This document shows, piece by piece, positions 1 through 64,000 of a stretch of DNA of 64,000 nt. A program made the position numbers and the translations under genes. This DNA comes from Thermococcus sp. 21S9 (GTDB lineage: Archaea; Methanobacteriota_B; Thermococci; Thermococcales; Thermococcaceae): contig NZ_SNUS01000001.1 in NCBI RefSeq assembly GCF_012027635.1, positions 372,001-436,000 of the forward strand, in the 5' to 3' direction. Positions within the stretch are counted from its first letter, which is position 1; the number at the start of each line of letters is the position of its first letter. Below the pieces are notes generated by a model. The model saw only the letters and a list, made by a program, of their open reading frames with translations. It did no database searches and was not told the origin of the DNA.

Positions 1-886
1 ACATTATCGCCTGGAGCGCGTAGCGACCGATTCCGGGGAGGTTGAAGACGGTCTCGGTAATCGGCGTTCCGGCGAGCAGTCCGCCGAACTGGAGGGCGAG
101 GATTGTTATGACGGGGACGAGGGCGTTCTTGAGGACGTGCCTGTAGAGTCTGCTCTTAGGAACTCCCTTGGCCTTGAGGAAGAGCGTGCTGTCCCTGCTG
201 TAGGCCTCGAGGAAGGAGTTCCTCGTGAACCTCATGAGAACACCGGCCGCAGCTATTCCGAGGGTGAAGCCCGGTAACCAGAAGCGCTTCACCTGCTGGA
301 CGAAATTGCCCCAGTTGAGCGTCAGGATGTCATCGATGACCGGGATGTGGGTTATCGTGTGGGGTGGTCCCGGTGGAATTCCCGCCAGTGTCGTCATGTT
401 CCAGTGGATGAAGAACAGCCATATGAATAGGTAGGCTATGACGTAGATTGGCGTTGAGATGAACACAAGGGCGAGTATCCTGAGCACCATATCGGTCGCG
501 GAGTTCCTTTTGAGGGCCGAGATTATACCGAGGGGGAGGCCTATCAACACCACGAAGAAGAACGCAAACAACGCCAGTTGGAACGTCACAATGAAACGAT
601 TACCTATGTTGTCAAAAACCGGCTCCTGATTCAAGGGGTCGAGAAGCGAGTTCGTGAAGAGACCCTTAACAAGAAAGATGTACTGGTCATACCAGGGCTG
701 GTCAAGGTGGTACTCCTTCTTAATCATCTCTATCGCGGCTTGAGAAGCCTTCTCGCCACCGGCCCACGCGCGAACGGGATTGGCCGGGATGACGTAGGCG
801 ATAACAAAAACGATGAGCGTAACTCCGATAAGCGTTGGGATGAATGTCAGAGCCCTTCTAACGAGGAACTTTCCAAGCCCTGCCAC
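1..886 (-). CDS. ABC transporter permease, DppB type (partial, 3' end outside window)
   Basis: Inner-membrane permease of a peptide/oligosaccharide ABC importer. About 295 residues are visible, starting at a GTG (886-884) after a GGGGG-rich ribosome site; the C-terminus lies beyond base 1. There is a long N-terminal membrane helix (about residues 11-30), then a periplasmic stretch, then several helices. The ABC-contact (EAA) loop is present near residues 235-262, with KAKGVPKSRLYRHVLKNAL, followed by the family motif LPGIGRY. It is downstream of and co-oriented with the substrate-binding protein gene, so the two should form one operon. The substrate could be peptides or oligosaccharides; the sequence does not decide. 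Confidence 0.9.
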   Translation of the reverse strand, partial: MAGLGKFLVRRALTFIPTLIGVTLIVFVIAYVIPANPVRAWAGGEKASQAAIEMIKKEYHLDQPWYDQYIFLVKGLFTNSLLDPLNQEPVFDNIGNRFIVTFQLALFAFFFVVLIGLPLGIISALKRNSATDMVLRILALVFISTPIYVIAYLFIWLFFIHWNMTTLAGIPPGPPHTITHIPVIDDILTLNWGNFVQQVKRFWLPGFTLGIAAAGVLMRFTRNSFLEAYSRDSTLFLKAKGVPKSRLYRHVLKNALVPVITILALQFGGLLAGTPITETVFNLPGIGRYALQAIM

Positions 887-939
887 GTTTCTTCCCCCCT
901 TGGAATGTTAGAAAGGACGTAAAGAAAAGAAAAGGGCAT

Positions 940-3144
940 TCAGCCGTTTATAATCTCGTAGTTGAGGCTGTCGAAGACGACCGCGCTCTGGAGGAACGGG
1001 CCGACGTAGTCGTCCGGGTCAAGGAAGTCCGGCGCCCATCCGACGATGTAGACGTCGAAGTCACCGCTGGAGGTCTTGCTGAGGAGGGTCGGCCAGGAGA
1101 GTGGAGTTACCGAAATCTTGAAGCCGAGCTGTCCCCAGGTGTTCTGGAGGAGGGTGGCTATCTTCTCACGCTGGGTGTTTCCGGTGTTGTAGTAGATGCT
1201 TATCGTGTAGTCGCTCGGGTTAATGCCGGACTGCCTGATGAGCTGGAGGGCCTTGGCGATGTTGTACTTGTACTTGTTGACACAGCACTCGGTGTAGCCA
1301 AGCCATCCAATCGGAATCGGTCCGTAGTTGGGCACCATATAGCCCTTGTAAACCGCCTGGTAAATCTGCTCGTACGGGGTAGCCCACGCGAGGGCTTCCC
1401 TGACCAGCTGGTTGTCGAAGGGCTTCTTGGCGGCATTGAGGACTATGAAGACCATGGTCGGGGTGACGAACGAGTCAATCTTGGACTCGAAGTTGCCGAG
1501 CTTGAGTCCCTTGACGGCGTCAAGCCTGTCAACCGGAACCGCCGCGATGTCGGCAACGCCCTTCTGGAAGAGGCTTATTCTGGTCGTTGCGTCGTCAGAG
1601 AGGACGTAGATGACGCGCTTGGTGGTGACGTAGTTCGGGTTCTTCTCCTCAAGCTTGCTCCAGACGCTGGAGTTCCAGTAGTACGGGTTCCTCTCGAGGA
1701 TTATGTAGCTGTTCTGCTTGGCGTCCTTGATGTAGAACGGTCCGGTGAAGACTCCGATGTAGTTGTTCTGGAGCATCATGTGTATCGGGTCCTTTGAACC
1801 CTCCTGGATGTAGTTGTTCCAGGCCTCGGGGTCCCTGCCCCACTTGGCGGCCTTCATTGCCTCCTCGTACTTGTCACCGAGCATGTACTTGGCCGGGATG
1901 ACCATGAGGTACGGGTCGGCGAGGACGCTGAGTATACCACCGTATGGGTGCGGAAGGACGAGCTTGTAAACTCCAGCGGTTGGCCCGCTGTAGCCGAAGA
2001 ACTGGAGGAGCTCATCGAGGCTCTTAACTTCCTTGGTCTTGCCGTTGAAGTCCGCTATGATGCCTCCGTTCTGGAGCTCCTTCTCGAACTCCTGGTCGCT
2101 CATGGCGTAGCTCTTCTTGAGGTCGGTGTAGGTTGCCAGCATCCAGTTGACCGAGTAGCCGGCCCTGAGGATGCGCCAGAACTCGAACTCGACGTCGGTG
2201 GCATTAATCGGGTAGAGCTTGCCGGTCTTGGGGTCGTAGGCCTTTACTCCACCGCGGATGACGAAGTACCAGACGGTTCCGTCCTTGTTGTGGGCCCAGG
2301 CAACCGCGAGGTCGGGTGAGACCTTCTTGGTCTCGTTCTCCCAGTAGGTAACGAGTGTGTCACCGACGTTGTGGTAGAGGGCCCATCCGAAGGTCTCGTA
2401 GTCGAAGGCTGGGTCGAAGGAGCTCGGCCATCCGATGGTGGTTTCGACAATGGTTCCGGGCTCGTTCTTGTAATCACCGATTCCTATGCTGACGCTCGGG
2501 GCGTTCTTGTCCTCCATGACGAGGTCCCAGCGCGGGGCAAGAACCGGGTTGTAGTACCAGTTGTGCACCCAGTTCCAATAGACACGGGTGGCCTTGGTGT
2601 CACCAAGGATTATCTCGGGAACCTCCTTGTTGGCGAGGATGTAGAGGGCGTTGTAGAGGGCCTCTCTAAGCTCAAGGTCGGTAACCTGCCTCGCGAGCTG
2701 AATTAGAGCATCCATGTTCGGGTCACGGAGGAAGGCGGGGTTTATCTGACCGAATCCCTGCTGGTTCTTCATTAACTCCTCAATGCTTGGAGTCTTCTGC
2801 TCGTTGACCTTGTAGGAGACGACTATAACAGGCTTGTCCGGAAGGTTTGAGACCTTGGCACCGCTTCCCTCGGGACCAACGACAACGACGTACTTGGGCG
2901 TTTCAACTACGGTAGCTTTCGAGAGGTGCTGTTCAATGTACGTTACAGCCTTGGAGGGCTGAACGGTAGTGGCTGAGCTTGAGGACGTTGTAGAAGAAGT
3001 GCTTGAGGAGCTCTGGGTGCTTGACCCAGCGGGACTGATAGTAGTTGTCTGGCCGGTGCTACCACCGCTGATACAGCCACTGGCCACTACAGAAAAAGCC
3101 ACCAAAAAGACCATCAAGAGAGTTGCTGCAGTTTTTCCCCTCAT
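940..3144 (-). CDS. ABC transporter substrate-binding lipoprotein (SBP family 5) with apparently permuted domain order
   Basis: Solute-binding lipoprotein for the adjacent permease, 734 aa. A signal peptide ends in a lipobox with Cys24 (VASGC), followed by a Ser/Thr-rich linker to about residue 63. Residues about 231 onward start like the usual mature N-terminus of SBP_bac_5 proteins (WPSSFDPAFDYETFGWALY), and the protein ends about 18 residues after DPDDYVGPF. The C-terminal lobe segment that normally follows (pattern NPxxDALIxxAR..TD...R..LY..A..ILA...P.I) is instead found at residues about 140-205, before the N-terminal part. The order therefore looks circularly permuted. The start is set by GAGGTGA six bases upstream of the ATG, and a TATA-like box is near 3192-3201. 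Confidence 0.88.
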   Translation of the reverse strand: MRGKTAATLLMVFLVAFSVVASGCISGGSTGQTTTISPAGSSTQSSSSTSSTTSSSSATTVQPSKAVTYIEQHLSKATVVETPKYVVVVGPEGSGAKVSNLPDKPVIVVSYKVNEQKTPSIEELMKNQQGFGQINPAFLRDPNMDALIQLARQVTDLELREALYNALYILANKEVPEIILGDTKATRVYWNWVHNWYYNPVLAPRWDLVMEDKNAPSVSIGIGDYKNEPGTIVETTIGWPSSFDPAFDYETFGWALYHNVGDTLVTYWENETKKVSPDLAVAWAHNKDGTVWYFVIRGGVKAYDPKTGKLYPINATDVEFEFWRILRAGYSVNWMLATYTDLKKSYAMSDQEFEKELQNGGIIADFNGKTKEVKSLDELLQFFGYSGPTAGVYKLVLPHPYGGILSVLADPYLMVIPAKYMLGDKYEEAMKAAKWGRDPEAWNNYIQEGSKDPIHMMLQNNYIGVFTGPFYIKDAKQNSYIILERNPYYWNSSVWSKLEEKNPNYVTTKRVIYVLSDDATTRISLFQKGVADIAAVPVDRLDAVKGLKLGNFESKIDSFVTPTMVFIVLNAAKKPFDNQLVREALAWATPYEQIYQAVYKGYMVPNYGPIPIGWLGYTECCVNKYKYNIAKALQLIRQSGINPSDYTISIYYNTGNTQREKIATLLQNTWGQLGFKISVTPLSWPTLLSKTSSGDFDVYIVGWAPDFLDPDDYVGPFLQSAVVFDSLNYEIING

Positions 3145-3339
3145 AAATGTTCACCTCTGGGGATTAAAGCACTACTATATCTTTAGGGGAACGTATAAAT
3201 CTTTCGATGATTATTTTGACATAGCGATGACGAACTAACGACACGATAGGCCAGCATCTGGCGGATTGCCCAAGCTACGAAAAGCTTAAATGAGCGGGGC
3301 TCCAACTAAAGAGCGAAGAAAATTTCGGCGGTGATGCCA

Positions 3340-3582
3340 ATGGTTAGGTCGTATGTTTTGTTGACTGTGGAAATTGGAAAAGTTGAGAGCGTTATCGAGG
3401 CCCTCAAGCAGATACCGGGCGTTACCAAGGCCGACGCCGTCACCGGTCCCTACGATGCCATCGTCCACATCGAGGCCAAGGACCTCGGTGAGCTGACGAG
3501 GAGAATCCTCCACGACATCCACAACATCGACGGCGTTATCGACACCACTACCGCCATCGTCGTCGAGATGGAGGAGGAGTGA
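3340..3582 (+). CDS. Stand-alone Lrp/AsnC ligand-binding (RAM) domain protein
   Basis: 80 aa; the whole protein is one AsnC-type effector-binding domain (beta-alpha-beta-beta-alpha-beta). It contains the family pattern GVTKADAVTGPYDAIVHIEA and ends in an acidic tail. There is no helix-turn-helix, so by itself it cannot bind DNA in the Lrp manner. Such small proteins may sense amino acids or partner with full-length Lrp proteins; that is inference. I chose ATG 3340 because GGTGAT lies just upstream at 3330-3335; in-frame starts at 3331 and 3334 would overlap that site. It abuts the convergent SRP19 gene with no gap. Confidence 0.85.
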   Translation: MVRSYVLLTVEIGKVESVIEALKQIPGVTKADAVTGPYDAIVHIEAKDLGELTRRILHDIHNIDGVIDTTTAIVVEMEEE

Positions 3583-3912
3583 TTACCTTCTCTTCCTCTT
3601 GGGCTTCTTCTTGGACTTTGCCCTCGAACGGAGTTCTCTAATCTTCTCCGCAATCATTTTGAGGCTCTTCCCCTTTCCGTAGGGGCTCTCAATCCTTAGA
3701 AAACCGTAGGTTCTGAGCTCCTCGTCGAGGCCCGAGAGACGGGGATTGAGCTTGCTGTGGTCTTTCTCAATAACCTTCATCCCAAGGATTAGAACGGCGT
3801 CCTCTATCTCGGAGAGCTTTGGAGCGTCAACCGCGACGTTCTTGGGAACCGTTCTCCCGTACTTCCTGCTGAGTCTCGCGTCGAGCTCGCTCGGCCACAC
3901 CGCGAACTTCAT
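3583..3912 (-). CDS. srp19: Signal recognition particle 19 kDa subunit
   Basis: SRP19 binds 7S (SRP) RNA and prepares it for SRP54 in co-translational targeting. 109 aa, the usual archaeal size. It starts MKFAVWPSELDARLSRKYGR, the conserved RNA-binding N-terminus, and includes the second conserved block LNPRLSGLDEELRTYGFLRI. The C-terminus is very basic (KSKKKPKRKRR). ATG 3912 is preferred to an upstream in-frame codon at 3927 because homologues begin with MK(F/R)xVWP. It is convergent with the Lrp-type gene and divergent from the DUF257 gene. Confidence 0.95.
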   Translation of the reverse strand: MKFAVWPSELDARLSRKYGRTVPKNVAVDAPKLSEIEDAVLILGMKVIEKDHSKLNPRLSGLDEELRTYGFLRIESPYGKGKSLKMIAEKIRELRSRAKSKKKPKRKRR

Positions 3913-3969
3913 CTTCCCACCCGGCAAGATTTAAAAGACCGGCCGTTAAAAACCCTTTTGGTGAAGGTC

Positions 3970-4590
3970 ATGGCCATCAAAAACCTTGAGACTGACGTGC
4001 TCGGCCTCATGACTCCCGGAGATGTTGTTTTAATCGAGTATCAGTCGCGAGAACCAATAGAGAGCCTCGCGTGGGGAGAGCTGTTACCTGCCATAAACGC
4101 CGGCGGGGTAGTCGTTGTTGACTTCTTTGGAATGGGCGAGATTCTTCTCAGGAAGTTCATGAGGAGAAACGACGTTGATTACTCCGGTGTTCTGGAGCTC
4201 CTGAAGGACCTGAGGGTCGTGAGGGTCGGGCCGGGAACGGTAACCTACGGCGAAATCCTTGAGGACGTTGTGCCGAGCTACGACCCGCACACGTTCCTGA
4301 GGAGCTATCACTCTATCATGAGCAAGATATCACGGCTTCCCCAGAAGCCGAAGTACATGGTGACCTTTGGACTCGGCCACTACATCCACTTCAACCCCGA
4401 GAACGCCATCAAGTCGATACTCACGGCGGTGAGCACGATTCCAGCGGAGGACCTCGTTACAATCAACTTCGTGAACTCCGACGTCATAAAGCGCGCCCAC
4501 CTCGCGATACTTGAGGAACTCAGCACGGCGATAGTGGAGGTCTCGGGAGGGGAGTTCAAAGTCTACAAGGACGGTGGGATTGGTGATTGA
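3970..4590 (+). CDS. DUF257 family protein (RecA/KaiC-like fold, function unknown)
   Basis: 206 aa, a family seen mainly in Thermococcales. It reads as a RecA-like alpha/beta protein (VVLIEYQSREP...GGVVVVDFFG) without a recognisable Walker A P-loop, so ATP binding is doubtful. No enzymatic motif is visible. Start ATG 3970 is set by GGTGA at 3960-3964; a TTG at 3958 is in frame but has no ribosome site. Its stop overlaps the start of the tRNA methyltransferase gene by 8 nt, so the two are translationally coupled. Related proteins are encoded at 45948-46610 and 46611-47372. Confidence 0.8.
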   Translation: MAIKNLETDVLGLMTPGDVVLIEYQSREPIESLAWGELLPAINAGGVVVVDFFGMGEILLRKFMRRNDVDYSGVLELLKDLRVVRVGPGTVTYGEILEDVVPSYDPHTFLRSYHSIMSKISRLPQKPKYMVTFGLGHYIHFNPENAIKSILTAVSTIPAEDLVTINFVNSDVIKRAHLAILEELSTAIVEVSGGEFKVYKDGGIGD

Positions 4591-5344
4591 GGAGGGAAGC
4601 AGGGTTCTTCTCGTCGATAAGAGGGGAAAGCGCTACCTCGTGAAGGTTGAGGACCGGGAATTCCACACCGACCTTGGAATCCTCAAACTTGGCGAGCTCA
4701 TAGGAAAGCCCTACGGGAGCAGAATAGAGAGCCACAAGGGTGAAACCTTCGTGGCGCTCAAGCCGGACATCAACGACATAATAGCGAAGATGAAACGGGG
4801 CCCCCAGATAGTCCACCCCAAGGACGCGGGCATAATAATAGCCTACGCCGGCATTTCACCCGGCGACACCGTCATAGAGGCGGGCGCCGGGAGCGGGGCC
4901 TTGACAATCTTCCTCGCCAACGCCGTAGGGCCGGAGGGAAAAGTGATAAGTTATGAGGTCAGGAAGGACTTCTACGAGATAGCGAAGAGGAACATTGAGC
5001 TTGCCGGCTTCTCGGACAGGGTTGTTCTGAAGAACAGGAGCATCTACGACGGCATAGAGGAGGAAACCGCCGACCACATCGTTCTGGATTTACCGCAACC
5101 GGAGAACGTCCTCCCGCACGCGGTTGATGTTTTAAGGCCCGGTGGCTACTTCGTGGCCTACACGCCCTGTATGAACCAGGTTCACCGCTTCTTCAGGGCG
5201 CTGGAGGAGTACAGGGAGCACTTCATGAGGCCGAGGGTCGTCGAGGTCCTCGTCAGAGAACAGGAGGTAAAGAGGGACTGTATGAGGCCGAAAACGACGA
5301 TGCTGGCCCATACAGGCTATATAACCTTCCTCAGGAAGCTGTGA
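4583..5344 (+). CDS. trmI: tRNA (adenine-57/58-N1) methyltransferase TrmI
   Basis: SAM-dependent m1A methyltransferase acting on the T-loop of tRNA; the archaeal enzymes modify A57 and A58 (m1A57 is an intermediate to m1I). 253 aa. An N-terminal beta domain (REFHTDLGILKLGELIGKPYG) precedes the Rossmann domain with motif I VIEAGAGSGALTIFLA and the catalytic-region motif DLPQPENVLPHAVDVLRPGG. GTG 4583 is chosen because V-IEEGSRVLLVDKRGKRY aligns with the usual start of the family, and GGTGG sits at 4573-4577. The gene overlaps the DUF257 gene 5' and a small membrane-protein gene 3' (convergent, 14 bp). Confidence 0.93.
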   Translation: MIEEGSRVLLVDKRGKRYLVKVEDREFHTDLGILKLGELIGKPYGSRIESHKGETFVALKPDINDIIAKMKRGPQIVHPKDAGIIIAYAGISPGDTVIEAGAGSGALTIFLANAVGPEGKVISYEVRKDFYEIAKRNIELAGFSDRVVLKNRSIYDGIEEETADHIVLDLPQPENVLPHAVDVLRPGGYFVAYTPCMNQVHRFFRALEEYREHFMRPRVVEVLVREQEVKRDCMRPKTTMLAHTGYITFLRKL

Positions 5345-5549
5345 GCTCTTCTCTTTTCTCTTCCTCGAACGTGAAGTACGCAACGACCCAGCCGATAACT
5401 ATTATGGCAAGGGAGCTCAGGAGTGGCTGGGTTCCAAGGAGCTTTCTAACCCAGGGGAGGTACCCGTACAATAGGGGCAGGAACATTCCGAGTGCAGTCA
5501 CGATGACGGCAACGTGATACAGCAGTCGCTTCCACTCCATTTTCGGCAC
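5331..5549 (-). CDS. Small two-helix membrane protein
   Basis: 72 aa hypothetical protein with two hydrophobic segments (about residues 10-28 and 43-58), separated by a short loop with LPWVRKLLG, and an acidic/basic tail EEEKREE. No family recognised beyond Thermococcales small membrane proteins. GTG 5549 is favoured because GAGGTGA lies 5 nt upstream; ATG 5540 and GTG 5558 are possible alternatives. Its 3' end overlaps that of trmI. Confidence 0.6.
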   Translation of the reverse strand: MPKMEWKRLLYHVAVIVTALGMFLPLLYGYLPWVRKLLGTQPLLSSLAIIVIGWVVAYFTFEEEKREELTAS

Positions 5550-5623
5550 CGTTCTCACCTCGATGTCCCGGTTAAAAAGCGTTTCCTTCAGGTTTCAAAG
5601 TCCTCCCTCGAAATCCCTTCGGA

Positions 5624-5680
5624 GTTCTTAACCAAAGGTTGAGCACATCTTTATAAACACTAAAGGTTCTGAACCTTTAG
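5624..5680 (+). promoter_or_regulatory. Promoter of the Nfn operon with two SurR-like operator sites
   Basis: GTTCTTAACCAAAGGTT at 5624-5640 is an exact match to GTTn3AACn5GTT, the consensus published for the sulfur-responsive regulator SurR of Thermococcales. A TATA box (TTTATAAA, 5650-5657) follows. A 21-bp perfect palindrome with GTTCTGAAC at its centre (5660-5680) lies between TATA and the expected transcription start. One site is placed upstream of TATA, as at SurR-activated promoters, and one downstream, as at repressed promoters. Binding is inferred from the motif only. Confidence 0.7.
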
Positions 5681-5717
5681 ATGTCCATCTTTGGGCTCAT
5701 GCACGGAGGTGTTCATC

Positions 5718-8038
<2,321 letters not shown>

Positions 8039-8074
8039 GGGTTTTCTTCCCCACCTTTTTACGTTCCAGTCCCA

Positions 8075-8112
8075 AACTACTGCCCCAGTAGTTAACTTCC
8101 GCCCCAGAAGTT
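8075..8112. repeat. Two abutting 19-bp palindromes
   Basis: AACTACTGCCCCAGTAGTT (8075-8093) is followed directly by AACTTCCGCCCCAGAAGTT (8094-8112). The first has an 8-bp perfect stem around CCC, the second a 6-bp stem. Centres are 19 bp apart. They follow the Nfn operon and a pyrimidine-rich, T-rich tract (8042-8060) that probably terminates it. A similarly built pair with the same spacing lies at 21639-21674. Confidence 0.75.
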
Positions 8113-8153
8113 GGCGCTATGTTTTTCAGTCAAAGTTCCCAGTCTTGGTGGCG

Positions 8154-8202
8154 ATGACGAGCCTCACGGTAGCTGAAACGTGATGAGGGGTATACTGACC
8201 GA
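8154..8202 (+). ncRNA. Candidate C/D box guide sRNA
   Basis: Box C-like ATGACGA (8154-8160), a 12-nt guide (8161-8172), box D' CTGA (8173-8176), a 3-nt spacer, a perfect box C' GTGATGA (8180-8186), then CTGA at 8195-8198 (8 nt later) or a weaker CCGA at 8199-8202 (12 nt later). The D' guide is complementary over 10 nt to UACCGUGAGG, part of a conserved 23S rRNA segment as I remember it. The second guide length is irregular, so the 3' end is uncertain. It lies in a 276-bp spacer with no protein gene. Confidence 0.45.
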
Positions 8203-8245
8203 GCCGTTAGGCTTTTATCCTTCCCTTCTTGAAAGAAACCGAGCG

Positions 8246-8312
8246 ATGACGACCTCTAGGGTATCTGAGTCCGTGTTTTCACACGGCAAAAATGATGAGA
8301 GCCAAGGGCCGA
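8246..8312 (+). ncRNA. Weak second C/D-like element
   Basis: The same start GCGATGACGA as the element at 8154, again followed by exactly 12 nt and CTGA (8265-8268). A hairpin CCGTGT-TTTC-ACACGG and ATGATGA (8292-8298) then follow. No clean terminal D box is seen (only CCGA at 8309-8312), and I recognise no target for its guide. It ends next to the stop codon of the convergent 112-aa gene. Confidence 0.25.
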
Positions 8313-8314
8313 GC

Positions 8315-8653
8315 TCACTCCTCCATCTCCTCGATTTCCTCGAGGATTTCCTCGAACTTCTTGAAGTCCTCGGTTTGGGCGAGGAGCGTTATGAAGTCGT
8401 CTATCTCCTTCTTCTCAAGGAACGCTCCAGCTAAGAGCTTTCCGGTGTAGCGGTTGTTCTTAATCTCCCAGAACATGTAGAACTCGGGGAAGTTCTCCTT
8501 TATCTTCCTGTAGGCGACGCCGTACTTTGAATCCTTGAGTGGGTTCTGTTCGAGGTAGAAGTGCCCCGGCTCAAGCTCAATCATGTGGAGAATTGCTCCC
8601 CTCTTCGTCCTGACAAGCTTCACCTTAACGTCCCATTCCTTCAGAACCTTCAT
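8315..8653 (-). CDS. Conserved hypothetical protein
   Basis: 112 aa, soluble, no recognised domain. The N-terminal half is beta-rich (MKVLKEWDVKVKLVRTKRGA, then HFYLEQNPLKDSKYGVAYRK), and the C-terminal half is helical and strongly acidic (EEILEEIEEMEE). ATG 8653 is chosen because GGTGATT lies 5 nt upstream. It is followed by the C/D-like elements on the other strand and preceded by gcvH, with which it may share a transcript (54-bp gap). Confidence 0.7.
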   Translation of the reverse strand: MKVLKEWDVKVKLVRTKRGAILHMIELEPGHFYLEQNPLKDSKYGVAYRKIKENFPEFYMFWEIKNNRYTGKLLAGAFLEKKEIDDFITLLAQTEDFKKFEEILEEIEEMEE

Positions 8654-8707
8654 GGCAATCACCGGAAAGAATAAGCAAGAAAATACTTAACGGTTGCGTT
8701 CAAAGGC

Positions 8708-9112
8708 TCAGAGGCTCTCCAGGTACTTCGCGTAGGCCTCAGCGTCCATGAGCTCCTTGAGCTCCTCGTCGAGGTTGCTGGGCTTTATCTTGGCAATCCA
8801 GTGCTCGTAGGGGTCCTCGTTGAGAACCTCAGGGCTGTCTTCAAGTTCCTCGTTGACCTCGACGATTTCACCGCTGACCGGGGCGTAAACCTCGCTGACG
8901 GCCTTGACGCTCTCCAGCTCACAGAGAACGTCGCCCTTGTTGACCTCGGTTCCGACCTCGGGAAGCTCGACGTAGGCCAAATCGCCCAGCTCCTTCTGGG
9001 CGTAGTCGCTTATGCCAACGAGAACGGTTCCGTCGTCGAGGACCTGAACCCACTCGTGGTCCTTCGTGTAGTAGAGGCCTTCCTTAACCTTGTAGTCTCC
9101 GACTTCAATCAT
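8708..9112 (-). CDS. gcvH: Glycine cleavage system H protein
   Basis: Lipoyl carrier that shuttles the aminomethyl group between the P, T and L proteins of glycine cleavage. 134 aa, standard length. It starts MIEVGDYKVKEGLYYTKDHE and has the lipoylation site in ELESVKAVSEVYAPVSGEIV (Lys of ESVKA). The C-terminal helix is typical (LMDAEAYAKYLES). ATG 9112 is selected since GGTGATG is immediately upstream; 9121 would lack a ribosome site. The other gcv genes are not in the window. Confidence 0.95.
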   Translation of the reverse strand: MIEVGDYKVKEGLYYTKDHEWVQVLDDGTVLVGISDYAQKELGDLAYVELPEVGTEVNKGDVLCELESVKAVSEVYAPVSGEIVEVNEELEDSPEVLNEDPYEHWIAKIKPSNLDEELKELMDAEAYAKYLESL

Positions 9113-9223
9113 GAACATCACCGCTCAGGGTAACAGGTTTGAGCATTTAAACCTTTCTCGAAATGGAAACGCTTATATCTCCGCCGGAGCAGAATTTAGG
9201 GGACTCTAAAGCGGGGTGGGGAG

Positions 9224-10351
9224 ATGCAGATTATAGGCTACGTTCTCATCATCATAGCCCTGGGCAGGTTCCTCGCGGAGCTCTTCGAGAGGCTCGGCTA
9301 CCCCGGGATAGTCGGCGAGATAACAGCCGGTTTGATACTCGGCTACGTCCTGACCGGGGTTCCAGCGGACGAGATGAACCTCCTCGCGGAGTTCGGGATA
9401 TTCTTCCTCATGATTTCGGCAGGTCTTGAGATAACGCCGGAGGAGCTCCACATTGGAGGAAAGAAGGCGTTGCCCGTGTACCTGGCAACCCTGGGGGTAA
9501 TGATGCTCGTGACACTCCCCTTCACTGGATACCGGATAGGTACCGGGAACATCCTCGCCGCGGCGATACTGGCAGTGGCCAGTGCCCCAATCGTCGTCAA
9601 GCTGAAACGCTTCTTTGGCGACGACTACCTCCACGTTGCCCTCTCCTACGCGATAATAAGCGAGGTGTCGATACTCATACTTGTGTACGTCCTCGCGAAC
9701 TTCAAGGGCGCGGAGAGCACTTTAAACCTCATAACTACTATAGCCAAGCAGGCCCTGTTCATAGGAGGAGTGCTCTACATAAACTACAAGATAGGAATCC
9801 AGCACAAGGTCTGGTTAATAACCCAGCTCAGGAAACTTAAGAGTGACGAGGCGGTTTTTGGCCTCTTTATGGTCTTCGCGGCGACGCTTGGGTTCATAAG
9901 CGAGGAAGTTGGAATGCACTTCACCATAGGCGGTTTCCTGGCTGGACTGCTCCTCCACAGCGATTTGGTCGGCACGAAGCAGTATGAAAGGCTGGAAACA
10001 ATATTGAGCGGTGTGACGAGCGGAATCTTCGCGCCGATATTCTTCGCCTGGCGTGGGATGAACTTCAGGGCCGAGATAACCCTCATGGTGCTCTACGGGT
10101 TCCTCGTGGTGTACTCTGTCCGCTTCCTGCTGACGGTAATCCTTGAATGGGATGGAAAGCCCCTCAGCTCGCTGGCCAAGGCAACAGGACTTGTGAGCTT
10201 CGGAATCCTCGGCCTTCTCGTGGCAGACCTCGGTAACAGCTACGGCGTCCTGACTGGAGAGCTGTACTCAATAACCGCGTTCACCTCGGTCGCGGGAATA
10301 TTCCTCTCGGCAACGATTGGGAGGGTTTTAACGGCCGTGCAAAAGGCCTAA
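9224..10351 (+). CDS. Cation:proton antiporter (CPA2/NapA-KefB type)
   Basis: 375-aa integral membrane protein with about 11-12 hydrophobic segments over its whole length. CPA2 features include LGYPGIVGEITAGLILGYVL in helices 1-2 and a central hydrophobic region with SYAIISEVSILILVYVL. There is no C-terminal TrkA-N/RCK regulatory domain, so it is a minimal exchanger; it probably swaps Na+ or K+ for H+. The ATG is 3 nt after GGTGGGGAG. It is a single-gene unit: pdaD starts 72 bp later from its own TATA box. Confidence 0.85.
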   Translation: MQIIGYVLIIIALGRFLAELFERLGYPGIVGEITAGLILGYVLTGVPADEMNLLAEFGIFFLMISAGLEITPEELHIGGKKALPVYLATLGVMMLVTLPFTGYRIGTGNILAAAILAVASAPIVVKLKRFFGDDYLHVALSYAIISEVSILILVYVLANFKGAESTLNLITTIAKQALFIGGVLYINYKIGIQHKVWLITQLRKLKSDEAVFGLFMVFAATLGFISEEVGMHFTIGGFLAGLLLHSDLVGTKQYERLETILSGVTSGIFAPIFFAWRGMNFRAEITLMVLYGFLVVYSVRFLLTVILEWDGKPLSSLAKATGLVSFGILGLLVADLGNSYGVLTGELYSITAFTSVAGIFLSATIGRVLTAVQKA

Positions 10352-10366
10352 AAATTTTTGGGCAAG

Positions 10367-10375
10367 GTTTATAAG
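10367..10375 (+). promoter_or_regulatory. TATA box of pdaD
   Basis: GTTTATAAG lies 49 bp before the pdaD ATG, preceded by purine-rich bases that could serve as BRE. Confidence 0.5.
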
Positions 10376-10423
10376 CTCGGCGTTAAGCGGTGGAGTGATT
10401 GAAGGGTTGTAAGGGTGGTGAGA

Positions 10424-10897
10424 ATGAGCTGGACGACGCCTAAGAGGGCTTTTATGGGAGCGGCTACCGCCGAGGGCGGAACGAAGCTAAACGCCTTCGA
10501 TAACGCACTCCTCAAGCTTGGCATAGGAAACGTCAACCTCGTCAAGCTCAGCAGTGTCATTCCCGCGCACATCGAGTGGATGGATAAGGTCCACGACGTT
10601 CCGATTGGAATGCTCCTGCCGACGGTCTACGCGCACATCGAGAGCGACGAGCCGGGAATGACCATCAGCGCGGCGCTGGGAGTTGGGATAAGCAAGAACA
10701 ACGAGGGTGGCCTAATCTACGAGTACGCCGGTTACTGCACGAAGGAAGAGGCCGAGAGAATCGTGAAAAAGATGGTCGAGGAGGGCTTCGCCAACAGGGG
10801 CTGGGAGCTGGCCGAGTTCAAGGTTGCGAGCGCCGAGATAACCGTCAAGGACAAGCCCGCCGCGGCAATAGCGGTTGTCGTGATGTTCCCCTACTGA
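10424..10897 (+). CDS. pdaD: Pyruvoyl-dependent arginine decarboxylase
   Basis: Makes agmatine from arginine, the first step of archaeal polyamine synthesis. 157-aa proenzyme that self-cleaves within KLSSVIPAHI (between Ser43 and Ser44), turning the second serine into the pyruvoyl cofactor. Other conserved parts are the N-terminal EGGTKLNAFDNALLKLGIGN and GMLLPTVYAHIESDEPG. ATG 10424 follows GGTGGTGAGA. speE, which uses agmatine in Thermococcus, lies 560 bp downstream on the same strand, with one opposite-strand gene between them. Confidence 0.95.
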   Translation: MSWTTPKRAFMGAATAEGGTKLNAFDNALLKLGIGNVNLVKLSSVIPAHIEWMDKVHDVPIGMLLPTVYAHIESDEPGMTISAALGVGISKNNEGGLIYEYAGYCTKEEAERIVKKMVEEGFANRGWELAEFKVASAEITVKDKPAAAIAVVVMFPY

Positions 10898-11367
10898 ACC
10901 CTTTTCTTTTCGACCAGGGTGAACTCCCTGTCGCCAGTTCTCTGAAAGACCATCTCGTAGCGGGCTCTTCCCTTAACAGCCCACACCTCAACAACCGAAT
11001 CGCCGGTCATCCACAGAACCTCGAAGCCGAGCTTTCTCAGGGCTTCACTCAGCGGTCCCTCAAGCTTCACCCCGGGAATCAGAAGCTTCGGAACACCTTT
11101 ACCCTGGAGAAAGCGCCAGAGGGACACGAAGAGGGCCCGTGGACTGCCTTCATCGGCGGGGAAAACGAAGAAGAGAATCCCATCATCAAGGAAGCGCTCA
11201 AGGCGGTAATCGTCAAAGAAAGCCACGTCGAGTTCAACGGTTAGGCCGGGGTTCGCACTAACCTCCCCCACGAGATGGGGGATGCCCTCGCCGATTCCTC
11301 CCGTGATTTCAGCCCATAAATCCGCTATCCCCTGGGCGAGTTTCCGTCTGAGCTCTGCCTCGGCCAT
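10891..11367 (-). CDS. Hypothetical protein between pdaD and speE
   Basis: 158 aa, soluble, mixed alpha/beta, no domain recognised. It starts MAEAELRRKLAQGIADLWAE and has an alternating hydrophobic core (DDGILFFVFPADEG, VPKLLIPGVKLEG, GFEVLWMTGDSVVEVWAVKG). The frame stays open further upstream, but that part is antisense to speE, so ATG 11367 is the natural start; the ribosome site is weak and the transcript may be nearly leaderless. It overlaps the pdaD 3' end by 7 bp and diverges from speE. Its place within the polyamine pair is suggestive only. Confidence 0.6.
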   Translation of the reverse strand: MAEAELRRKLAQGIADLWAEITGGIGEGIPHLVGEVSANPGLTVELDVAFFDDYRLERFLDDGILFFVFPADEGSPRALFVSLWRFLQGKGVPKLLIPGVKLEGPLSEALRKLGFEVLWMTGDSVVEVWAVKGRARYEMVFQRTGDREFTLVEKKRVQ

Positions 11368-11460
11368 CGCTACTAACTCTCGGAAGGGCCTTAATAACTT
11401 TGCCCCGTGAAAACCCATAGGTTTAAAACCCGAACGGTGAGCTAAGCTCAGGTGAGGTTC

Positions 11461-12306
11461 ATGGGCTACAGCGAGGAGGAGAGGGCCTTTATCGAGTGGT
11501 ATCCGAGGGGCTACGGCGTCGGTTTCAAGGTTAAGGAGAGGCTCTTCGAGACGCAGACGAAATACCAGCGGCTGGAGCTTTACGAAACCGAGGGGTTCGG
11601 CAAACTGCTCGTCCTCGACGGGACGGTCCAGCTCGTCGAGATAGGCGAGGAGAGCTACCACGAGGTTCTCGTTCACCCGGTCATGCTCGCGCACCCGAAC
11701 CCAAGAAGGGTTCTCGTAATAGGTGGCGGTGACGGAGGAACGCTGAGGGAAGTTCTCAGGCACGAGAGCGTGGAGAAGGCCACGATGGTCGAGATTGACG
11801 AGATGGTCGTCGAGGTCTCGAGGATTTACCTCGGCATAGACAGGGGCGCCTTCGACGACCCGAGGGCCGAGCTGATAATCGGCGACGGCGTGGAGTACCT
11901 GAAGAACACGGAGGAGCGCTTCGACGTCATAATCGTGGACTCAACCGACCCCGTCGGCCCTGCGAAGCTCCTGTTCTCGGAGGAGTTCTACAGGACGGCC
12001 TACGAGAAGCTCAACGAGAAGGGCCTCTACATCACACAGGCCGGGAGCGTCTACCTCTTCACCAACGAGCTCATAGATGCCTACAAAGCGATGAAGAGGG
12101 TGTTCGATAAGGTTTACTACTTCAGCTTCCCCGTGATAGGCTACGCCTCACCCTGGAGCTTCCTCGTGGGTGTTAAGGGCGACGTGGACTTCAGGAAGGT
12201 GGACGTGAGCAGGGCCCCGGAGAAGCTCTACTACTACGACCCCGAGAGGCACGAGACGCTCTTCCAGATGCCGAAGTACGTCAGGGAACTCCTTGAGAAG
12301 GAGTGA
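11461..12306 (+). CDS. speE: Spermidine synthase-type aminopropyltransferase
   Basis: Transfers an aminopropyl group from decarboxylated SAM; in Thermococcus the preferred acceptor is agmatine. 281 aa. N-terminal beta domain ([20 protein letters not shown]), then a Rossmann domain with the nucleotide motif [20 protein letters not shown] and the catalytic/acceptor-site segment [20 protein letters not shown]. Start ATG 11461 comes after GGTGA at 11451-11455. Together with pdaD it supports the agmatine-to-aminopropylagmatine route. Confidence 0.95.
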
Positions 12307-12311
12307 AGGGT

Positions 12312-13193
12312 GTGAACTGGAGAAAACCGGCAACGCTACTCCTAACCGTTGCCATAACCGCCTATCTGCTCCATAAGGTCTACGCCGAAGCTTCAAGGGT
12401 GAACCTGAGCGCTTCCTCGCTGTTATCCCCCTATTTCCTGACAGCAATTCTGACGGGTTTCGTGGCGTACCTCCTCTACACCGCACTCTGGTACGTCTAC
12501 GTTCACCACGCCTCGGGGGTTTCGTTCAGGAGAACCCTGCTGGCGACGCTCACCGGGACGTACCTTGGATTCTCCCTTAACACCGCAGTCGGGGTTCTCG
12601 TGAAGGTCAAACTGCTCGGAACCGACTACTGGTACACGATGGGCGTCGGTTTGCTCGCGATAGCGACGGAATTCCTCGCGGGCCTGCTCCTAATCACAGT
12701 GGTCGGGAAGAACGTGGTGGCGCTTGTACTTGCCGGTGCCATCCTCACGGCGATGGTCTTCGACAGGGTTGCCTATTATACCCTGTACCCAGTTTTCAGG
12801 GCACTAAAGAAGCTCGAAACGCTGGAACGGATGTACTCCGGCTGGCACAGGGCGAGGGGAAACACAAGAACCGTCCTGCTCGCGGTTTCCGTTGGAATCC
12901 TCCTGACACTCGCCAACGCGACGACCCTTTACCTCACCGCCAAGACCTTCGGCGTCGGAGCGGGCTACCTGAAGTTCCTTGAGGCGATAATATACTCGAA
13001 TTTCCTCGGGGGAGTCCTCGGAACTCCCGGCGGGATTGGGGCGAACGAGCTTGGAGTAACGCTCGCCATCGGCGACAGTCCAACTGCAATCGTTGTGGCG
13101 TTCCTGTACAAGTTCATAACCCAGTACGCCTACGCCATCGTCGGGGCGGTCGCGTTTTATCGCCTCGTGGCGGGCGAGGTTAAAGCTAATTAA
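12312..13193 (+). CDS. Lysylphosphatidylglycerol-synthase-TM/UPF0104-type membrane protein
   Basis: 293 aa with about 7-8 membrane helices, resembling the flippase-like membrane domain found alone in archaea (UPF0104). The usual conserved block near the C-terminus is present: FLGGVLGTPGGIGANELGVT. The role is unknown; lipid or glycolipid translocation is a guess from the family. GTG 12312 is preferred: GGAGTGA, which contains the speE stop codon, lies 5 nt upstream, so translation is coupled to speE. Confidence 0.75.
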   Translation: MNWRKPATLLLTVAITAYLLHKVYAEASRVNLSASSLLSPYFLTAILTGFVAYLLYTALWYVYVHHASGVSFRRTLLATLTGTYLGFSLNTAVGVLVKVKLLGTDYWYTMGVGLLAIATEFLAGLLLITVVGKNVVALVLAGAILTAMVFDRVAYYTLYPVFRALKKLETLERMYSGWHRARGNTRTVLLAVSVGILLTLANATTLYLTAKTFGVGAGYLKFLEAIIYSNFLGGVLGTPGGIGANELGVTLAIGDSPTAIVVAFLYKFITQYAYAIVGAVAFYRLVAGEVKAN

Positions 13194-13223
13194 GCCCCAC
13201 TTCCTATTATCCGCGGTGGTCGT

Positions 13224-13955
13224 ATGAGGCTTGAGGAACTCACGTGGCCCGAGTTTGAGCGGGTCAGGAAGAAGGTGAAGGCCGTTATAATCCCGGTCGG
13301 AAGCGTTGAGGCCCACGGGAGGCACCTGCCCCTCGGTACTGACGTCTTCGCGCCGGTGGAGATAGCGAATCGCGTTGACGAGAAGCTGAAGGAGAAAGGC
13401 GTTGACGTCATCGTGGCCCCGCCGGTGTGGTACGGGCACACGTTCGTTCTCAACGTCTATCCGGGGACGATAAACATCTCGGCCGACGCGCTGAAGGCCT
13501 ACGTGGCCGAAATCCTGCGCGAGTTCGCGAGGGAAGGCTTTAGAAGGCTCGTTCTACTCAACGGACACGGCGGAAACCACTCCCCGCTGGTTCTGGCATC
13601 GGAGGAAGTTGCGGAGGAGTTCGACGTAGAGATATGGCTAATAAACTGGTGGCTCGACTTCAGGGAGGAAATCCTTGAGGTCTGCTCGAGCCAGGGGCAC
13701 GCAGGCGAGGACGAGACGTCGGTAATCCTCGCGATAAGGCCAGAACTCGTGAAGATGAAAGAGGCCAGAGGAGAGAGGAGAACGAGGAAAGTCCGGGTCA
13801 TAAGGAGGGACATCGGCTTCGAACTCTTCCCGGACGGGGTCAACGACGACCCGAGGAATGCGAGCGCCGAAAAGGGCGAGGCGATACTCGGAAGGGTCAG
13901 CGAAAGGATAGCCGAACTCCTGGTGGAAGCGGATGAAGAGGGAAAGGGTTCTTGA
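13224..13955 (+). CDS. Creatininase-family metal-dependent amidohydrolase
   Basis: 243 aa. Metal-binding motifs of the creatinine amidohydrolase fold are all present: GSVEAHGRHLPLGTD near residue 27, LNGHGGNH near 112 and GHAGEDETS near 155. Archaeal members include ArfB, the formylamide hydrolase of riboflavin/F420 synthesis, and enzymes with unknown substrates; the sequence alone does not separate these. The ATG is preceded by GGTGGTCGT. The next gene begins inside its 3' end. Confidence 0.85.
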   Translation: MRLEELTWPEFERVRKKVKAVIIPVGSVEAHGRHLPLGTDVFAPVEIANRVDEKLKEKGVDVIVAPPVWYGHTFVLNVYPGTINISADALKAYVAEILREFAREGFRRLVLLNGHGGNHSPLVLASEEVAEEFDVEIWLINWWLDFREEILEVCSSQGHAGEDETSVILAIRPELVKMKEARGERRTRKVRVIRRDIGFELFPDGVNDDPRNASAEKGEAILGRVSERIAELLVEADEEGKGS

Positions 13956-14613
13956 GGAGATCGACAGGCGAATAAAGCGCCTTCAGGCAGAGATAGAGAT
14001 AGCCGAAACGGGATTAAGGAGAATTGAGGAGATCGGGGCCAGGGCAAAGGGGCCGGAGGTGAAGGACTACTCCCCATATTACCTCGCGGGAATGCTCCTC
14101 TGGTTCGCAATAGGCCTCGTTCTCCTCGTGGTCATCTCGAAGAGGGCCCCCTCAGGCGTTAAGATACCCACCGGGCTCTACGCGCTGATGATTGTCGCCT
14201 TCAGTGTGCCCCTTGCCTACTACCTCCTGACCCGGGAGCGGAAGGAGGAGCCCGGAAAAGACCTTCTCGAAAGGGAGAGGATGGCAAGGCTGGTTCTCAA
14301 GGCCTTCTACGAGCCCCTGAGAAGGGCCGTGGAAAGGGACGACAGGAAGGCCCTCGAAACCCTCGCGGATGAGCTCCTGAGGAATCCAGCACTCGCGAAC
14401 GCAATCGAGAGGCTCGGTGAGGGCGACCCGAAGGTCATCGCCTACGCCCTGCTCCTCTACGCAAACTTCAGGGACGGCCTTGAAGACGAAGTTGCGGAAA
14501 CCGCGGAAAGGGTTCACAACAAGCCCGTAAAGGCCCTCCTCCAGTCCCTGCTCGAGCCGAAAGGTTATAACGGTGAAGAACGCTCGATAGAGGGGGAAGG
14601 CAATGAGGTTTGA
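13933..14613 (+). CDS. Hypothetical membrane protein with N-terminal coiled coil
   Basis: 226 aa. Residues 1-37 form a charged helix likely to be coiled coil (EEIDRRIKRLQAEIEIAETG). Two membrane helices follow (about 49-70 and 80-98), then a cytosolic helical domain (about 105-205) rich in Arg/Glu. No family recognised. Its ATG is inside the preceding gene (23-bp overlap), with GGTGGA at the ribosome-site distance, and its 3' end overlaps the next gene by 11 bp, so the three genes form a tight operon. Confidence 0.7.
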   Translation: MKRERVLEEIDRRIKRLQAEIEIAETGLRRIEEIGARAKGPEVKDYSPYYLAGMLLWFAIGLVLLVVISKRAPSGVKIPTGLYALMIVAFSVPLAYYLLTRERKEEPGKDLLERERMARLVLKAFYEPLRRAVERDDRKALETLADELLRNPALANAIERLGEGDPKVIAYALLLYANFRDGLEDEVAETAERVHNKPVKALLQSLLEPKGYNGEERSIEGEGNEV

Positions 14614-15415
14614 AGTTCTCACCAAGGACGATATGAACGCCCTCTCGCGCGAGCTCAGCAGGGCGGGAATAATGAACAGGACGAAGGAAGAAACCAGGGC
14701 CGAGATTGAGCACTACGTTGTAATCCGGGGCACATACGCCCAGCTCGTCGAGGTGGCCTCAGAGGTTCCGGCCATAGGTGAGGAACTCGAGGCTGTAAAG
14801 CTGGCCTACGACGAACTCCTTGAAAACTGGGAGCCAGGGGAGGTTAAGGAGCTCGGAACCCTCTTTGAAGAGCCAGACCTTCCAAAGCTCTCGGTTGTGA
14901 GCGCGCTTATTGAATCCGGGGCGATAGAGGAAACCGACGGGGGCTTCCTGCTGAGGGAAAGAGTTCCCCTCGACGCGCTGAGCCTTGAGCTACGCTTCCC
15001 GATTGAGGAAATCGGCGACGAGCTTGAGGAGCTTGAGGAAAGGTTAAGGGCAACGCTCGTAACCGAATACACCCTTGAGAAGCGCTACTACGTTGAGGTC
15101 TTGGAGGTCGAGAGGGAGCTAATAGAGACGGCCCTTGAGGTGGCTGAAGATTATGCGACCGAGGAGAGCTACGTCGAGGCGATGTTCGACGGAATAGCCC
15201 GCTCCGTTTTGGCAGAGAGAATCCTTGAGCTGGCCGAGAAGTACAGAAGGAAGAACGAGCTCATCGAGGCAATCATGGAGCTCGAGCCAATAACCGTCGA
15301 GGGCAATAACGAGAGGATAAACATCTACTACGACGAGGACGCGATAGAGGACTTCCTGAAGGTTCTTCAAACACTCGGCTACCTCAAGGTCAAGGGCAAC
15401 AGGATATGGATTTAG
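14603..15415 (+). CDS. Conserved hypothetical protein, helical and acidic
   Basis: 270 aa, soluble, glutamate-rich, mostly helical, possibly a string of small winged-helix-like units ending in DFLKVLQTLGYLKVKGNRIW. No catalytic motif. It is translationally coupled to the membrane protein upstream (ATG within its last codons). The pattern could suit a regulatory or scaffold protein, but I do not recognise it. Confidence 0.7.
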   Translation: MRFEVLTKDDMNALSRELSRAGIMNRTKEETRAEIEHYVVIRGTYAQLVEVASEVPAIGEELEAVKLAYDELLENWEPGEVKELGTLFEEPDLPKLSVVSALIESGAIEETDGGFLLRERVPLDALSLELRFPIEEIGDELEELEERLRATLVTEYTLEKRYYVEVLEVERELIETALEVAEDYATEESYVEAMFDGIARSVLAERILELAEKYRRKNELIEAIMELEPITVEGNNERINIYYDEDAIEDFLKVLQTLGYLKVKGNRIWI

Positions 15416-15461
15416 CAAAGTTTAAAAGCCCGAATCAAAACTCCGCTCGGGGGTGGAGGAG

Positions 15462-15605
15462 ATGGCGGTGTTGAAGGCCATCAAGATTAAGGACAGGGAC
15501 GGGGAGATACTCTTCCGCTGTCCGAGGTGCGGAATGGTCTTCAAGGATGCGAAGGCCTTCACGAGGCACGTGAACAGGGCTCACGGCCATCTCTTCCGCA
15601 GGTGA
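15462..15605 (+). CDS. One-finger C2H2 zinc protein (47 aa)
   Basis: A short gene of 48 codons. The protein has one classical finger, [20 protein letters not shown] with His and a second His four residues on (C-x2-C-x12-H-x4-H), and basic ends. The ribosome site GGTGGAGGAG lies directly before ATG 15462, and a TATA-like TTTAAAA is near 15420. Small archaeal C2H2 proteins of this sort are taken to bind nucleic acid; the target is unknown. Confidence 0.8.
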
Positions 15606-15679
15606 TTTCCTTCTTTTCTTGCGGGATGAAGAAACAGCCAGGACCCTGAAAAGTGATGAGCGGAGGGCTTGGCCGACCG

Positions 15680-16693
15680 CTACTCGCGCATGACGATTTC
15701 CTTCGTGAGGCGGACTATGAAGGTTTTCCCGACCTTCTCCCTCTCGACGAGCTGTTTCTTCTCGAGCTCCTGAATGATTCTGCTTATCGTCGGCCTCGAA
15801 TAACCGGTAAGCTCCGGCAGTTCCTCCTGCTTTACCGTTCCGCCCTTGTCAAGGATTGCCTTGACGACTATGCGCTCCTTCTCGGTTAAAACCTCGATTG
15901 GAACCTTGTTGGCGGACCACTTCTTCTTTGCATAGTAGAGCGAAGCCGGAATCGCAACCGCGAGGGTGAGAATTACCGCACCGATGACGAGGGTCCAGTT
16001 GGTTCTCGCCGGGGGTGTGGAGGATGAGACGGTTATCGTTATGCTCTCCTTCACCCAGTAAGTCTGGTACCCGAGTTCCTGGAGCTGGGCCTGGATGTTC
16101 TTGGACATACCCGCCCCAATGAGAACCACAAGGTTCGGGTGGAGCCTCTTGAGGGCCGTGACGACCGACTTGGAGAGGTTGTTGGGGTCAGTCAAGAGGA
16201 GCGGGTTCTCGTAAGTCATCGCCCATCTCGCAGCTGCTAAGGCCGAACCGTAGTCGCTGGCACTGGCAAGGATTACAGTGTTGGCGCCGTTTGGGTAGAA
16301 CTCCTCGGCGAGCTTGACGGAGGTGTCAACCCGCGTAGCCCCTCCTATCCTCGTGACCTGAAAGCCAAGGCCGATAAGCTGTTCCTGCACCTTCTGGCTG
16401 ATTGCCTTGTAATCACCTATAACGAGCACCTTGTACCAGCCGAACTGTTCATAGCTCTGGAGCTGGGCGAGGGTTGTTGTGTCGAGCTCATTCGGATTAA
16501 CGGGGAGAATCGGTATCCCCAGAAGCCGTGAATAGGGGAGAGCGACTATATAATCAATCAGGTTGTCGTTTCTCACGATTATCAGGTCGTAAGGAGGACT
16601 TTCCCCCGGAACCTGGGCCCCAACGGGATGAACGAGCGGAGTTATGAACATCAAAACCAGTGCAAAGATAAGAAACCCAGCCCTTCTGCCCAT
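15680..16693 (-). CDS. Membrane-anchored HTH protein with extracellular cell-wall-binding-repeat-2-like domain
   Basis: 337 aa. Signal sequence about 1-27; an outside domain about 33-215 resembling CW_binding_2 repeats (RIGGATRVDTSVKLAEEFYP, NTVILASASDYGSALAAARW); a Ser/Thr/Pro linker; one membrane helix about 233-254 followed by KKKW; and a cytosolic winged HTH about 265-335 (GYSRPTISRIIQELEKKQLV). The layout is that of a one-component transmembrane regulator. The ATG follows GGTGGTGA. It is a single gene, convergent with the zinc-finger gene. Confidence 0.8.
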   Translation of the reverse strand: MGRRAGFLIFALVLMFITPLVHPVGAQVPGESPPYDLIIVRNDNLIDYIVALPYSRLLGIPILPVNPNELDTTTLAQLQSYEQFGWYKVLVIGDYKAISQKVQEQLIGLGFQVTRIGGATRVDTSVKLAEEFYPNGANTVILASASDYGSALAAARWAMTYENPLLLTDPNNLSKSVVTALKRLHPNLVVLIGAGMSKNIQAQLQELGYQTYWVKESITITVSSSTPPARTNWTLVIGAVILTLAVAIPASLYYAKKKWSANKVPIEVLTEKERIVVKAILDKGGTVKQEELPELTGYSRPTISRIIQELEKKQLVEREKVGKTFIVRLTKEIVMRE

Positions 16694-16738
16694 TTCACCA
16701 CCTGAAAAGGAGATAAAGGGAGGCTCTTAAAAGGTTTT

Positions 16739-17413
16739 TCAAAGCTCAAGCTCCTCGCCGGGCTTGAGGATAACGACCTCGGCCTTGTCCCCAACAAGCT
16801 TCTTGAACTCCCCGGGGTCGGCCGAAATCGGGGGCCAGGTGTTGTAGTGCATCGGGACGACCTTCTTCGGCTTGAGCAGTTCAACGGCCTTTGCAGCTTC
16901 CCTCGGACCCATTGTGAAGTGTCCACCTATCGGGAGCAGGGCAACGTCAATCGGGCCGTAGAGCTCGCTGAACAGACCCATGTCAAGGAACACGAAGGTG
17001 TCGCCGGCGTGGTAAACCGTCTTCCCGTCGAGCTTGACGATGTAACCACACGGGTTGCCGATTCCGTACTTGCCGTCGCTGCTTGAGTGCCAGGCAGGAA
17101 CCTGGACGATTCCGACGCCGTCAACCTCGGTCGGACCATAGTTCATACCGATGACTTCAACCCCCTCAGCCTGCTCGCTGATGTAGTTGGCGACGTCGAA
17201 CATTGCAACTATCTTCGCGCCTGTCCTCTTGGCTATCTCGACCGCGTCTCCGATGTGGTCCCCGTGGGCGTGGGTAACAAGTATCAGGTCCGCTTCAACC
17301 TCCTCCGGCTTCACCGCGGCCTGCGGGTTGCCGGTGAGGAAGGGGTCTATCAGGATTCTCTTGCTCCCCTCAATCAGAAAAGCCGCGTGGCCGAGGAACT
17401 TCACCTTCACCAT
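16739..17413 (-). CDS. UPF0173-type metallo-beta-lactamase-fold hydrolase
   Basis: 224 aa. Metal-ligand motif LVTHAHGDHIGDAVE near residue 50, later histidines in PAWHSSSDGKYG, the Asp ligand in TVYHAGDTFVFLDM, and a C-terminal VVPMHYNTWPPI. This is the usual set of the YycJ/UPF0173 group, whose substrates are unknown. ATG 17413 is chosen over 17422 because GGTGATG overlaps the latter. It may be cotranscribed with the HTH membrane protein downstream (45-bp gap). Confidence 0.85.
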   Translation of the reverse strand: MVKVKFLGHAAFLIEGSKRILIDPFLTGNPQAAVKPEEVEADLILVTHAHGDHIGDAVEIAKRTGAKIVAMFDVANYISEQAEGVEVIGMNYGPTEVDGVGIVQVPAWHSSSDGKYGIGNPCGYIVKLDGKTVYHAGDTFVFLDMGLFSELYGPIDVALLPIGGHFTMGPREAAKAVELLKPKKVVPMHYNTWPPISADPGEFKKLVGDKAEVVILKPGEELEL

Positions 17414-17540
17414 CGCCATCACCTCCGAGGATAAAATAACCAGAGCTTACTTAAATCTTTCGATGACTGAAAAAGCCCACTGATGGACGTAAAAGTCTCA
17501 ACGATGCCCTAAAATTCTCCAATGCCCCTTTTGGGAAAGC

Positions 17541-17549
17541 TTATATACG
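17541..17549 (+). promoter_or_regulatory. TATA box of the ACS/IOR operon
   Basis: TTATATACG about 30 bp before ATG 17579, giving a very short leader that contains the GGTGGGG ribosome site. Confidence 0.55.
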
Positions 17550-17578
17550 ATTCAACGGAGATTTAAACGGTGGGGCGT

Positions 17579-18955
17579 ATGAACCTGGACTACTTCTTCA
17601 AACCGAAGGGTATAGCCGTCATCGGTGCATCGAACGACCCGATGAAGCTCGGCTACGAAGTTTTCAAGAACCTCAAGAAGTACAAGGACGGCAAGGTTTA
17701 CCCTGTCAACGTCAAGGACGAGGTCGTTCAGGGTGTTAAGGCCTACAAGAACGTCAAGGACATCCCCGACGAGGTTGACCTCGCGATAATCGTCGTCCCC
17801 AAGCGCTTCGTGAAGCAGGCGATAATAGACTGCGGTGAGAAGGGAGTTAAGGGAGCGGTCATCATAACGGCCGGCTTCGGCGAGACGGGTGAAGAGGGCA
17901 AGAAGGAGGAGAGGGAACTCGTCGAGATTGCCCACAAGTACGGAATGCGCCTGATAGGCCCGAACTGTGTCGGCGTCATGAACACCCACAACGACATGAA
18001 CGCGACCTTCATAATGGACGCCAAGAAGGGGAGCATAGCCTTCGTGAGCCAGAGTGGAGCTTTGGGAGCGGGAATCGTCTACAAGACCGTCAAGGAGGGA
18101 ATCGGCTTCTCGAAGTTCATCAGCGTCGGCAACATGGCCGATTTGGATTTCGCGGAGCTCATGGAGTACCTGGCCGACACCGAGGAGGACAGGGCAATCG
18201 CGCTTTACATCGAGGGAATCAAGGACGGAAGGAAGTTCATCGAGGTCGCCAAGAAGGCCACCAGGAAGAAGCCCGTCATAGCCCTCAAGGCCGGAAAGAG
18301 CGAGAGCGGAGCCAGGGCAGCATCAAGCCACACGGGTTCCCTGGCCGGAAGCTGGAAGATTTACGAGGCGGCATTCAAGCAGAGCGGAGTTCTCATAGCC
18401 GAGACAATCGACGATATGCTCAGCATGGCGAGGGCCTTCACCCAGCCGTTGCCGAAAGGCAAGCGCGTTGCGATAATGACCAACGCCGGCGGACCGGGCG
18501 TTTTGACGGCCGACCAGATTGACAAGAGGGGCCTTAAGCTGGCCGACCTCGAGGAGAAAACCATCGAGGAGCTCCGCTCGTTCCTTCCGCCGATGGCGGC
18601 AGTGAAGAACCCCGTCGACATGATAGCTTCCGCGAGGGGCGAGGACTACTACAGGACCGCGAAGCTACTCCTCCAGGACCCGAACGTCGACATGCTCATA
18701 GCGATATGCGTCGTCCCGACCTTCGCGGGAATGACTCCAACGGAGCACGCCGAGGGCGTCATAAGGGCCGTCAAGGAGGTCAACAACGGGAAGCCGGTTT
18801 TAGGCCTCTTCATGGCCGGCTACGTCAGCGAGAAGGCTAAGGAGCTCCTCGAAGAGAATGGAATCCCGAGCTATGAGAGGCCGGAGGACGTTGCCGCCGG
18901 TGCCTACGCGCTCGTCCAGCAGGCGAGGAACGCAGGGGTTTTGGAGGATGAGTGA
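17579..18955 (+). CDS. Acyl-CoA synthetase (ADP-forming), alpha subunit
   Basis: 458 aa. Converts acyl-CoA + ADP + Pi to acid + CoA + ATP, the archaeal route for making ATP from organic acids. N-terminal CoA-binding domain (IAVIGASNDPMKLGYEVFKN), a Succinyl-CoA-ligase-like domain with VSQSGALGAG, and the phosphorylated histidine in SSHTGSLAGSW. The ATP-grasp beta subunit is encoded elsewhere. Because it heads an operon with iorA-iorB, I infer that it takes aryl-acetyl-CoA from aromatic amino acid breakdown (ACS II type). ATG 17579 follows GGTGGGG. Confidence 0.92.
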   Translation: MNLDYFFKPKGIAVIGASNDPMKLGYEVFKNLKKYKDGKVYPVNVKDEVVQGVKAYKNVKDIPDEVDLAIIVVPKRFVKQAIIDCGEKGVKGAVIITAGFGETGEEGKKEERELVEIAHKYGMRLIGPNCVGVMNTHNDMNATFIMDAKKGSIAFVSQSGALGAGIVYKTVKEGIGFSKFISVGNMADLDFAELMEYLADTEEDRAIALYIEGIKDGRKFIEVAKKATRKKPVIALKAGKSESGARAASSHTGSLAGSWKIYEAAFKQSGVLIAETIDDMLSMARAFTQPLPKGKRVAIMTNAGGPGVLTADQIDKRGLKLADLEEKTIEELRSFLPPMAAVKNPVDMIASARGEDYYRTAKLLLQDPNVDMLIAICVVPTFAGMTPTEHAEGVIRAVKEVNNGKPVLGLFMAGYVSEKAKELLEENGIPSYERPEDVAAGAYALVQQARNAGVLEDE

Positions 18956-18995
18956 CTTTCATTTTTCATCAACTTAATTTCGGAGGTGTTGTTTG

Positions 18996-20942
18996 ATGGC
19001 GAAGGTAACGGACATAGTGCTGTGGGATAAGCCCGGGGAGAGGGTTCTCCTCCTCGGAAACCAGGCCATAGCGCGCGGAGCTTTGGAGGCCAACATAGCG
19101 GTTTTCGCAGCTTATCCCGGAACCCCGAGTTCGGAACTGACCGATACGATGGCTATGGTGGCCAAGAAGGCAGGAGTTTACATGGAGTACTCCACCAACG
19201 AGAAGGTCGCCTTTGAAACCGCGCTTTCAGCTGCCTGGAGCGGTCTCAGGGCCATGACGGCCATGAAGCACGTCGGACTGAACGTCGCGGCCGACACCTT
19301 CATGAGTGCCGTCGGCATGGGCGTCGAGGGCGGTTTCGTCATAATGGTTGCCGATGACCCGAGCATGTGGAGCAGTCAGAACGAGCAGGACACGAGGGTT
19401 TACGCCAAGTTCGCCAACGTTCCGGTTCTCGAGCCGATTTCACCCCACGAGGCCAAGGAGATGACGAAGTACGCCTTCGAGCTCAGCGAGAAGTTCAAGC
19501 ACTTCGTCATCCTGAGGACGACCACGAGGAGCTCCCACGCGAGGGGCGACGTCGTTCTCGGAGAGCTTCCCGAGGAGATAAAGACCGGCAAGAGGAAGTT
19601 CGGAAACTTCAAGAAGAACCCCGAGAGGTTCGTTGACATCCCGGCCCACGCGAGGAAGTTCCACCCGCAGATTCTCGAGAAGATTGAGAAGATTCGCGAG
19701 GAGCTCAACAACTGCCCCTTCAACTGGATTGAGGGCGACGAGAACGCGAAGGTCGGTATAATCGCTCCGGGCCTGAGCTACGCCTACGTCAAGGAAGCCC
19801 TGGCCTGGCTTGGTGTCGAGAACGTCAAGATACTCAAGCTCGGAACGCCCTTCCCCGTCCCCTACGGCCTGCTCGAGAAGTTCCTCGACGGGCTTGAGAA
19901 GGTTCTCATCGTCGAGGAGCTCGAGCCGGTAGTTGAGGAGCAGGTAAAGACCTGGGCCTACGACAGAGGATTAACCATCCCGATTCACGGGAAGGACCTC
20001 GTGCCGAGGGTTTACGAGATGACCACGAGGAGGGCGGTAACGGCCATAGCGAAGTTCCTCGGCCTCGAAACCCCGGTGAACTTCGAGGAGCTCGACCAGA
20101 AGTACGAGAAGGTAAAGGGCATGGTCCCGCCGAGGCCTCCCTCACTGTGCCCGGCCTGTCCGCACAGGAACACCTTCTACGCGATTAGAAGGGCCGCGAC
20201 TCCGAGGGCAATCTTTCCGAGCGACATAGGCTGTTACACCCTCGGCGTCCTGCCACCGCTCAAGACCGTTGACACAACCGTAGCGATGGGCGGTTCAATC
20301 GGCGTTGCCCACGGCCTCAGCGTGGCGCTCAACGGAAGCGTTGCCGAGGAAGAGCACAAGACGGTCAAGGAGAAGAAGGTAATCGTTGCCACGATAGGCG
20401 ACTCGACGTTCTTCCACACCGGACTTCCGGCTCTGGCCAACGCAATCTACAACCGCTCCAACGTAGTCATAGTCGTCCTCGACAACCTCGTTACTGCAAT
20501 GACCGGTGACCAGCCCAACCCGGGAACCGGCGAGACCCCGCACGGACCGGGCAAGCAGATTAAGATTGAAGAGGTCGCCAAGGCGATGGGAGCGGATTAT
20601 GTAGCAGTCGTTGACCCCTACGACATAAAGGCCGTCGAGAGGACCATAAAGGAAGCTCTCGCCGTTGAAGGTGTGAGCGTCGTCGTCGCGAGGCGCGTCT
20701 GTGCGCTCTACAGGATAGGCCAGCTCAGGCGCGAGGGCAAGCAGTGGCCACTCTACCAGGTCAACGAGGACAAGTGTACCGGCTGTAAGATTTGTATCAA
20801 CGCCTACGGCTGTCCGGCAATCTACTGGGACGCCGAGAAGAAGAAGGCCAAGATTGACCCGACGATGTGCTGGGGTTGCGGCGGCTGTGCCCAGGTCTGT
20901 CCATTCGACGCCTTCGAGAAGGTGAGGGAGGGAGAGCTATGA
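18996..20942 (+). CDS. iorA: Indolepyruvate:ferredoxin oxidoreductase, alpha subunit
   Basis: 648 aa. Oxidatively decarboxylates aryl-pyruvates to aryl-acetyl-CoA and reduces ferredoxin. Order: pyrimidine-binding domain ([16 protein letters not shown]), TPP-binding domain ([13 protein letters not shown], then [16 protein letters not shown]), and a C-terminal pair of 4Fe-4S motifs ([18 protein letters not shown] and [16 protein letters not shown]). GGAGGTG precedes ATG 18996 by 7 nt; a TTG one codon earlier is possible. It is followed by iorB, whose start overlaps its stop. Confidence 0.96.
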
Positions 20943-21556
20943 GCGAGATGAGGGAGTACAACATCGTTATCACCGGAGTTGGCGGTCAGGGAATCCTTAC
21001 CGCGGCGAACCTGCTCGGCTGGGCCGCTTTGAGGGCCGGCTACAAGGTGCGCGTTGGTGAGGTTCACGGCATGAGCCAGCGCTTTGGAAGCGTTATCGCC
21101 TACGTCCGCTTTGGAGAGGACGTCTACGGCGCGATGGTTCCCGAGGGCAAGGCGGACGTCATTCTGAGCTTCGAGCCTGTCGAGGCTCTCCGCTACATCA
21201 ACTACCTCAAGAAAGGTGGCCTCGTCTTCACCAACGCGAGGCCGATTCCGCCGGTTCAGGTCTCGATGGGCCTCGCCAAGTACCCGAGCCTGGAGGAGAT
21301 TAGAAAGGTCGTCGAGGAGGACTTTGAAGCCAAGTTCATGGCCTTCGACGCCGAGAAGCTCGCTATGGAAGCCGGCAACATCATAACCACCAACGTCGTC
21401 CTCATCGGAGCGCTGACTCAGACGCCGGGCTTCCCGCTCTCGGCGGAGCACGTCAGGGAGGTCATCAAGGTCAGCGTGCCGAAGAAGGCCGTCGATGTCA
21501 ACATGAAGGCCTTCGATTTAGGCGTCAAGGCCGCGAAGGAGATGCTGGGGCTTTGA
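20939..21556 (+). CDS. iorB: Indolepyruvate:ferredoxin oxidoreductase, beta subunit
   Basis: 205 aa gamma-type oxidoreductase domain that pairs with IorA. It begins [20 protein letters not shown], with the usual GVGGQG loop, and contains [20 protein letters not shown]. The ATG overlaps the iorA stop (ATGA), with GGAGGGAG upstream. A frame open further 5' is inside iorA and was not used. Confidence 0.96.
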
Positions 21557-21638
21557 TGCCCCACAATTTTTATCACACTTTGAGAGCTTCAGCTTATTTG
21601 TTTCCCGGAATCTGTAACTTCTTTTTGGCGTAAACCAA

Positions 21639-21674
21639 CTTACCCCTGGGTAAGCCACTTACCCTCCCGTAAGT
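21639..21674. repeat. Two tandem palindromes, 19-bp spacing
   Basis: CTTACCC-CT-GGGTAAG (21639-21654) and ACTTAC-CCTCCC-GTAAGT (21657-21674), with centres 19 bp apart. They lie in the convergent gap between iorB and the HDAC-family gene, touching the stop codon of the latter. The build matches the pair at 8075-8112. A role in transcription end or protein binding is possible. Confidence 0.65.
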
Positions 21675-22675
21675 CAGAAATCCCACCACTCGGACTGCAC
21701 CTCTTTGACCCTCGCCACCGTTCTAAGGGCCTCGTACGATGGACTGACCGGAACCTCACGGATTTCCCCGCTGAGGTAGCCCCTAATAAAGGCTGGAAGG
21801 CCTTTGTCGAGGCCGACCGAGTAGCCACCCTCGAAAATCACCGCGAGAGGATAGCGCGAGAGCGTTGAGCCCGCGTAGGCGAAGAAGAGTTCACTGAGGC
21901 GAAGCGTCGTCAGATTCTCACCGAGGAATCCGTCGAAGCCCGCCGAAATCACTACGAGCTTCGGCCTGAACTGGGCAAGAACCGGGAGAAGGACCTCGTC
22001 CCAGGCGTAGATGAAGTCGTCGTCACCGGAATAGTGGGGCATCGGCAGGTTGATTTTCGTTCCCTCGGCATTTTTCCCGCCGACGTCGTGTTCGTAGCCA
22101 CTCCAGGGGTAGATGTCCCTCTCGTGAAGGTCCACATGCACCGCGTTGCGGTCGTTCCAGAGTATCTCCTGCGTCCCGTTGCCGTGGTGAGCGTCGAAGT
22201 CTATGACCAGCACCTTCCCAGCGAGCTCCTCAGCAGATTTCGCCGCGTAAGCCGCGTTGTTGAAGATGCAGAAGCCGAGCGTTGAAGCGTTGAAGGCCCT
22301 CCCTGCTTTTCCGGCGTGGTGGCCTGGTGGCCTAACGAGGGCAAGGTGAAGGCCCCCGAATTTCAGGGCCAGCTCGACGGCGAGTCTAGATGCCCCGAAG
22401 GCGAGAAGCGAGGCTTCCCACGTGCCGGGGGAGACGTAAGTGTCCGGGTCGAGGTATGAAAAGGTCCTACTCTTCTCGCGGACGAGCTCGACGTAGTCCT
22501 CCGAGTGGACCTTCAGGAGCTCCTCTTCCGGGACGGGAACCGGCTCGATGGGCTTCCACAGGTTCAACCGCTTTAAGGAGTTTACCGCCCGTAACAGCCG
22601 GTCTGGGTTTTCAGGGTGATAGTTCTCTGGTCTGTGCTCGAGAAAAACAGGAGAATAGATAACGGAGAAGGCCAA
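21674..22675 (-). CDS. Histone deacetylase / acetylpolyamine amidohydrolase family protein
   Basis: 333 aa zinc hydrolase of the arginase-deacetylase fold. Active-site blocks: RPPGHHA near 117, FCIFNNAAYAA, VIDFDAHHGNGTQEILWNDR (zinc Asp and His) and the late ISAGFDGF and EGGYS. The substrate could be acetylated polyamine, acetyl-lysine protein or another acyl amide. The start is a TTG at 22675; its ribosome site GGTGA contains the stop codon of the TBP gene, so it is translationally coupled to tbp. Confidence 0.9.
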   Translation of the reverse strand: MAFSVIYSPVFLEHRPENYHPENPDRLLRAVNSLKRLNLWKPIEPVPVPEEELLKVHSEDYVELVREKSRTFSYLDPDTYVSPGTWEASLLAFGASRLAVELALKFGGLHLALVRPPGHHAGKAGRAFNASTLGFCIFNNAAYAAKSAEELAGKVLVIDFDAHHGNGTQEILWNDRNAVHVDLHERDIYPWSGYEHDVGGKNAEGTKINLPMPHYSGDDDFIYAWDEVLLPVLAQFRPKLVVISAGFDGFLGENLTTLRLSELFFAYAGSTLSRYPLAVIFEGGYSVGLDKGLPAFIRGYLSGEIREVPVSPSYEALRTVARVKEVQSEWWDF

Positions 22676-22681
22676 GCGGCC

Positions 22682-23254
22682 TCACCACTCCTCCTCTTCC
22701 TCGATTAGACCGTACTTCTCCAGCTCGCGGAGGAGTTTTCTAACGGCCTCCCAGGCGTCGTGCTCGCTCTTGGCGCCGGAGCAGACGATTTTACCGGAGG
22801 AGAAGAGCAGTATGACAGCCCTCGGCTCCTTGACGCGGTAGATGACGCCGGGGAACTGCTCGGGTTCGTACTCACAGTTGGGAAGGCTTAAAGCAACGGC
22901 GTCGAGGTTGAACTCCATGCCGATGTCACCGCTGAAGACCATGTTCTGTATGTCAATCTGGGGCGCGCGGTGGAATTTAGCTCCAATCTTCTTGAGCATC
23001 TGGATGAGCTTGTTGACGGCCCTCTCGATGTCCTCGACGCTTTTTGCGCCGGTAACGACGAGCTTCCCGGAGCTGAATATAAGCAGGGCAACCTTCGGCT
23101 CATCGAAGCGACAGATGATTCCGGGGAACTCCTCGGGGTTGTACTTCGAGTTGGGGCATATTTCAATAACCTTCTCAAGGTTCAGCTCCGTAAAGAGGTC
23201 AACAGAAGCGACGATGTTTTCAATCCTGAGCTTTACATTGCTCATGTCCACCAA
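22682..23254 (-). CDS. tbp: TATA-box-binding protein
   Basis: General transcription factor that binds archaeal TATA boxes. 190 aa with the two direct repeats of the saddle: [20 protein letters not shown] ... VVTGAKS and [20 protein letters not shown] ... VCSGAKS. It ends in a short acidic tail EEEEEW. A TTG start at 23254 ([13 protein letters not shown]) agrees with the start known for Pyrococcus TBP and has GGAGGTG about 6 nt upstream. The downstream gene is the HDAC-family hydrolase. Confidence 0.98.
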
Positions 23255-23356
23255 GGTTTACACCTCCGGATGGTGGGTTTAAAAACCCCTTTATAAATGG
23301 GGGCCGTCGCTTTTTAAAGCTTTATGCTCAAAAGGAGACATTGAAGAAGAAAAAGT

Positions 23357-25060
23357 TCAAAGGTAGGCCTCAACGAGGACCTTACCTGCCTCCGTCAGGC
23401 TCTTGCTTCCGAGGAAGCCGAGCTGGCGGAGCATCGTCAGGGCCTTCTTTATCTCGTCGTCGCTGAGGCTGAGGTGCTTCCTGATGACGTCAACCTCCTC
23501 CATCTTGTAGCCCTTGACCTCGCCCTTCTCCTTCCATATCCTGTTGAAGGTCTCGATGTTGTCGTAGATTACCTTGAGCACGTTGTAGAGGGTCGGCGTG
23601 ACGCTGAACTTGACCTTGACTATCTCCTGGAGCTTGGCGTTCTCGAGGGCGGTCTTAACCTTATCTCCGAGCTCGGTCAGCTTGACCATGCCGTTCTGGA
23701 GCTCAACGACGAAGCCCTTCGCTTCCGCCTCGCCGATTGCCCTGATGATTTCCTTCTCGTCTCCGCCGACGTAGTCCTTGACGAGTTCGACGAGCTCATC
23801 CCTGTGGATGTACTTCTTCCTCGGGGTCTTGGCGAGTATTGCCGAGTCGTACCTGGTGAGGAACGGCTTCCTCTTAATCGAGCGACTGAGCTTGAGGTAG
23901 AACCTGCCCTTGTCGGTGACGCCGGCCTTCACAACGCCCTCTTCTTGAGCCTTGATGACCCACTCGGCTATTGGCACGTCACCGCTCTCGGCGTAGGTTA
24001 TCGCCTTCATGGCATCTGGGCTCACGGTTCCGAAGTTTATGGCCTCTTTACCCCACTCGGTGAGCCAGTAGGTGTCCTTGTTCTTGACGAGCTTCCTCTC
24101 GATGAGTTCCTTGCTCTCAAGGAGGTGCAGAATCGCTCCAAGGTCCTCAACCTCAACGCGCTTGGCGATTTCCTTCTCGGTCGGGAGTATATCGGGGTTG
24201 GTCTCGTACTTCTTCTCGATTTCCTTGATGGCCTTGAGAACGGCCAGCCCATCGTCGAGCAGGTAAATCGGGAGGACCTTCTCCTCAACCTTACCCATCG
24301 CCTCGTAGGTCTCCATCATTGCCTTTCCGAACTCGGTGGTTCCTTTCTCGTCGCTGAGTCCCATGCTCTCCAGCTCGGCGTTGCTCCTTCCGGCCTTCAG
24401 GGCCTCGAAGTCCTCCTTCCTGAGGACTATCGCCCTTGCAAATACCGGAATCATACTGACGGCTTTGAGGGCGAGCTTCGCCGCTGGCGTGGTTGCGAAG
24501 GCCCTTCCCTTCTCGGTCGGCGGTGAAATCAGGAGCAGACGCATGGCCTGAAGGGCGTTCACGATGTTGTCACCGTAGAGCTTGGAGTTCTTGAACGTGA
24601 CCAGCTCGTCGAGGGTTCCGATTTTCGGCATTCCCCTGAGGAACGAGACTATCTCCGGGGTCAGGTAAACGACGGGGTGGGTCTCGCGGTAGAGCTCGAG
24701 GAGCGCCTTTCCAAACTCGGTGAGGCCGTTCTCATCGGCCAGCTTCCTCTCCTTCAGCTTCTCGAGCCAGCTCTCGGGGACCTTTCCGGTCTCCTCGAGG
24801 AGCTCAAGCATCTTCATTATCTCAGTATCGGCTATGACCTCGGGAAGCTCGTCGAGGTTCAGGGAGTCGCTTATCTCGAGGAGCTTCCTTCCGGCCTCGG
24901 TGAGCTTAATCTTTCCGCCTTCAAGCTCGGCAAACCCGAGAATGTAGAGCTCGATTGCCCTTATCTGGAACTCCTCCGGCAGTTTGGCCTCAATCTCGGC
25001 CTGGCTCTCGGTTTTCTTCATTTCCCTGAGTATCTCAAGGTGCCTCTTCTTCAGATACAT
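23357..25060 (-). CDS. DUF505 family protein with repeated winged-helix units
   Basis: 567 aa, soluble. At least five repeats of a winged-helix-like unit ending in L(T/S)E.G(K/R).L, for example KIKLTEAGRKLLEI, GLTEFGKALLELY, TTEFGKAMMETY, WLTEWGKEAINF and SLTEAGKVLVEAYL. No catalytic motif. Known only as DUF505 in archaea; nucleic-acid binding is a fair guess from the repeats. The transcript starts from the palindromic promoter shared with the DUF356 gene. Confidence 0.85.
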   Translation of the reverse strand: MYLKKRHLEILREMKKTESQAEIEAKLPEEFQIRAIELYILGFAELEGGKIKLTEAGRKLLEISDSLNLDELPEVIADTEIMKMLELLEETGKVPESWLEKLKERKLADENGLTEFGKALLELYRETHPVVYLTPEIVSFLRGMPKIGTLDELVTFKNSKLYGDNIVNALQAMRLLLISPPTEKGRAFATTPAAKLALKAVSMIPVFARAIVLRKEDFEALKAGRSNAELESMGLSDEKGTTEFGKAMMETYEAMGKVEEKVLPIYLLDDGLAVLKAIKEIEKKYETNPDILPTEKEIAKRVEVEDLGAILHLLESKELIERKLVKNKDTYWLTEWGKEAINFGTVSPDAMKAITYAESGDVPIAEWVIKAQEEGVVKAGVTDKGRFYLKLSRSIKRKPFLTRYDSAILAKTPRKKYIHRDELVELVKDYVGGDEKEIIRAIGEAEAKGFVVELQNGMVKLTELGDKVKTALENAKLQEIVKVKFSVTPTLYNVLKVIYDNIETFNRIWKEKGEVKGYKMEEVDVIRKHLSLSDDEIKKALTMLRQLGFLGSKSLTEAGKVLVEAYL

Positions 25061-25121
25061 GCTATCACCCCTCCTCTCTCCTCATCGACTCTTAAAAAGG
25101 CTCCGGCATTTTTAGAAACGC

Positions 25122-25138
25122 AAAGTTTTTAAAACTTT
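25122..25138. promoter_or_regulatory. 17-bp palindromic AT-rich box in a divergent promoter
   Basis: AAAGTTTT-T-AAAACTTT sits midway between the divergent DUF505 and DUF356 genes and reads as a TATA-like element on both strands. Another TATA-like GTTTAAAAG lies near 25160, nearer the DUF356 start. Confidence 0.45.
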
Positions 25139-25198
25139 CGGTAACTAAAATCGGCTAAGGTTTAAAAGGCAACCCGTTGAGTGGGGGGTGGTGAGAAT

Positions 25199-25627
25199 AT
25201 GCGAAACACGATTGTATTGGTTAGAACCGACAACTTCCAGAAGGCGAGCGTGGCCCTGGCCGACCTCGTGAGATACGGGGGCATGAGGATTCGCGGTGAC
25301 CCGAGGATAATTCCCCCGGCCCTCTCGGACTGGGCCTTTGAAAAGATAAGTGGCGAGAAGCCGAGAAAGCGCTTTAAGGCCCACGTCGTTGCCCAGATTG
25401 ACCTTCCGCCGAGGAAGGCCATAGGAAGGCTGATGGACATTCACCCGCCAGCCCATGTCCTCGTAATTCCGCCGGATTCGGAAGTCTGGGAGGAACTTAT
25501 GCGCCTCTGGGGAAGCTTTGAGAAGCTCAAGGGCTTCCACCCGCCCAAGAGAACACGGGCCGAAGAAGCCCGGCGGAAAGCCGAGAAGAGGAGGGAGAAG
25601 GAAGAGTGGGAGTTCGAGGAGGTTTAG
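25199..25627 (+). CDS. DUF356 family protein
   Basis: 142 aa. It begins MRNTIVLVRTDNFQKASVAL, has a beta-alpha domain to about residue 105 (HVVAQIDLPPRKAIGRLMDI, HVLVIPPDSEVWEELMRLW), and ends in a highly charged helix (EEARRKAEKRREKEEWEFEE). The family is archaeal, function unknown. ATG 25199 is placed 5 nt after GGTGA. It is convergent with the MBF1 gene, separated by one base. Confidence 0.85.
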   Translation: MRNTIVLVRTDNFQKASVALADLVRYGGMRIRGDPRIIPPALSDWAFEKISGEKPRKRFKAHVVAQIDLPPRKAIGRLMDIHPPAHVLVIPPDSEVWEELMRLWGSFEKLKGFHPPKRTRAEEARRKAEKRREKEEWEFEEV

Positions 25628-25628
25628 T

Positions 25629-26162
25629 TCACTTCTTCCTCTTCCGTATCCTGATGTTCGCGATGTCGCCAAGGGTCGGCTCGTAGTCCTTCGGAATCGT
25701 CTTCTTCTCCTTTACCTCCTCCTCGACGCGCTCGATGAGCGTAATCTTGAAGTAGCGTTCGAGCTTCTTGGCTTCCTTGATGGTTGGCTCGCGGTAACCG
25801 TGCGCTATGGCCCTCAAATCGTTCACCGAAAGCCCAATCTCGTGGGACAGCTCCTCGTAGCTTTTACCGCTCCTCTGTATGGCCTTGTAAACCCTCTCGG
25901 CGAAGTCCTCAACGATTTCCTCGGTGTAAAGCGGTCTCTCGCGGTAGGGCTTCGGCTCCCTCTTCGGCCTTGGAGCTGAGACGGGCCTTCTCCTCGGCTC
26001 CCTTCCTGTGGGCATTATGCTGAAACCGGACTTCTTTCGGCCGTACTTCTCGTAACAGCGGTCGCAGACGAGGACCTCGGCGCCTTCGAGCCTTATCCTG
26101 TGGCCCGGGCCCCTAATGGGCGCACCACAAATCTCGCAGTAGCGTGGCTTGGCCTTGCTCAT
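25629..26162 (-). CDS. Archaeal multiprotein bridging factor-like protein (Zn ribbon + HTH)
   Basis: 177 aa. N-terminal zinc ribbon (CEICGAPIRGPGH ... VCDRCYEKYG), a basic Pro/Arg linker (about 50-80), then a Cro-type HTH about 85-150 (SYEELSHEIGLSVNDLRAIA). This is the layout of aMBF1, which associates with the ribosome and transcription machinery in archaea. ATG 26162 is preceded by GGTGGTAGCT. The C-terminus is basic (NIRIRKRKK). Confidence 0.88.
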   Translation of the reverse strand: MSKAKPRYCEICGAPIRGPGHRIRLEGAEVLVCDRCYEKYGRKKSGFSIMPTGREPRRRPVSAPRPKREPKPYRERPLYTEEIVEDFAERVYKAIQRSGKSYEELSHEIGLSVNDLRAIAHGYREPTIKEAKKLERYFKITLIERVEEEVKEKKTIPKDYEPTLGDIANIRIRKRKK

Positions 26163-26229
26163 AGCTACCACCTTCTCTACCGCTCAAAGCTCGGAGTCAG
26201 GCTTTTTAAACCCGACGATGAGGGTATCA

Positions 26230-26724
26230 ATGATGACGGAAGTGAAAATAGAGAAACTCCAAAAGCTCGACCAGGAAACGCTTGAAAGGCTGATAGAGAT
26301 TTACATGAACGCCTACGAGGGAATGCGCGAGTACGGCGGGGAAGGAGAGAGCTACGCGAAGCGCTACCTGCGATGGTGCTGGAGCAAGGCCAAAGACGGC
26401 TTCTTCGTTGCCAAAATCGGCGACGAGATAGTCGGCTTCATCGTCTGCGACGACGACTGGTACAGCAAGTACGAGGGAAAAACCGTCGGGGCCATACACG
26501 AGTTCGCAGTGGACAGGAGGTATCAGGGGCATGGAATAGGGCGGAAGCTCATGGAGAAGTGCCTCGAGTACCTGAAGGAAAAAAGGATAGAGCTCTGGGT
26601 CGGCGAGAAGAACGAGCGGGCGAAGAGGTTCTACGAGGAGTACGGTTTCAGAGAAGCTGGAAAGCACGGCATCTGGGTGAGAATGGTTAGAGGGGAAAAG
26701 GTGATAAGCGCGGACGAGAAGTAG
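26230..26724 (+). CDS. GNAT family N-acetyltransferase
   Basis: 164 aa acetyl-CoA-dependent acetyltransferase. Motif A for CoA binding is clear: IHEFAVDRRYQGHGIGRKLM, and the C-terminal ELWVGEKNERAKRFYEEYGF is typical of RimI-like enzymes. The substrate is unknown. The start is ATG 26230 or 26233 (adjacent codons), after GAGGGT; a TATA-like TTTTTAAAC lies about 30 bp earlier. It diverges from the MBF1 gene. Confidence 0.85.
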   Translation: MMTEVKIEKLQKLDQETLERLIEIYMNAYEGMREYGGEGESYAKRYLRWCWSKAKDGFFVAKIGDEIVGFIVCDDDWYSKYEGKTVGAIHEFAVDRRYQGHGIGRKLMEKCLEYLKEKRIELWVGEKNERAKRFYEEYGFREAGKHGIWVRMVRGEKVISADEK

Positions 26725-26741
26725 TTTCATTGGTGGTTGCA

Positions 26742-27032
26742 ATGCCGTGCATTCATCCACCGGGCGCAGACAGGGTGAAGGAAATGAAAGAGGAGAGCTT
26801 CATAAGGGAAGGAAAGGGAAAGCTCAAGGTCACGATAGAGGGGAGCGAGACCCTCGAAACTACGATGAGCGGAAGGCTGAAGAGCGTCGAGGAAGTGGCC
26901 GAGATGCTCGGCGTCGAGGCCAAGGACGGGAAGATAGAGGCTGTGGTTGACGGAGTTAAGGTCAGAATGGAGAAGGGCAAGCTCGAGCTTGAGTTCGAGA
27001 GTGGGGACAAGATGAGGATTGAGAAGGCCTAA
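26742..27032 (+). CDS. Small hypothetical protein, beta-rich and charged
   Basis: 96 aa, no recognised domain. Begins MPCIHPPGADRVKEMKEESF; the rest alternates charged beta strands (KLKVTIEGSETLETTMSG, KIEAVVDGVKVRMEKGKLEL). ATG 26742 follows GGTGGTTGC. It is 17 bp behind the acetyltransferase gene and probably in the same transcript. Confidence 0.65.
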   Translation: MPCIHPPGADRVKEMKEESFIREGKGKLKVTIEGSETLETTMSGRLKSVEEVAEMLGVEAKDGKIEAVVDGVKVRMEKGKLELEFESGDKMRIEKA

Positions 27033-27099
27033 CGGCATTCAATGCCCAATTCTTTTCTGAAGCCAAAACAGGTTAAAAAGCAGGGTAAGGAAAAGGAAA

Positions 27100-27504
27100 T
27101 CACTTCAAAACGGGCCTGAACTTGTAGGCGTAGAGGATTATACCGTCCTCCTCGAACTCCCTGACCTTCCTCGTTACGGCTTCAACTTCCATGCCCTCGT
27201 GGATTTCCTCCGGGTCAACGTCCGTCAGCTGGGCCAGAACGACGGGTCCTTCCTCGAGCTGGACAAGAGCCAAAGGATAGGGCTTGTAGTACTCAAACCC
27301 GCTCGGCGGGTTCCTCACTATCGTCCAGGTGAGCACCTTGCCCCTTCCGCTGAACTCGTACTCCTCGACGTTCTTCGAACCGCAGACGGGGCAAACTCCC
27401 CTGTAGGGGAAGAATACGTGGCCGTTCTCACACTTTCCGCCTATGAGCCTGTACTTCTCGCGGAAGTGCCGCCAGTAGCGGGAAACCTGCATCGGCCTGC
27501 TCAT
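27100..27504 (-). CDS. DUF35 Zn-ribbon/OB-fold scaffold protein of the thiolase-HMGCS complex
   Basis: 134 aa. Zinc ribbon with two cysteine positions visible (CENGHVFFPYRGVCPVCG), then an OB fold. In archaea this family bridges acetoacetyl-CoA thiolase and HMG-CoA synthase and lets them share a CoA site, so that acetoacetyl-CoA is channelled. Genes for both partners lie directly upstream on the same strand (1-bp gap to the thiolase stop), which supports that role here. Confidence 0.92.
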   Translation of the reverse strand: MSRPMQVSRYWRHFREKYRLIGGKCENGHVFFPYRGVCPVCGSKNVEEYEFSGRGKVLTWTIVRNPPSGFEYYKPYPLALVQLEEGPVVLAQLTDVDPEEIHEGMEVEAVTRKVREFEEDGIILYAYKFRPVLK

Positions 27505-27505
27505 A

Positions 27506-28666
27506 TCACACCCTCCTGAAGATGCTAACGGTTATGTTCGAACCGGTTCCACCGATGTTTTGGGTCAGGCCGACCTCCGCATCTGGAACCTGGTTCGGCG
27601 CTTCACCGCGGAGCTGGAGAACCGCCTCGACCGTCTGGTAGACGCCGGTAGCTCCAACGGGATGACCGCGAGCTTTGAGTCCTCCCATCGTCTGTATCGG
27701 GTAGTCTGCGTCAATCGCTATCTGGCCTTCCTTAGCGAGCTTCGCTCCTTCTCCTTTCTTCGCGACGCCGAGGGCTTCCAAGCTCAGCGCGGCCATGACT
27801 GTGAAGGCGTCGTGAACCTCGAAGAAGTCGATGTCCTTAGGTTCAACTCCCGCCATCTTGTAGGCTTTCTCTGCTGCTATCTTTGCCGCCTTGAGGGTGA
27901 GCAAATCTTCCCTGTTGGCGAGGTTTATGGTGTCTATGGCGCGCGCCATTCCAGCGACCTCAACCCACTTCTCCTTCGGAACGCCGAGTTCCTCGGCCTT
28001 CTCTGGGGTGGTTATTATCACGGCAGCGGCACCGTCGCAGACCGGCGAGGCGTCGAAGAGCTTGAGCGGGTCGGCTATGTAGGGACTCTTTAAGACGGTC
28101 TCAACCTTGATGGGCCTCTTGAACATCGCGTAGGGGTTCTTAGCGCCGTTGGCGTGGGCGTTGACGGCGAAGAGGGCCAAATCCTCCTCGGTGTAGCCGT
28201 AGGTCTTCATGTAGTGCCTCATGATGAGCGCGTTCAAAGCCACGAAGCTGGCCCCGTGGAAGAGCTCCCACTCGGCGTCTGCCGCGTAAGCCAGGTAGCG
28301 CGTCGCGTCGCTCGGCCATGCATCCGTCATCTTCTCGACGCCGACGACGGCAACCACATCCTCCAGTCCGCTGAGAACGGCCTTAACACCCTCCTGAACC
28401 GCCGCTCCTCCGGAGGCACACGCCGCCTCGATTTTAACGGCGGGAATGTTCCCGAGACCTGCCCAGTCCGCTATGAGCGCGCCAAGGTTCTCCTGCTCGA
28501 CGAAGGGGCCCGAAACCATATTGCCAACGTAGAGGGAGTCAACCTTATCGACGCCGGCATCGTCCATCGCCTTGAGGAGGGCCTCAACAGCCAAATCCCT
28601 GAGGGAGAGCTTCCAGTGCTCGCCAACGGGCGTCATGCCCGCTCCGATTATGACCGCCTTCTTCAT
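27506..28666 (-). CDS. Acetyl-CoA acetyltransferase (thiolase)
   Basis: 386 aa. Condenses two acetyl-CoA into acetoacetyl-CoA for the mevalonate route to archaeal lipids. Nucleophile Cys in KIEAACASGGAAVQEG, and a C-terminal GGLKARGHPVGATGVYQ with the catalytic His. ATG 28666 follows GGTGATGGAG. It is the middle gene of an HMGCS-thiolase-DUF35 operon. Confidence 0.95.
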   Translation of the reverse strand: MKKAVIIGAGMTPVGEHWKLSLRDLAVEALLKAMDDAGVDKVDSLYVGNMVSGPFVEQENLGALIADWAGLGNIPAVKIEAACASGGAAVQEGVKAVLSGLEDVVAVVGVEKMTDAWPSDATRYLAYAADAEWELFHGASFVALNALIMRHYMKTYGYTEEDLALFAVNAHANGAKNPYAMFKRPIKVETVLKSPYIADPLKLFDASPVCDGAAAVIITTPEKAEELGVPKEKWVEVAGMARAIDTINLANREDLLTLKAAKIAAEKAYKMAGVEPKDIDFFEVHDAFTVMAALSLEALGVAKKGEGAKLAKEGQIAIDADYPIQTMGGLKARGHPVGATGVYQTVEAVLQLRGEAPNQVPDAEVGLTQNIGGTGSNITVSIFRRV

Positions 28667-28676
28667 CTCCATCACC

Positions 28677-29729
28677 TCACAGTATGAACTTCCTCCTCGC
28701 CTTGGCGTAGAGGGCGTAGTCTATGTACTTCTTCCTCTCGACGTAGTCCCTAACCTTCGGCGCGAGGTCTCTCTTCTCCTCTATGGCGTCCTGAACGACG
28801 ATGCTGAAGGCGTCGCTTCCGGCTCCAGAACCAAAGGAAACCCACAGAATCCTGTCGCCGGGCTTGGCTATATCGAGAACCGCTGAAACGCCGACCATCG
28901 TTGCACCGCTGTATGTGTTTCCAATCTTGCCTGTGAGAAGTCCCGGAAGAACCTTCTCCTTCGGGATTCCGAGGATTTTGGCAGCGGTGAGAGGGAACTT
29001 GACGTTGGGCTGGTGGAAGACCGCGTAGTCGAAGTCGTTGACGGTAAGACCCAGCTCTTCCATCAGCGTTTTTGCCGCGTTGATTATGTGGTGGAAGTAG
29101 GCCGGCTCACCGGTAAAGCGGTTTCCGTGCCTCGGATAGTGCTCGTGCTGGCGCCTCCAGAAGTCCGGCGTGTCCGTAACGTAGGAGTAGCTTCCCTCAA
29201 AGTAGGCAACCGTCTCGGAGCTCTTGGGGCCAACTATGAAGGCAGCTCCACCGGCTCCGGCAGTGAACTCGAGGTGGTCGCCGGGCCTTCCCTGGGCGGT
29301 ATCGGCTCCGATTGCCATCGCGTAGTCGGCCATCTCGGAGCCAACGAAGCCAATAGCTGTCTGCAGAGCCTCGGTTCCGGCCTTACAGGCGAACTCGAAG
29401 TCGGCCGTGCTGACGTCAGGCGTTGCTCCGATTGCCTCGGCTATGACCGTTCCTGTGGGTTTAACCGCGTAGGGCTTGCTCTCACTGCCAAACCAGACCG
29501 CCCTTATGAGCTTGGGGTCAATTCCAGCCCTCTTGAGCGCGTTCCTTGCCGCTTCAAGTCCTATGGTGAGCGCGTCCTCGTCGAGACCTGGAACGGCCTT
29601 TTCCTCGATTGGAAAGCTCGAAACGCCCCAGACCCTTCCTATCTCCTCGGCTTTGATTCTATACCTCGGAACGTAGGCACCGTAGCCGACGATGCCCACT
29701 TCCCTCTTCGGCTTCAGTAGCTTCCTCAT
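28677..29729 (-). CDS. Hydroxymethylglutaryl-CoA synthase
   Basis: 350 aa; makes HMG-CoA from acetoacetyl-CoA and acetyl-CoA. It starts [20 protein letters not shown]; the catalytic Cys lies in [20 protein letters not shown], and the His/Asn region in [18 protein letters not shown] with [14 protein letters not shown] 29729 is chosen because GGTGATG overlaps an in-frame GTG at 29738. First gene of the mevalonate module. Confidence 0.95.
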
Positions 29730-29828
29730 GGGCATCACCTTGAGAACTGACTGCCGGGGGTTGGAACGGGCCTTATAAAAGCCTTTCGGTAAAAGTGAAA
29801 AAGAGTTTAGACGATTGACGAGGAAAGC

Positions 29829-30509
29829 TCAAGGCTTCCTCACGACGAAGAGCGCGTGGTCCTTCTCGTAGGGCTCGAGCGAAAGCCTCTCAACGACCTC
29901 GAAGTACTCGGAAAGCTCCCTCTCGACCTCCTTGAAGACCTCCTCCGGCTCCTTGGTGACGTCGATGCTCCTGCTCTTGACCGAAATCATGCCGTAGCCG
30001 CCGCTCTTCAGGAAGACCTTTGCGTTGTCGATGAGGATTTTCGCCTGCGTCGGCTGGGCGACGTCTTCAAAGATTACGTCTACCTTCGGGACGAGGGCGC
30101 GGTAGCCCTCGGGTTTCGTTGCATCGCCGAGTATGGGCACGATGTTCCTCCTCTCCTCGACTATCGGAACGAGCTCCCTCAGAACCCTCGGTGAGAACTC
30201 GACGCCGAATATCTTGCCCTCCCAGCCGACGATGTCGCTGACGTGGGAAGCGGTGGTTCCGCTCGCTATTCCGAGGTAGAGCACCGTTGAGCCGGGCTTA
30301 ATCGGGAAGTTCTTGAGGCCGTTGAGTATTGCCGCGCCGAGCTTTGAACGGCTCGGGTTCCAAATCCTGTACTCCTCGCCCTCGAACTTGATGACCCTCT
30401 CCCCGTAAACCCTCTGGCCGGGGACGAGGTTCTTGGTGGCTATCTTCTCGCTCCCGTCGTCATCGATGACGATGTAAACGCCCGGGAACCTGTGCTTCTT
30501 AACCTTCAT
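29829..30509 (-). CDS. flpA: Fibrillarin-like rRNA/tRNA 2'-O-methyltransferase
   Basis: 226 aa catalytic subunit of C/D box sRNPs. N-terminal beta domain ([20 protein letters not shown]), SAM motif [20 protein letters not shown] near residue 75, and the C-terminal HALFVVRKP. It is encoded directly behind nop5 (5-bp gap), the usual archaeal pair. It gives a reason to look for C/D guide RNAs in this genome. Confidence 0.97.
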
Positions 30510-30514
30510 CTACC

Positions 30515-31783
30515 TCACCTCTTGCCCTTCTTTTTCTTCTTACCCCTCTTATCGGGCTTGCCCTTACCCTTCTTCTCCTTCCTGCCCTTCTCGTGCTTCT
30601 TGCCCTTCTTGTCCTTGCCCTTGAACTTCTTCTTTTTCTTCTTCTCGGGCTTGGCCTTCCTCTTGGGCGGGTTCGGATACTTCTCCTTGATTTCCTTGAT
30701 TCTCTGCTCGAGCTCCTTCTTGAGCTCCTCGCCGATGTATTCACCCGAGAAGTAGTCAACCCTCGCCGCTATGGCCAGCTTTCCAGCTAATGCCCTCGCA
30801 ATCTTACCCCTCTGCCACCAGGGCGAGCGGTTTATTGCAGGGTACTGGAAGATGACTCCGTGCTTGGGTGGCTTGGCACCGGTTCTTAAGTGCCTGAAGA
30901 GGGCCTTTTCAGCGCCAAGAACCTGTATCGTCGATGCCGGCATCATGGCGAGTTCCTTAAGGCCTCCAGCAAGGCTCATGAGCCTTGCGGCGAGCTTTGC
31001 ACCGACGAGAGCCTTCAGGTTCGGAGCAACTTCACCAACAGCGGTCTCAAGGTAGTCCTCAATCTGCTCCCTCAGCTTGTAGAGGTCGGAAATCTCGCTG
31101 GCGAGCTTCCTTATGATTTCGCTGTCGAACTTGCCGAGCGGTGCTCCCATGGACTTCTCGGCCGCCTTGAGAATCTTCTCAACCTTGCCCTCGGAGAAGC
31201 CGAGCTTTTCAAGCTTCTCCCTGCTCACGTTCTCCCTCGGGCCGATTTCCTTGACGAAGGCAACGTACTGCGGGTGCTTGGGCAGGATTTCGTCCAGCTC
31301 GGGGAAGTGAAGGCCGTACCACTCCCTAAGGCGTGAAACGAGCAGGTTAATGACCTTGTCAATGTCGTCCAGAGCTTCGATGGCCTGTATAATCATCTTG
31401 TCGCGCGCACCGCTCTGCTCCTGTATGCGGAGCCTCGTCAGAGCGACGCCGACGGTGTAGTACTCGTCGAACCAGTTCTCGCCGAGGAACTCCTCCGGGC
31501 TTGAGCGGAGCTTTTCTCCTGCCAAGTTAGGGAACTCGGCGGTGGCGTTGTAGCCGAGCTCCTTGAGCTTCCTGCTCAGCTCGGTGTCCTCGACGACGAA
31601 TTCCTCGTAGCCCTCTCCGCCCAGCTCGTCGAGGAGAACTAAAAGCTCGTCGCTCGGTTCGCCTTTCAAAAGCCTGTCGAGGCTTACCTCCGGCTTCCCG
31701 CTGAAGGGTTTGCTCGCGATGAGCTTCCCGCTCTCGTCGAAGGCGTAAACGCCCCTGACGTTCTCGGCAATGTAAACCTTCAT
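30515..31783 (-). CDS. Nop5/Nop56-type C/D sRNP core protein
   Basis: 422 aa. N-terminal fibrillarin-binding domain, a coiled coil, and the NOP RNA-binding domain near residues 290-330 (HLRTGAKPPKHGVIFQYPAI). It ends in a very Lys-rich tail of about 45 residues. ATG 31783 follows GGTGATG; it forms the operon with flpA. Confidence 0.96.
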   Translation of the reverse strand: MKVYIAENVRGVYAFDESGKLIASKPFSGKPEVSLDRLLKGEPSDELLVLLDELGGEGYEEFVVEDTELSRKLKELGYNATAEFPNLAGEKLRSSPEEFLGENWFDEYYTVGVALTRLRIQEQSGARDKMIIQAIEALDDIDKVINLLVSRLREWYGLHFPELDEILPKHPQYVAFVKEIGPRENVSREKLEKLGFSEGKVEKILKAAEKSMGAPLGKFDSEIIRKLASEISDLYKLREQIEDYLETAVGEVAPNLKALVGAKLAARLMSLAGGLKELAMMPASTIQVLGAEKALFRHLRTGAKPPKHGVIFQYPAINRSPWWQRGKIARALAGKLAIAARVDYFSGEYIGEELKKELEQRIKEIKEKYPNPPKRKAKPEKKKKKKFKGKDKKGKKHEKGRKEKKGKGKPDKRGKKKKKGKR

Positions 31784-31863
31784 GAGCATCACCTTCCTTT
31801 CTTTCCTCAGGTATAGAAGGGCGAGGAGTTTTAAACGGTATCGGTGGAAAAAAGAGGGAAAAG

Positions 31864-32853
<990 letters not shown>

Positions 32854-32871
32854 TCAGGTTTGGGGGAGAGG

Positions 32872-32879
32872 GTTTATAG
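32872..32879 (-). promoter_or_regulatory. TATA box of the R15P isomerase gene
   Basis: CTATAAAC (minus strand) about 40 bp before ATG 32832. Confidence 0.5.
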
Positions 32880-32983
32880 GTGTTTCCCGTGCATTAATGT
32901 CCTCAAAAGTCCTTCAGTGCCCTTAAATTACCGAGGAAAGCCGTGTTTACCTTTGTAAAGCCTAAATCTGGGCGTTGGGAAAG

Positions 32984-32992
32984 GTTTATAAC
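32984..32992 (+). promoter_or_regulatory. TATA box of the aminotransferase gene
   Basis: GTTTATAAC lies 69 bp before ATG 33061, giving a leader of roughly 50 nt. The bases between the two TATA boxes (32880-32983) hold no gene and no structure I can name. Confidence 0.5.
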
Positions 32993-33060
32993 GAAAGACC
33001 CGAAGTTCTTAGTGTATAGATTTGGTGACGTGCTCAGGCATGTTCATTGAGGTGGTGGCT

Positions 33061-34317
33061 ATGCAGGAAAAACTCGAAAGGAAACTCGCATCCGAGCCCC
33101 TCAACTTCGAGTCATTCTTCTCCGAGAAGGCCCTTCAGATGAAGGCTTCGGAGATTAGGGAGCTCCTTAAGCTCGTCGAGACGAGCGATGTTATAAGCCT
33201 CGCCGGCGGTTTACCCGCTCCCGAGACCTTCCCGGTTGAGATTATCAAGAAGATTGCCCAAGAAGTCCTCACGGAGCACGCCGACAAGGCCCTGCAGTAC
33301 GGAACGACCAAAGGATTCACCCCGCTCCGCCTTGCCCTCGCGAAGTGGATGGAGAACCGCTACGGCATCCCGATGAGCAAGGTCGAGATAATGATGGTTG
33401 CGGGCAGTCAGCAGGCCCTAGACCTCATCGGCAGGGTCTTCATAAACCCCGGGGATGTTGTCGTCGTTGAGGCTCCGACTTATCTCGCGGCGCTCAATGC
33501 GTTCAAGTACTACGAGCCCGAGTTCGTGAGCATTCCGATGGACCACGATGGAATGAGGATTGACCTCCTTGAGGAGAAGCTTGAGGAGCTGAAGAGGGAG
33601 GGAAAGCGCGTTAAGTTCGTCTACACCGTCTCGACATTCCAGAACCCGATGGGAGTTACGATGAGCCTCGACAGGAGGAAGAGGCTCATAGAGCTCGCCA
33701 AGGAGTACGACTTCCTCATCGTTGAGGACAGCCCCTACAGCGAGCTCCGCTACTCGGGCGAGCCCATTCCGCCGATAAAGCACTTCGACGACGAGGGCAG
33801 GGTCATCTACCTCGGGACGTTCTCGAAGATACTCGCCCCCGGCTTCCGCCTCGGATGGGTTTCGGCACACCCGCACTTCATTAGGAAGATGGAGATAGCA
33901 AAGCAGGCCGTTGACCTCTGCGCCAACACCCTCGCCCAGGTTATAGCCTGGAAGTATGTAGAGGCCGGCTACCTTGACGAGCACATCCCGAAGATAATCG
34001 AGTTCTACAAGCCGAGGCGCGATGCCATGCTCGAGGCCCTTGAGGAGTTCATGCCCGAGGGAGTTGAGTGGACCAAGCCCGACGGAGGAATGTTCGTCTG
34101 GGTCACCCTGCCCGAAGGCATAGACACCAAGCTCATGATGGAGAAGGCCGTCGCCAAGGGCGTCGCCTACGTCCCCGGTGAGGCCTTCTTCGCCCACCGC
34201 GACGTCAAGAACACCCTCAGGCTGAACTTCACCTACGTCCCGGAGGACACCATCAGGGAGGGCGTTAAGCGCCTGGCGGAGGTCATTGAGGAAGAAATCA
34301 AGGCCCTCAAGAAGTGA
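33061..34317 (+). CDS. PLP-dependent aminotransferase (class I/II, aromatic/2-aminoadipate type)
   Basis: 418 aa. Fold type I aminotransferase with the PLP lysine in YLGTFSKILAPGFRLGW, the Asn/Asp pair in STFQNPMGV and VEDSPYSELRY, and the C-terminal Arg in NTLRLNFTYV. Similar Thermococcales enzymes transfer amino groups of aromatic amino acids, which would feed IorAB; the substrate is inferred. ATG 33061 lies after GAGGTGGTGGCT; earlier in-frame codons at 33022 and 33040 have no ribosome site. Confidence 0.9.
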   Translation: MQEKLERKLASEPLNFESFFSEKALQMKASEIRELLKLVETSDVISLAGGLPAPETFPVEIIKKIAQEVLTEHADKALQYGTTKGFTPLRLALAKWMENRYGIPMSKVEIMMVAGSQQALDLIGRVFINPGDVVVVEAPTYLAALNAFKYYEPEFVSIPMDHDGMRIDLLEEKLEELKREGKRVKFVYTVSTFQNPMGVTMSLDRRKRLIELAKEYDFLIVEDSPYSELRYSGEPIPPIKHFDDEGRVIYLGTFSKILAPGFRLGWVSAHPHFIRKMEIAKQAVDLCANTLAQVIAWKYVEAGYLDEHIPKIIEFYKPRRDAMLEALEEFMPEGVEWTKPDGGMFVWVTLPEGIDTKLMMEKAVAKGVAYVPGEAFFAHRDVKNTLRLNFTYVPEDTIREGVKRLAEVIEEEIKALKK

Positions 34318-34365
34318 GGAAAAGCTTTTTACCCTTTTCTTTCCCAGATTTCCATCGGTGGTGGC

Positions 34366-35205
34366 ATGAAACCCCTGATAGCAATCATAGGTTCTCCCTG
34401 GAGCGAGTCCCTTTCAGCCGGCAGGGCACATATAAAGCGCGTGATAGAGGCCGGTGGGCTTCCAGCAGTTTTCAGTCCCGAAATCGAGCCCGAGGACGTC
34501 ATAGAAGTCGCCGACGGGATACTGCTCATCGAGGGACCCGACGTCCACCCGCGCTTCTACGGGGAGGACCCCTCGCCGAGCCTCAGGGAAGTCGACGTTC
34601 TTCGAGACGAGTTCGAAATTGAGCTGGTAAAGCTCGCCGTCGAAGCAGGGGTTCCAATCCTCGGGGTAGGAAGGGGAATGCACGTAATCAACGTCGCCCT
34701 CGGCGGAACGCTCTATCAGGACATCTACGACATTCCCAAGGCGATAAAGCACGACTGGAGCTTTGGAAGCACGAGGCCGGAGCAGAGGCTCCACACCATC
34801 AGAATAAAGGCGGACTCAAGGCTATACTCCATCCTGCGCGAGAGCCTGAACATCGAGGGCACCAACGAGGCGTGGACGTGGGTCAACAGCTTCCACCACC
34901 AGGCCGTGAAGAGGGTCGGGGAGGGAATCCGGCAGGTTGCCTTCGCCGTTGACGGCCTGATAGAGGCCATTGAGGGTAAGGAGGGCTTCATTCTCGGCGT
35001 CCAGTGGCAACCGGAGCACCTGCCCGAGATGCTTCCCCTGTACAGGGCCCTGGTTGAAGCCTCATTAAAAAGGCATGAGGAAAGCGATGAGATGAGGAGA
35101 AGGGCCATCGAAGCCGAAATCCGTGAGGAGCTCGCTAAGGAACAAGATGAGAGCCATCACAGCTCGGAAACGAGCGATAACCCTCCCGACACGAACCAAA
35201 CGTGA
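34366..35205 (+). CDS. Class I glutamine-amidotransferase-like protein (peptidase C26 family) lacking its catalytic Cys and His
   Basis: 279 aa. The fold is that of PuuD-like gamma-glutamyl hydrolases (LLIEGPDVHPRFYGEDP, ALGGTLYQDI, HTIRI, NSFHHQAV). The nucleophile motif GxCRG is GVGRGMH here, with Gly102 in place of Cys, and the VQWHPE motif is VQWQPE, with Gln215 in place of His. Codons are clear (GGA, CAA). It should be inactive as a hydrolase and may bind a ligand instead. The C-terminal 40 residues are hydrophilic, and the last 71 bp overlap the convergent radical SAM gene. Confidence 0.8.
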   Translation: MKPLIAIIGSPWSESLSAGRAHIKRVIEAGGLPAVFSPEIEPEDVIEVADGILLIEGPDVHPRFYGEDPSPSLREVDVLRDEFEIELVKLAVEAGVPILGVGRGMHVINVALGGTLYQDIYDIPKAIKHDWSFGSTRPEQRLHTIRIKADSRLYSILRESLNIEGTNEAWTWVNSFHHQAVKRVGEGIRQVAFAVDGLIEAIEGKEGFILGVQWQPEHLPEMLPLYRALVEASLKRHEESDEMRRRAIEAEIREELAKEQDESHHSSETSDNPPDTNQT

Positions 35206-35974
35206 TGCCCCTCTCGGTTATCTTTTTCTCGGCCTCGCGCAAAATCTGGAAGCGTAGCTCCTTTGGGAGGTAATAGTAGCCACCAATCCGCTCTCCCCTC
35301 TCGTAGAGTGGCCACAGCTTTTCCATAAGCTCCGGAAACTTCGCGAACATCCTCTTCTTGGAGTCGGGCCTCAGCTTGAGGGTTGAAACTGTGATGTGGC
35401 TCACAAAGCTTAGAGCGTCGAGCGTCTCGTCGAAGTCCTCCCAGGTGTAGAAGGGGATTATCGGGTCTATCCTCGCGTAAACAGGGATTCCGGCTTTCTT
35501 GGCCTTCATAAGGGCTCGTATCCGTGCCTTAGGAGATGGGGCGTTCGGCTCGAGAAGTTTGGCTTTCCGCTCGTCAACCGTCGTCACGGTGATTCCAACG
35601 GCACAGCGAAGCTCGCTCAGAAGGTCTATGTCGCGCTCGAAGATGTCTGACTTGGTGAGGAGCAGACAGCGGACGTCGTAGCGCCTGAAGAGCTCAAGGA
35701 CCTTCCGCGTTATCCCGAGCTCGCGCTCTACCGTCGGATAGGGGTCGGAGGAGTAGGAGAGGGCTATAATGTAGCGCCGGTCAAACTTCCTGAGTTCCCG
35801 CTCCAGCTTGGGTAAGAGGTTCTCCTTCGTCCTCACGCGGAAGGCATAGGGGATATAGCTCGTTATGTAGCAGTAAACGCACGCGTGGTCGCAACCGGTG
35901 TAGACGTTCAGCGTGTACTTGAAGGGACACGTGCAGAGTTTCGCCTTCCAGGGGTCAAAGGGTCGAATGTACAT
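35135..35974 (-). CDS. SPL-family radical SAM protein
   Basis: 279 aa. Radical SAM cluster C-x3-C-x2-C (TGCDHACVYCYITSYIP, Cys28/32/35), an SPL-like SYSSDPYPTVE, and a C-terminal CREGYRSFPSCDGSHL. Relatives of spore photoproduct lyase in archaea have unknown substrates, perhaps DNA repair. Start ATG 35974 (MYIRPFDPWKAKLC) is favoured by conservation; upstream codons lack a ribosome site. Confidence 0.85.
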   Translation of the reverse strand: MYIRPFDPWKAKLCTCPFKYTLNVYTGCDHACVYCYITSYIPYAFRVRTKENLLPKLERELRKFDRRYIIALSYSSDPYPTVERELGITRKVLELFRRYDVRCLLLTKSDIFERDIDLLSELRCAVGITVTTVDERKAKLLEPNAPSPKARIRALMKAKKAGIPVYARIDPIIPFYTWEDFDETLDALSFVSHITVSTLKLRPDSKKRMFAKFPELMEKLWPLYERGERIGGYYYLPKELRFQILREAEKKITERGITFGSCREGYRSFPSCDGSHLVP

Positions 35975-36030
35975 GCAGGACCTTGAGGAAAGGGCTTTAA
36001 AACTCACGCGGTAGGAACTACGGTGATTGC

Positions 36031-36441
36031 ATGAGCGTGAAGGGTCGCGTCAAGTGGGTTGAGGGGATGCAGTTCGTCGGCTCGATGGAGGACGGTGGGT
36101 GCTCGATAATCCTCGGGGACGGTGGAATAAGCCCGATGAGGCTTCTCCTCCTAAGCGTTGCCGGCTGTACCGCCTACGACGTGGTTATGATTCTCAAGAA
36201 GATGCGCGAGCCGATTGAAGGCCTTGAAGTCGAGATTTCCGGCGAGAGAAGGGAGGAATACCCGAAGGTCTACACTAGGGTTCACGTTCACTACAGGATT
36301 TATGGAAACGTTAAGGAGGAAAAGGCGAGAAGGGCCATAGAGCTGAGTCAGGACAAGTACTGCTCCGCCTCTGCCCAGGTCAAGCTGAGCGGTGCCGAGC
36401 TGACTTACTCCCTTGAGATAGTGCGGGGCGATGATGAGTAA
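36031..36441 (+). CDS. OsmC/Ohr family protein
   Basis: 136 aa peroxidase-type fold. The two redox cysteines are in LLSVAGCTAYDVVMILKKM and SQDKYCSASAQVKLSGAEL, as in organic hydroperoxide reductases of the OsmC group. Probably protects against peroxides; no direct evidence for its substrate. ATG follows GGTGATTGC. It diverges from the radical SAM gene. Confidence 0.9.
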   Translation: MSVKGRVKWVEGMQFVGSMEDGGCSIILGDGGISPMRLLLLSVAGCTAYDVVMILKKMREPIEGLEVEISGERREEYPKVYTRVHVHYRIYGNVKEEKARRAIELSQDKYCSASAQVKLSGAELTYSLEIVRGDDE

Positions 36442-36481
36442 ATCCGTTGCGGAAAGGTGAAGAGAGGACCGACTAGCTGAG

Positions 36482-37048
36482 CTAGAGCTCCCCGCAGAGC
36501 CTCGCGAAGTTCCTGTAAACCTCGGCCCCGCGCTCGGTGTGCGCAACCTCCGGGTGGAACTGGACGCCGTAGATTGGAAGGCTCTCGTGCTTCATAGCTT
36601 CAACAGGGCAGGTCTCGCTCCTCGCGAGCAGTTTGAAGCCCGGCGGGAGCTCCTTCACCTCGTCCATGTGGCTCTCCCACACCTTCAGTTTCCTTGGAAA
36701 GCCTGCAAAGATGTCGTTTTCCTCTATTATTTCAATCTCGACAAGGCTGTACTCGGCCTTCTCACCCCTGCCGACCTTCCCGCCGAAGTGCCTCGCTATG
36801 AGCTGGTGGCCGAGGCAGATTCCGAGGATTGGGACGTTGAACTCGTCGTAGTGCTCCAAAACGGCCTCGCAGTTGCCCGTTTTGTTTATGTCTGGACCAC
36901 CTGAGAAGATTATGCCTTTTGGCTTCATGGCCTTTATCTCCTCAAGCGGTGTCGTGTTTGGGATTATCTTGGCCTCGACACCGAGGTATCTCAGAGTCCT
37001 CCAAATCCTGTGGACGTACTGCCCTCCGTTGTCCATTATAACTATCAT
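36482..37048 (-). CDS. guaAA: GMP synthase, glutamine amidotransferase subunit A
   Basis: 188 aa. Releases ammonia from glutamine for GuaAB, which makes GMP from XMP. Catalytic Cys in [20 protein letters not shown] and His/Glu in [15 protein letters not shown]. Its ATG overlaps the stop of the upstream toxin gene (4 bp), so its translation is tied to a vapC-like gene rather than directly to guaAB. Confidence 0.96.
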
Positions 37049-37482
37049 GAACCCACCTCCAGGAGTTTGAAGAAGGCATCGTGCTCTTCGAGAATGTAGT
37101 AAACATCAACACCCGAACGTCTTGCGTTCTCGGCCATTCTCTTATCGTTGGTAAGCAGAACGCCTCCAACAACCATGGCGGTTGAAATGTAGTAGGTATC
37201 AGCCGCCCTTGAATGAAGTCTAAAGGCCAGCTCAACGGCCTCATCAAAGAACTCACTTTCTCCGACGAGGTTAAAGAAATCAAAAACTCCTAAGAACTCC
37301 CTGACTTTCTCCTCGGGGGTAAACTTTGACAGGACGTTAACGAACTCAACCATGCATATTTTTGGAACGTAGATTTCGTGGCCATCAATTGCTTCAAAGA
37401 CCTCCAGCGCGAGCCTCCGCCGTTCCTCGTTAAATTTTGAAAAAGCATCGATGAGCAGGGACGTGTCAACGACGAACCTCAT
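37045..37482 (-). CDS. PIN-domain ribonuclease toxin (VapC family)
   Basis: 145 aa PIN domain. Acidic active-site residues: Asp in [14 protein letters not shown], Glu in [10 protein letters not shown], and the pair in [10 protein letters not shown] and [16 protein letters not shown]. Probably a toxin that cuts RNA and is held inactive by the antitoxin encoded just upstream (2-bp gap). The module lies between the two GMP synthase genes. Confidence 0.9.
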
Positions 37483-37484
37483 GC

Positions 37485-37679
37485 TTACTCCCTCACCGTT
37501 GTCAGGATTTCCAAGGGGTCTTTCTCTGGTCGTTCAAGTTTTTCCTCAACGCTCTTGATGAATTCGGATAGTCCAGTGCTCAAAATCCTCACCCTGAGCC
37601 TCTGCCCCTCCTTCAGCTTGAGGGGTCTGAGGGGCTTCAGCACGCCGTTCTCGTAAATCACCTCGATAATCTCGCCCAT
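37485..37679 (-). CDS. DUF104 family antitoxin
   Basis: 64 aa. Conserved DUF104 N-terminus IIEVIYENGVLKPLRPLKLK (beta hairpin of AbrB-like type) with the helical C-terminal tail expected to bind the PIN toxin. ATG 37679 follows GCGGTGGGAG; the frame open beyond it is not needed. Similar to the antitoxin at 61628-61828. Confidence 0.88.
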   Translation of the reverse strand: MGEIIEVIYENGVLKPLRPLKLKEGQRLRVRILSTGLSEFIKSVEEKLERPEKDPLEILTTVRE

Positions 37680-37720
37680 GCTCCCACCGCATAAAGTTGG
37701 AAACGAAGGTAAATAAGCCT

Positions 37721-38644
37721 TCACTCGAACTCAATCGTTGCCGGAGGCTTGTTGGTGATGTCGTAGAGAACCCTTCCGACCTCGGGAATCTCGCTGGTTA
37801 TGCGGAATGCTATCCTCTGAAGGACGTCGAAGGGGACGTTCATGGCGTTTGCCGTCATTCCGTCGAGGCTCTCGACGACCCTAACCGCTATCGTTTCCTT
37901 GTAGGCCCTTATGTCGCCCTGAACGCCGACGGTTTTAACGCCGAGCAGAACCGCGAAGGCCTGCCAGGGTCTAAGCCCGGCTTTTTCGATTTCCTCCTCA
38001 ACTATCGCGTTGGCTTCCCTGACTATCGCTATCTTCTCCGGCGTGACCTCCCCGAGAACCCTTACGGCAAGACCCGGCCCCGGGAAGGGCATTCTGTTGT
38101 AAATCTTCTCAGGAAGGCCGAGCTCCTTCGCCAGCTCCCGAACCTCGTCCTTGTAGAGGTCGCGGAGCGGTTCTATGAGCTTGAGGTTTAGCCTCTCCGG
38201 CAGGCCTCCAACGTTGTGGTGGCTCTTGATTTTCCCCTTGCTCTCAATCCAGTCCGGGGCGATTGTTCCCTGAATCAGGAAGTCGGCGTTGATTTCCTTC
38301 GCGACCTCTTCGAAGACCTCGATGAAAACTCTGCCTATTATCTTCCTCTTCTCCTCGGGGTCGGTAACGCCCTTCAAAGCCCTGAAAAAGCGCTCGCTCG
38401 CGTCAACGTAGTGCAGGTTGAGGCCGAACTCGTCGCGGAAGGTCTTCACCACGAACTCGGGCTCGCCCTTGCGCATGAAGCCGGTGTTGACAAAGACGGC
38501 GTGAAGTCTGTCGCCTATAGCCTTGTGAGCAAGTATCGCGGCGGTTGAGCTGTCAACGCCACCGCTGAGCGCTATTATCGCCTTTCCGTCGCCGACGGTT
38601 TCCCTTATCTCCTCAACCTTCTCCCTGATGAAGTCCTCCCACAT
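37721..38644 (-). CDS. guaAB: GMP synthase, ATP pyrophosphatase subunit B
   Basis: 307 aa. Adenylates XMP and aminates it to GMP. PP-loop [20 protein letters not shown] near residue 25, and a C-terminal dimerisation domain with [15 protein letters not shown] and the end motif [16 protein letters not shown] 38644 follows GGTGGTGCTC. It has its own TATA (CTTTATAAA about 38678-38687), flanked by a weak pair of the purine-type operators at 38656-38673 and 38698-38715. Confidence 0.96.
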
Positions 38645-38655
38645 GAGCACCACCT

Positions 38656-41837
<3,182 letters not shown>

Positions 41838-41841
41838 GGAA

Positions 41842-42513
41842 TCACCTCCTCACCCACTCCACCATGCTCCTGAAGAGCCTCAGGCCGTCCTCACTCCCCA
41901 GAAAGCGGTCGCTCGCACGCTCCGGGTGAGGCATCGTTCCGAGAACGTTTCCCTTCTCGTTGGCTATCGCCGCTATGTTCAGAACCGAGCCGTTGGGGTT
42001 GGCTTCTTCGCTCACGTTCCCCCTTTCGTCGCTGTACTGGAAGACGATTCTGACCTTTGAGGGGTTGTCAATGTAATAGTTGCCCTCCGCGTGGGCAATC
42101 GGCATCCTTATGACCTCTCCCGGCTCGTAGAGGGAAGTGAAAGGAGTTTCTGTGTCGTTTACGCGGAGGTGAACCCACCTGCAGAGGAAGCGCGGAACCC
42201 TGTTGGGCCTCAAAGCCCCGGGAAGAAGACCAGCTTCGGTGAGAATTTGAAAGCCGTTGCAGATTCCGAGGACCGGTCGCCCCTCCTCGGCGAACTCCTT
42301 CACTTCCTCCATTATCTCCTGCCTTGCCGCTATCGCCCCTGCCCTTAGGTAGTCGGCGTAGCTGAAGCCCCCTGGGAGGACGACGCCGTCGAAGTTCTTG
42401 AGGGTCCCTTTATACCAGACGCGCTCCGCCTCGGCTCCGGCCTTTCTTATGGCCCGCTCCGTCTCGAAGTCGCAGTTTGTTCCCGGAAAAACGATGACCG
42501 CGAACTTCACCAT
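41842..42513 (-). CDS. purQ: Phosphoribosylformylglycinamidine synthase subunit PurQ
   Basis: 223 aa glutaminase. Catalytic Cys in [20 protein letters not shown] and His/Glu in [16 protein letters not shown]-terminal [17 protein letters not shown]. It supplies ammonia to PurL. Starts 1 bp after the purS stop. Confidence 0.97.
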
Positions 42514-42514
42514 C

Positions 42515-42757
42515 TCAGCTCACCGGCTCTATCCTGTACTCCCAGGTGTGGATGAGTGGGTTGGCGAGGAGCTTCCTGCACATCTCCTCGACTTCTTCCT
42601 CAGGGTTTTCACTCTCAAGCTCGAACTCGAAGCACTTCGGAACGCGCAGGCCTTCAACGGCGTAGCCGAGGTTTCTGAGGGCCTTCCCTATGACCCTCCC
42701 TTCGGGGTCGTTGAGTCCCTCCTTGAGGCGAACGGTAACGGTAACCCTCCACTTCAT
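42515..42757 (-). CDS. purS: Phosphoribosylformylglycinamidine synthase subunit PurS
   Basis: 80 aa. Starts [20 protein letters not shown] and has the family motif [17 protein letters not shown]. It links PurQ with PurL. ATG 42757 follows GGTGGTGGAG. It has its own promoter with two operator sites, so purS-purQ-purL-purP is a unit separate from the purD transcript. Confidence 0.96.
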
Positions 42758-42767
42758 CTCCACCACC

Positions 42768-42827
42768 TTGCCAGAAATGTGTAAAAATTGGGAGTTTTTA
42801 AGGCTTATTTTGACAGAAAAATGTTAA
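42768..42827. promoter_or_regulatory. purS promoter with paired 18-bp operators
   Basis: TTGCCA-GAAATG-TGTAAA (42768-42785) and TTGACA-GAAAAA-TGTTAA (42810-42827), centres 42 bp apart. The TATA box (CTTAAAAAC on the minus strand, about 42794-42802) is midway. The outer site overlaps the stop codon of the preceding LOG-like gene. Confidence 0.8.
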
Positions 42828-43330
42828 GAACGTGCGAGCCTCAGCGCCAGCTCAACGGCCTCTCCGGGACTCTCTGTGAAGGCAACCTTCGCCCGTTTCC
42901 TGTGGTCAAAGAAGCCGTCCTTCGCGAGGGCCTTAAGCTCGTCGCTCCTGTAACCTGTCCCCGTGAGAACGACCACGGGAATCCCGAGGTTGTAAGCCAT
43001 AAGAGCCTCGACCATCGTTCCCGAGCCACCACCAAGAACAACGAGGACGTCGGCCGAGGTAACGAGGACGACGCTTCTGCCCACCGGATTGAAGCCCGTC
43101 TTTATCCTTACCGAGCTGTACGGGTTCCCCTCCTCGTCCCCCGGAAGGACTCCGACGACGGTTCCACCGCGCCTCCTGAACTCCTCGGAGACGACTTCCA
43201 TTATTCCACCCTTTCCGCCCGTTAAAAGGACGACGTCGAGGGGAAGGGCTCTGGCGAAGGCCCTCGCCTTCCTCTCGGCCTCTGGGATGAGCTCCAAGTC
43301 GCCGGAACCGGCAACGGCTATCTGGACCAT
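42824..43330 (-). CDS. LOG/TIGR00725-like Rossmann protein
   Basis: 168 aa. Begins MVQIAVAGSGDLELIPEAER and has VVLLTGGKGGIMEVVSEEF and VVLGGGSGTMVEALMAYN, the PGGxGT-like motif of lysine-decarboxylase/LOG-type nucleotide phosphoribohydrolases. Here it reads GGGSGT, so activity is uncertain. Its ATG overlaps the stop of the PurP-like gene by one base (TGATG), which puts it in the purD-purP-like transcript and suggests a nucleotide-related task. Confidence 0.75.
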   Translation of the reverse strand: MVQIAVAGSGDLELIPEAERKARAFARALPLDVVLLTGGKGGIMEVVSEEFRRRGGTVVGVLPGDEEGNPYSSVRIKTGFNPVGRSVVLVTSADVLVVLGGGSGTMVEALMAYNLGIPVVVLTGTGYRSDELKALAKDGFFDHRKRAKVAFTESPGEAVELALRLARS

Positions 43331-44472
43331 CAGGTTACCACCTTCTCAAGCTCGTCGAGCTCGATTGCGCGCTTTATCTCGAGGGCGACCCTCCGTCCGG
43401 TGCTCATGGGCTTCCTCCAGAGGGCGTTGCCGTAGGGGTGCCCCATCGCCATGTGGATGTTAGTTCCACCGCCGGTTCTCGGGGCGACGTCGTAGATGTA
43501 GAAGTTGAGGTCTTTGTCCACCGCCGTCTGGAGCGTGAACGGCCCGATTATTCCAGGCTCGTAATACTTCTGCGTCGCCTTAACGTACTTCTCGGCCATG
43601 TCGAAGACCTTCTCCAAAAGCGACTCGCGGAGGGTTGAGGACGCGTGGCCCGTTACGGTGTATTCCGGCTCGAACTGCCACTCAGGAAGGGTCAACTGCT
43701 GGGGAGCGGGAAGCCTTACGTGGCCGTCAAGGCTCGTTTCGAAGCGCCAATCTATTCCCAGAAGCTCAATCTCCCCGTCAATCGGGGAGTAGAAGAAGTC
43801 GAAGTTGAACACAGGCCCGATGATGTAGCGCTCAATTCTGGCCCTCGCGAGGTCCTCCTCGGTAATTACGCCGAGCTTTTTCAGCCTCTCAGCCTTCTCG
43901 CGGAACTCTTTATAGCTCGCGGCCGTGAAGAATCCACGCTCGAGCCTCTTCTTGGCGTGCGGGAGCTTGACTATGACGAGGCCAACCTCGTCAATCTCCT
44001 CAGGCTTGACGGGCTCCGGATAGGGAAGTCCAGCCTTCTCAAGGAGCCAGTAGTAGCTCTTCTCCTCGCTCCTCTCCTCGCTCCTCAGCAGGTTCCTGCT
44101 CCCGAAGAGCGGAACCCTGAACTCGTTCTCAACCCTGCCTATGCCGGTGTAGACCACGAAGGAGCGGTTGGGGACGAAGATAACGTTCCTCCTAACGAGC
44201 TCGTCCTGAACGTCTATTATCCCGGCAAACTTTTCAAGGACGATGACCTCGTCGATGAAGCCCTTGGTCAGGCCGTCCTTGGTCCTCCTCAGCTTGAAGT
44301 ATTCGGCGTAAGTCCTGTGCCTGCCCCTCTGCGCCACGACCAGAACGGGCAAACCTTCCTCCTTAGCACCGTCGGCTATGTCCAGGGCGGAGTGGCTCCC
44401 GAGAACGCCGACTGTTATCTTCTCGGGGTCGTACCTCTCGAGGATTTCCAGAATCTCGTCCCGGCTTATCAT
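43330..44472 (-). CDS. Second PurP-like formate-dependent ligase
   Basis: 380 aa, homologous to PurP over its whole length (VLGSHSALDIADGAKEEGLP; C-terminal YDVAPRTGGGTNIHMAMGHP; end STGRRVALEIKRAIE). The lower similarity to the gene at 38707-39702 suggests a different role; Thermococcales carry PurP paralogues, and which one makes FAICAR is not evident from sequence. ATG 44472 has GGTGA 5 nt upstream. Confidence 0.85.
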   Translation of the reverse strand: MISRDEILEILERYDPEKITVGVLGSHSALDIADGAKEEGLPVLVVAQRGRHRTYAEYFKLRRTKDGLTKGFIDEVIVLEKFAGIIDVQDELVRRNVIFVPNRSFVVYTGIGRVENEFRVPLFGSRNLLRSEERSEEKSYYWLLEKAGLPYPEPVKPEEIDEVGLVIVKLPHAKKRLERGFFTAASYKEFREKAERLKKLGVITEEDLARARIERYIIGPVFNFDFFYSPIDGEIELLGIDWRFETSLDGHVRLPAPQQLTLPEWQFEPEYTVTGHASSTLRESLLEKVFDMAEKYVKATQKYYEPGIIGPFTLQTAVDKDLNFYIYDVAPRTGGGTNIHMAMGHPYGNALWRKPMSTGRRVALEIKRAIELDELEKVVT

Positions 44473-44482
44473 CCCCATCACC

Positions 44483-45799
44483 TCAGCAGGGATTCGGCTC
44501 AAAGTCCCTTCCAAGCTTCCGCATCAGCTCAATCCTCCTCTCAACACTCTCCCGGGTTCCAACGTCGCGCCTGTAGAACAGCTCACCCCTTATGTGGGGA
44601 ACCGCGCTCTCCGCTATCCTCTCTGCTTCTTCAAGGCTATCGGCGATTCCAACGACCGCTATGGCCCTCGAGCCGAGTAGCGTGAAGTTCTCATCAATTG
44701 AGGCATAGTAGAGCGTCGCACCGGCCTTCGCAACTGTCTCCTCGTCGACCTCCACCTTAACGCCCCTGACTGGGTTCGTTGGATAACCCTTCGGCGCGAG
44801 GTACTTGACGACCGTCGCTTTGCCCTCGAACTCCGCCCTCCGGAGGTTGCCGTCGACTATTCCCTCGGCTATTTCGAGGAGGCTCGTCCTGAGGAGCGGG
44901 AGGACGTTTATCGCCTCGGGGTCGCCGAAGCGGGCGTTGTACTCTATGAGAACAGGCCCGTTCTTGCTGAGCATGAACTGGCCGTAGAGGATTCCCTTGT
45001 AGGGCGCTCCCTCCTTCCTCATGGCCTCGACGGTGGCTTTAAGCGTTTCAAGGGCCTTCTCGTAGTCCTCACGCGTCACAAAGGGAAGCAGGCCGTTGGA
45101 ACAGGAGTAGCTCCCCATTCCGCCGGTTATCGGGCCTTCATCGTTCTCGTAGGCGTGGGGGTAGTCCTGGACGAGTGGCATCGGGATAACGTGCTTCCCG
45201 TCGCTGAAGACCTGCAACGTGAACTCGACGCCGTCTGTCCTCTCCTCGATGAGAACCCTTCCGTCGCGCCTGATTAGCTCCCCAGCGTAGGCTTTGGCTT
45301 CCTCGTTGTCCCGCAGCTGGTAGCCGACGACCTTAACACCCTTCCCACCGGTCAGGCCGATGGGCTTAACAACGACGGGCCTTCCAAAGTCGTCAACCCA
45401 CGAGCGCATCTCCGAAACGTCGGTAAAAACGCGGAAGACCTTTCTTCCGGGGATTTCGTTGCGCTCCATGAAGGCCCTCGCGAAGGCCTTGTCGGTTTCG
45501 AGTTTAGAGGCTTCTTTGCTCGGTCCGACTGCAGGGATGCCATTTTCCTCAAGGGTATCAACGATGCCCTTCTCAAGCGGTGCCTCTGGGCCGATGAACG
45601 CCAGCTCAACGTCGAACTTTTTGGCGTACTCGAGGACCTTTTCGATGTCCGTCTCCTTTGCCAGACCGTAGCCCTTCGCTAGCCTCGCGAGGCCGGGATT
45701 TCTGTGCTTCGAGACGACGTAGAGCTCGGCACCACCCCTTACGAGGGTCTCACCAATCGCGTGCTCCCTTCCACCTCCACCAACGAGCAGAACCCTCAT
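44483..45799 (-). CDS. purD: Phosphoribosylamine-glycine ligase
   Basis: 438 aa ATP-grasp enzyme making GAR. N-terminal MRVLLVGGGGREHAIGETLV, GPSKEASKLETDKAFARAFM, KPIGLTGGKGVKVV, and GMGSYSCSNGLLPFVT. ATG 45799 follows GGTGAAGCTA. First gene of the purD - PurP-like - LOG-like transcript; two operator sites lie upstream. Confidence 0.97.
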   Translation of the reverse strand: MRVLLVGGGGREHAIGETLVRGGAELYVVSKHRNPGLARLAKGYGLAKETDIEKVLEYAKKFDVELAFIGPEAPLEKGIVDTLEENGIPAVGPSKEASKLETDKAFARAFMERNEIPGRKVFRVFTDVSEMRSWVDDFGRPVVVKPIGLTGGKGVKVVGYQLRDNEEAKAYAGELIRRDGRVLIEERTDGVEFTLQVFSDGKHVIPMPLVQDYPHAYENDEGPITGGMGSYSCSNGLLPFVTREDYEKALETLKATVEAMRKEGAPYKGILYGQFMLSKNGPVLIEYNARFGDPEAINVLPLLRTSLLEIAEGIVDGNLRRAEFEGKATVVKYLAPKGYPTNPVRGVKVEVDEETVAKAGATLYYASIDENFTLLGSRAIAVVGIADSLEEAERIAESAVPHIRGELFYRRDVGTRESVERRIELMRKLGRDFEPNPC

Positions 45800-45804
45800 T
45801 AGCT

Positions 45805-45864
45805 TCACCATTTATCTGTCAAAAATTTGGATTTTTAAGGTTTGTTTCTACGAATTTATGTCAA
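45805..45864. promoter_or_regulatory. purD promoter with paired 18-bp operators
   Basis: TCACCA-TTTATC-TGTCAA (45805-45822) and TCTACG-AATTTA-TGTCAA (45847-45864), centres 42 bp apart. TATA (CCTTAAAAAT on the minus strand, about 45831-45840) lies between. The inner site includes the complement of the purD ribosome site. Confidence 0.75.
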
Positions 45865-45909
45865 CAATTAAACGACCATGTGTGGACATTGTAGTTGACT
45901 GGAAAGGCA

Positions 45910-45917
45910 TTTATAAT
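45910..45917 (+). promoter_or_regulatory. TATA box of the RecA-like gene pair
   Basis: TTTATAAT about 31 bp before ATG 45948. The region between it and the outer purD operator shows no other pattern. Confidence 0.5.
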
Positions 45918-45947
45918 CCAAAGGTGTATACTCATCTGGGGGTTACC

Positions 45948-46610
45948 ATGCGCAGTATCGACAGGGTACTTCAGATGCTCCCTACCGGGGGCGTACTATC
46001 TCTGATTCAGGTAGAATTAGAATCAAACGGGGAGCTATTCTCACTTCTAACCCTCAAAAACCTCCTTGAAAGGGGAGAAACCGTGTTCCTTTTCCTGTAC
46101 GAACCGTTCAGGGTGTTCGAGAACAACGCCATGAACGTGGGACTCAACGTTAGAGAACACCTCGGGAAAAACCTCCACATTTTTGACGCCTTTGGGAGCG
46201 TGTATCACCTGCCAAGGAGCGAAAAAGGAATCCACCAGCTGTCAGGCTATCTCGACGACTCCGTATTCATCATAAAGCTAAGGGAGTGGGCCGTGAGAAC
46301 CCTTGAGTCCAGGGAATGGCGGAACCTCTGGATTTTCACGTACACTTCAACGGGGGTCTGCAAACTGTTCAGGAGGCCCTACCTCGTTTACAGGATGATT
46401 TGGGCTATGCGGGAGTTACTCCTCGAAAGCACGGACACGAGAGGAACTGTGCTAACCCTCTCAGAACCAGAGTGCCCCGAGATAAGCGACCTCGCGTACG
46501 TCACTTCGGACGTGGTTATCGAAACGCACGTCCTCAACGGCAGAAGGGTTGGCATCGTGACAAAGGGGCCAAGCGAGGGGACTCTACTTGAGCTCTTTGG
46601 GGGTGAGTGA
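45948..46610 (+). CDS. DUF257/KaiC-like protein A of a tandem pair
   Basis: 220 aa. RecA-like alpha/beta layout: LPTGGVLSLIQVELESNGEL, NLLERGETVFLFLYEPFRVF, LHIFDAFGSVYHL. There is no intact Walker A sequence, so it may not hydrolyse ATP. ATG 45948 follows GGGGGTTACC and a TATA box at the right distance. It has no known role and is encoded inside the purine island between purD and purE. Confidence 0.7.
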   Translation: MRSIDRVLQMLPTGGVLSLIQVELESNGELFSLLTLKNLLERGETVFLFLYEPFRVFENNAMNVGLNVREHLGKNLHIFDAFGSVYHLPRSEKGIHQLSGYLDDSVFIIKLREWAVRTLESREWRNLWIFTYTSTGVCKLFRRPYLVYRMIWAMRELLLESTDTRGTVLTLSEPECPEISDLAYVTSDVVIETHVLNGRRVGIVTKGPSEGTLLELFGGE

Positions 46611-47372
46611 ATGCCATCCTGGGAAATCCCGGCACTCGACGAAGCACTGGGGGGCCTAAGGGAACACTCCTTCGTCCTGGTTCATGAAGCAGACCCCCGG
46701 GCACGGGGCAAGGAAATTCTCTTCCACATCCTTAGGGAAAAACTCAAGCAAGGTCATCTCGTCGGGTATTTCAACATATCCTACCCAATCCACGTCCTTA
46801 TGAAGGCATTTGACGTATCGGGCATCGATGCCAGGAAGTACCTTGATAAGGGAAACCTCGCAATAATAGACACCTTCGGAAGCTTTTATGATATAGCGAG
46901 CAATATAAAGGGGATATGGTACCTAAAGGGTTCCCTCTCCGCCGACGTTCTTCCCGCAAAATACGTGGAGGTCGTGGAGGCACACAAGAAGAGATGGGCA
47001 GAGCAGGGCATGTTCGAGGGTAGGGAACTCTACGGCTTCACGATGGACGTCTCGGACTACATCGACATGCTCGGAGGGGAGTTAGAAACCTTGAGGTACC
47101 TTGAGATTTCAGCGGAGCTCCGGGTCAACGCGCGGGCATACAGGGATTATCCCAAGGGCACCAACTTCTGGCTTTGGGGACGGAAGGGGAGCCCGGCGGT
47201 GATGGCATCCGTGTACAGGCGGGCATCGTACGTTCTGCGTGTGAAGAGTGAGTTCAATGACGGCAACGTTGTGAGGTATCTCGAGGTTCTCAAGGCACCG
47301 GAGATGGGGAACGAAGTGATTAGATTCAGGTACCACTTCGACGATAGAGTTCCAGTCCTCGAAAGGATTTAA
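46611..47372 (+). CDS. DUF257/KaiC-like protein B of a tandem pair
   Basis: 253 aa, same general fold as its neighbour (SFVLVHEADPRARGKEILFH; GHLVGYFNISYPIHVLMKAF; LAIIDTFGSFYDIASNIKGI). A Walker A motif is not apparent. The C-terminal half has a beta-rich region (KGTNFWLWGRKGSPAVMASV). The ATG follows the previous stop directly, with GGGGGTGA in front, so the pair is coupled. Confidence 0.7.
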   Translation: MPSWEIPALDEALGGLREHSFVLVHEADPRARGKEILFHILREKLKQGHLVGYFNISYPIHVLMKAFDVSGIDARKYLDKGNLAIIDTFGSFYDIASNIKGIWYLKGSLSADVLPAKYVEVVEAHKKRWAEQGMFEGRELYGFTMDVSDYIDMLGGELETLRYLEISAELRVNARAYRDYPKGTNFWLWGRKGSPAVMASVYRRASYVLRVKSEFNDGNVVRYLEVLKAPEMGNEVIRFRYHFDDRVPVLERI

Positions 47373-47428
47373 CAAGATTTTTGAAATTTTGAAGGAAAAT
47401 TTTTAAAGTTTTGACTTTTCTTTGTTAA
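47369..47428. promoter_or_regulatory. purE promoter with paired 18-bp operators
   Basis: TTAACA-AGATTT-TTGAAA (47369-47386) and TTGACT-TTTCTT-TGTTAA (47411-47428), centres 42 bp apart, with TATA TTTTTAAAG (about 47399-47407) midway. The first site overlaps the stop codon of the preceding gene. Confidence 0.75.
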
Positions 47429-47439
47429 GGGTGGTGGTC

Positions 47440-47871
47440 ATGAAGGTTCTGGTTGTAATGGGTAGCAAAAGCGACGAACACGTAGCGGAGAAAGTTAGGG
47501 CAGTTCTGGACGAGTTTGGAATTGAATACGATGTAGAGGTCGCATCTGCCCACAGAAACCCCAAGAAGGTTGAGGAGCTGGCAAAGAAGGACTACGACGT
47601 CTTCATAGCAATAGCTGGCCTCAGCGCGGCGTTGCCTGGAGTTATAGCGTCCCACACGGTTAAGCCCGTGATTGGTGTCCCAGTGTCAGCGAAGCTCGGA
47701 GGAATTGATGCCCTCCTTAGCATAGCCCAGCTCCCACCGGGTGTTCCAGTTGCAACGGTCGGAATAGACAACGGCAAAAACGCGGCTTTGCTCGCGGTGG
47801 AAATCCTCGCCCTCAAGGACGGGAACCTTAGAACTAAGCTGGAAGAATACAGAGATAAAATGAGAGGCTGA
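47440..47871 (+). CDS. purE: AIR carboxylase / N5-CAIR mutase PurE
   Basis: 143 aa. Begins [20 protein letters not shown] and has the SAHRNPKKV loop and [20 protein letters not shown]. No PurK gene is near (the PurK-like gene downstream is PurT), so it may be a class II enzyme that carboxylates AIR with CO2 directly; that is inference. ATG 47440 follows GGTGGTGGTC. Confidence 0.95.
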
Positions 47872-48153
47872 TTCCATCGCCTTTTTCTGATTTCACGAAC
47901 GGTCCTGATTCAAACGGGGGGATGAAGGGGAACCCCCGATTCTTAATTTCATCCCTTCTTTTATTCGAGCCGTCTGCTCGATTACAACTCACTTATTTTC
48001 AACCCTCAGACCTGATTTCACCCCAAGGGCTTACGACATATAGATGGTCGTAAGGTATTTTAAATTTTTCGGATTTTATCCAACCAATTGGAACAACTAC
48101 GTACATGTGTCCAATGAACAGAATTTAACACGATAAACAAATAGAAACAGGGG
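47872..48153. other. Convergent spacer with several inverted repeats
   Basis: 282 bp between the purE and purT stops with no credible gene. It contains CGGGGG...CCCCCG (47915-47920 / 47933-47938), an overlapping GGGATGAA...TTCATCCC pairing (47919-47926 / 47948-47955), a T-rich tract (47954-47964), and the perfect CTTACGAC...GTCGTAAG repeat with a 9-nt loop (48030-48054). It is probably a two-sided terminator; a small structured RNA is possible. Confidence 0.5.
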
Positions 48154-49443
48154 TTAAAGTAGGTGCTTTCTTCTCTCGTAATCCTGTCCGTGCCACTCAG
48201 AGGAGCGCGTTCTGAGTTCTATGGAGTGGGCAACCATCTCGGCCTTCCTCTTGGCCTCCTCAACGTTCTTGTCCCAGGCTATAGCCACTCCAAGCCTCCT
48301 TCCCGGATAGGCCTCGGGCTTGCCGAAGAGCCTTACCGTCGCGTTCGGGACGCTTAGGGCCTTAGCTAACCCGCGGAACCTTGGCGAGTAGCCAGAGACG
48401 TTGGCCTTGATGACGTGAGTGGCAGCGGGAGTCAGGAGCGGGAACAGACGATAACCGTCGACCCACTCGCCCGGAATCGGAAGGCCAAGGACGGCCCTCA
48501 GGTGAAGCCCGAACTCGGAGAAGCCGGTCGGGTGGGAAGCCAGAGTTACCATTCCGGTGTCGTGGGGCCTCGGCGAGACCTCGTTGGCCCAGACCTTATC
48601 GCCCTTCACGAACATCTCGACGCCAAACAGTCCGAGACCGCCGAGGACGTCGGTGATGCGCTTCGCTATCCTGTAAACCTCGCGCTCCGCCTTCTCCGAG
48701 ATTTCAGCCGGTTGCCAGCTGGAGTGGTAGTCGCCGTCAATCTGGTAGTGGCCGACGGGCTTCGGGAAGGTGGTAACTATCTCCCCGTTCTCGTCGTAGT
48801 GCCTCACCGCGAGCTCGGTAATCTCTACGTCGAAGTCTATGTGCTCCTCAACGATTATCTTGTCGGCGCTACCGCGGGCTTTATTTTTAGCGACTTCCCA
48901 GGCCTTGGGTATGTCCTCGGGACCTCTAACGAAGTAGGAGCCCTTGCCCGAGGAGCTCATTATCGCCTTGGTGTGGCAGGGGTAGCCTATCTTTTCGCAG
49001 GCCTCGTAGAGTTCGTCGAGAGTAGTCGCGTAGGCGTAGCGTGAAGTTGGAACCTTAGCTTCCTTTGCGAGCGTTTCCCTCGTCCTCTCGCGGTGCATGG
49101 CAATCCAGGTCGCTCTCGCGTTAGGAACCACGAAGTAGCCGTCCTTCTCAAGCTCGAAGAGGGCATCGAGGTTTATGGCCTCTATCTCGGGGATTATAGC
49201 GTCTGGCTTTTCCCTCTCTACGACCGAGAAGAGGAAGTCCGCGTTCCTCATGTCGCCCACGTAGGAGCGGTGGGCGACCTGCATGGCCGGAGCGCTTGCG
49301 TAGCGGTCAACGGCTACAACCTCCACACCGAGCCTCTGAGCCTCAATCGCTATCTCCTTTCCGAGCTCTCCACTCCCGAGGAGGAGTATCTTCTGAGCGG
49401 AGTCCGTCATGGCAGTTCCAAGTTCATCGCGGGGCTTAATCAC
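48154..49443 (-). CDS. purT: Formate-dependent GAR transformylase PurT
   Basis: 429 aa ATP-grasp enzyme that formylates GAR with formate and ATP. N-terminal ILLLGSGELGKEIAIEAQRL, VVAVDRYASAPAMQVAHRSY, IMSSSGKGSYFVRGPEDIPK and EVSPRPHDTGMVTLASH. The GTG start at 49443 (VIKPRDELGTAMTDSAQK) agrees with the Pyrococcus protein; GGTGG is 5 nt upstream. Divergent from purM. Confidence 0.97.
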   Translation of the reverse strand: MIKPRDELGTAMTDSAQKILLLGSGELGKEIAIEAQRLGVEVVAVDRYASAPAMQVAHRSYVGDMRNADFLFSVVEREKPDAIIPEIEAINLDALFELEKDGYFVVPNARATWIAMHRERTRETLAKEAKVPTSRYAYATTLDELYEACEKIGYPCHTKAIMSSSGKGSYFVRGPEDIPKAWEVAKNKARGSADKIIVEEHIDFDVEITELAVRHYDENGEIVTTFPKPVGHYQIDGDYHSSWQPAEISEKAEREVYRIAKRITDVLGGLGLFGVEMFVKGDKVWANEVSPRPHDTGMVTLASHPTGFSEFGLHLRAVLGLPIPGEWVDGYRLFPLLTPAATHVIKANVSGYSPRFRGLAKALSVPNATVRLFGKPEAYPGRRLGVAIAWDKNVEEAKRKAEMVAHSIELRTRSSEWHGQDYERRKHLL

Positions 49444-49465
49444 AGCCACCACCCCTGGGCAGGTT

Positions 49466-49525
49466 TTGACGTTTTAATGTTAAAAATTCCAGATATTTAA
49501 GCATTTTTTGGCAAGAAAATGGCAA
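49466..49525. promoter_or_regulatory. purT/purM divergent promoter with paired 18-bp operators
   Basis: TTGACG-TTTTAA-TGTTAA (49466-49483) and TTGGCA-AGAAAA-TGGCAA (49508-49525), centres 42 bp apart around the purT TATA (GCTTAAATATC on minus, about 49491-49502). The second site also lies just upstream of the purM TATA (CTTTTTAAG, about 49527-49535), so it can act on both genes. Confidence 0.85.
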
Positions 49526-49565
49526 ACTTTTTAAGCCCCCTACGGAACTCCCACCGGTGGTGCTC

Positions 49566-50570
49566 ATGCTGACCTACGCCCAGGCCGGAGTTGACGACGA
49601 AAAAACTGCCAGGGCTTTGAGAAGCATAATAAACCTCGCGAGGGAGACGTTCAGGTTCAGGAGGGGAAAGCCGGGGAAGCCCGCGGAAAACCTCGGCCAC
49701 TACTCCGCTCTGCTCGACTTTGGGAGCTTTTACCTCGCCATGACGACAGACGGGGTTGGAACAAAGGTTCTCGTCGCGGAAGCGGTTGGAAAGTTCGACA
49801 CGATAGGGATAGACATGATAGCGATGAACGTGAACGACCTGCTCTGCGTTGGGGCTAAGCCGGTCGCGTTAGTTGACTACCTCGCCGTCCGCGAGCCGGA
49901 CGAGAGGGTCTTTGGGGAGATAGCGAAGGGCCTCTACGCTGGAGCGGAGCAGGCTGGAATAGCGATAGTCGGCGGGGAAACTGCCGTGATGCCCGACCTG
50001 ATAAACGGCTTCGATTTGGCCGGAACTGCCATCGGAATCGTCGAGAAGGGGAAGGTAATCACGGGAGAAAAGATAAAGCCCGGGGATGCCGTAATAGGAA
50101 TTTCAAGCTCGGGAATCCACTCAAACGGCATGACCCTCGCGAGGAAGCTCCTCATTCCGAAGTATGGTCTCGACTACGAGTACGAGGGCAGAAAGCTATG
50201 GGAGTGGCTTTTGGAACCAACGAGAATTTACGTGGGGGCGGTTCTTGAGCTTATAGAGGGCGTTGAGGTTCACGGCCTGGCCCACATAACCGGCGGTGGG
50301 CTGGCGAACCTCAAGCGCCTCACAGATTACGGTTTCTCCATCGAGATGCCCTCGATTGAGGGAATATTCAAGCTAATCCATGAGAACGGCGTTCCGTTGG
50401 AGGAGATGTTCCGGGTCTTCAACATGGGTGTCGGCTTCGTCGCGATTGTCCCTCCGGAGGAAAAGGAGGATGCCCTGGAAATCCTCAACAAGCATTACGA
50501 GAGCTTCGAGCTCGGAGTTGTTACGGAGGAGCGGGGAATACACGTTGTGAATTTTGGCGTAAGGCTTTAA
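49566..50570 (+). CDS. purM: Phosphoribosylformylglycinamidine cyclo-ligase
   Basis: 334 aa; closes FGAM to AIR. N-terminal [20 protein letters not shown], the ATP-binding [20 protein letters not shown] and [27 protein letters not shown], and [17 protein letters not shown] 49566 follows GGTGGTGCTC. Confidence 0.97.
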
Positions 50571-50602
50571 TTGGGAGCGACATAGAGGGACGCGGTGGTC
50601 GA

Positions 50603-51664
50603 ATGAACCTCCTCATGAGCCAGCTGTTCAGTTTTTCACTGAAGGTAACGGCAGGGTTAGCCCTCCTGGTTAGCTGGAGGAGGTACAGAAGAAATTCACT
50701 CCTGTTCTGGTCGTTCTTCTTCCTGAGTTCATCTCTCTCAATAGTTTCGGAGCTCACCGGGTTCAACTTCGGCGTTCCTCTCTTTCAGGCCCTTGGGGTA
50801 TCTTTCTTGGCCGGCGGTGTGGTGTCCCTCCTCGATGAAGAGGCTGTTGGTTTTCCGATACACTCACTACGGATAGCCGCGCTGACGTTGCCATCCCTGG
50901 TCTCCGCGTACATAGTTCTCTACGCCAAGATAGCCCCAAACCCAAAGCCAATATACCTCTCCTACGGTGTCGCGGGAATTTTCTACGCCTTCGCCGGTGT
51001 AGTTCTTTGGGGAGTTCGGAGGTTTTATCCCCGGTCTGGAACGTTCTTAAGCGCGGTCATCACGATACACGGGCTTCATAAGATGGACTACCCGTTTCTC
51101 CGGCCCGTTGAGTGGTTCGCGCCCATAGGATTCACCCTCGGTGCTGTTTTAAACGCCCTGGAGGTCATCGCCTTCATCCATATAGTACTCTCTGAAAGGT
51201 TCAGAAACATCGAAAGCGCTACGAGTCCCGAAATCCTGAAAAAGGGCGTCTACATTCTACCCCCCGAAAGGTTCAAGTCATACACGGAGGCCCTCTCTGA
51301 CTTCCCGGTTCTGGCCTTCGCAAGGAGGAGCGACTTCCCGGAGAGGTGGGAGGTTCACCTGCTTACAACAGTCGAGGGGCCGGGCAACATAGGGCCGACG
51401 CAACTCCACAGAATAATCGAGAGAACCCGCTCATACCTGGCCGAGGCCCACAGAGAGAACGTGACCGGAGTCGTCGTTATAGAGGGGTTGGAGTACCTGA
51501 TGATGTACAACGACTTCCGCTCGGTGCTGAAGTTCCTTGCAACGCTCGCGGATTACATTGCGCTCTACAGCGGAATGCTCCTCCTAACCCTCGACGAGAA
51601 GAGTCTCGAAGAGAGACAGCTAAAAACCCTCAGGCAGGTTCTCAACGTCGGTGATGGCAAATGA
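50603..51664 (+). CDS. Membrane protein with C-terminal DUF835-like domain
   Basis: 353 aa. About seven membrane helices in residues 1-200, then a soluble C-terminal domain (KGVYILPPERFKSYTEALSD; VVIEGLEYLMMYNDFRSVLK; GMLLLTLDEKSLEERQLKTL), the pattern of the DUF835 domain found in Thermococcales membrane proteins. Function unknown. The ATG follows GGTGGTCGA. It is 32 bp after purM and may share its transcript. Confidence 0.75.
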   Translation: MNLLMSQLFSFSLKVTAGLALLVSWRRYRRNSLLFWSFFFLSSSLSIVSELTGFNFGVPLFQALGVSFLAGGVVSLLDEEAVGFPIHSLRIAALTLPSLVSAYIVLYAKIAPNPKPIYLSYGVAGIFYAFAGVVLWGVRRFYPRSGTFLSAVITIHGLHKMDYPFLRPVEWFAPIGFTLGAVLNALEVIAFIHIVLSERFRNIESATSPEILKKGVYILPPERFKSYTEALSDFPVLAFARRSDFPERWEVHLLTTVEGPGNIGPTQLHRIIERTRSYLAEAHRENVTGVVVIEGLEYLMMYNDFRSVLKFLATLADYIALYSGMLLLTLDEKSLEERQLKTLRQVLNVGDGK

Positions 51665-51825
51665 TGCTAACAGTAAGAAGGAAAGCCTTTCTGGAGGAAC
51701 TCCCGGCTGTCGTTGAGGAGGTCGTTAAAACCTACGGAACCCGGTTGAGGAAGGTAGAAATAAAGGAAGACGAGAAAGGTTGCTACACGGTGTTAATCAC
51801 CTACGATTCGGAGTTTCGCCCGTGA
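51661..51825 (+). CDS. Small hypothetical protein (54 aa)
   Basis: A short gene whose ATG overlaps the stop of the DUF835-type gene (ATGA), with GGTGA six bases before. The protein reads MMLTVRRKAFLEELPAVVEE and ends DSEFRP: one helix, then a beta hairpin. The last 29 bp overlap the convergent purC gene. No family recognised. Confidence 0.6.
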   Translation: MMLTVRRKAFLEELPAVVEEVVKTYGTRLRKVEIKEDEKGCYTVLITYDSEFRP

Positions 51826-52504
51826 GCCTTTCATAGAGCTTCTCATAGGCTGAAATCAGGTCGCCTCGGTCAAAGCGGAAGACGTCCTTGTCGAGGCTCT
51901 CCCTCGTTTCGGCGTCCCAGAAGCGGCAGGTGTCGGGGCTAATCTCGTCCCCAAGGACTATCTCGCCCCTCTCGTTCTTTCCGAACTCGAGCTTGAAGTC
52001 CACGAGAATTATCCCGCGCTCGGCGAAGTACTTCCTGAGAACCTCGTTCACCTTGAGGGCAATTCTCTCCATCTCCCGAACCTCGTCCTTCCCTATGCCC
52101 AGAACCTTGGCGTGGTAGCGGTTAATCATCGGGTCGCCGAGGCTGTCGTCCTTGTAGTAGAGCTCAACTATCGGCTCTGGAAGTTCGGTTCCTTCCTTGA
52201 GAGGGAGGCGCTTCTTCAAACTTCCTGCAACGACGTTTCTGACGACAACCTCAAGGGGGTACATCTTGAGCCTCTCAACGATGAGCCTGTTGTCGCCGGC
52301 AACGCCTATGAAGTGGGTCTTGATTCCGTTCTCCTCAAGAACCTTGAAGAGGAGGGCGCTAATCTGGGCGTTGAGCCAGCCCTTGCCCCGGAACTGGGCC
52401 CTCTTTTTGCCGTCGAAGGCTGTTGCATCGTCCTTGAACTCCATTATCACCTTTCCATCGTCAAGCGGGATTATCTTCTTGGCCTTGCCCTCGTAAACCT
52501 CCAT
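51797..52504 (-). CDS. purC: SAICAR synthetase
   Basis: 235 aa; joins CAIR and aspartate. Starts MEVYEGKAKKIIPLDDGKVI and has the family motifs EVVVRNVVAGSLKKRLPL and ILVDFKLEFG with GDEISPDTCRFWD. ATG 52504 follows GGTGATTCC. Divergent from purF. Confidence 0.97.
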   Translation of the reverse strand: MEVYEGKAKKIIPLDDGKVIMEFKDDATAFDGKKRAQFRGKGWLNAQISALLFKVLEENGIKTHFIGVAGDNRLIVERLKMYPLEVVVRNVVAGSLKKRLPLKEGTELPEPIVELYYKDDSLGDPMINRYHAKVLGIGKDEVREMERIALKVNEVLRKYFAERGIILVDFKLEFGKNERGEIVLGDEISPDTCRFWDAETRESLDKDVFRFDRGDLISAYEKLYERLTGETPNRR

Positions 52505-52509
52505 TGGAA

Positions 52510-52580
52510 TCACCATTTTTGTGTAAAACTTGCTCGTTTTTAAGGGTTGTTTTGCCTTATTATTGTCAAAAACTGGGCAA
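52510..52580. promoter_or_regulatory. purC/purF divergent promoter with paired 18-bp operators plus an overlapping third
   Basis: TCACCA-TTTTTG-TGTAAA (52510-52527) and TTGCCT-TATTAT-TGTCAA (52552-52569), centres 42 bp apart around the purC TATA (CCTTAAAAACG on minus, about 52535-52545). An overlapping TTGTCA-AAAACT-GGGCAA (52563-52580) directly precedes the purF TATA (GTTTTTAAAC, about 52582-52591). Confidence 0.8.
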
Positions 52581-52658
52581 AGTTTTTAAACACAAGGATT
52601 TAAACCAGGCCAGAGTACTTGAAGGCCATTAACTTTTCAATGGCAACCGGTGGTGGGG

Positions 52659-53993
52659 ATGCGGGAGAAGTGCGGAATCTTCGCAACGCTCTCAGAGAAC
52701 TCAGCAAAGAAGGCCTACTACGCCCTTTTAGCTTTACAGCATCGCGGGCAGGAGAGCGCGGGAATAAGCGTCTGGCGGGGCAGGATAAGAACGGTTTCCG
52801 GTCTCGGTCTCGTCACCGACGTTTTCAGGGGAAAAGAACTTGCAAAGCTCCGCTCGAACCTCGCCATAGCCCACGTCCGCTACTCGACGTCAGGCTCGCT
52901 CAACGAGACCCAGCCCCTTGAGACGGAGTGCTGTGGAATGAGAATCGCGGTGGCGCACAACGGGACGCTCACCAACTTCAGACCCCTTCGCGAGAGGTAT
53001 GAAGGGCTCGGCGTCAGGTTCCGCCATTCGGTTGACTCCGAACTGCTCGGAATTTCCTTCCTCTGGCATCTTCGCGAGACGGAAGACGAGTTCGAGGCAA
53101 TGAAGGCCGTCTTTAATGAGGTAAAAGGTGCATACTCCGTTGCCTTTCTCTTCGATGGCAAAATCCTCGTGGCAAGGGACCCCGTTGGTTTCAGGCCCCT
53201 GAGCTACGGAACAGGAGATGGCCACTACTTCGCGAGCGAGGATTCGGCGTTGAAGCTCTTCGTGGAGGAAACGAGGGACGTGAAGCCGGGGGAGGTCTTC
53301 CTTCTCTCGGAAAACGGCGTTGAGAGCAGGGTTCTCGCGAGAGAAAGTCACCACCACTGCGTTTTCGAGTACATCTACTTCGCGAGGCCGGACAGCGTTC
53401 TGGACGGGACGAGCGTTTACGGTGCGAGGGTCAGGATGGGCCGGGAGCTGGCTCGCGAGAGTCCGGCTGAGGGAGACATCGTCATAGCGGTTCCCGACTC
53501 CGGAAGGGCTTCCGCCTTAGGTTTCTCGCAGGAGAGCGGGATTCCCTATGCGGAGGGGCTGATAAAGAACCGCTACATCGGAAGGACCTTCATAACCCCG
53601 GGCCAGTTCAACAGAGAGCTGAAGGTTAAGCTCAAGCTCTCGCCTGTTAGAGAAGTTATAGCCGGAAAGAGTGTCGTTCTGGTGGACGATTCTATAGTCA
53701 GGGGCACGACGATGAAGAGAATCGTCGCAATGCTCAGGAAGGCCGGCGCGAGGGAGGTCCATGTCAGAATAGCCTCACCTCCGATAAGGTACCCCTGCTA
53801 CATGGGTGTCGACATTCCCACAAGGCACGAGCTCATAGCGGCCTTCGGGGGAGTTGAAAAGGTGAGGGAAGCGATAGGGGCCGACAGCCTGGCTTACCTC
53901 AGCGTTGAGGGCCTGAAGAGGGCCGTCGGCAGGGAAGACCTCTGCACGGCCTGTCTAACCGGCGAGTATCCCGAGTGGGCGTTCAGGTTTTAA
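52659..53993 (+). CDS. purF: Amidophosphoribosyltransferase
   Basis: 444 aa; first committed step, PRPP plus glutamine to phosphoribosylamine. [14 protein letters not shown]: the Cys at position 5 becomes the N-terminal nucleophile after a short propeptide is removed. [22 protein letters not shown], and the PRPP loop [18 protein letters not shown]. The C-terminal cysteines ([21 protein letters not shown]) are those that carry an Fe-S cluster in related enzymes. ATG 52659 follows GGTGGTGGGG. Confidence 0.97.
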
Positions 53994-54334
53994 TCGATGT
54001 CAAAGGTTCGCTTGAGGGTGCTTTTAACCTCTTGGAGCTTTTCGGGTGTTAGTTTGGCTATTCTTTTGATTACAAGGGACTTCTCAACCGTAAAAACTGA
54101 GGAGCAATCGATGTAACTCTTCTTTTTCAGCTTCCCTTCAAGCAGGTCCTCTTGAGTCAGCTCGACCTGAAACTCCCTGAAGTGGGTTTTGCTTGTTATC
54201 TTGAGAACTATTAAGTCATCTCCAAGGGAGTTAAGCTCGTTGGAACTGACTACCAGAACGGGTCGAAGCTTGCTCCCGATGTAGTTTGTAAAGGGGAGTT
54301 CAAGGAGAACAACGTCTCCCTGCTCAAATTTCAA
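53990..54334 (-). CDS. MazF/PemK-type endoribonuclease toxin
   Basis: 114 aa. Core of the PemK fold: [20 protein letters not shown] followed by RPVLVVSSN, then [20 protein letters not shown] and a late [20 protein letters not shown]. Probably cuts mRNA when free of its antitoxin, whose gene overlaps its 5' end by 11 bp. Its 3' end overlaps purF by 4 bp (convergent). Confidence 0.88.
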
Positions 54335-54512
54335 AGAGCTCCTCAGCGTCTTCTCCCTCCTGAAGGAGCTTTAGATAACCGAGTTCCTTGAGTTCGTCCT
54401 TCGTTTCTATCCCCTCAATCCTTATCCTCAGCTTGGCGCCGGGGGGCAGGTTCAGCTTTTCGAGGGGCACGATAACGTCGCCCCTGTAAACCGCAACTAT
54501 CACCTTGGACAT
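54324..54512 (-). CDS. Antitoxin of the MazF-type pair
   Basis: 62 aa, AbrB/DUF104-like beta strand N-terminus (VIVAVYRGDVIVPLEKLNLP, GAKLRIRIEG) and an acidic helical tail ([12 protein letters not shown]) suited to bind the toxin. ATG 54512 is close behind the formate dehydrogenase gene (24 bp), so the module may be read from that gene's promoter. Confidence 0.8.
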   Translation of the reverse strand: MSKVIVAVYRGDVIVPLEKLNLPPGAKLRIRIEGIETKDELKELGYLKLLQEGEDAEELFEI

Positions 54513-54536
54513 GATTGAAAATTGGGAAAGGAACTT

Positions 54537-56528
54537 TTAAGGGTTAGGCTTAACCCTCTTAACCCGACACGCCGAGAACTTGAACGCCGGAGTTCCGGCC
54601 TTGTTGAGTGCTGGACTCGTGAGCCTGTTCGCCTTGAAGTGGAAGGGAACCACGACGAGGCCCTCCTGAACATTTCCGACCTTCGCGCGCATCCTTATCC
54701 TCCCGCGCCGGGTTTCAATCTCCACCCAATCGTTATCGCGGATTCCGAGCCTTTCCGCGTCGCGCTTACTCATCAACGCCCTCGGCTCGCCCATGAGCTT
54801 CACGAGCGAGGGACTCCTCCGCGTCATCTCACCGGTGTTGTAGTGGCTTATCAAGCGAATGGTCGTTAGAACCATCGGGAACTCCCCGTTCGGCTCCTCC
54901 CAGGGTGAGATTCTCTCGACGGCCATGAAGCGGGCCTTTCCGTCGGGCGTTGCGAACTCCCAGGTGTGAAGCCTCTTCCTCGGCAGAAAGATTCCATCGC
55001 CGTTCTTGAGTTCCTCAACGTCCCTCTCCTCAAGCTCCGGGAAAAGGCGGAAGTACTCTGCCGTTATCTCCTCAACCCCAGCATAGTTGAAGCCCGGAAG
55101 CCCGAGCGCCCGGCCGAGCATCGCCAGAATCTCCCAGTCAGGCTTTGAGTCGGCGTAGGGCTCGCAGACCTTGTGGCTCCACTGGATTCTCCGCTCGCTG
55201 TTCATGTAACTGCCGGCCTTTTCGCAGAAGGCCGATGCCGGAAGGATGTAGTGGGCGTAGCGCGCCGTTCTCGTCATGAAGATGTCCTGAACCACGAGTA
55301 GGTCGAGCTTTCTGAGGGCTTTTCTTACGTGGTCAAAGTTCGCCTCGCTCACAGCCGGATTCTCGCCGACGATGTAGAGGGCCTTCACGTCGCCCTCTTC
55401 TATTGCCTCCCACAGCTCGGTGAGGTAGAGTCCCCTGTCCGTCGGTATGTCCTCGACTCCCCACACGTCGGCAACGCGCTTCCGGAAGCGCTCGTCGGTC
55501 AGCGGGACGTAGCCCGGCAGGAACTCGCTCAGCGCGCCCATGTAAGCGGCTCCCTGGACGTTGTTCTGCCCGCGCATCGGATAGAAGCCACCGCGCTCGC
55601 CGATGTAGCCGAGGAGCAGTGCGAGGTTTATCACGGCCAGAACGTTCTCAACGCCAGAGACGTGCTGGGTTAGGCCCATCCCCCACATTATCGCCCCGCT
55701 TCCGGCCAGTGCGAAGGCCCTCGCAACTTCCCTTATCGTCTCCGCGGGAACTCCAGTCACGCCCTCCGCGTACTCTGGGGTGTACTTCGTAACCCCCATC
55801 CTGACCTCTGAGAACCCGCTCGTCCTCATCCTGATGAACTCCTCGTTGTAGAGGCCCTCCTTGATTATAACGTGGGCAATCGCGTTGGCCAGAACTATGT
55901 CCGTCCCAGGCTTTATGACGAGCCTGTAATCCGCAAAGGCCATCGTCCGCGTTTCCCTGACGTCCACGACGATTACCTTGGCCCCTCTCCTCTTGGCCTT
56001 CAGGATGTAGTCCATGACGACGGGGTGCGTTTCAGCGGGATTGTAGCCCCATATCAGGACGGCGTTGAAGCGCTCGATGTCCTCGTAGGGGTTCGTCTGC
56101 GCCCCGGTTCCAACGGTCAGCTTGAGCGCGTGAACGCTCGCCTCGTGGCACAGCCTCGCGCAGTTGTCTATGTTGTTCGTGCCGAAGAGGCGGGCAATCT
56201 TCTGGAGGAGGTAGTTCTCCTCGTTGCTCACCTTCGAGGACGAGAGGAACGCCACCGCGTCGGGGCCGTAAAGCTCCCTTATCTCGAGCAGTCTGTTGGC
56301 TATCTCCTCTATCGCGACCCCCCAGCTGATTGGGACCATCGCCGAACCGGCCCTCTTGAGGGGCCTCTTCAGCCTTCCGGGGGAGCGGACGAACTCGAGC
56401 GAGTAGAGACCCTTGGGGCAGAGCTTTCCCCTGTTCGGCTCGCCGGGGTAGGGCTTGACCCTCATGCTCTTCTCGTCAACAAGGAGCCTGCACCCAAAAC
56501 CGCAGAAGGGGCACACGACCGTCTTCAC
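54537..56528 (-). CDS. Formate dehydrogenase-like molybdo/tungstopterin oxidoreductase, stand-alone catalytic subunit
   Basis: 663 aa. [4Fe-4S] site Cys6, Cys9, Cys13, Cys37 (CPFCGFGC ... CPKG). Metal ligand Cys127 in DNCARLCHEASVHAL followed by GTGAQTNPYEDIE, as in formate dehydrogenases with Cys in place of Sec. MGD-binding C-terminal domain with [20 protein letters not shown]. No FdhB, electron-transfer or formate-transport gene adjoins. The GTG start 56528 follows GGTGGTAGC. Its promoter has the paired operators of the pur genes, so I infer that it makes (or removes) formate for PurT and PurP. Confidence 0.85.
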   Translation of the reverse strand: MKTVVCPFCGFGCRLLVDEKSMRVKPYPGEPNRGKLCPKGLYSLEFVRSPGRLKRPLKRAGSAMVPISWGVAIEEIANRLLEIRELYGPDAVAFLSSSKVSNEENYLLQKIARLFGTNNIDNCARLCHEASVHALKLTVGTGAQTNPYEDIERFNAVLIWGYNPAETHPVVMDYILKAKRRGAKVIVVDVRETRTMAFADYRLVIKPGTDIVLANAIAHVIIKEGLYNEEFIRMRTSGFSEVRMGVTKYTPEYAEGVTGVPAETIREVARAFALAGSGAIMWGMGLTQHVSGVENVLAVINLALLLGYIGERGGFYPMRGQNNVQGAAYMGALSEFLPGYVPLTDERFRKRVADVWGVEDIPTDRGLYLTELWEAIEEGDVKALYIVGENPAVSEANFDHVRKALRKLDLLVVQDIFMTRTARYAHYILPASAFCEKAGSYMNSERRIQWSHKVCEPYADSKPDWEILAMLGRALGLPGFNYAGVEEITAEYFRLFPELEERDVEELKNGDGIFLPRKRLHTWEFATPDGKARFMAVERISPWEEPNGEFPMVLTTIRLISHYNTGEMTRRSPSLVKLMGEPRALMSKRDAERLGIRDNDWVEIETRRGRIRMRAKVGNVQEGLVVVPFHFKANRLTSPALNKAGTPAFKFSACRVKRVKPNP

Positions 56529-56539
56529 GCTACCACCTT

Positions 56540-56600
56540 TTGGCAAGAAAAAGCTAAAATTAAAAAATTTTGCGCATAATTTTTGAAATGACTTTGTCAA
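56540..56600. promoter_or_regulatory. Formate dehydrogenase promoter with paired 18-bp operators
   Basis: TTGGCA-AGAAAA-AGCTAA (56540-56557) and TTGAAA-TGACTT-TGTCAA (56583-56600), centres 43 bp apart, with an AT-rich TATA region (AATTTTTTAAT on minus, about 56559-56569) between. The inner site shares its first twelve bases with the purM-side site at 49508. Confidence 0.7.
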
Positions 56601-56671
56601 TAATTAGAGGGTGCAAGTTTTAATTTAGGTGTCAACTACCCTCTCCACGAGACCTGTGGGGGCGCAACCAA

Positions 56672-57652
56672 ATGACAGCGAGAACGATGATATTCCTTTT
56701 GCTGTTATCCCTTCTGTTCGTTCCATATTCCTCAGCTAACCTCGTCGTGATTCCTGGAAAGGACGATGCCTTCGTCGTGCACTGGTGGGCCGGCGAAAAC
56801 GGGGAACTCGGAATGGACTTTTACCACTTCATCAACGGAACAATTCAGCCCTTTTACCGCACCTGCCTCCTCTGCAACGGCAACGAAGTTATAAACGACT
56901 GGGCCCGGCTCATTCCGAACGGGAGTTCGTGGATATTCCTGCGGAGCTTCTACGTTCCAAAAAACGATACGCGGGTTGTTGAAGCCTACCGCGTTCAGGG
57001 AAAGGACTGCACCCTCATCGGGAGGGTTTCCTTGGTTCTGCCCCCAGAAACGGAGCCAAGGATTGTGGTTTACTATCAGAGGAAGGCCTTTGGGGTGTAT
57101 TTTGAAAACGGGAGCGAAATCATCTCGAGGAAATTCCTGATTCGAAATTCTCTTACACCGGTTAACTTCTCCGGTTTTCCGGAGGGGACGCCTGTTTACT
57201 ACGCGATGGAAAAGGGCGTCCCCTTGGGTGGATTCTACGTCAGCGGGAACGGCTATGCATACAACGGGAGTAAGGTTGTTCTCGTTCCGTTGAACGTCGT
57301 CAGGGAAATCGTATCGTCTCTAAAGGCTAAAGAGGACATCAGAGGTTTCGCATCAGCCATTCTGAAGGACGGGGTTATCATGTACTATCCTTACAACTAT
57401 CATGTCAACGGTTCCCCCATGAGGGATGACGAACTCAGCCTCTTCTACTATCCAACCAACGGCGGGAAGCTCACGGTTTTCAAGCTTGAAAAGTTTCAGA
57501 ACAGCTCGGGCTTTGCCCCGGGAATCGTTTGCTCAGAGAAGCCGGAAGAGAAAAGGCCGGAAAAGGGAAACTCCGGGATATGTGGTCCTGCGAGCTTAGT
57601 GGTGCTGACCCTGATACCGGCTTACAGGGCCTTCCGCAGGAAGTACTCGTGA
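56672..57652 (+). CDS. Secreted protein with CGP-CTERM anchor
   Basis: 326 aa. Signal peptide about 1-22 (MIFLLLLSLLFVPYSSA). Outside region with about ten N-glycosylation-type sequons (for example FINGT, IPNGSS, FENGSE, YNGS) and two CxxC-like cysteines (RTCLLCNG). It ends with a charged stretch and GNSGICGPASLVVLTLIPAY then RAFRRKYS, the CGP-CTERM sorting signal known from Thermococcaceae. Function unknown. The 3' end overlaps pdxT (convergent, 31 bp). The ribosome site is weak. Confidence 0.8.
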   Translation: MTARTMIFLLLLSLLFVPYSSANLVVIPGKDDAFVVHWWAGENGELGMDFYHFINGTIQPFYRTCLLCNGNEVINDWARLIPNGSSWIFLRSFYVPKNDTRVVEAYRVQGKDCTLIGRVSLVLPPETEPRIVVYYQRKAFGVYFENGSEIISRKFLIRNSLTPVNFSGFPEGTPVYYAMEKGVPLGGFYVSGNGYAYNGSKVVLVPLNVVREIVSSLKAKEDIRGFASAILKDGVIMYYPYNYHVNGSPMRDDELSLFYYPTNGGKLTVFKLEKFQNSSGFAPGIVCSEKPEEKRPEKGNSGICGPASLVVLTLIPAYRAFRRKYS

Positions 57653-58215
57653 ACCCGCGTGTCGTCCGTCAGCTCGGGGTGGAACTCGAGGCCGATTAGG
57701 TTGTCCTGCTCGACGCCAACAACCCTGTCGCCGAGCCACGCGATGGGCTTCACCTTGTCGCTTAGGAGCTCCACTATCCTCGGGGCGCGTATGAAAACTC
57801 CCGGAAACGGCTCGTCGCTGAAGGCAAGCTTTATCGGCGCCTCGAAGCTGTCCACCTGCCTGCCGTAGGCGTTTCTGTTCACCTTAACGTCGAGGAGCTC
57901 AAGGAACCTCTGCTCCGGCGTTGCCCCGATGACGTCTTTGGAGAGCATTATCAAACCGGCGCACGTTCCCATTATAGGCAGACCTTCTTCGCCGAGCTTT
58001 TTAACGGGCTCAATAAGCCCGGTCTTGACCATGAGCCTCGATATCGTCGTGCTCTCCCCACCGGGGATTATGATTGCCGAGATTCCCTCGAGCTGTTCCG
58101 GCTTCCTGAGCCAGATTACCTCGCCGGAGACGCCGAGGTTCTCAAGGGCTCTTTTGCTCGCCTCGATGTGCTCGCTGACGTCTCCCTGAAGGCCTATAAC
58201 GCCTACCTTGACCAT
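57622..58215 (-). CDS. pdxT: Pyridoxal 5'-phosphate synthase, glutaminase subunit
   Basis: 197 aa. Feeds ammonia to PdxS. MVKVGVIGLQGDVSEHIEAS; Cys nucleophile in PIMGTCAGLIMLSKDVIG; His/Glu in IGLEFHPELTDDTRVHEYF; GGESTTI oxyanion segment. 31 bp downstream of pdxS. Confidence 0.97.
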   Translation of the reverse strand: MVKVGVIGLQGDVSEHIEASKRALENLGVSGEVIWLRKPEQLEGISAIIIPGGESTTISRLMVKTGLIEPVKKLGEEGLPIMGTCAGLIMLSKDVIGATPEQRFLELLDVKVNRNAYGRQVDSFEAPIKLAFSDEPFPGVFIRAPRIVELLSDKVKPIAWLGDRVVGVEQDNLIGLEFHPELTDDTRVHEYFLRKAL

Positions 58216-58246
58216 TTCAATCCCCCCAATGTGAAAAAGAGAAGAG

Positions 58247-59254
58247 TCAGACGCCCCTCTCCTCGAGACGAACCTCGAGCTCCTCGATGTCCTGACCGCG
58301 CATCGGCTCGCCGATTTCCTTGCTTATCTCGACGAGAACGTCCGGCTCGTCCCAGTGGTTGACGGCCTCGACAATGGCCCTGGCCATCTTCTCCGGGTTG
58401 GAGCTCTTGAAGATTCCCGAGCCGACGAAGACGCCGTCCATGCCCATCTGCATCATCAGAGCCGCGTCAGCTGGAGTTGCAACTCCGCCGGCCGCGAAGT
58501 TGACGACTGGCAACCTTCCGAGCTTCTTTATCTCGAGGAGAACCTTGTAGAGGCCGTCAACGATTTCGCGGTAGGTGTAGTGGCCGTAAACTGGCTCGTT
58601 CTCAAGAACCCTCGCCGGAAGCCCTGCTATCTCCTTGACGTTGAGGGCGAGCCTGAGGTAGGGCTCAGCGAACTTTTCGGCAACGCCGTAGACCTGCTCG
58701 TCGGTCATGGCCTGAATCTGCCGTATTCCCTCGGCGACGAGGCGGACGTGCCTGACGGCCTCGACGATGTTGCCGGTTCCTGCCTCACCCTTGGTTCTAA
58801 TCATGGCCGAGCCTTCCCATATCCTCCTCACGGCCTCGCCAAGGTTCCTGGCACCGCAGACGAAGGGGACCTTGAACTCACGCTTGTCTATGTGGAAGAA
58901 CGGGTCCGATGGCGTTAGAACCTCGCTCTCGTCAATCATGTCAACGCCAAGGGCTTCGAGTATCTTCGCCTCGGCGACGTGGCCGATTCTGACCTTTGCC
59001 ATGACAGGAATCGTAACCGCGTCCATTATCTCCTGAATCTTCTCAATAGGCGCCATCCTCGCGACTCCGCCGGCCTTTCTAATGTCGGCCGGGACGCGGT
59101 GGAGGGCCATAACGGAAACGGCTCCGGCCTCCTCTGCAATCCTCGCCTGCTCGGCGTTGGTAACGTCCATGATAACTCCGCCCTTGACCATCTTGGCGAA
59201 GCCCCTCTTGAGCCTCTCCGTTCCCTTGGCTTCGATAACCTTCAGCTTGTCCAT
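58247..59254 (-). CDS. pdxS: Pyridoxal 5'-phosphate synthase, synthase subunit
   Basis: 335 aa; makes PLP from ribose-5-P, glyceraldehyde-3-P and ammonia. Motifs [40 protein letters not shown] (catalytic Lys), [17 protein letters not shown], and [20 protein letters not shown]. It has the insertion near residue 180-225 typical of archaeal PdxS. ATG 59254 after GAGGTGGTGAGG; TATA (GGCTTATAATTC on minus) about 59288-59299. Confidence 0.97.
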
Positions 59255-59364
59255 CCTCACCACCTCATTCAGATGAACGTTTTAGTGAATTATAAGCCTT
59301 GCCACCAGCAATGACGGATTTTCGTAAAAAATGTTCAAAAAATGGCACGAAAAGCCGAAAAGGT

Positions 59365-60201
59365 TCACTCAAGTTTTGACAGAACCTCAAGGCTCACGTC
59401 GAAGTTTCTGACCGAGTGGGTGAGGTAGCCGAGGCTTATGACGTCGATGTCGAGCTTTGCATACTCCTCGATGTTCTCCGGCGTTATGCCTCCGGAGACC
59501 TCAATTTTCACCCTCTCGCGCAGACCCTCGCGCTTTAAAGCCTCAATCGTCTCCGCTATCTCTTTCGGACTCATGTTGTCGAGCATCACAACGTCGGCCC
59601 CCACCCTTACCGCCCTGAGGGCGTCCTCAAGGCTCTCCACTTCAACCTCGACGACCTTGTAAACGCTGAAGGCTTTAGCGCGCCTTATTGCTTCCTCCAG
59701 CGGAACTAAAGCCAGATGGTTGTCCTTGATAAGTATCGCGTCGCTGAGGGAGAAGCGATGGGGCTCTCCACCGCCGATGAGTATCGCCTTCTTGTCTATC
59801 GGCCTGAGGAGGCTCTTCCTCGTGCCGGCTACACGGACCTTCGGGTTTACCGCTTTAACTTTCTCGACGAGGTTTCTAACCTCGGTCGCAATACCGCTCA
59901 TCCTGCCCATAACGTTTAACGCTGTTCTCTCGACGAGCAGAATGGCCCTTGCGTCCCCCTCAAGCTCGAGGATTATGTCTCCTCTCCTCACTTCCTCCCC
60001 GTCGCGCTTTTTGACAGAAACCTTGACGCCAAAGTGCTCGAAGAGGGCTTTAGCTTCTTCAACGCCCGCTATAATCCCATCCTGCTTGGCCACGATTACG
60101 GCCCTGGCTTTAGTTCCCTCAGGAATCACAGCCTCGCTCGTGACGTCTCCAAAGGGGGCATCTTCCTCGATGAACTGGAGGAGGTAGTTGAGGGGCACCA
60201 T
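59365..60201 (-). CDS. nadC: Nicotinate-nucleotide pyrophosphorylase (quinolinate PRTase)
   Basis: 278 aa; quinolinate + PRPP to NaMN. DAPFGDVTSEAVIPEGTKAR, RTALNVMGRMSGIATEVRNL, AGTRKSLLRPIDKKAILIGG, HRFSLSDAILIKDNHLAL and DVVMLDNMSPKEI. The ATG is one base behind the nadA stop. Confidence 0.97.
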   Translation of the reverse strand: MVPLNYLLQFIEEDAPFGDVTSEAVIPEGTKARAVIVAKQDGIIAGVEEAKALFEHFGVKVSVKKRDGEEVRRGDIILELEGDARAILLVERTALNVMGRMSGIATEVRNLVEKVKAVNPKVRVAGTRKSLLRPIDKKAILIGGGEPHRFSLSDAILIKDNHLALVPLEEAIRRAKAFSVYKVVEVEVESLEDALRAVRVGADVVMLDNMSPKEIAETIEALKREGLRERVKIEVSGGITPENIEEYAKLDIDVISLGYLTHSVRNFDVSLEVLSKLE

Positions 60202-60202
60202 A

Positions 60203-61111
60203 TCAGCTCATCTCCAGCATCCTCTCGATGGCCTTTCTGGCCTTCTCGGCTATCTCATCTGGCACCTCTACCCGGTATTTCATGTCCCGGAGAGACTCGT
60301 AGACGCTCTGGAGCGTTATCGCCTTCATTCCAACGCAGACTGCATCTTCTCGAGCGGGATAGAACTTTATGTCCGGATAGAGCTTGCTCAAACGATATAC
60401 CATCTCCCTCTCGGTGAAGACGACCCACTCACTCCATTCCGGCGCGTGCCGTATCATTCCGCCGGTGGAGACGATTATGTCGGCCTTCTCCTGAACTTCC
60501 GGCTCGCACTCGGGGTGAACCATGAGCTTTGCCTCCGGGTGAAGCTTCCTCGCGCGCTCGACGTCTTCAACGGTGAACTTCCTGTGGACGTAGCAGTGGC
60601 CGTTGGGAGGCACTGGGATTACCTTCTTCCCGGTCATCCTCGCCACGTAGCTTCCTAAGTTCTTGTCCGGGCCGAAGATAACGACGTCGGAATCGAGCTT
60701 TTCGACGATTTTGACCGCGTTGGCTGAGGTAACGGTTACGTCGGCGTAGGCCTTCGCCTCGGCGGTTGTGTTCACGTAGAGGACGACCGGCGCGTTAGGA
60801 TACCTCCTCTTAGCTTCAAGTATGTGCTCAACTTTGAGCATGTTGGCCATCGCGCAGGTGGCCCTTCTCTCGGGTAGAAGGACGGTCTTTTCGGGGTTGA
60901 GGATTTTAGCGGTCTCGGCCATGAAGTCAACGCCCGCGAAGACTATGACGTCGGCGTCGGTTTTCACAGCTTTTCTCGCGAGTTCGAGGCTGTCCCCGAG
61001 GAAATCGGCTACATCCTGAACCTCGGGAAGCTGGTAGTTGTGGGCCATGATTATCGCGTTGCGCTCCTCCTTAAGCCTCTCAATCTCGGCAATCAGCCTC
61101 TCCTTGTCCAT
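60203..61111 (-). CDS. nadA: Quinolinate synthase
   Basis: 302 aa [4Fe-4S] enzyme joining iminoaspartate and [24 protein letters not shown]; cysteine ligands in [20 protein letters not shown] and [36 protein letters not shown] follows GGGGTGTGAA. Upstream lies the TA module that separates it from nadB. Confidence 0.97.
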
Positions 61112-61170
61112 TTCACACCCCTCAGCGGGGGTAGAAGAGGGGAATTAAAAGGGTTTTTGGACACCTTTGG

Positions 61171-61644
61171 TTATGGGGGACTCAGGACATCCCTGAGATG
61201 TTCTTCTGTGGTCTCCCTCAGGAGCAGTGGGGTGACCCCAATGCTTTCCGCGTGTCTTGCCATCTTAACGTCATCGGTTATCAGAAGGCCACCCATTAGC
61301 TTTGCCAGTGCAATGAAATATGTATCGAATCCAGAAGCTCCGGTGAGGGACGCAACATCGAGGGCTTCCTCAAAAATCTCGTCTTCTTCAATTATCGAGT
61401 AGGAAATCGAAAGGGATTCAACAACTTGAGGAATGACGTCTCTGTGGCCGTTTCTCCTGAGCACGCTGGCAATTTCAACGAGCCCGGCTCTCGGAAGAGA
61501 GACCTCGTGATTATCGCACAGTTTAACAACGAGTTTTGCCTTTCTGTGTGTTTCCAGCTCTCTTTGATAAATATCCTCAGGCAGACCCTTCCGAGGGAGT
61601 AACAGGGCCTTTGCCAAGACACTGGTGTCAAGAATCACCCTCAT
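61171..61644 (-). CDS. PIN-domain ribonuclease toxin (VapC family)
   Basis: 157 aa. PIN acidic set: MRVILDTSVLAKALL, LPRAGLVEIASVLRR, GFDTYFIALA and LITDDVKMARHAESIG. Overlaps the antitoxin gene by 17 bp. It sits between nadA and nadB. Confidence 0.9.
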   Translation of the reverse strand: MRVILDTSVLAKALLLPRKGLPEDIYQRELETHRKAKLVVKLCDNHEVSLPRAGLVEIASVLRRNGHRDVIPQVVESLSISYSIIEEDEIFEEALDVASLTGASGFDTYFIALAKLMGGLLITDDVKMARHAESIGVTPLLLRETTEEHLRDVLSPP

Positions 61645-61828
61645 CTCTACCCCTCACAGAATCAAGGGTTTCATCAACGTTCTCCTTAGCCTCAAGCTTC
61701 AGCTCCTCAATGAGCTCAGAGAACTTTTTCTCCTCGATGTAAATCACTATTCGCTTTGATGGAAGCGAGAGGGGTTTGAGGGGCTTTATAACACCGTTCT
61801 CATAAACGGCCTCAATCACCTTAGGCAT
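61628..61828 (-). CDS. DUF104 family antitoxin
   Basis: 66 aa. MPKVIEAVYENGVIKPLKPL, the DUF104 N-terminus, then a helical charged tail (SELIEELKLEAKENVDETLD). Close relative of the antitoxin at 37485-37679. 46 bp downstream of nadB. Confidence 0.9.
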   Translation of the reverse strand: MPKVIEAVYENGVIKPLKPLSLPSKRIVIYIEEKKFSELIEELKLEAKENVDETLDSVRGRDEGDS

Positions 61829-61874
61829 TTTCTCACCATTGAAACTTCAACTTGAGAATTTAAAAGGTGAATGG

Positions 61875-63272
61875 TCAGAGCCTGCACTTCCCATCGAAGA
61901 AGCTCGGCCTCTCGAAGGCCTTTCTCATGACCGGAAAGTCCTCGCGGTAGTGGCTTCCCCTGCTTTCTTCCCTCGCGAGTGCGCACTCGAGAACACCCCT
62001 CGCGAGCAGTTTCAGCCTCGGGTCGGCCTCGATTCCCTCAAGCTCCCTGAGGCCCTCCCTGAGGGTTTTCGCGCTCCTGACGATTCCGGCGTGATTCCAG
62101 AGAAGCTCCCTCAGTGCATCAACGTCCCCCTGCCCGTAGGAGCGATGAGCAGGCTCCTTAACCTCCCTGCACCTCGGCCTTTCCCTCGCTATCGTCCTCG
62201 CAACTTCAAGGCCGGAAACAAGGCACTCGAGGAGGGAGTTGCTCGCCAGCCGGTTCGCCCCGTGGAAGCCGTTGCTCATGGCCTCGCCTATCGCGTAGAG
62301 GTTCCTCACGGGCGTTCTGTACCAGAGGTCAACCGCTATTCCCCCCATAGTGTAGTGGGCTATCGGAGAGACGGGGATTGGGTCCTTAGAGGGGTCTATC
62401 CCGTCCTTCCGCAGGAAGGCGTATATCTGCGGGAAGCGTTTCTTGAAGTTCGCTATTCCCGTCGCGTCGAGGAAAACTTTCTTTCCCTCCTGCATCTGGC
62501 GGTAGATTGCCCTCGCCACGATGTCCCTCGTCGCCAATTCGTTCACGAAGCGCTCTCCGTCCTCCGTTACGAGCTTAGCACCTGCTCCCCTAACGGCCTC
62601 GCTTATCAGGAAGACGCCGTTCTTTCCGATGTACCCGGTTGGGTGGAACTGGACGAACTCCAAATCGCGGGCGGGAGCGCCTTTCATTATCGCGTCGCCG
62701 ATGAGAAGACCTGTGTTCTCGGGGGAGCCGGCAGTGAACTTGAAGAGTCCCGAGAATCCACCGGAAGCGATAACAGTCGCGTCGAAGCGGAGGAACTCGC
62801 CGTTAACAAAGACGCCATAGGCCTTCCCCCTCTTTATCGCGAGCTCGTCTGCATTTCCCCTGATGAAGTGAACACCCAGCTCCCTGGCGCGGAGGTAGAG
62901 GAGCCTCGTGACGTGCTTGCCGGTCTCGTTCTTGATAGTGAAAACCCTGTGGAACGAGTGCCCGCCTTCGGTCTCGCTCGCCTCGAACTTCAGGCCGAGG
63001 GAGAGCAGGAAGTCGTAGGCCTCGCTCCCCTTTGAGATTACGTTCCAAACGACCTCGCGGTCGTTGATATACTTTCCGGCCTTGATAGTGTCGAGAACGT
63101 GAGCCTCAATCGAATCGCCTTCGAGAACCGGAAACGCTATCCCAGCCTGAGCGAGGTAGGAGTTGCTCTTCCTGATTCCGGGGCCGATGAGCGTAACTTC
63201 AAAACCCCTCTTGGTGAGCGCTATGGCGGAGGTTAAGCCAGCTATTCCATCACCGACGATTCCAATTTTCAT
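61875..63272 (-). CDS. nadB: L-aspartate oxidase
   Basis: 465 aa FAD enzyme making iminoaspartate for NadA. FAD motif MKIGIVGDGIAGLTSAIALT; FTAGSPENTGLLIGDAIMKG; substrate-site EFVQFHPTGYI, SEAVRGAGAKLV, HYTMGGI; GANRLASNSLLECLVSGLEV. It is shorter than bacterial NadB at the C-terminus. ATG 63272 directly after GGTGGTGGG; the longer open frame upstream is not supported. Confidence 0.96.
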   Translation of the reverse strand: MKIGIVGDGIAGLTSAIALTKRGFEVTLIGPGIRKSNSYLAQAGIAFPVLEGDSIEAHVLDTIKAGKYINDREVVWNVISKGSEAYDFLLSLGLKFEASETEGGHSFHRVFTIKNETGKHVTRLLYLRARELGVHFIRGNADELAIKRGKAYGVFVNGEFLRFDATVIASGGFSGLFKFTAGSPENTGLLIGDAIMKGAPARDLEFVQFHPTGYIGKNGVFLISEAVRGAGAKLVTEDGERFVNELATRDIVARAIYRQMQEGKKVFLDATGIANFKKRFPQIYAFLRKDGIDPSKDPIPVSPIAHYTMGGIAVDLWYRTPVRNLYAIGEAMSNGFHGANRLASNSLLECLVSGLEVARTIARERPRCREVKEPAHRSYGQGDVDALRELLWNHAGIVRSAKTLREGLRELEGIEADPRLKLLARGVLECALAREESRGSHYREDFPVMRKAFERPSFFDGKCRL

Positions 63273-63343
63273 CCCACCACCAGGGAAAAGAAGAGAGGGA
63301 GGACTTAAACGGTTTTCTGATTCTCGGGAGGAACGGCCAGGAC

Positions 63344-64000
63344 TCAGCCCATCGAGTAGAACCCAACTTCCCAATAAGTTTCCCCTCTAATCACATAGCT
63401 TTGCCATTGTATCCACTTGCTCATCTCTCTGGTTCCATAGCGGTCGAGGCCCGCAATAATGAGTACGTATTCCTTCGAGTTCCAGGGGTTCCGAATCGTC
63501 TCAACAACTCCAAAGACCCCAGAAGGAACCGGCGAGTTGGGCGGGATTACGCTTATGTTGTTCTCGGTTACCCGAAAGACCGTGAAGTTCTCCACCGCGT
63601 TCGGGTTCCTCTCCAGCACCCAGGAGCCGTTGAGGGCGAAGCGCACGGGTAGGTTTTCGTTGAGCCGGGCGGTTATGGCGTTGGCAACGGGACCGCCGAT
63701 GAGTATAAGGTTGCCCCTCAAATCCTCATCGGTCAAATTCCCGTCCGCCTTGACCACGATTGAAGGGGCTCCACCGTAGAGCCTCATGTAGGTCTCCCTA
63801 AGGCGGTCGGCGAGCAGGTAAGCCGTCTCCCTGTCGTACTCGTTCCCGCTCTCGTCGGGATTCTGCGTCCCGTAAACAATGACAAGCTTTCCCAGGTAAC
63901 TTGCCCTGTTCAGTACGTTGGGCTCCACAACGGGAGCAACCTTCCTGTAAAATACGCTCACGTTCCCGGGAGTTGCCCACTTACCCATGTGCCGGGCCAG
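63344..64000 (-). CDS. Secreted/S-layer-like protein, C-terminal part (5' end outside window)
   Basis: The frame is open through base 64000 and continues beyond it (LARHMGKWATPGNVSVFYRK...), so the visible 218 residues are the C-terminal part of a larger protein. Pattern LIVYGTQNPDESGNEYDRE ... NLILIGGPVANAITARLNEN ... GVVETIRNPWNSKEYVLIIA recalls the end domains of Thermococcales S-layer and other surface proteins. The ATG at 63988 is probably internal. Assignment to the S-layer itself is tentative. Confidence 0.6.
   Translation of the reverse strand: MARHMGKWATPGNVSVFYRKVAPVVEPNVLNRASYLGKLVIVYGTQNPDESGNEYDRETAYLLADRLRETYMRLYGGAPSIVVKADGNLTDEDLRGNLILIGGPVANAITARLNENLPVRFALNGSWVLERNPNAVENFTVFRVTENNISVIPPNSPVPSGVFGVVETIRNPWNSKEYVLIIAGLDRYGTREMSKWIQWQSYVIRGETYWEVGFYSMG

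Follow-up and report, generated by a model that had tools for sequence, protein, structure and literature searches.

Two enzymes of purine synthesis, PurT and PurP, need free formate, and its source in Thermococcales without a formate channel had been an open question. The closest described system is the lone fdhA of Thermococci (Group 5), which is often near purine genes and may make formate for purines (Holden & Sistu 2023, PMC10025317). In that paper, the redox partner of the Group 5 fdhA and the regulation of Groups 2-5 are given as unknown, no operator is reported, and a double fdhA mutant of M. maripaludis is reported to grow without purines. In methanogens, an FDH is likewise thought to help supply the free formate for purines. 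However, this enzyme (FdhAB, the presumed formate source for PurP) is F420-dependent and possesses a beta subunit.

We analyzed a 64-kb stretch of DNA from Thermococcus sp. 21S9 (the window), which contains a solo fdhA. Like the Group 5 gene, it encodes a lone catalytic subunit, lies near purine genes and has no adjoining electron-transfer or hydrogenase genes. Unlike Group 5, where fdhA is the only FDH-related gene of the genome, two more FDH-like genes are present here, one of them canonical. Among solved structures, the best matches are E. coli FDH-H and HDCR FdhF (PDB 1aa6, 7qv7), which share the family, the single N-terminal [4Fe-4S] cluster and the catalytic His and Arg. In contrast to the solo enzyme, they have dedicated HycB-type partners and hydrogenase modules, and the E. 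coli enzyme uses Sec. The Nfd and Fhl enzymes of Thermococcales have related catalytic subunits (48-55% identical), whereas their operons contain [4Fe-4S] subunits, a formate transporter or a hydrogenase, and carry the pur operator only in four genomes without solo fdh.

The idea of an earlier note on this DNA, that the enzyme supplies formate for purines, had therefore already been published (PMC10025317). Apparently new, as far as our search of open-licence papers shows, are the operator and the regulon, the controls on FDH paralogues, the occurrence of the operator on other FDHs in genomes that lack the solo gene, and the coexistence of solo fdh with other FDHs.

The Solo fdhA Gene and Its Product

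An FDH-like ORF spans positions 54537-56600 on the minus strand. The earlier note had this ORF right, but not its start. The realistic start codon is the GTG at 56528, and the protein of 663 amino acids begins with MKTVVCPFCGFGC. The TTG at 56600 was rejected because the 24 extra codons contain both operators described below and because orthologues start at the equivalent GTG. Thus, positions 56529-56600 are the gene's own promoter. The genes of the window that concern us here are as follows.

38707..39702, minus strand: purP, formate-dependent FAICAR synthetase, formate consumer 2 (Pfam DUF1246 and DUF1297, the PurP domains)
43330..44514, minus strand: second PurP paralogue, about 40% identical (Pfam DUF1246 and DUF1297)
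48154..49407, minus strand: purT, formate-dependent GAR transformylase, formate consumer 1 (Pfam ATP-grasp and PurT_C)
52659..53993, plus strand: purF, tail to tail with fdhA (Pfam, ORF list)
54540..56528, minus strand: solo fdhA, FDH catalytic subunit, 663 aa, GTG start (TIGR01591, Pfam, catalytic residues, dN/dS)

Besides the paralogue at 43330-44514, another PurP-like protein, also about 40% identical to PurP, is encoded elsewhere in the genome (G000 C1:1611784-1612710).

As judged from its sequence, the ORF is a canonical FDH catalytic subunit with a predicted formate/CO2 activity. The protein contains the Pfam domains Molybdopterin, Molydop_binding and Molybdop_Fe4S4, and matches TIGR01591 (FDH alpha subunit, FdhF type) over residues 4-656 with 883 bits, against a cut-off of 666. 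The N-terminal [4Fe-4S] cysteines C6, C9, C13 and C37 are invariant in 42 solo and 28 other FDH-like sequences. Cys127, correctly named in the earlier note as the metal ligand, is invariant in all 42 solo orthologues, as are His128, Arg319 (in RGQNN) and Lys39. The dN/dS values against five relatives are 0.08-0.14, which shows strong purifying selection on the gene.

An Mo/W-bis-MGD oxidoreductase other than an FDH, acting on a metabolite of the purine pathway, would agree with the 24 fixed positions at which the solo clade differs from other FDHs; one of them is Tyr329, where the residue following RGQNNVQGA is usually Asp. However, the protein retains the whole catalytic set (Cys, His, Arg and Lys), scores well above the TIGR01591 cut-off, and most resembles the solved chains of HDCR FdhF, E. 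coli FDH-H and F420-dependent FDH. We regard such an enzyme as very improbable, and an FDH is the preferred assignment. No solo fdh was found beyond Thermococcaceae in the 115 genomes of the phylum that were searched, where the next best proteins are 42-44% identical.

Gln and Pro replace the catalytic His and Arg in 12 of the 28 FDH-like paralogues. One of these is encoded in our genome, in a hydrogenase-type cluster (G000 C1:1286909-1288942; L065 8883-10949), and barely passes TIGR01591 (671 versus 666 bits). The same substitutions (RYCQ/RMCQ, PGA) are present in the hydrogenase-type clusters L112, L117, L122-L125, L128, L130, L131, L133 and L135. These Gln/Pro proteins may not be formate dehydrogenases.

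Gene Neighbourhood

As the earlier note proposed, the solo fdhA lies next to purF and no hydrogenase or electron-transfer subunits adjoin it; the latter holds in the window and in relatives. The two genes are tail to tail, with a small MazF/AbrB-like pair between them. Since hydrogenase and [4Fe-4S] partner genes are absent from the operon, it does not belong to the FDH-hydrogenase complexes (HDCR/Fhl). The order pdxS-pdxT-fdh-purF is widely conserved in relatives. In most of them pdxT and fdhA are adjacent; in the window, an ORF without a Pfam match (56672-57652) is inserted between them.

The location of the gene differs among genera. In g1 and g4, fdh adjoins purF. In g3, it is located beside pdxST, 0.1-6.4 kb upstream of purP-guaA. 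In g5 (G086 and G090) and in G001, it is away from the pur genes and adjoins a coaBC-like gene.

The Double Operator of the Purine Genes

A palindromic 18-bp matrix was trained on the promoters of purM, purF and purD only (128 sites; consensus TTRACATNNNNATGTYAA, 15.4 bits). The fdh promoters were left out of the training and then scored with this matrix. In the pur promoters, two copies of the operator lie around the TATA box, 42 bp apart from start to start, which is about four helical turns. The pairs at the pur genes of the window, found with the pur-trained matrix and given without strand, are as follows.

42768..42827: in front of the small ORF that precedes purQ-purL (purS position), 31.6 bits
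45805..45864: in front of purD, 27.8 bits
47369..47428: in front of purE, a weak pair, 13.3 bits
49466..49525: between purT and purM, 35.1 bits
52510..52569: between purC and purF, 29.0 bits

The fdh pair ranks fifth in the 64 kb (15.2 bits), after four pur promoters and ahead of a second purF pair (15.1 bits) and the purE pair. Apart from one pair that overlaps a pur site (4.0 bits), no other pair in the whole 64 kb exceeds 3.3 bits. An operator-like site at 52629-52646 (15.3 bits), immediately before the start of purF, pairs at 42 bp with a site at 52587 and is conserved in relatives.

Genome-wide, a loose double-site pattern occurs at 10 places in our genome versus 1 for the reversed control, and at 4-12 places in 16 relatives versus 0-5 for the reversed control. 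Outside the pur genes, the pattern marks a purine permease and glutamine synthetase in our genome. Glutamine synthetase is also a target in relatives, together with purB and guaBA, and the matches at pyrB are weak. In L075 (G000 C1:843468-846527), a 34.3-bit double operator separates glutamine synthetase from a small unnamed ORF, and glutamine synthetase has a double operator in at least six other genomes. On these sequence matches the operator set is a purine regulon, with expression control predicted. Beside the operators, no gene for a transcription factor was conspicuous, and no description of a purine operator of Thermococcales was found in the open-licence literature.

The Operator Pair in the fdh Promoter

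The claim that fdh carries the same double operator as the pur genes proved to be real. Two 18-bp palindromes about 42 bp apart flank the core promoter, which places fdhA in the regulon.

56540..56557, without strand: fdh operator, proximal site TTGGCAAGAAAAAGCTAA, 9.4 bits (palindromic pur-trained matrix)
56558..56582, minus strand: core promoter, A/T-rich TATA-like stretch between the operators (seen in the sequence; relatives have it at the same place in their fdh promoters)
56583..56600, without strand: fdh operator, distal site TTGAAATGACTTTGTCAA, 5.8 bits (pur-trained matrix, shuffles, relatives)

The 12 bases that the earlier note described as shared with the purM site were also found: TTGGCAAGAAAA is common to the sites at 56540 and 49508. 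The window sites are 43 bp apart from start to start, against 42 bp at the pur genes and at the fdh genes of relatives. They are weaker than most of the relatives' sites (15.2 bits for the pair, versus 26-35 in g4 and 21-27 in g3). Only 1 of 20,000 dinucleotide shuffles scores as high as the window pair.

Among the 28 genomes whose fdh promoters were scored, 27 have the operator pair, which is conserved in five genera; in each of these 27 genomes 0 or 1 of 2,000 shuffles reaches the pair score. The promoter in G015, which has no operator, is the only failure in this shuffle test. The mean best-pair score of the fdh promoters is 17.1 at a spacing of 42, versus 8.7 at the next-best spacing and a median of -10.8 over all spacings.

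If the operator were a leftover of gene order near the pur genes, with no present role, fdh would serve general redox or pdx-linked metabolism. The wide conservation of pdxS-pdxT-fdh-purF, the weakness of the window sites and the loss of the sites in G015 agree with this. However, three genera (g3, g5 and g2) have the pair although their fdh lies apart from purF, and four genomes carry it on other FDH operons, as shown in the next section. Furthermore, a gene on the other strand separates the window fdh from pdxT, and fdh therefore needs its own promoter. A leftover operator is thus quite unlikely. We prefer a present role of the operator in purine-linked control.

FDH Paralogues and the Operator

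In addition to the solo gene, our genome possesses a second canonical FDH, whose cluster includes a formate transporter (C1:618914, L064), and the third, non-canonical paralogue mentioned above (C1:1286909, L065). Neither carries the pair (-19.4 and -20.4), and Nfd, Fhl and other FDH-like paralogues score from -20 to +1. The exceptions are G002, G003, G035 and G093. These four genomes have no solo fdh, and the pair (24.5-29.2 bits) is located directly upstream of the only FDH found in them. In G002, G003 and G035, it lies between the formate transporter and an Nfd-type fdhA; in G093, it precedes the fdhA of a small operon that also encodes two Fe-S proteins. The Nfd copies in the multi-FDH genomes G026, G029 and G039 are without the pair, and the sole FDH of G012 has no pur operator.

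Co-regulation of fdh with the purine genes, as the earlier note proposed, is thus supported by the blind matrix test, the conservation across five genera, the paralogue controls and the operator on a different FDH in four genomes. These results also bear on the direction of the reaction. The solo enzyme might oxidise and remove formate, and share the control of the purine genes merely so that the formate pool can be adjusted: such FDHs are reversible, and our genome has other FDHs and a formate transporter. However, with an operator common to PurT and PurP, such an enzyme would compete with the formate consumers just when formate is needed, although the direction of control is itself an inferred one. 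Moreover, where the solo gene is absent, the operator also occurs on the only FDH found in four genomes. We therefore consider formate removal unlikely, and formate supply remains the preferred reading.

Presence and Loss of Solo fdh

Presence and absence were scored in 75 genomes that are at least 90% complete. Solo fdh is present in 59 of these, and all 59 possess purF and, by searches, purT and purP. All five near-complete genomes without purF, purT and orthologous purP (G020, G026, G057, G058 and G087) also lack solo fdh, as do 11 of the 70 purine-proficient ones (Fisher p 2.5e-4 for absence in purine-deficient versus purine-proficient genomes, not corrected for relatedness). Loss in all five purine-deficient genomes fits a purine-linked role.

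In G021 and G029, fdh is cleanly lost between pdxT and purF. In G092 (L095 1501-1670), a deletion scar of fdhA is left: codons about 10-636 are lost, the first approximately 9 and the last approximately 23 codons remain, and the start codon is ACG. Both pur operators are kept at the scar, and the purine genes are kept in this genome. G021, G073 and G092 keep purF, purT and purP, and neither a canonical FDH nor a pyruvate formate-lyase was found in them. Therefore, other formate sources exist or these species depend on uptake, and an FDH is not universally required for purine synthesis.

Pyruvate formate-lyase was rejected as the formate source in our genome, from which it is absent. Genes of this kind were found in only 9 of 94 genomes, namely the Thermococcaceae genomes G024, G068, G077, G078, G080-G083 and G085. 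About 13 near-complete genomes, including ours, carry solo fdh together with an approximately 50% identical FDH of another cluster. In our genome, the second canonical FDH with its formate transporter could supply formate. The solo gene is therefore not the sole possible formate source here, and a reading of it as the only one is not supported.

No HycB/FdhB-like protein was found at E<=1e-10 in three genomes with solo fdh (G014, G008 and G009). A HycB/FdhB-like subunit encoded elsewhere was therefore rejected as a universal partner, although the enzyme may use unrelated Fe-S partners. We infer that the result favours a general carrier such as ferredoxin over a dedicated HycB/FdhB-like partner in all genomes.

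Proposed Role of Solo FdhA

We consider it likely that the solo FdhA is an FDH isozyme of Thermococcales dedicated to biosynthesis, which is controlled by the purine regulator and converts CO2 to formate for PurT and PurP. Two 18-bp palindromic operators TTRACATNNNNATGTYAA flank the promoter about four helical turns apart, as at the purine genes. When purines suffice, a putative purine regulator, most likely as two dimers around the TATA box, would silence fdh; when purines are scarce, it would release the promoter. Repression is the presumed sign of this control. The enzyme would act as one catalytic subunit that contains a single [4Fe-4S] cluster and a Cys-ligated Mo/W-bis-MGD site, in which the metal is presumably tungsten. 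CO2 reduction to formate is probably its working direction. Reduced ferredoxin would most likely donate the electrons, and PurT and PurP would put the formate into purine carbons 8 and 2. The enzyme family, catalytic residues, operator and its conservation, controls and phyletic pattern are shown by the sequence comparisons described above.

We also lean, with less assurance, towards a wider proposal: any FDH lineage able to supply formate may come under the purine regulator, which controls the solo gene in most genomes and an Nfd-type or other FDH in genomes that lack it, and the solo enzyme works without a dedicated beta subunit, receiving electrons from a general carrier such as ferredoxin.

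The operator links a particular enzyme to the formate demand of purine synthesis. It also defines a compact archaeal purine regulon, which comprises the pur genes, fdhA, purine permease, glutamine synthetase, purB and guaBA. Furthermore, the finding suggests a CO2 reductase of one subunit, perhaps with direct use of ferredoxin, which is of interest for CO2 reduction at high temperature.
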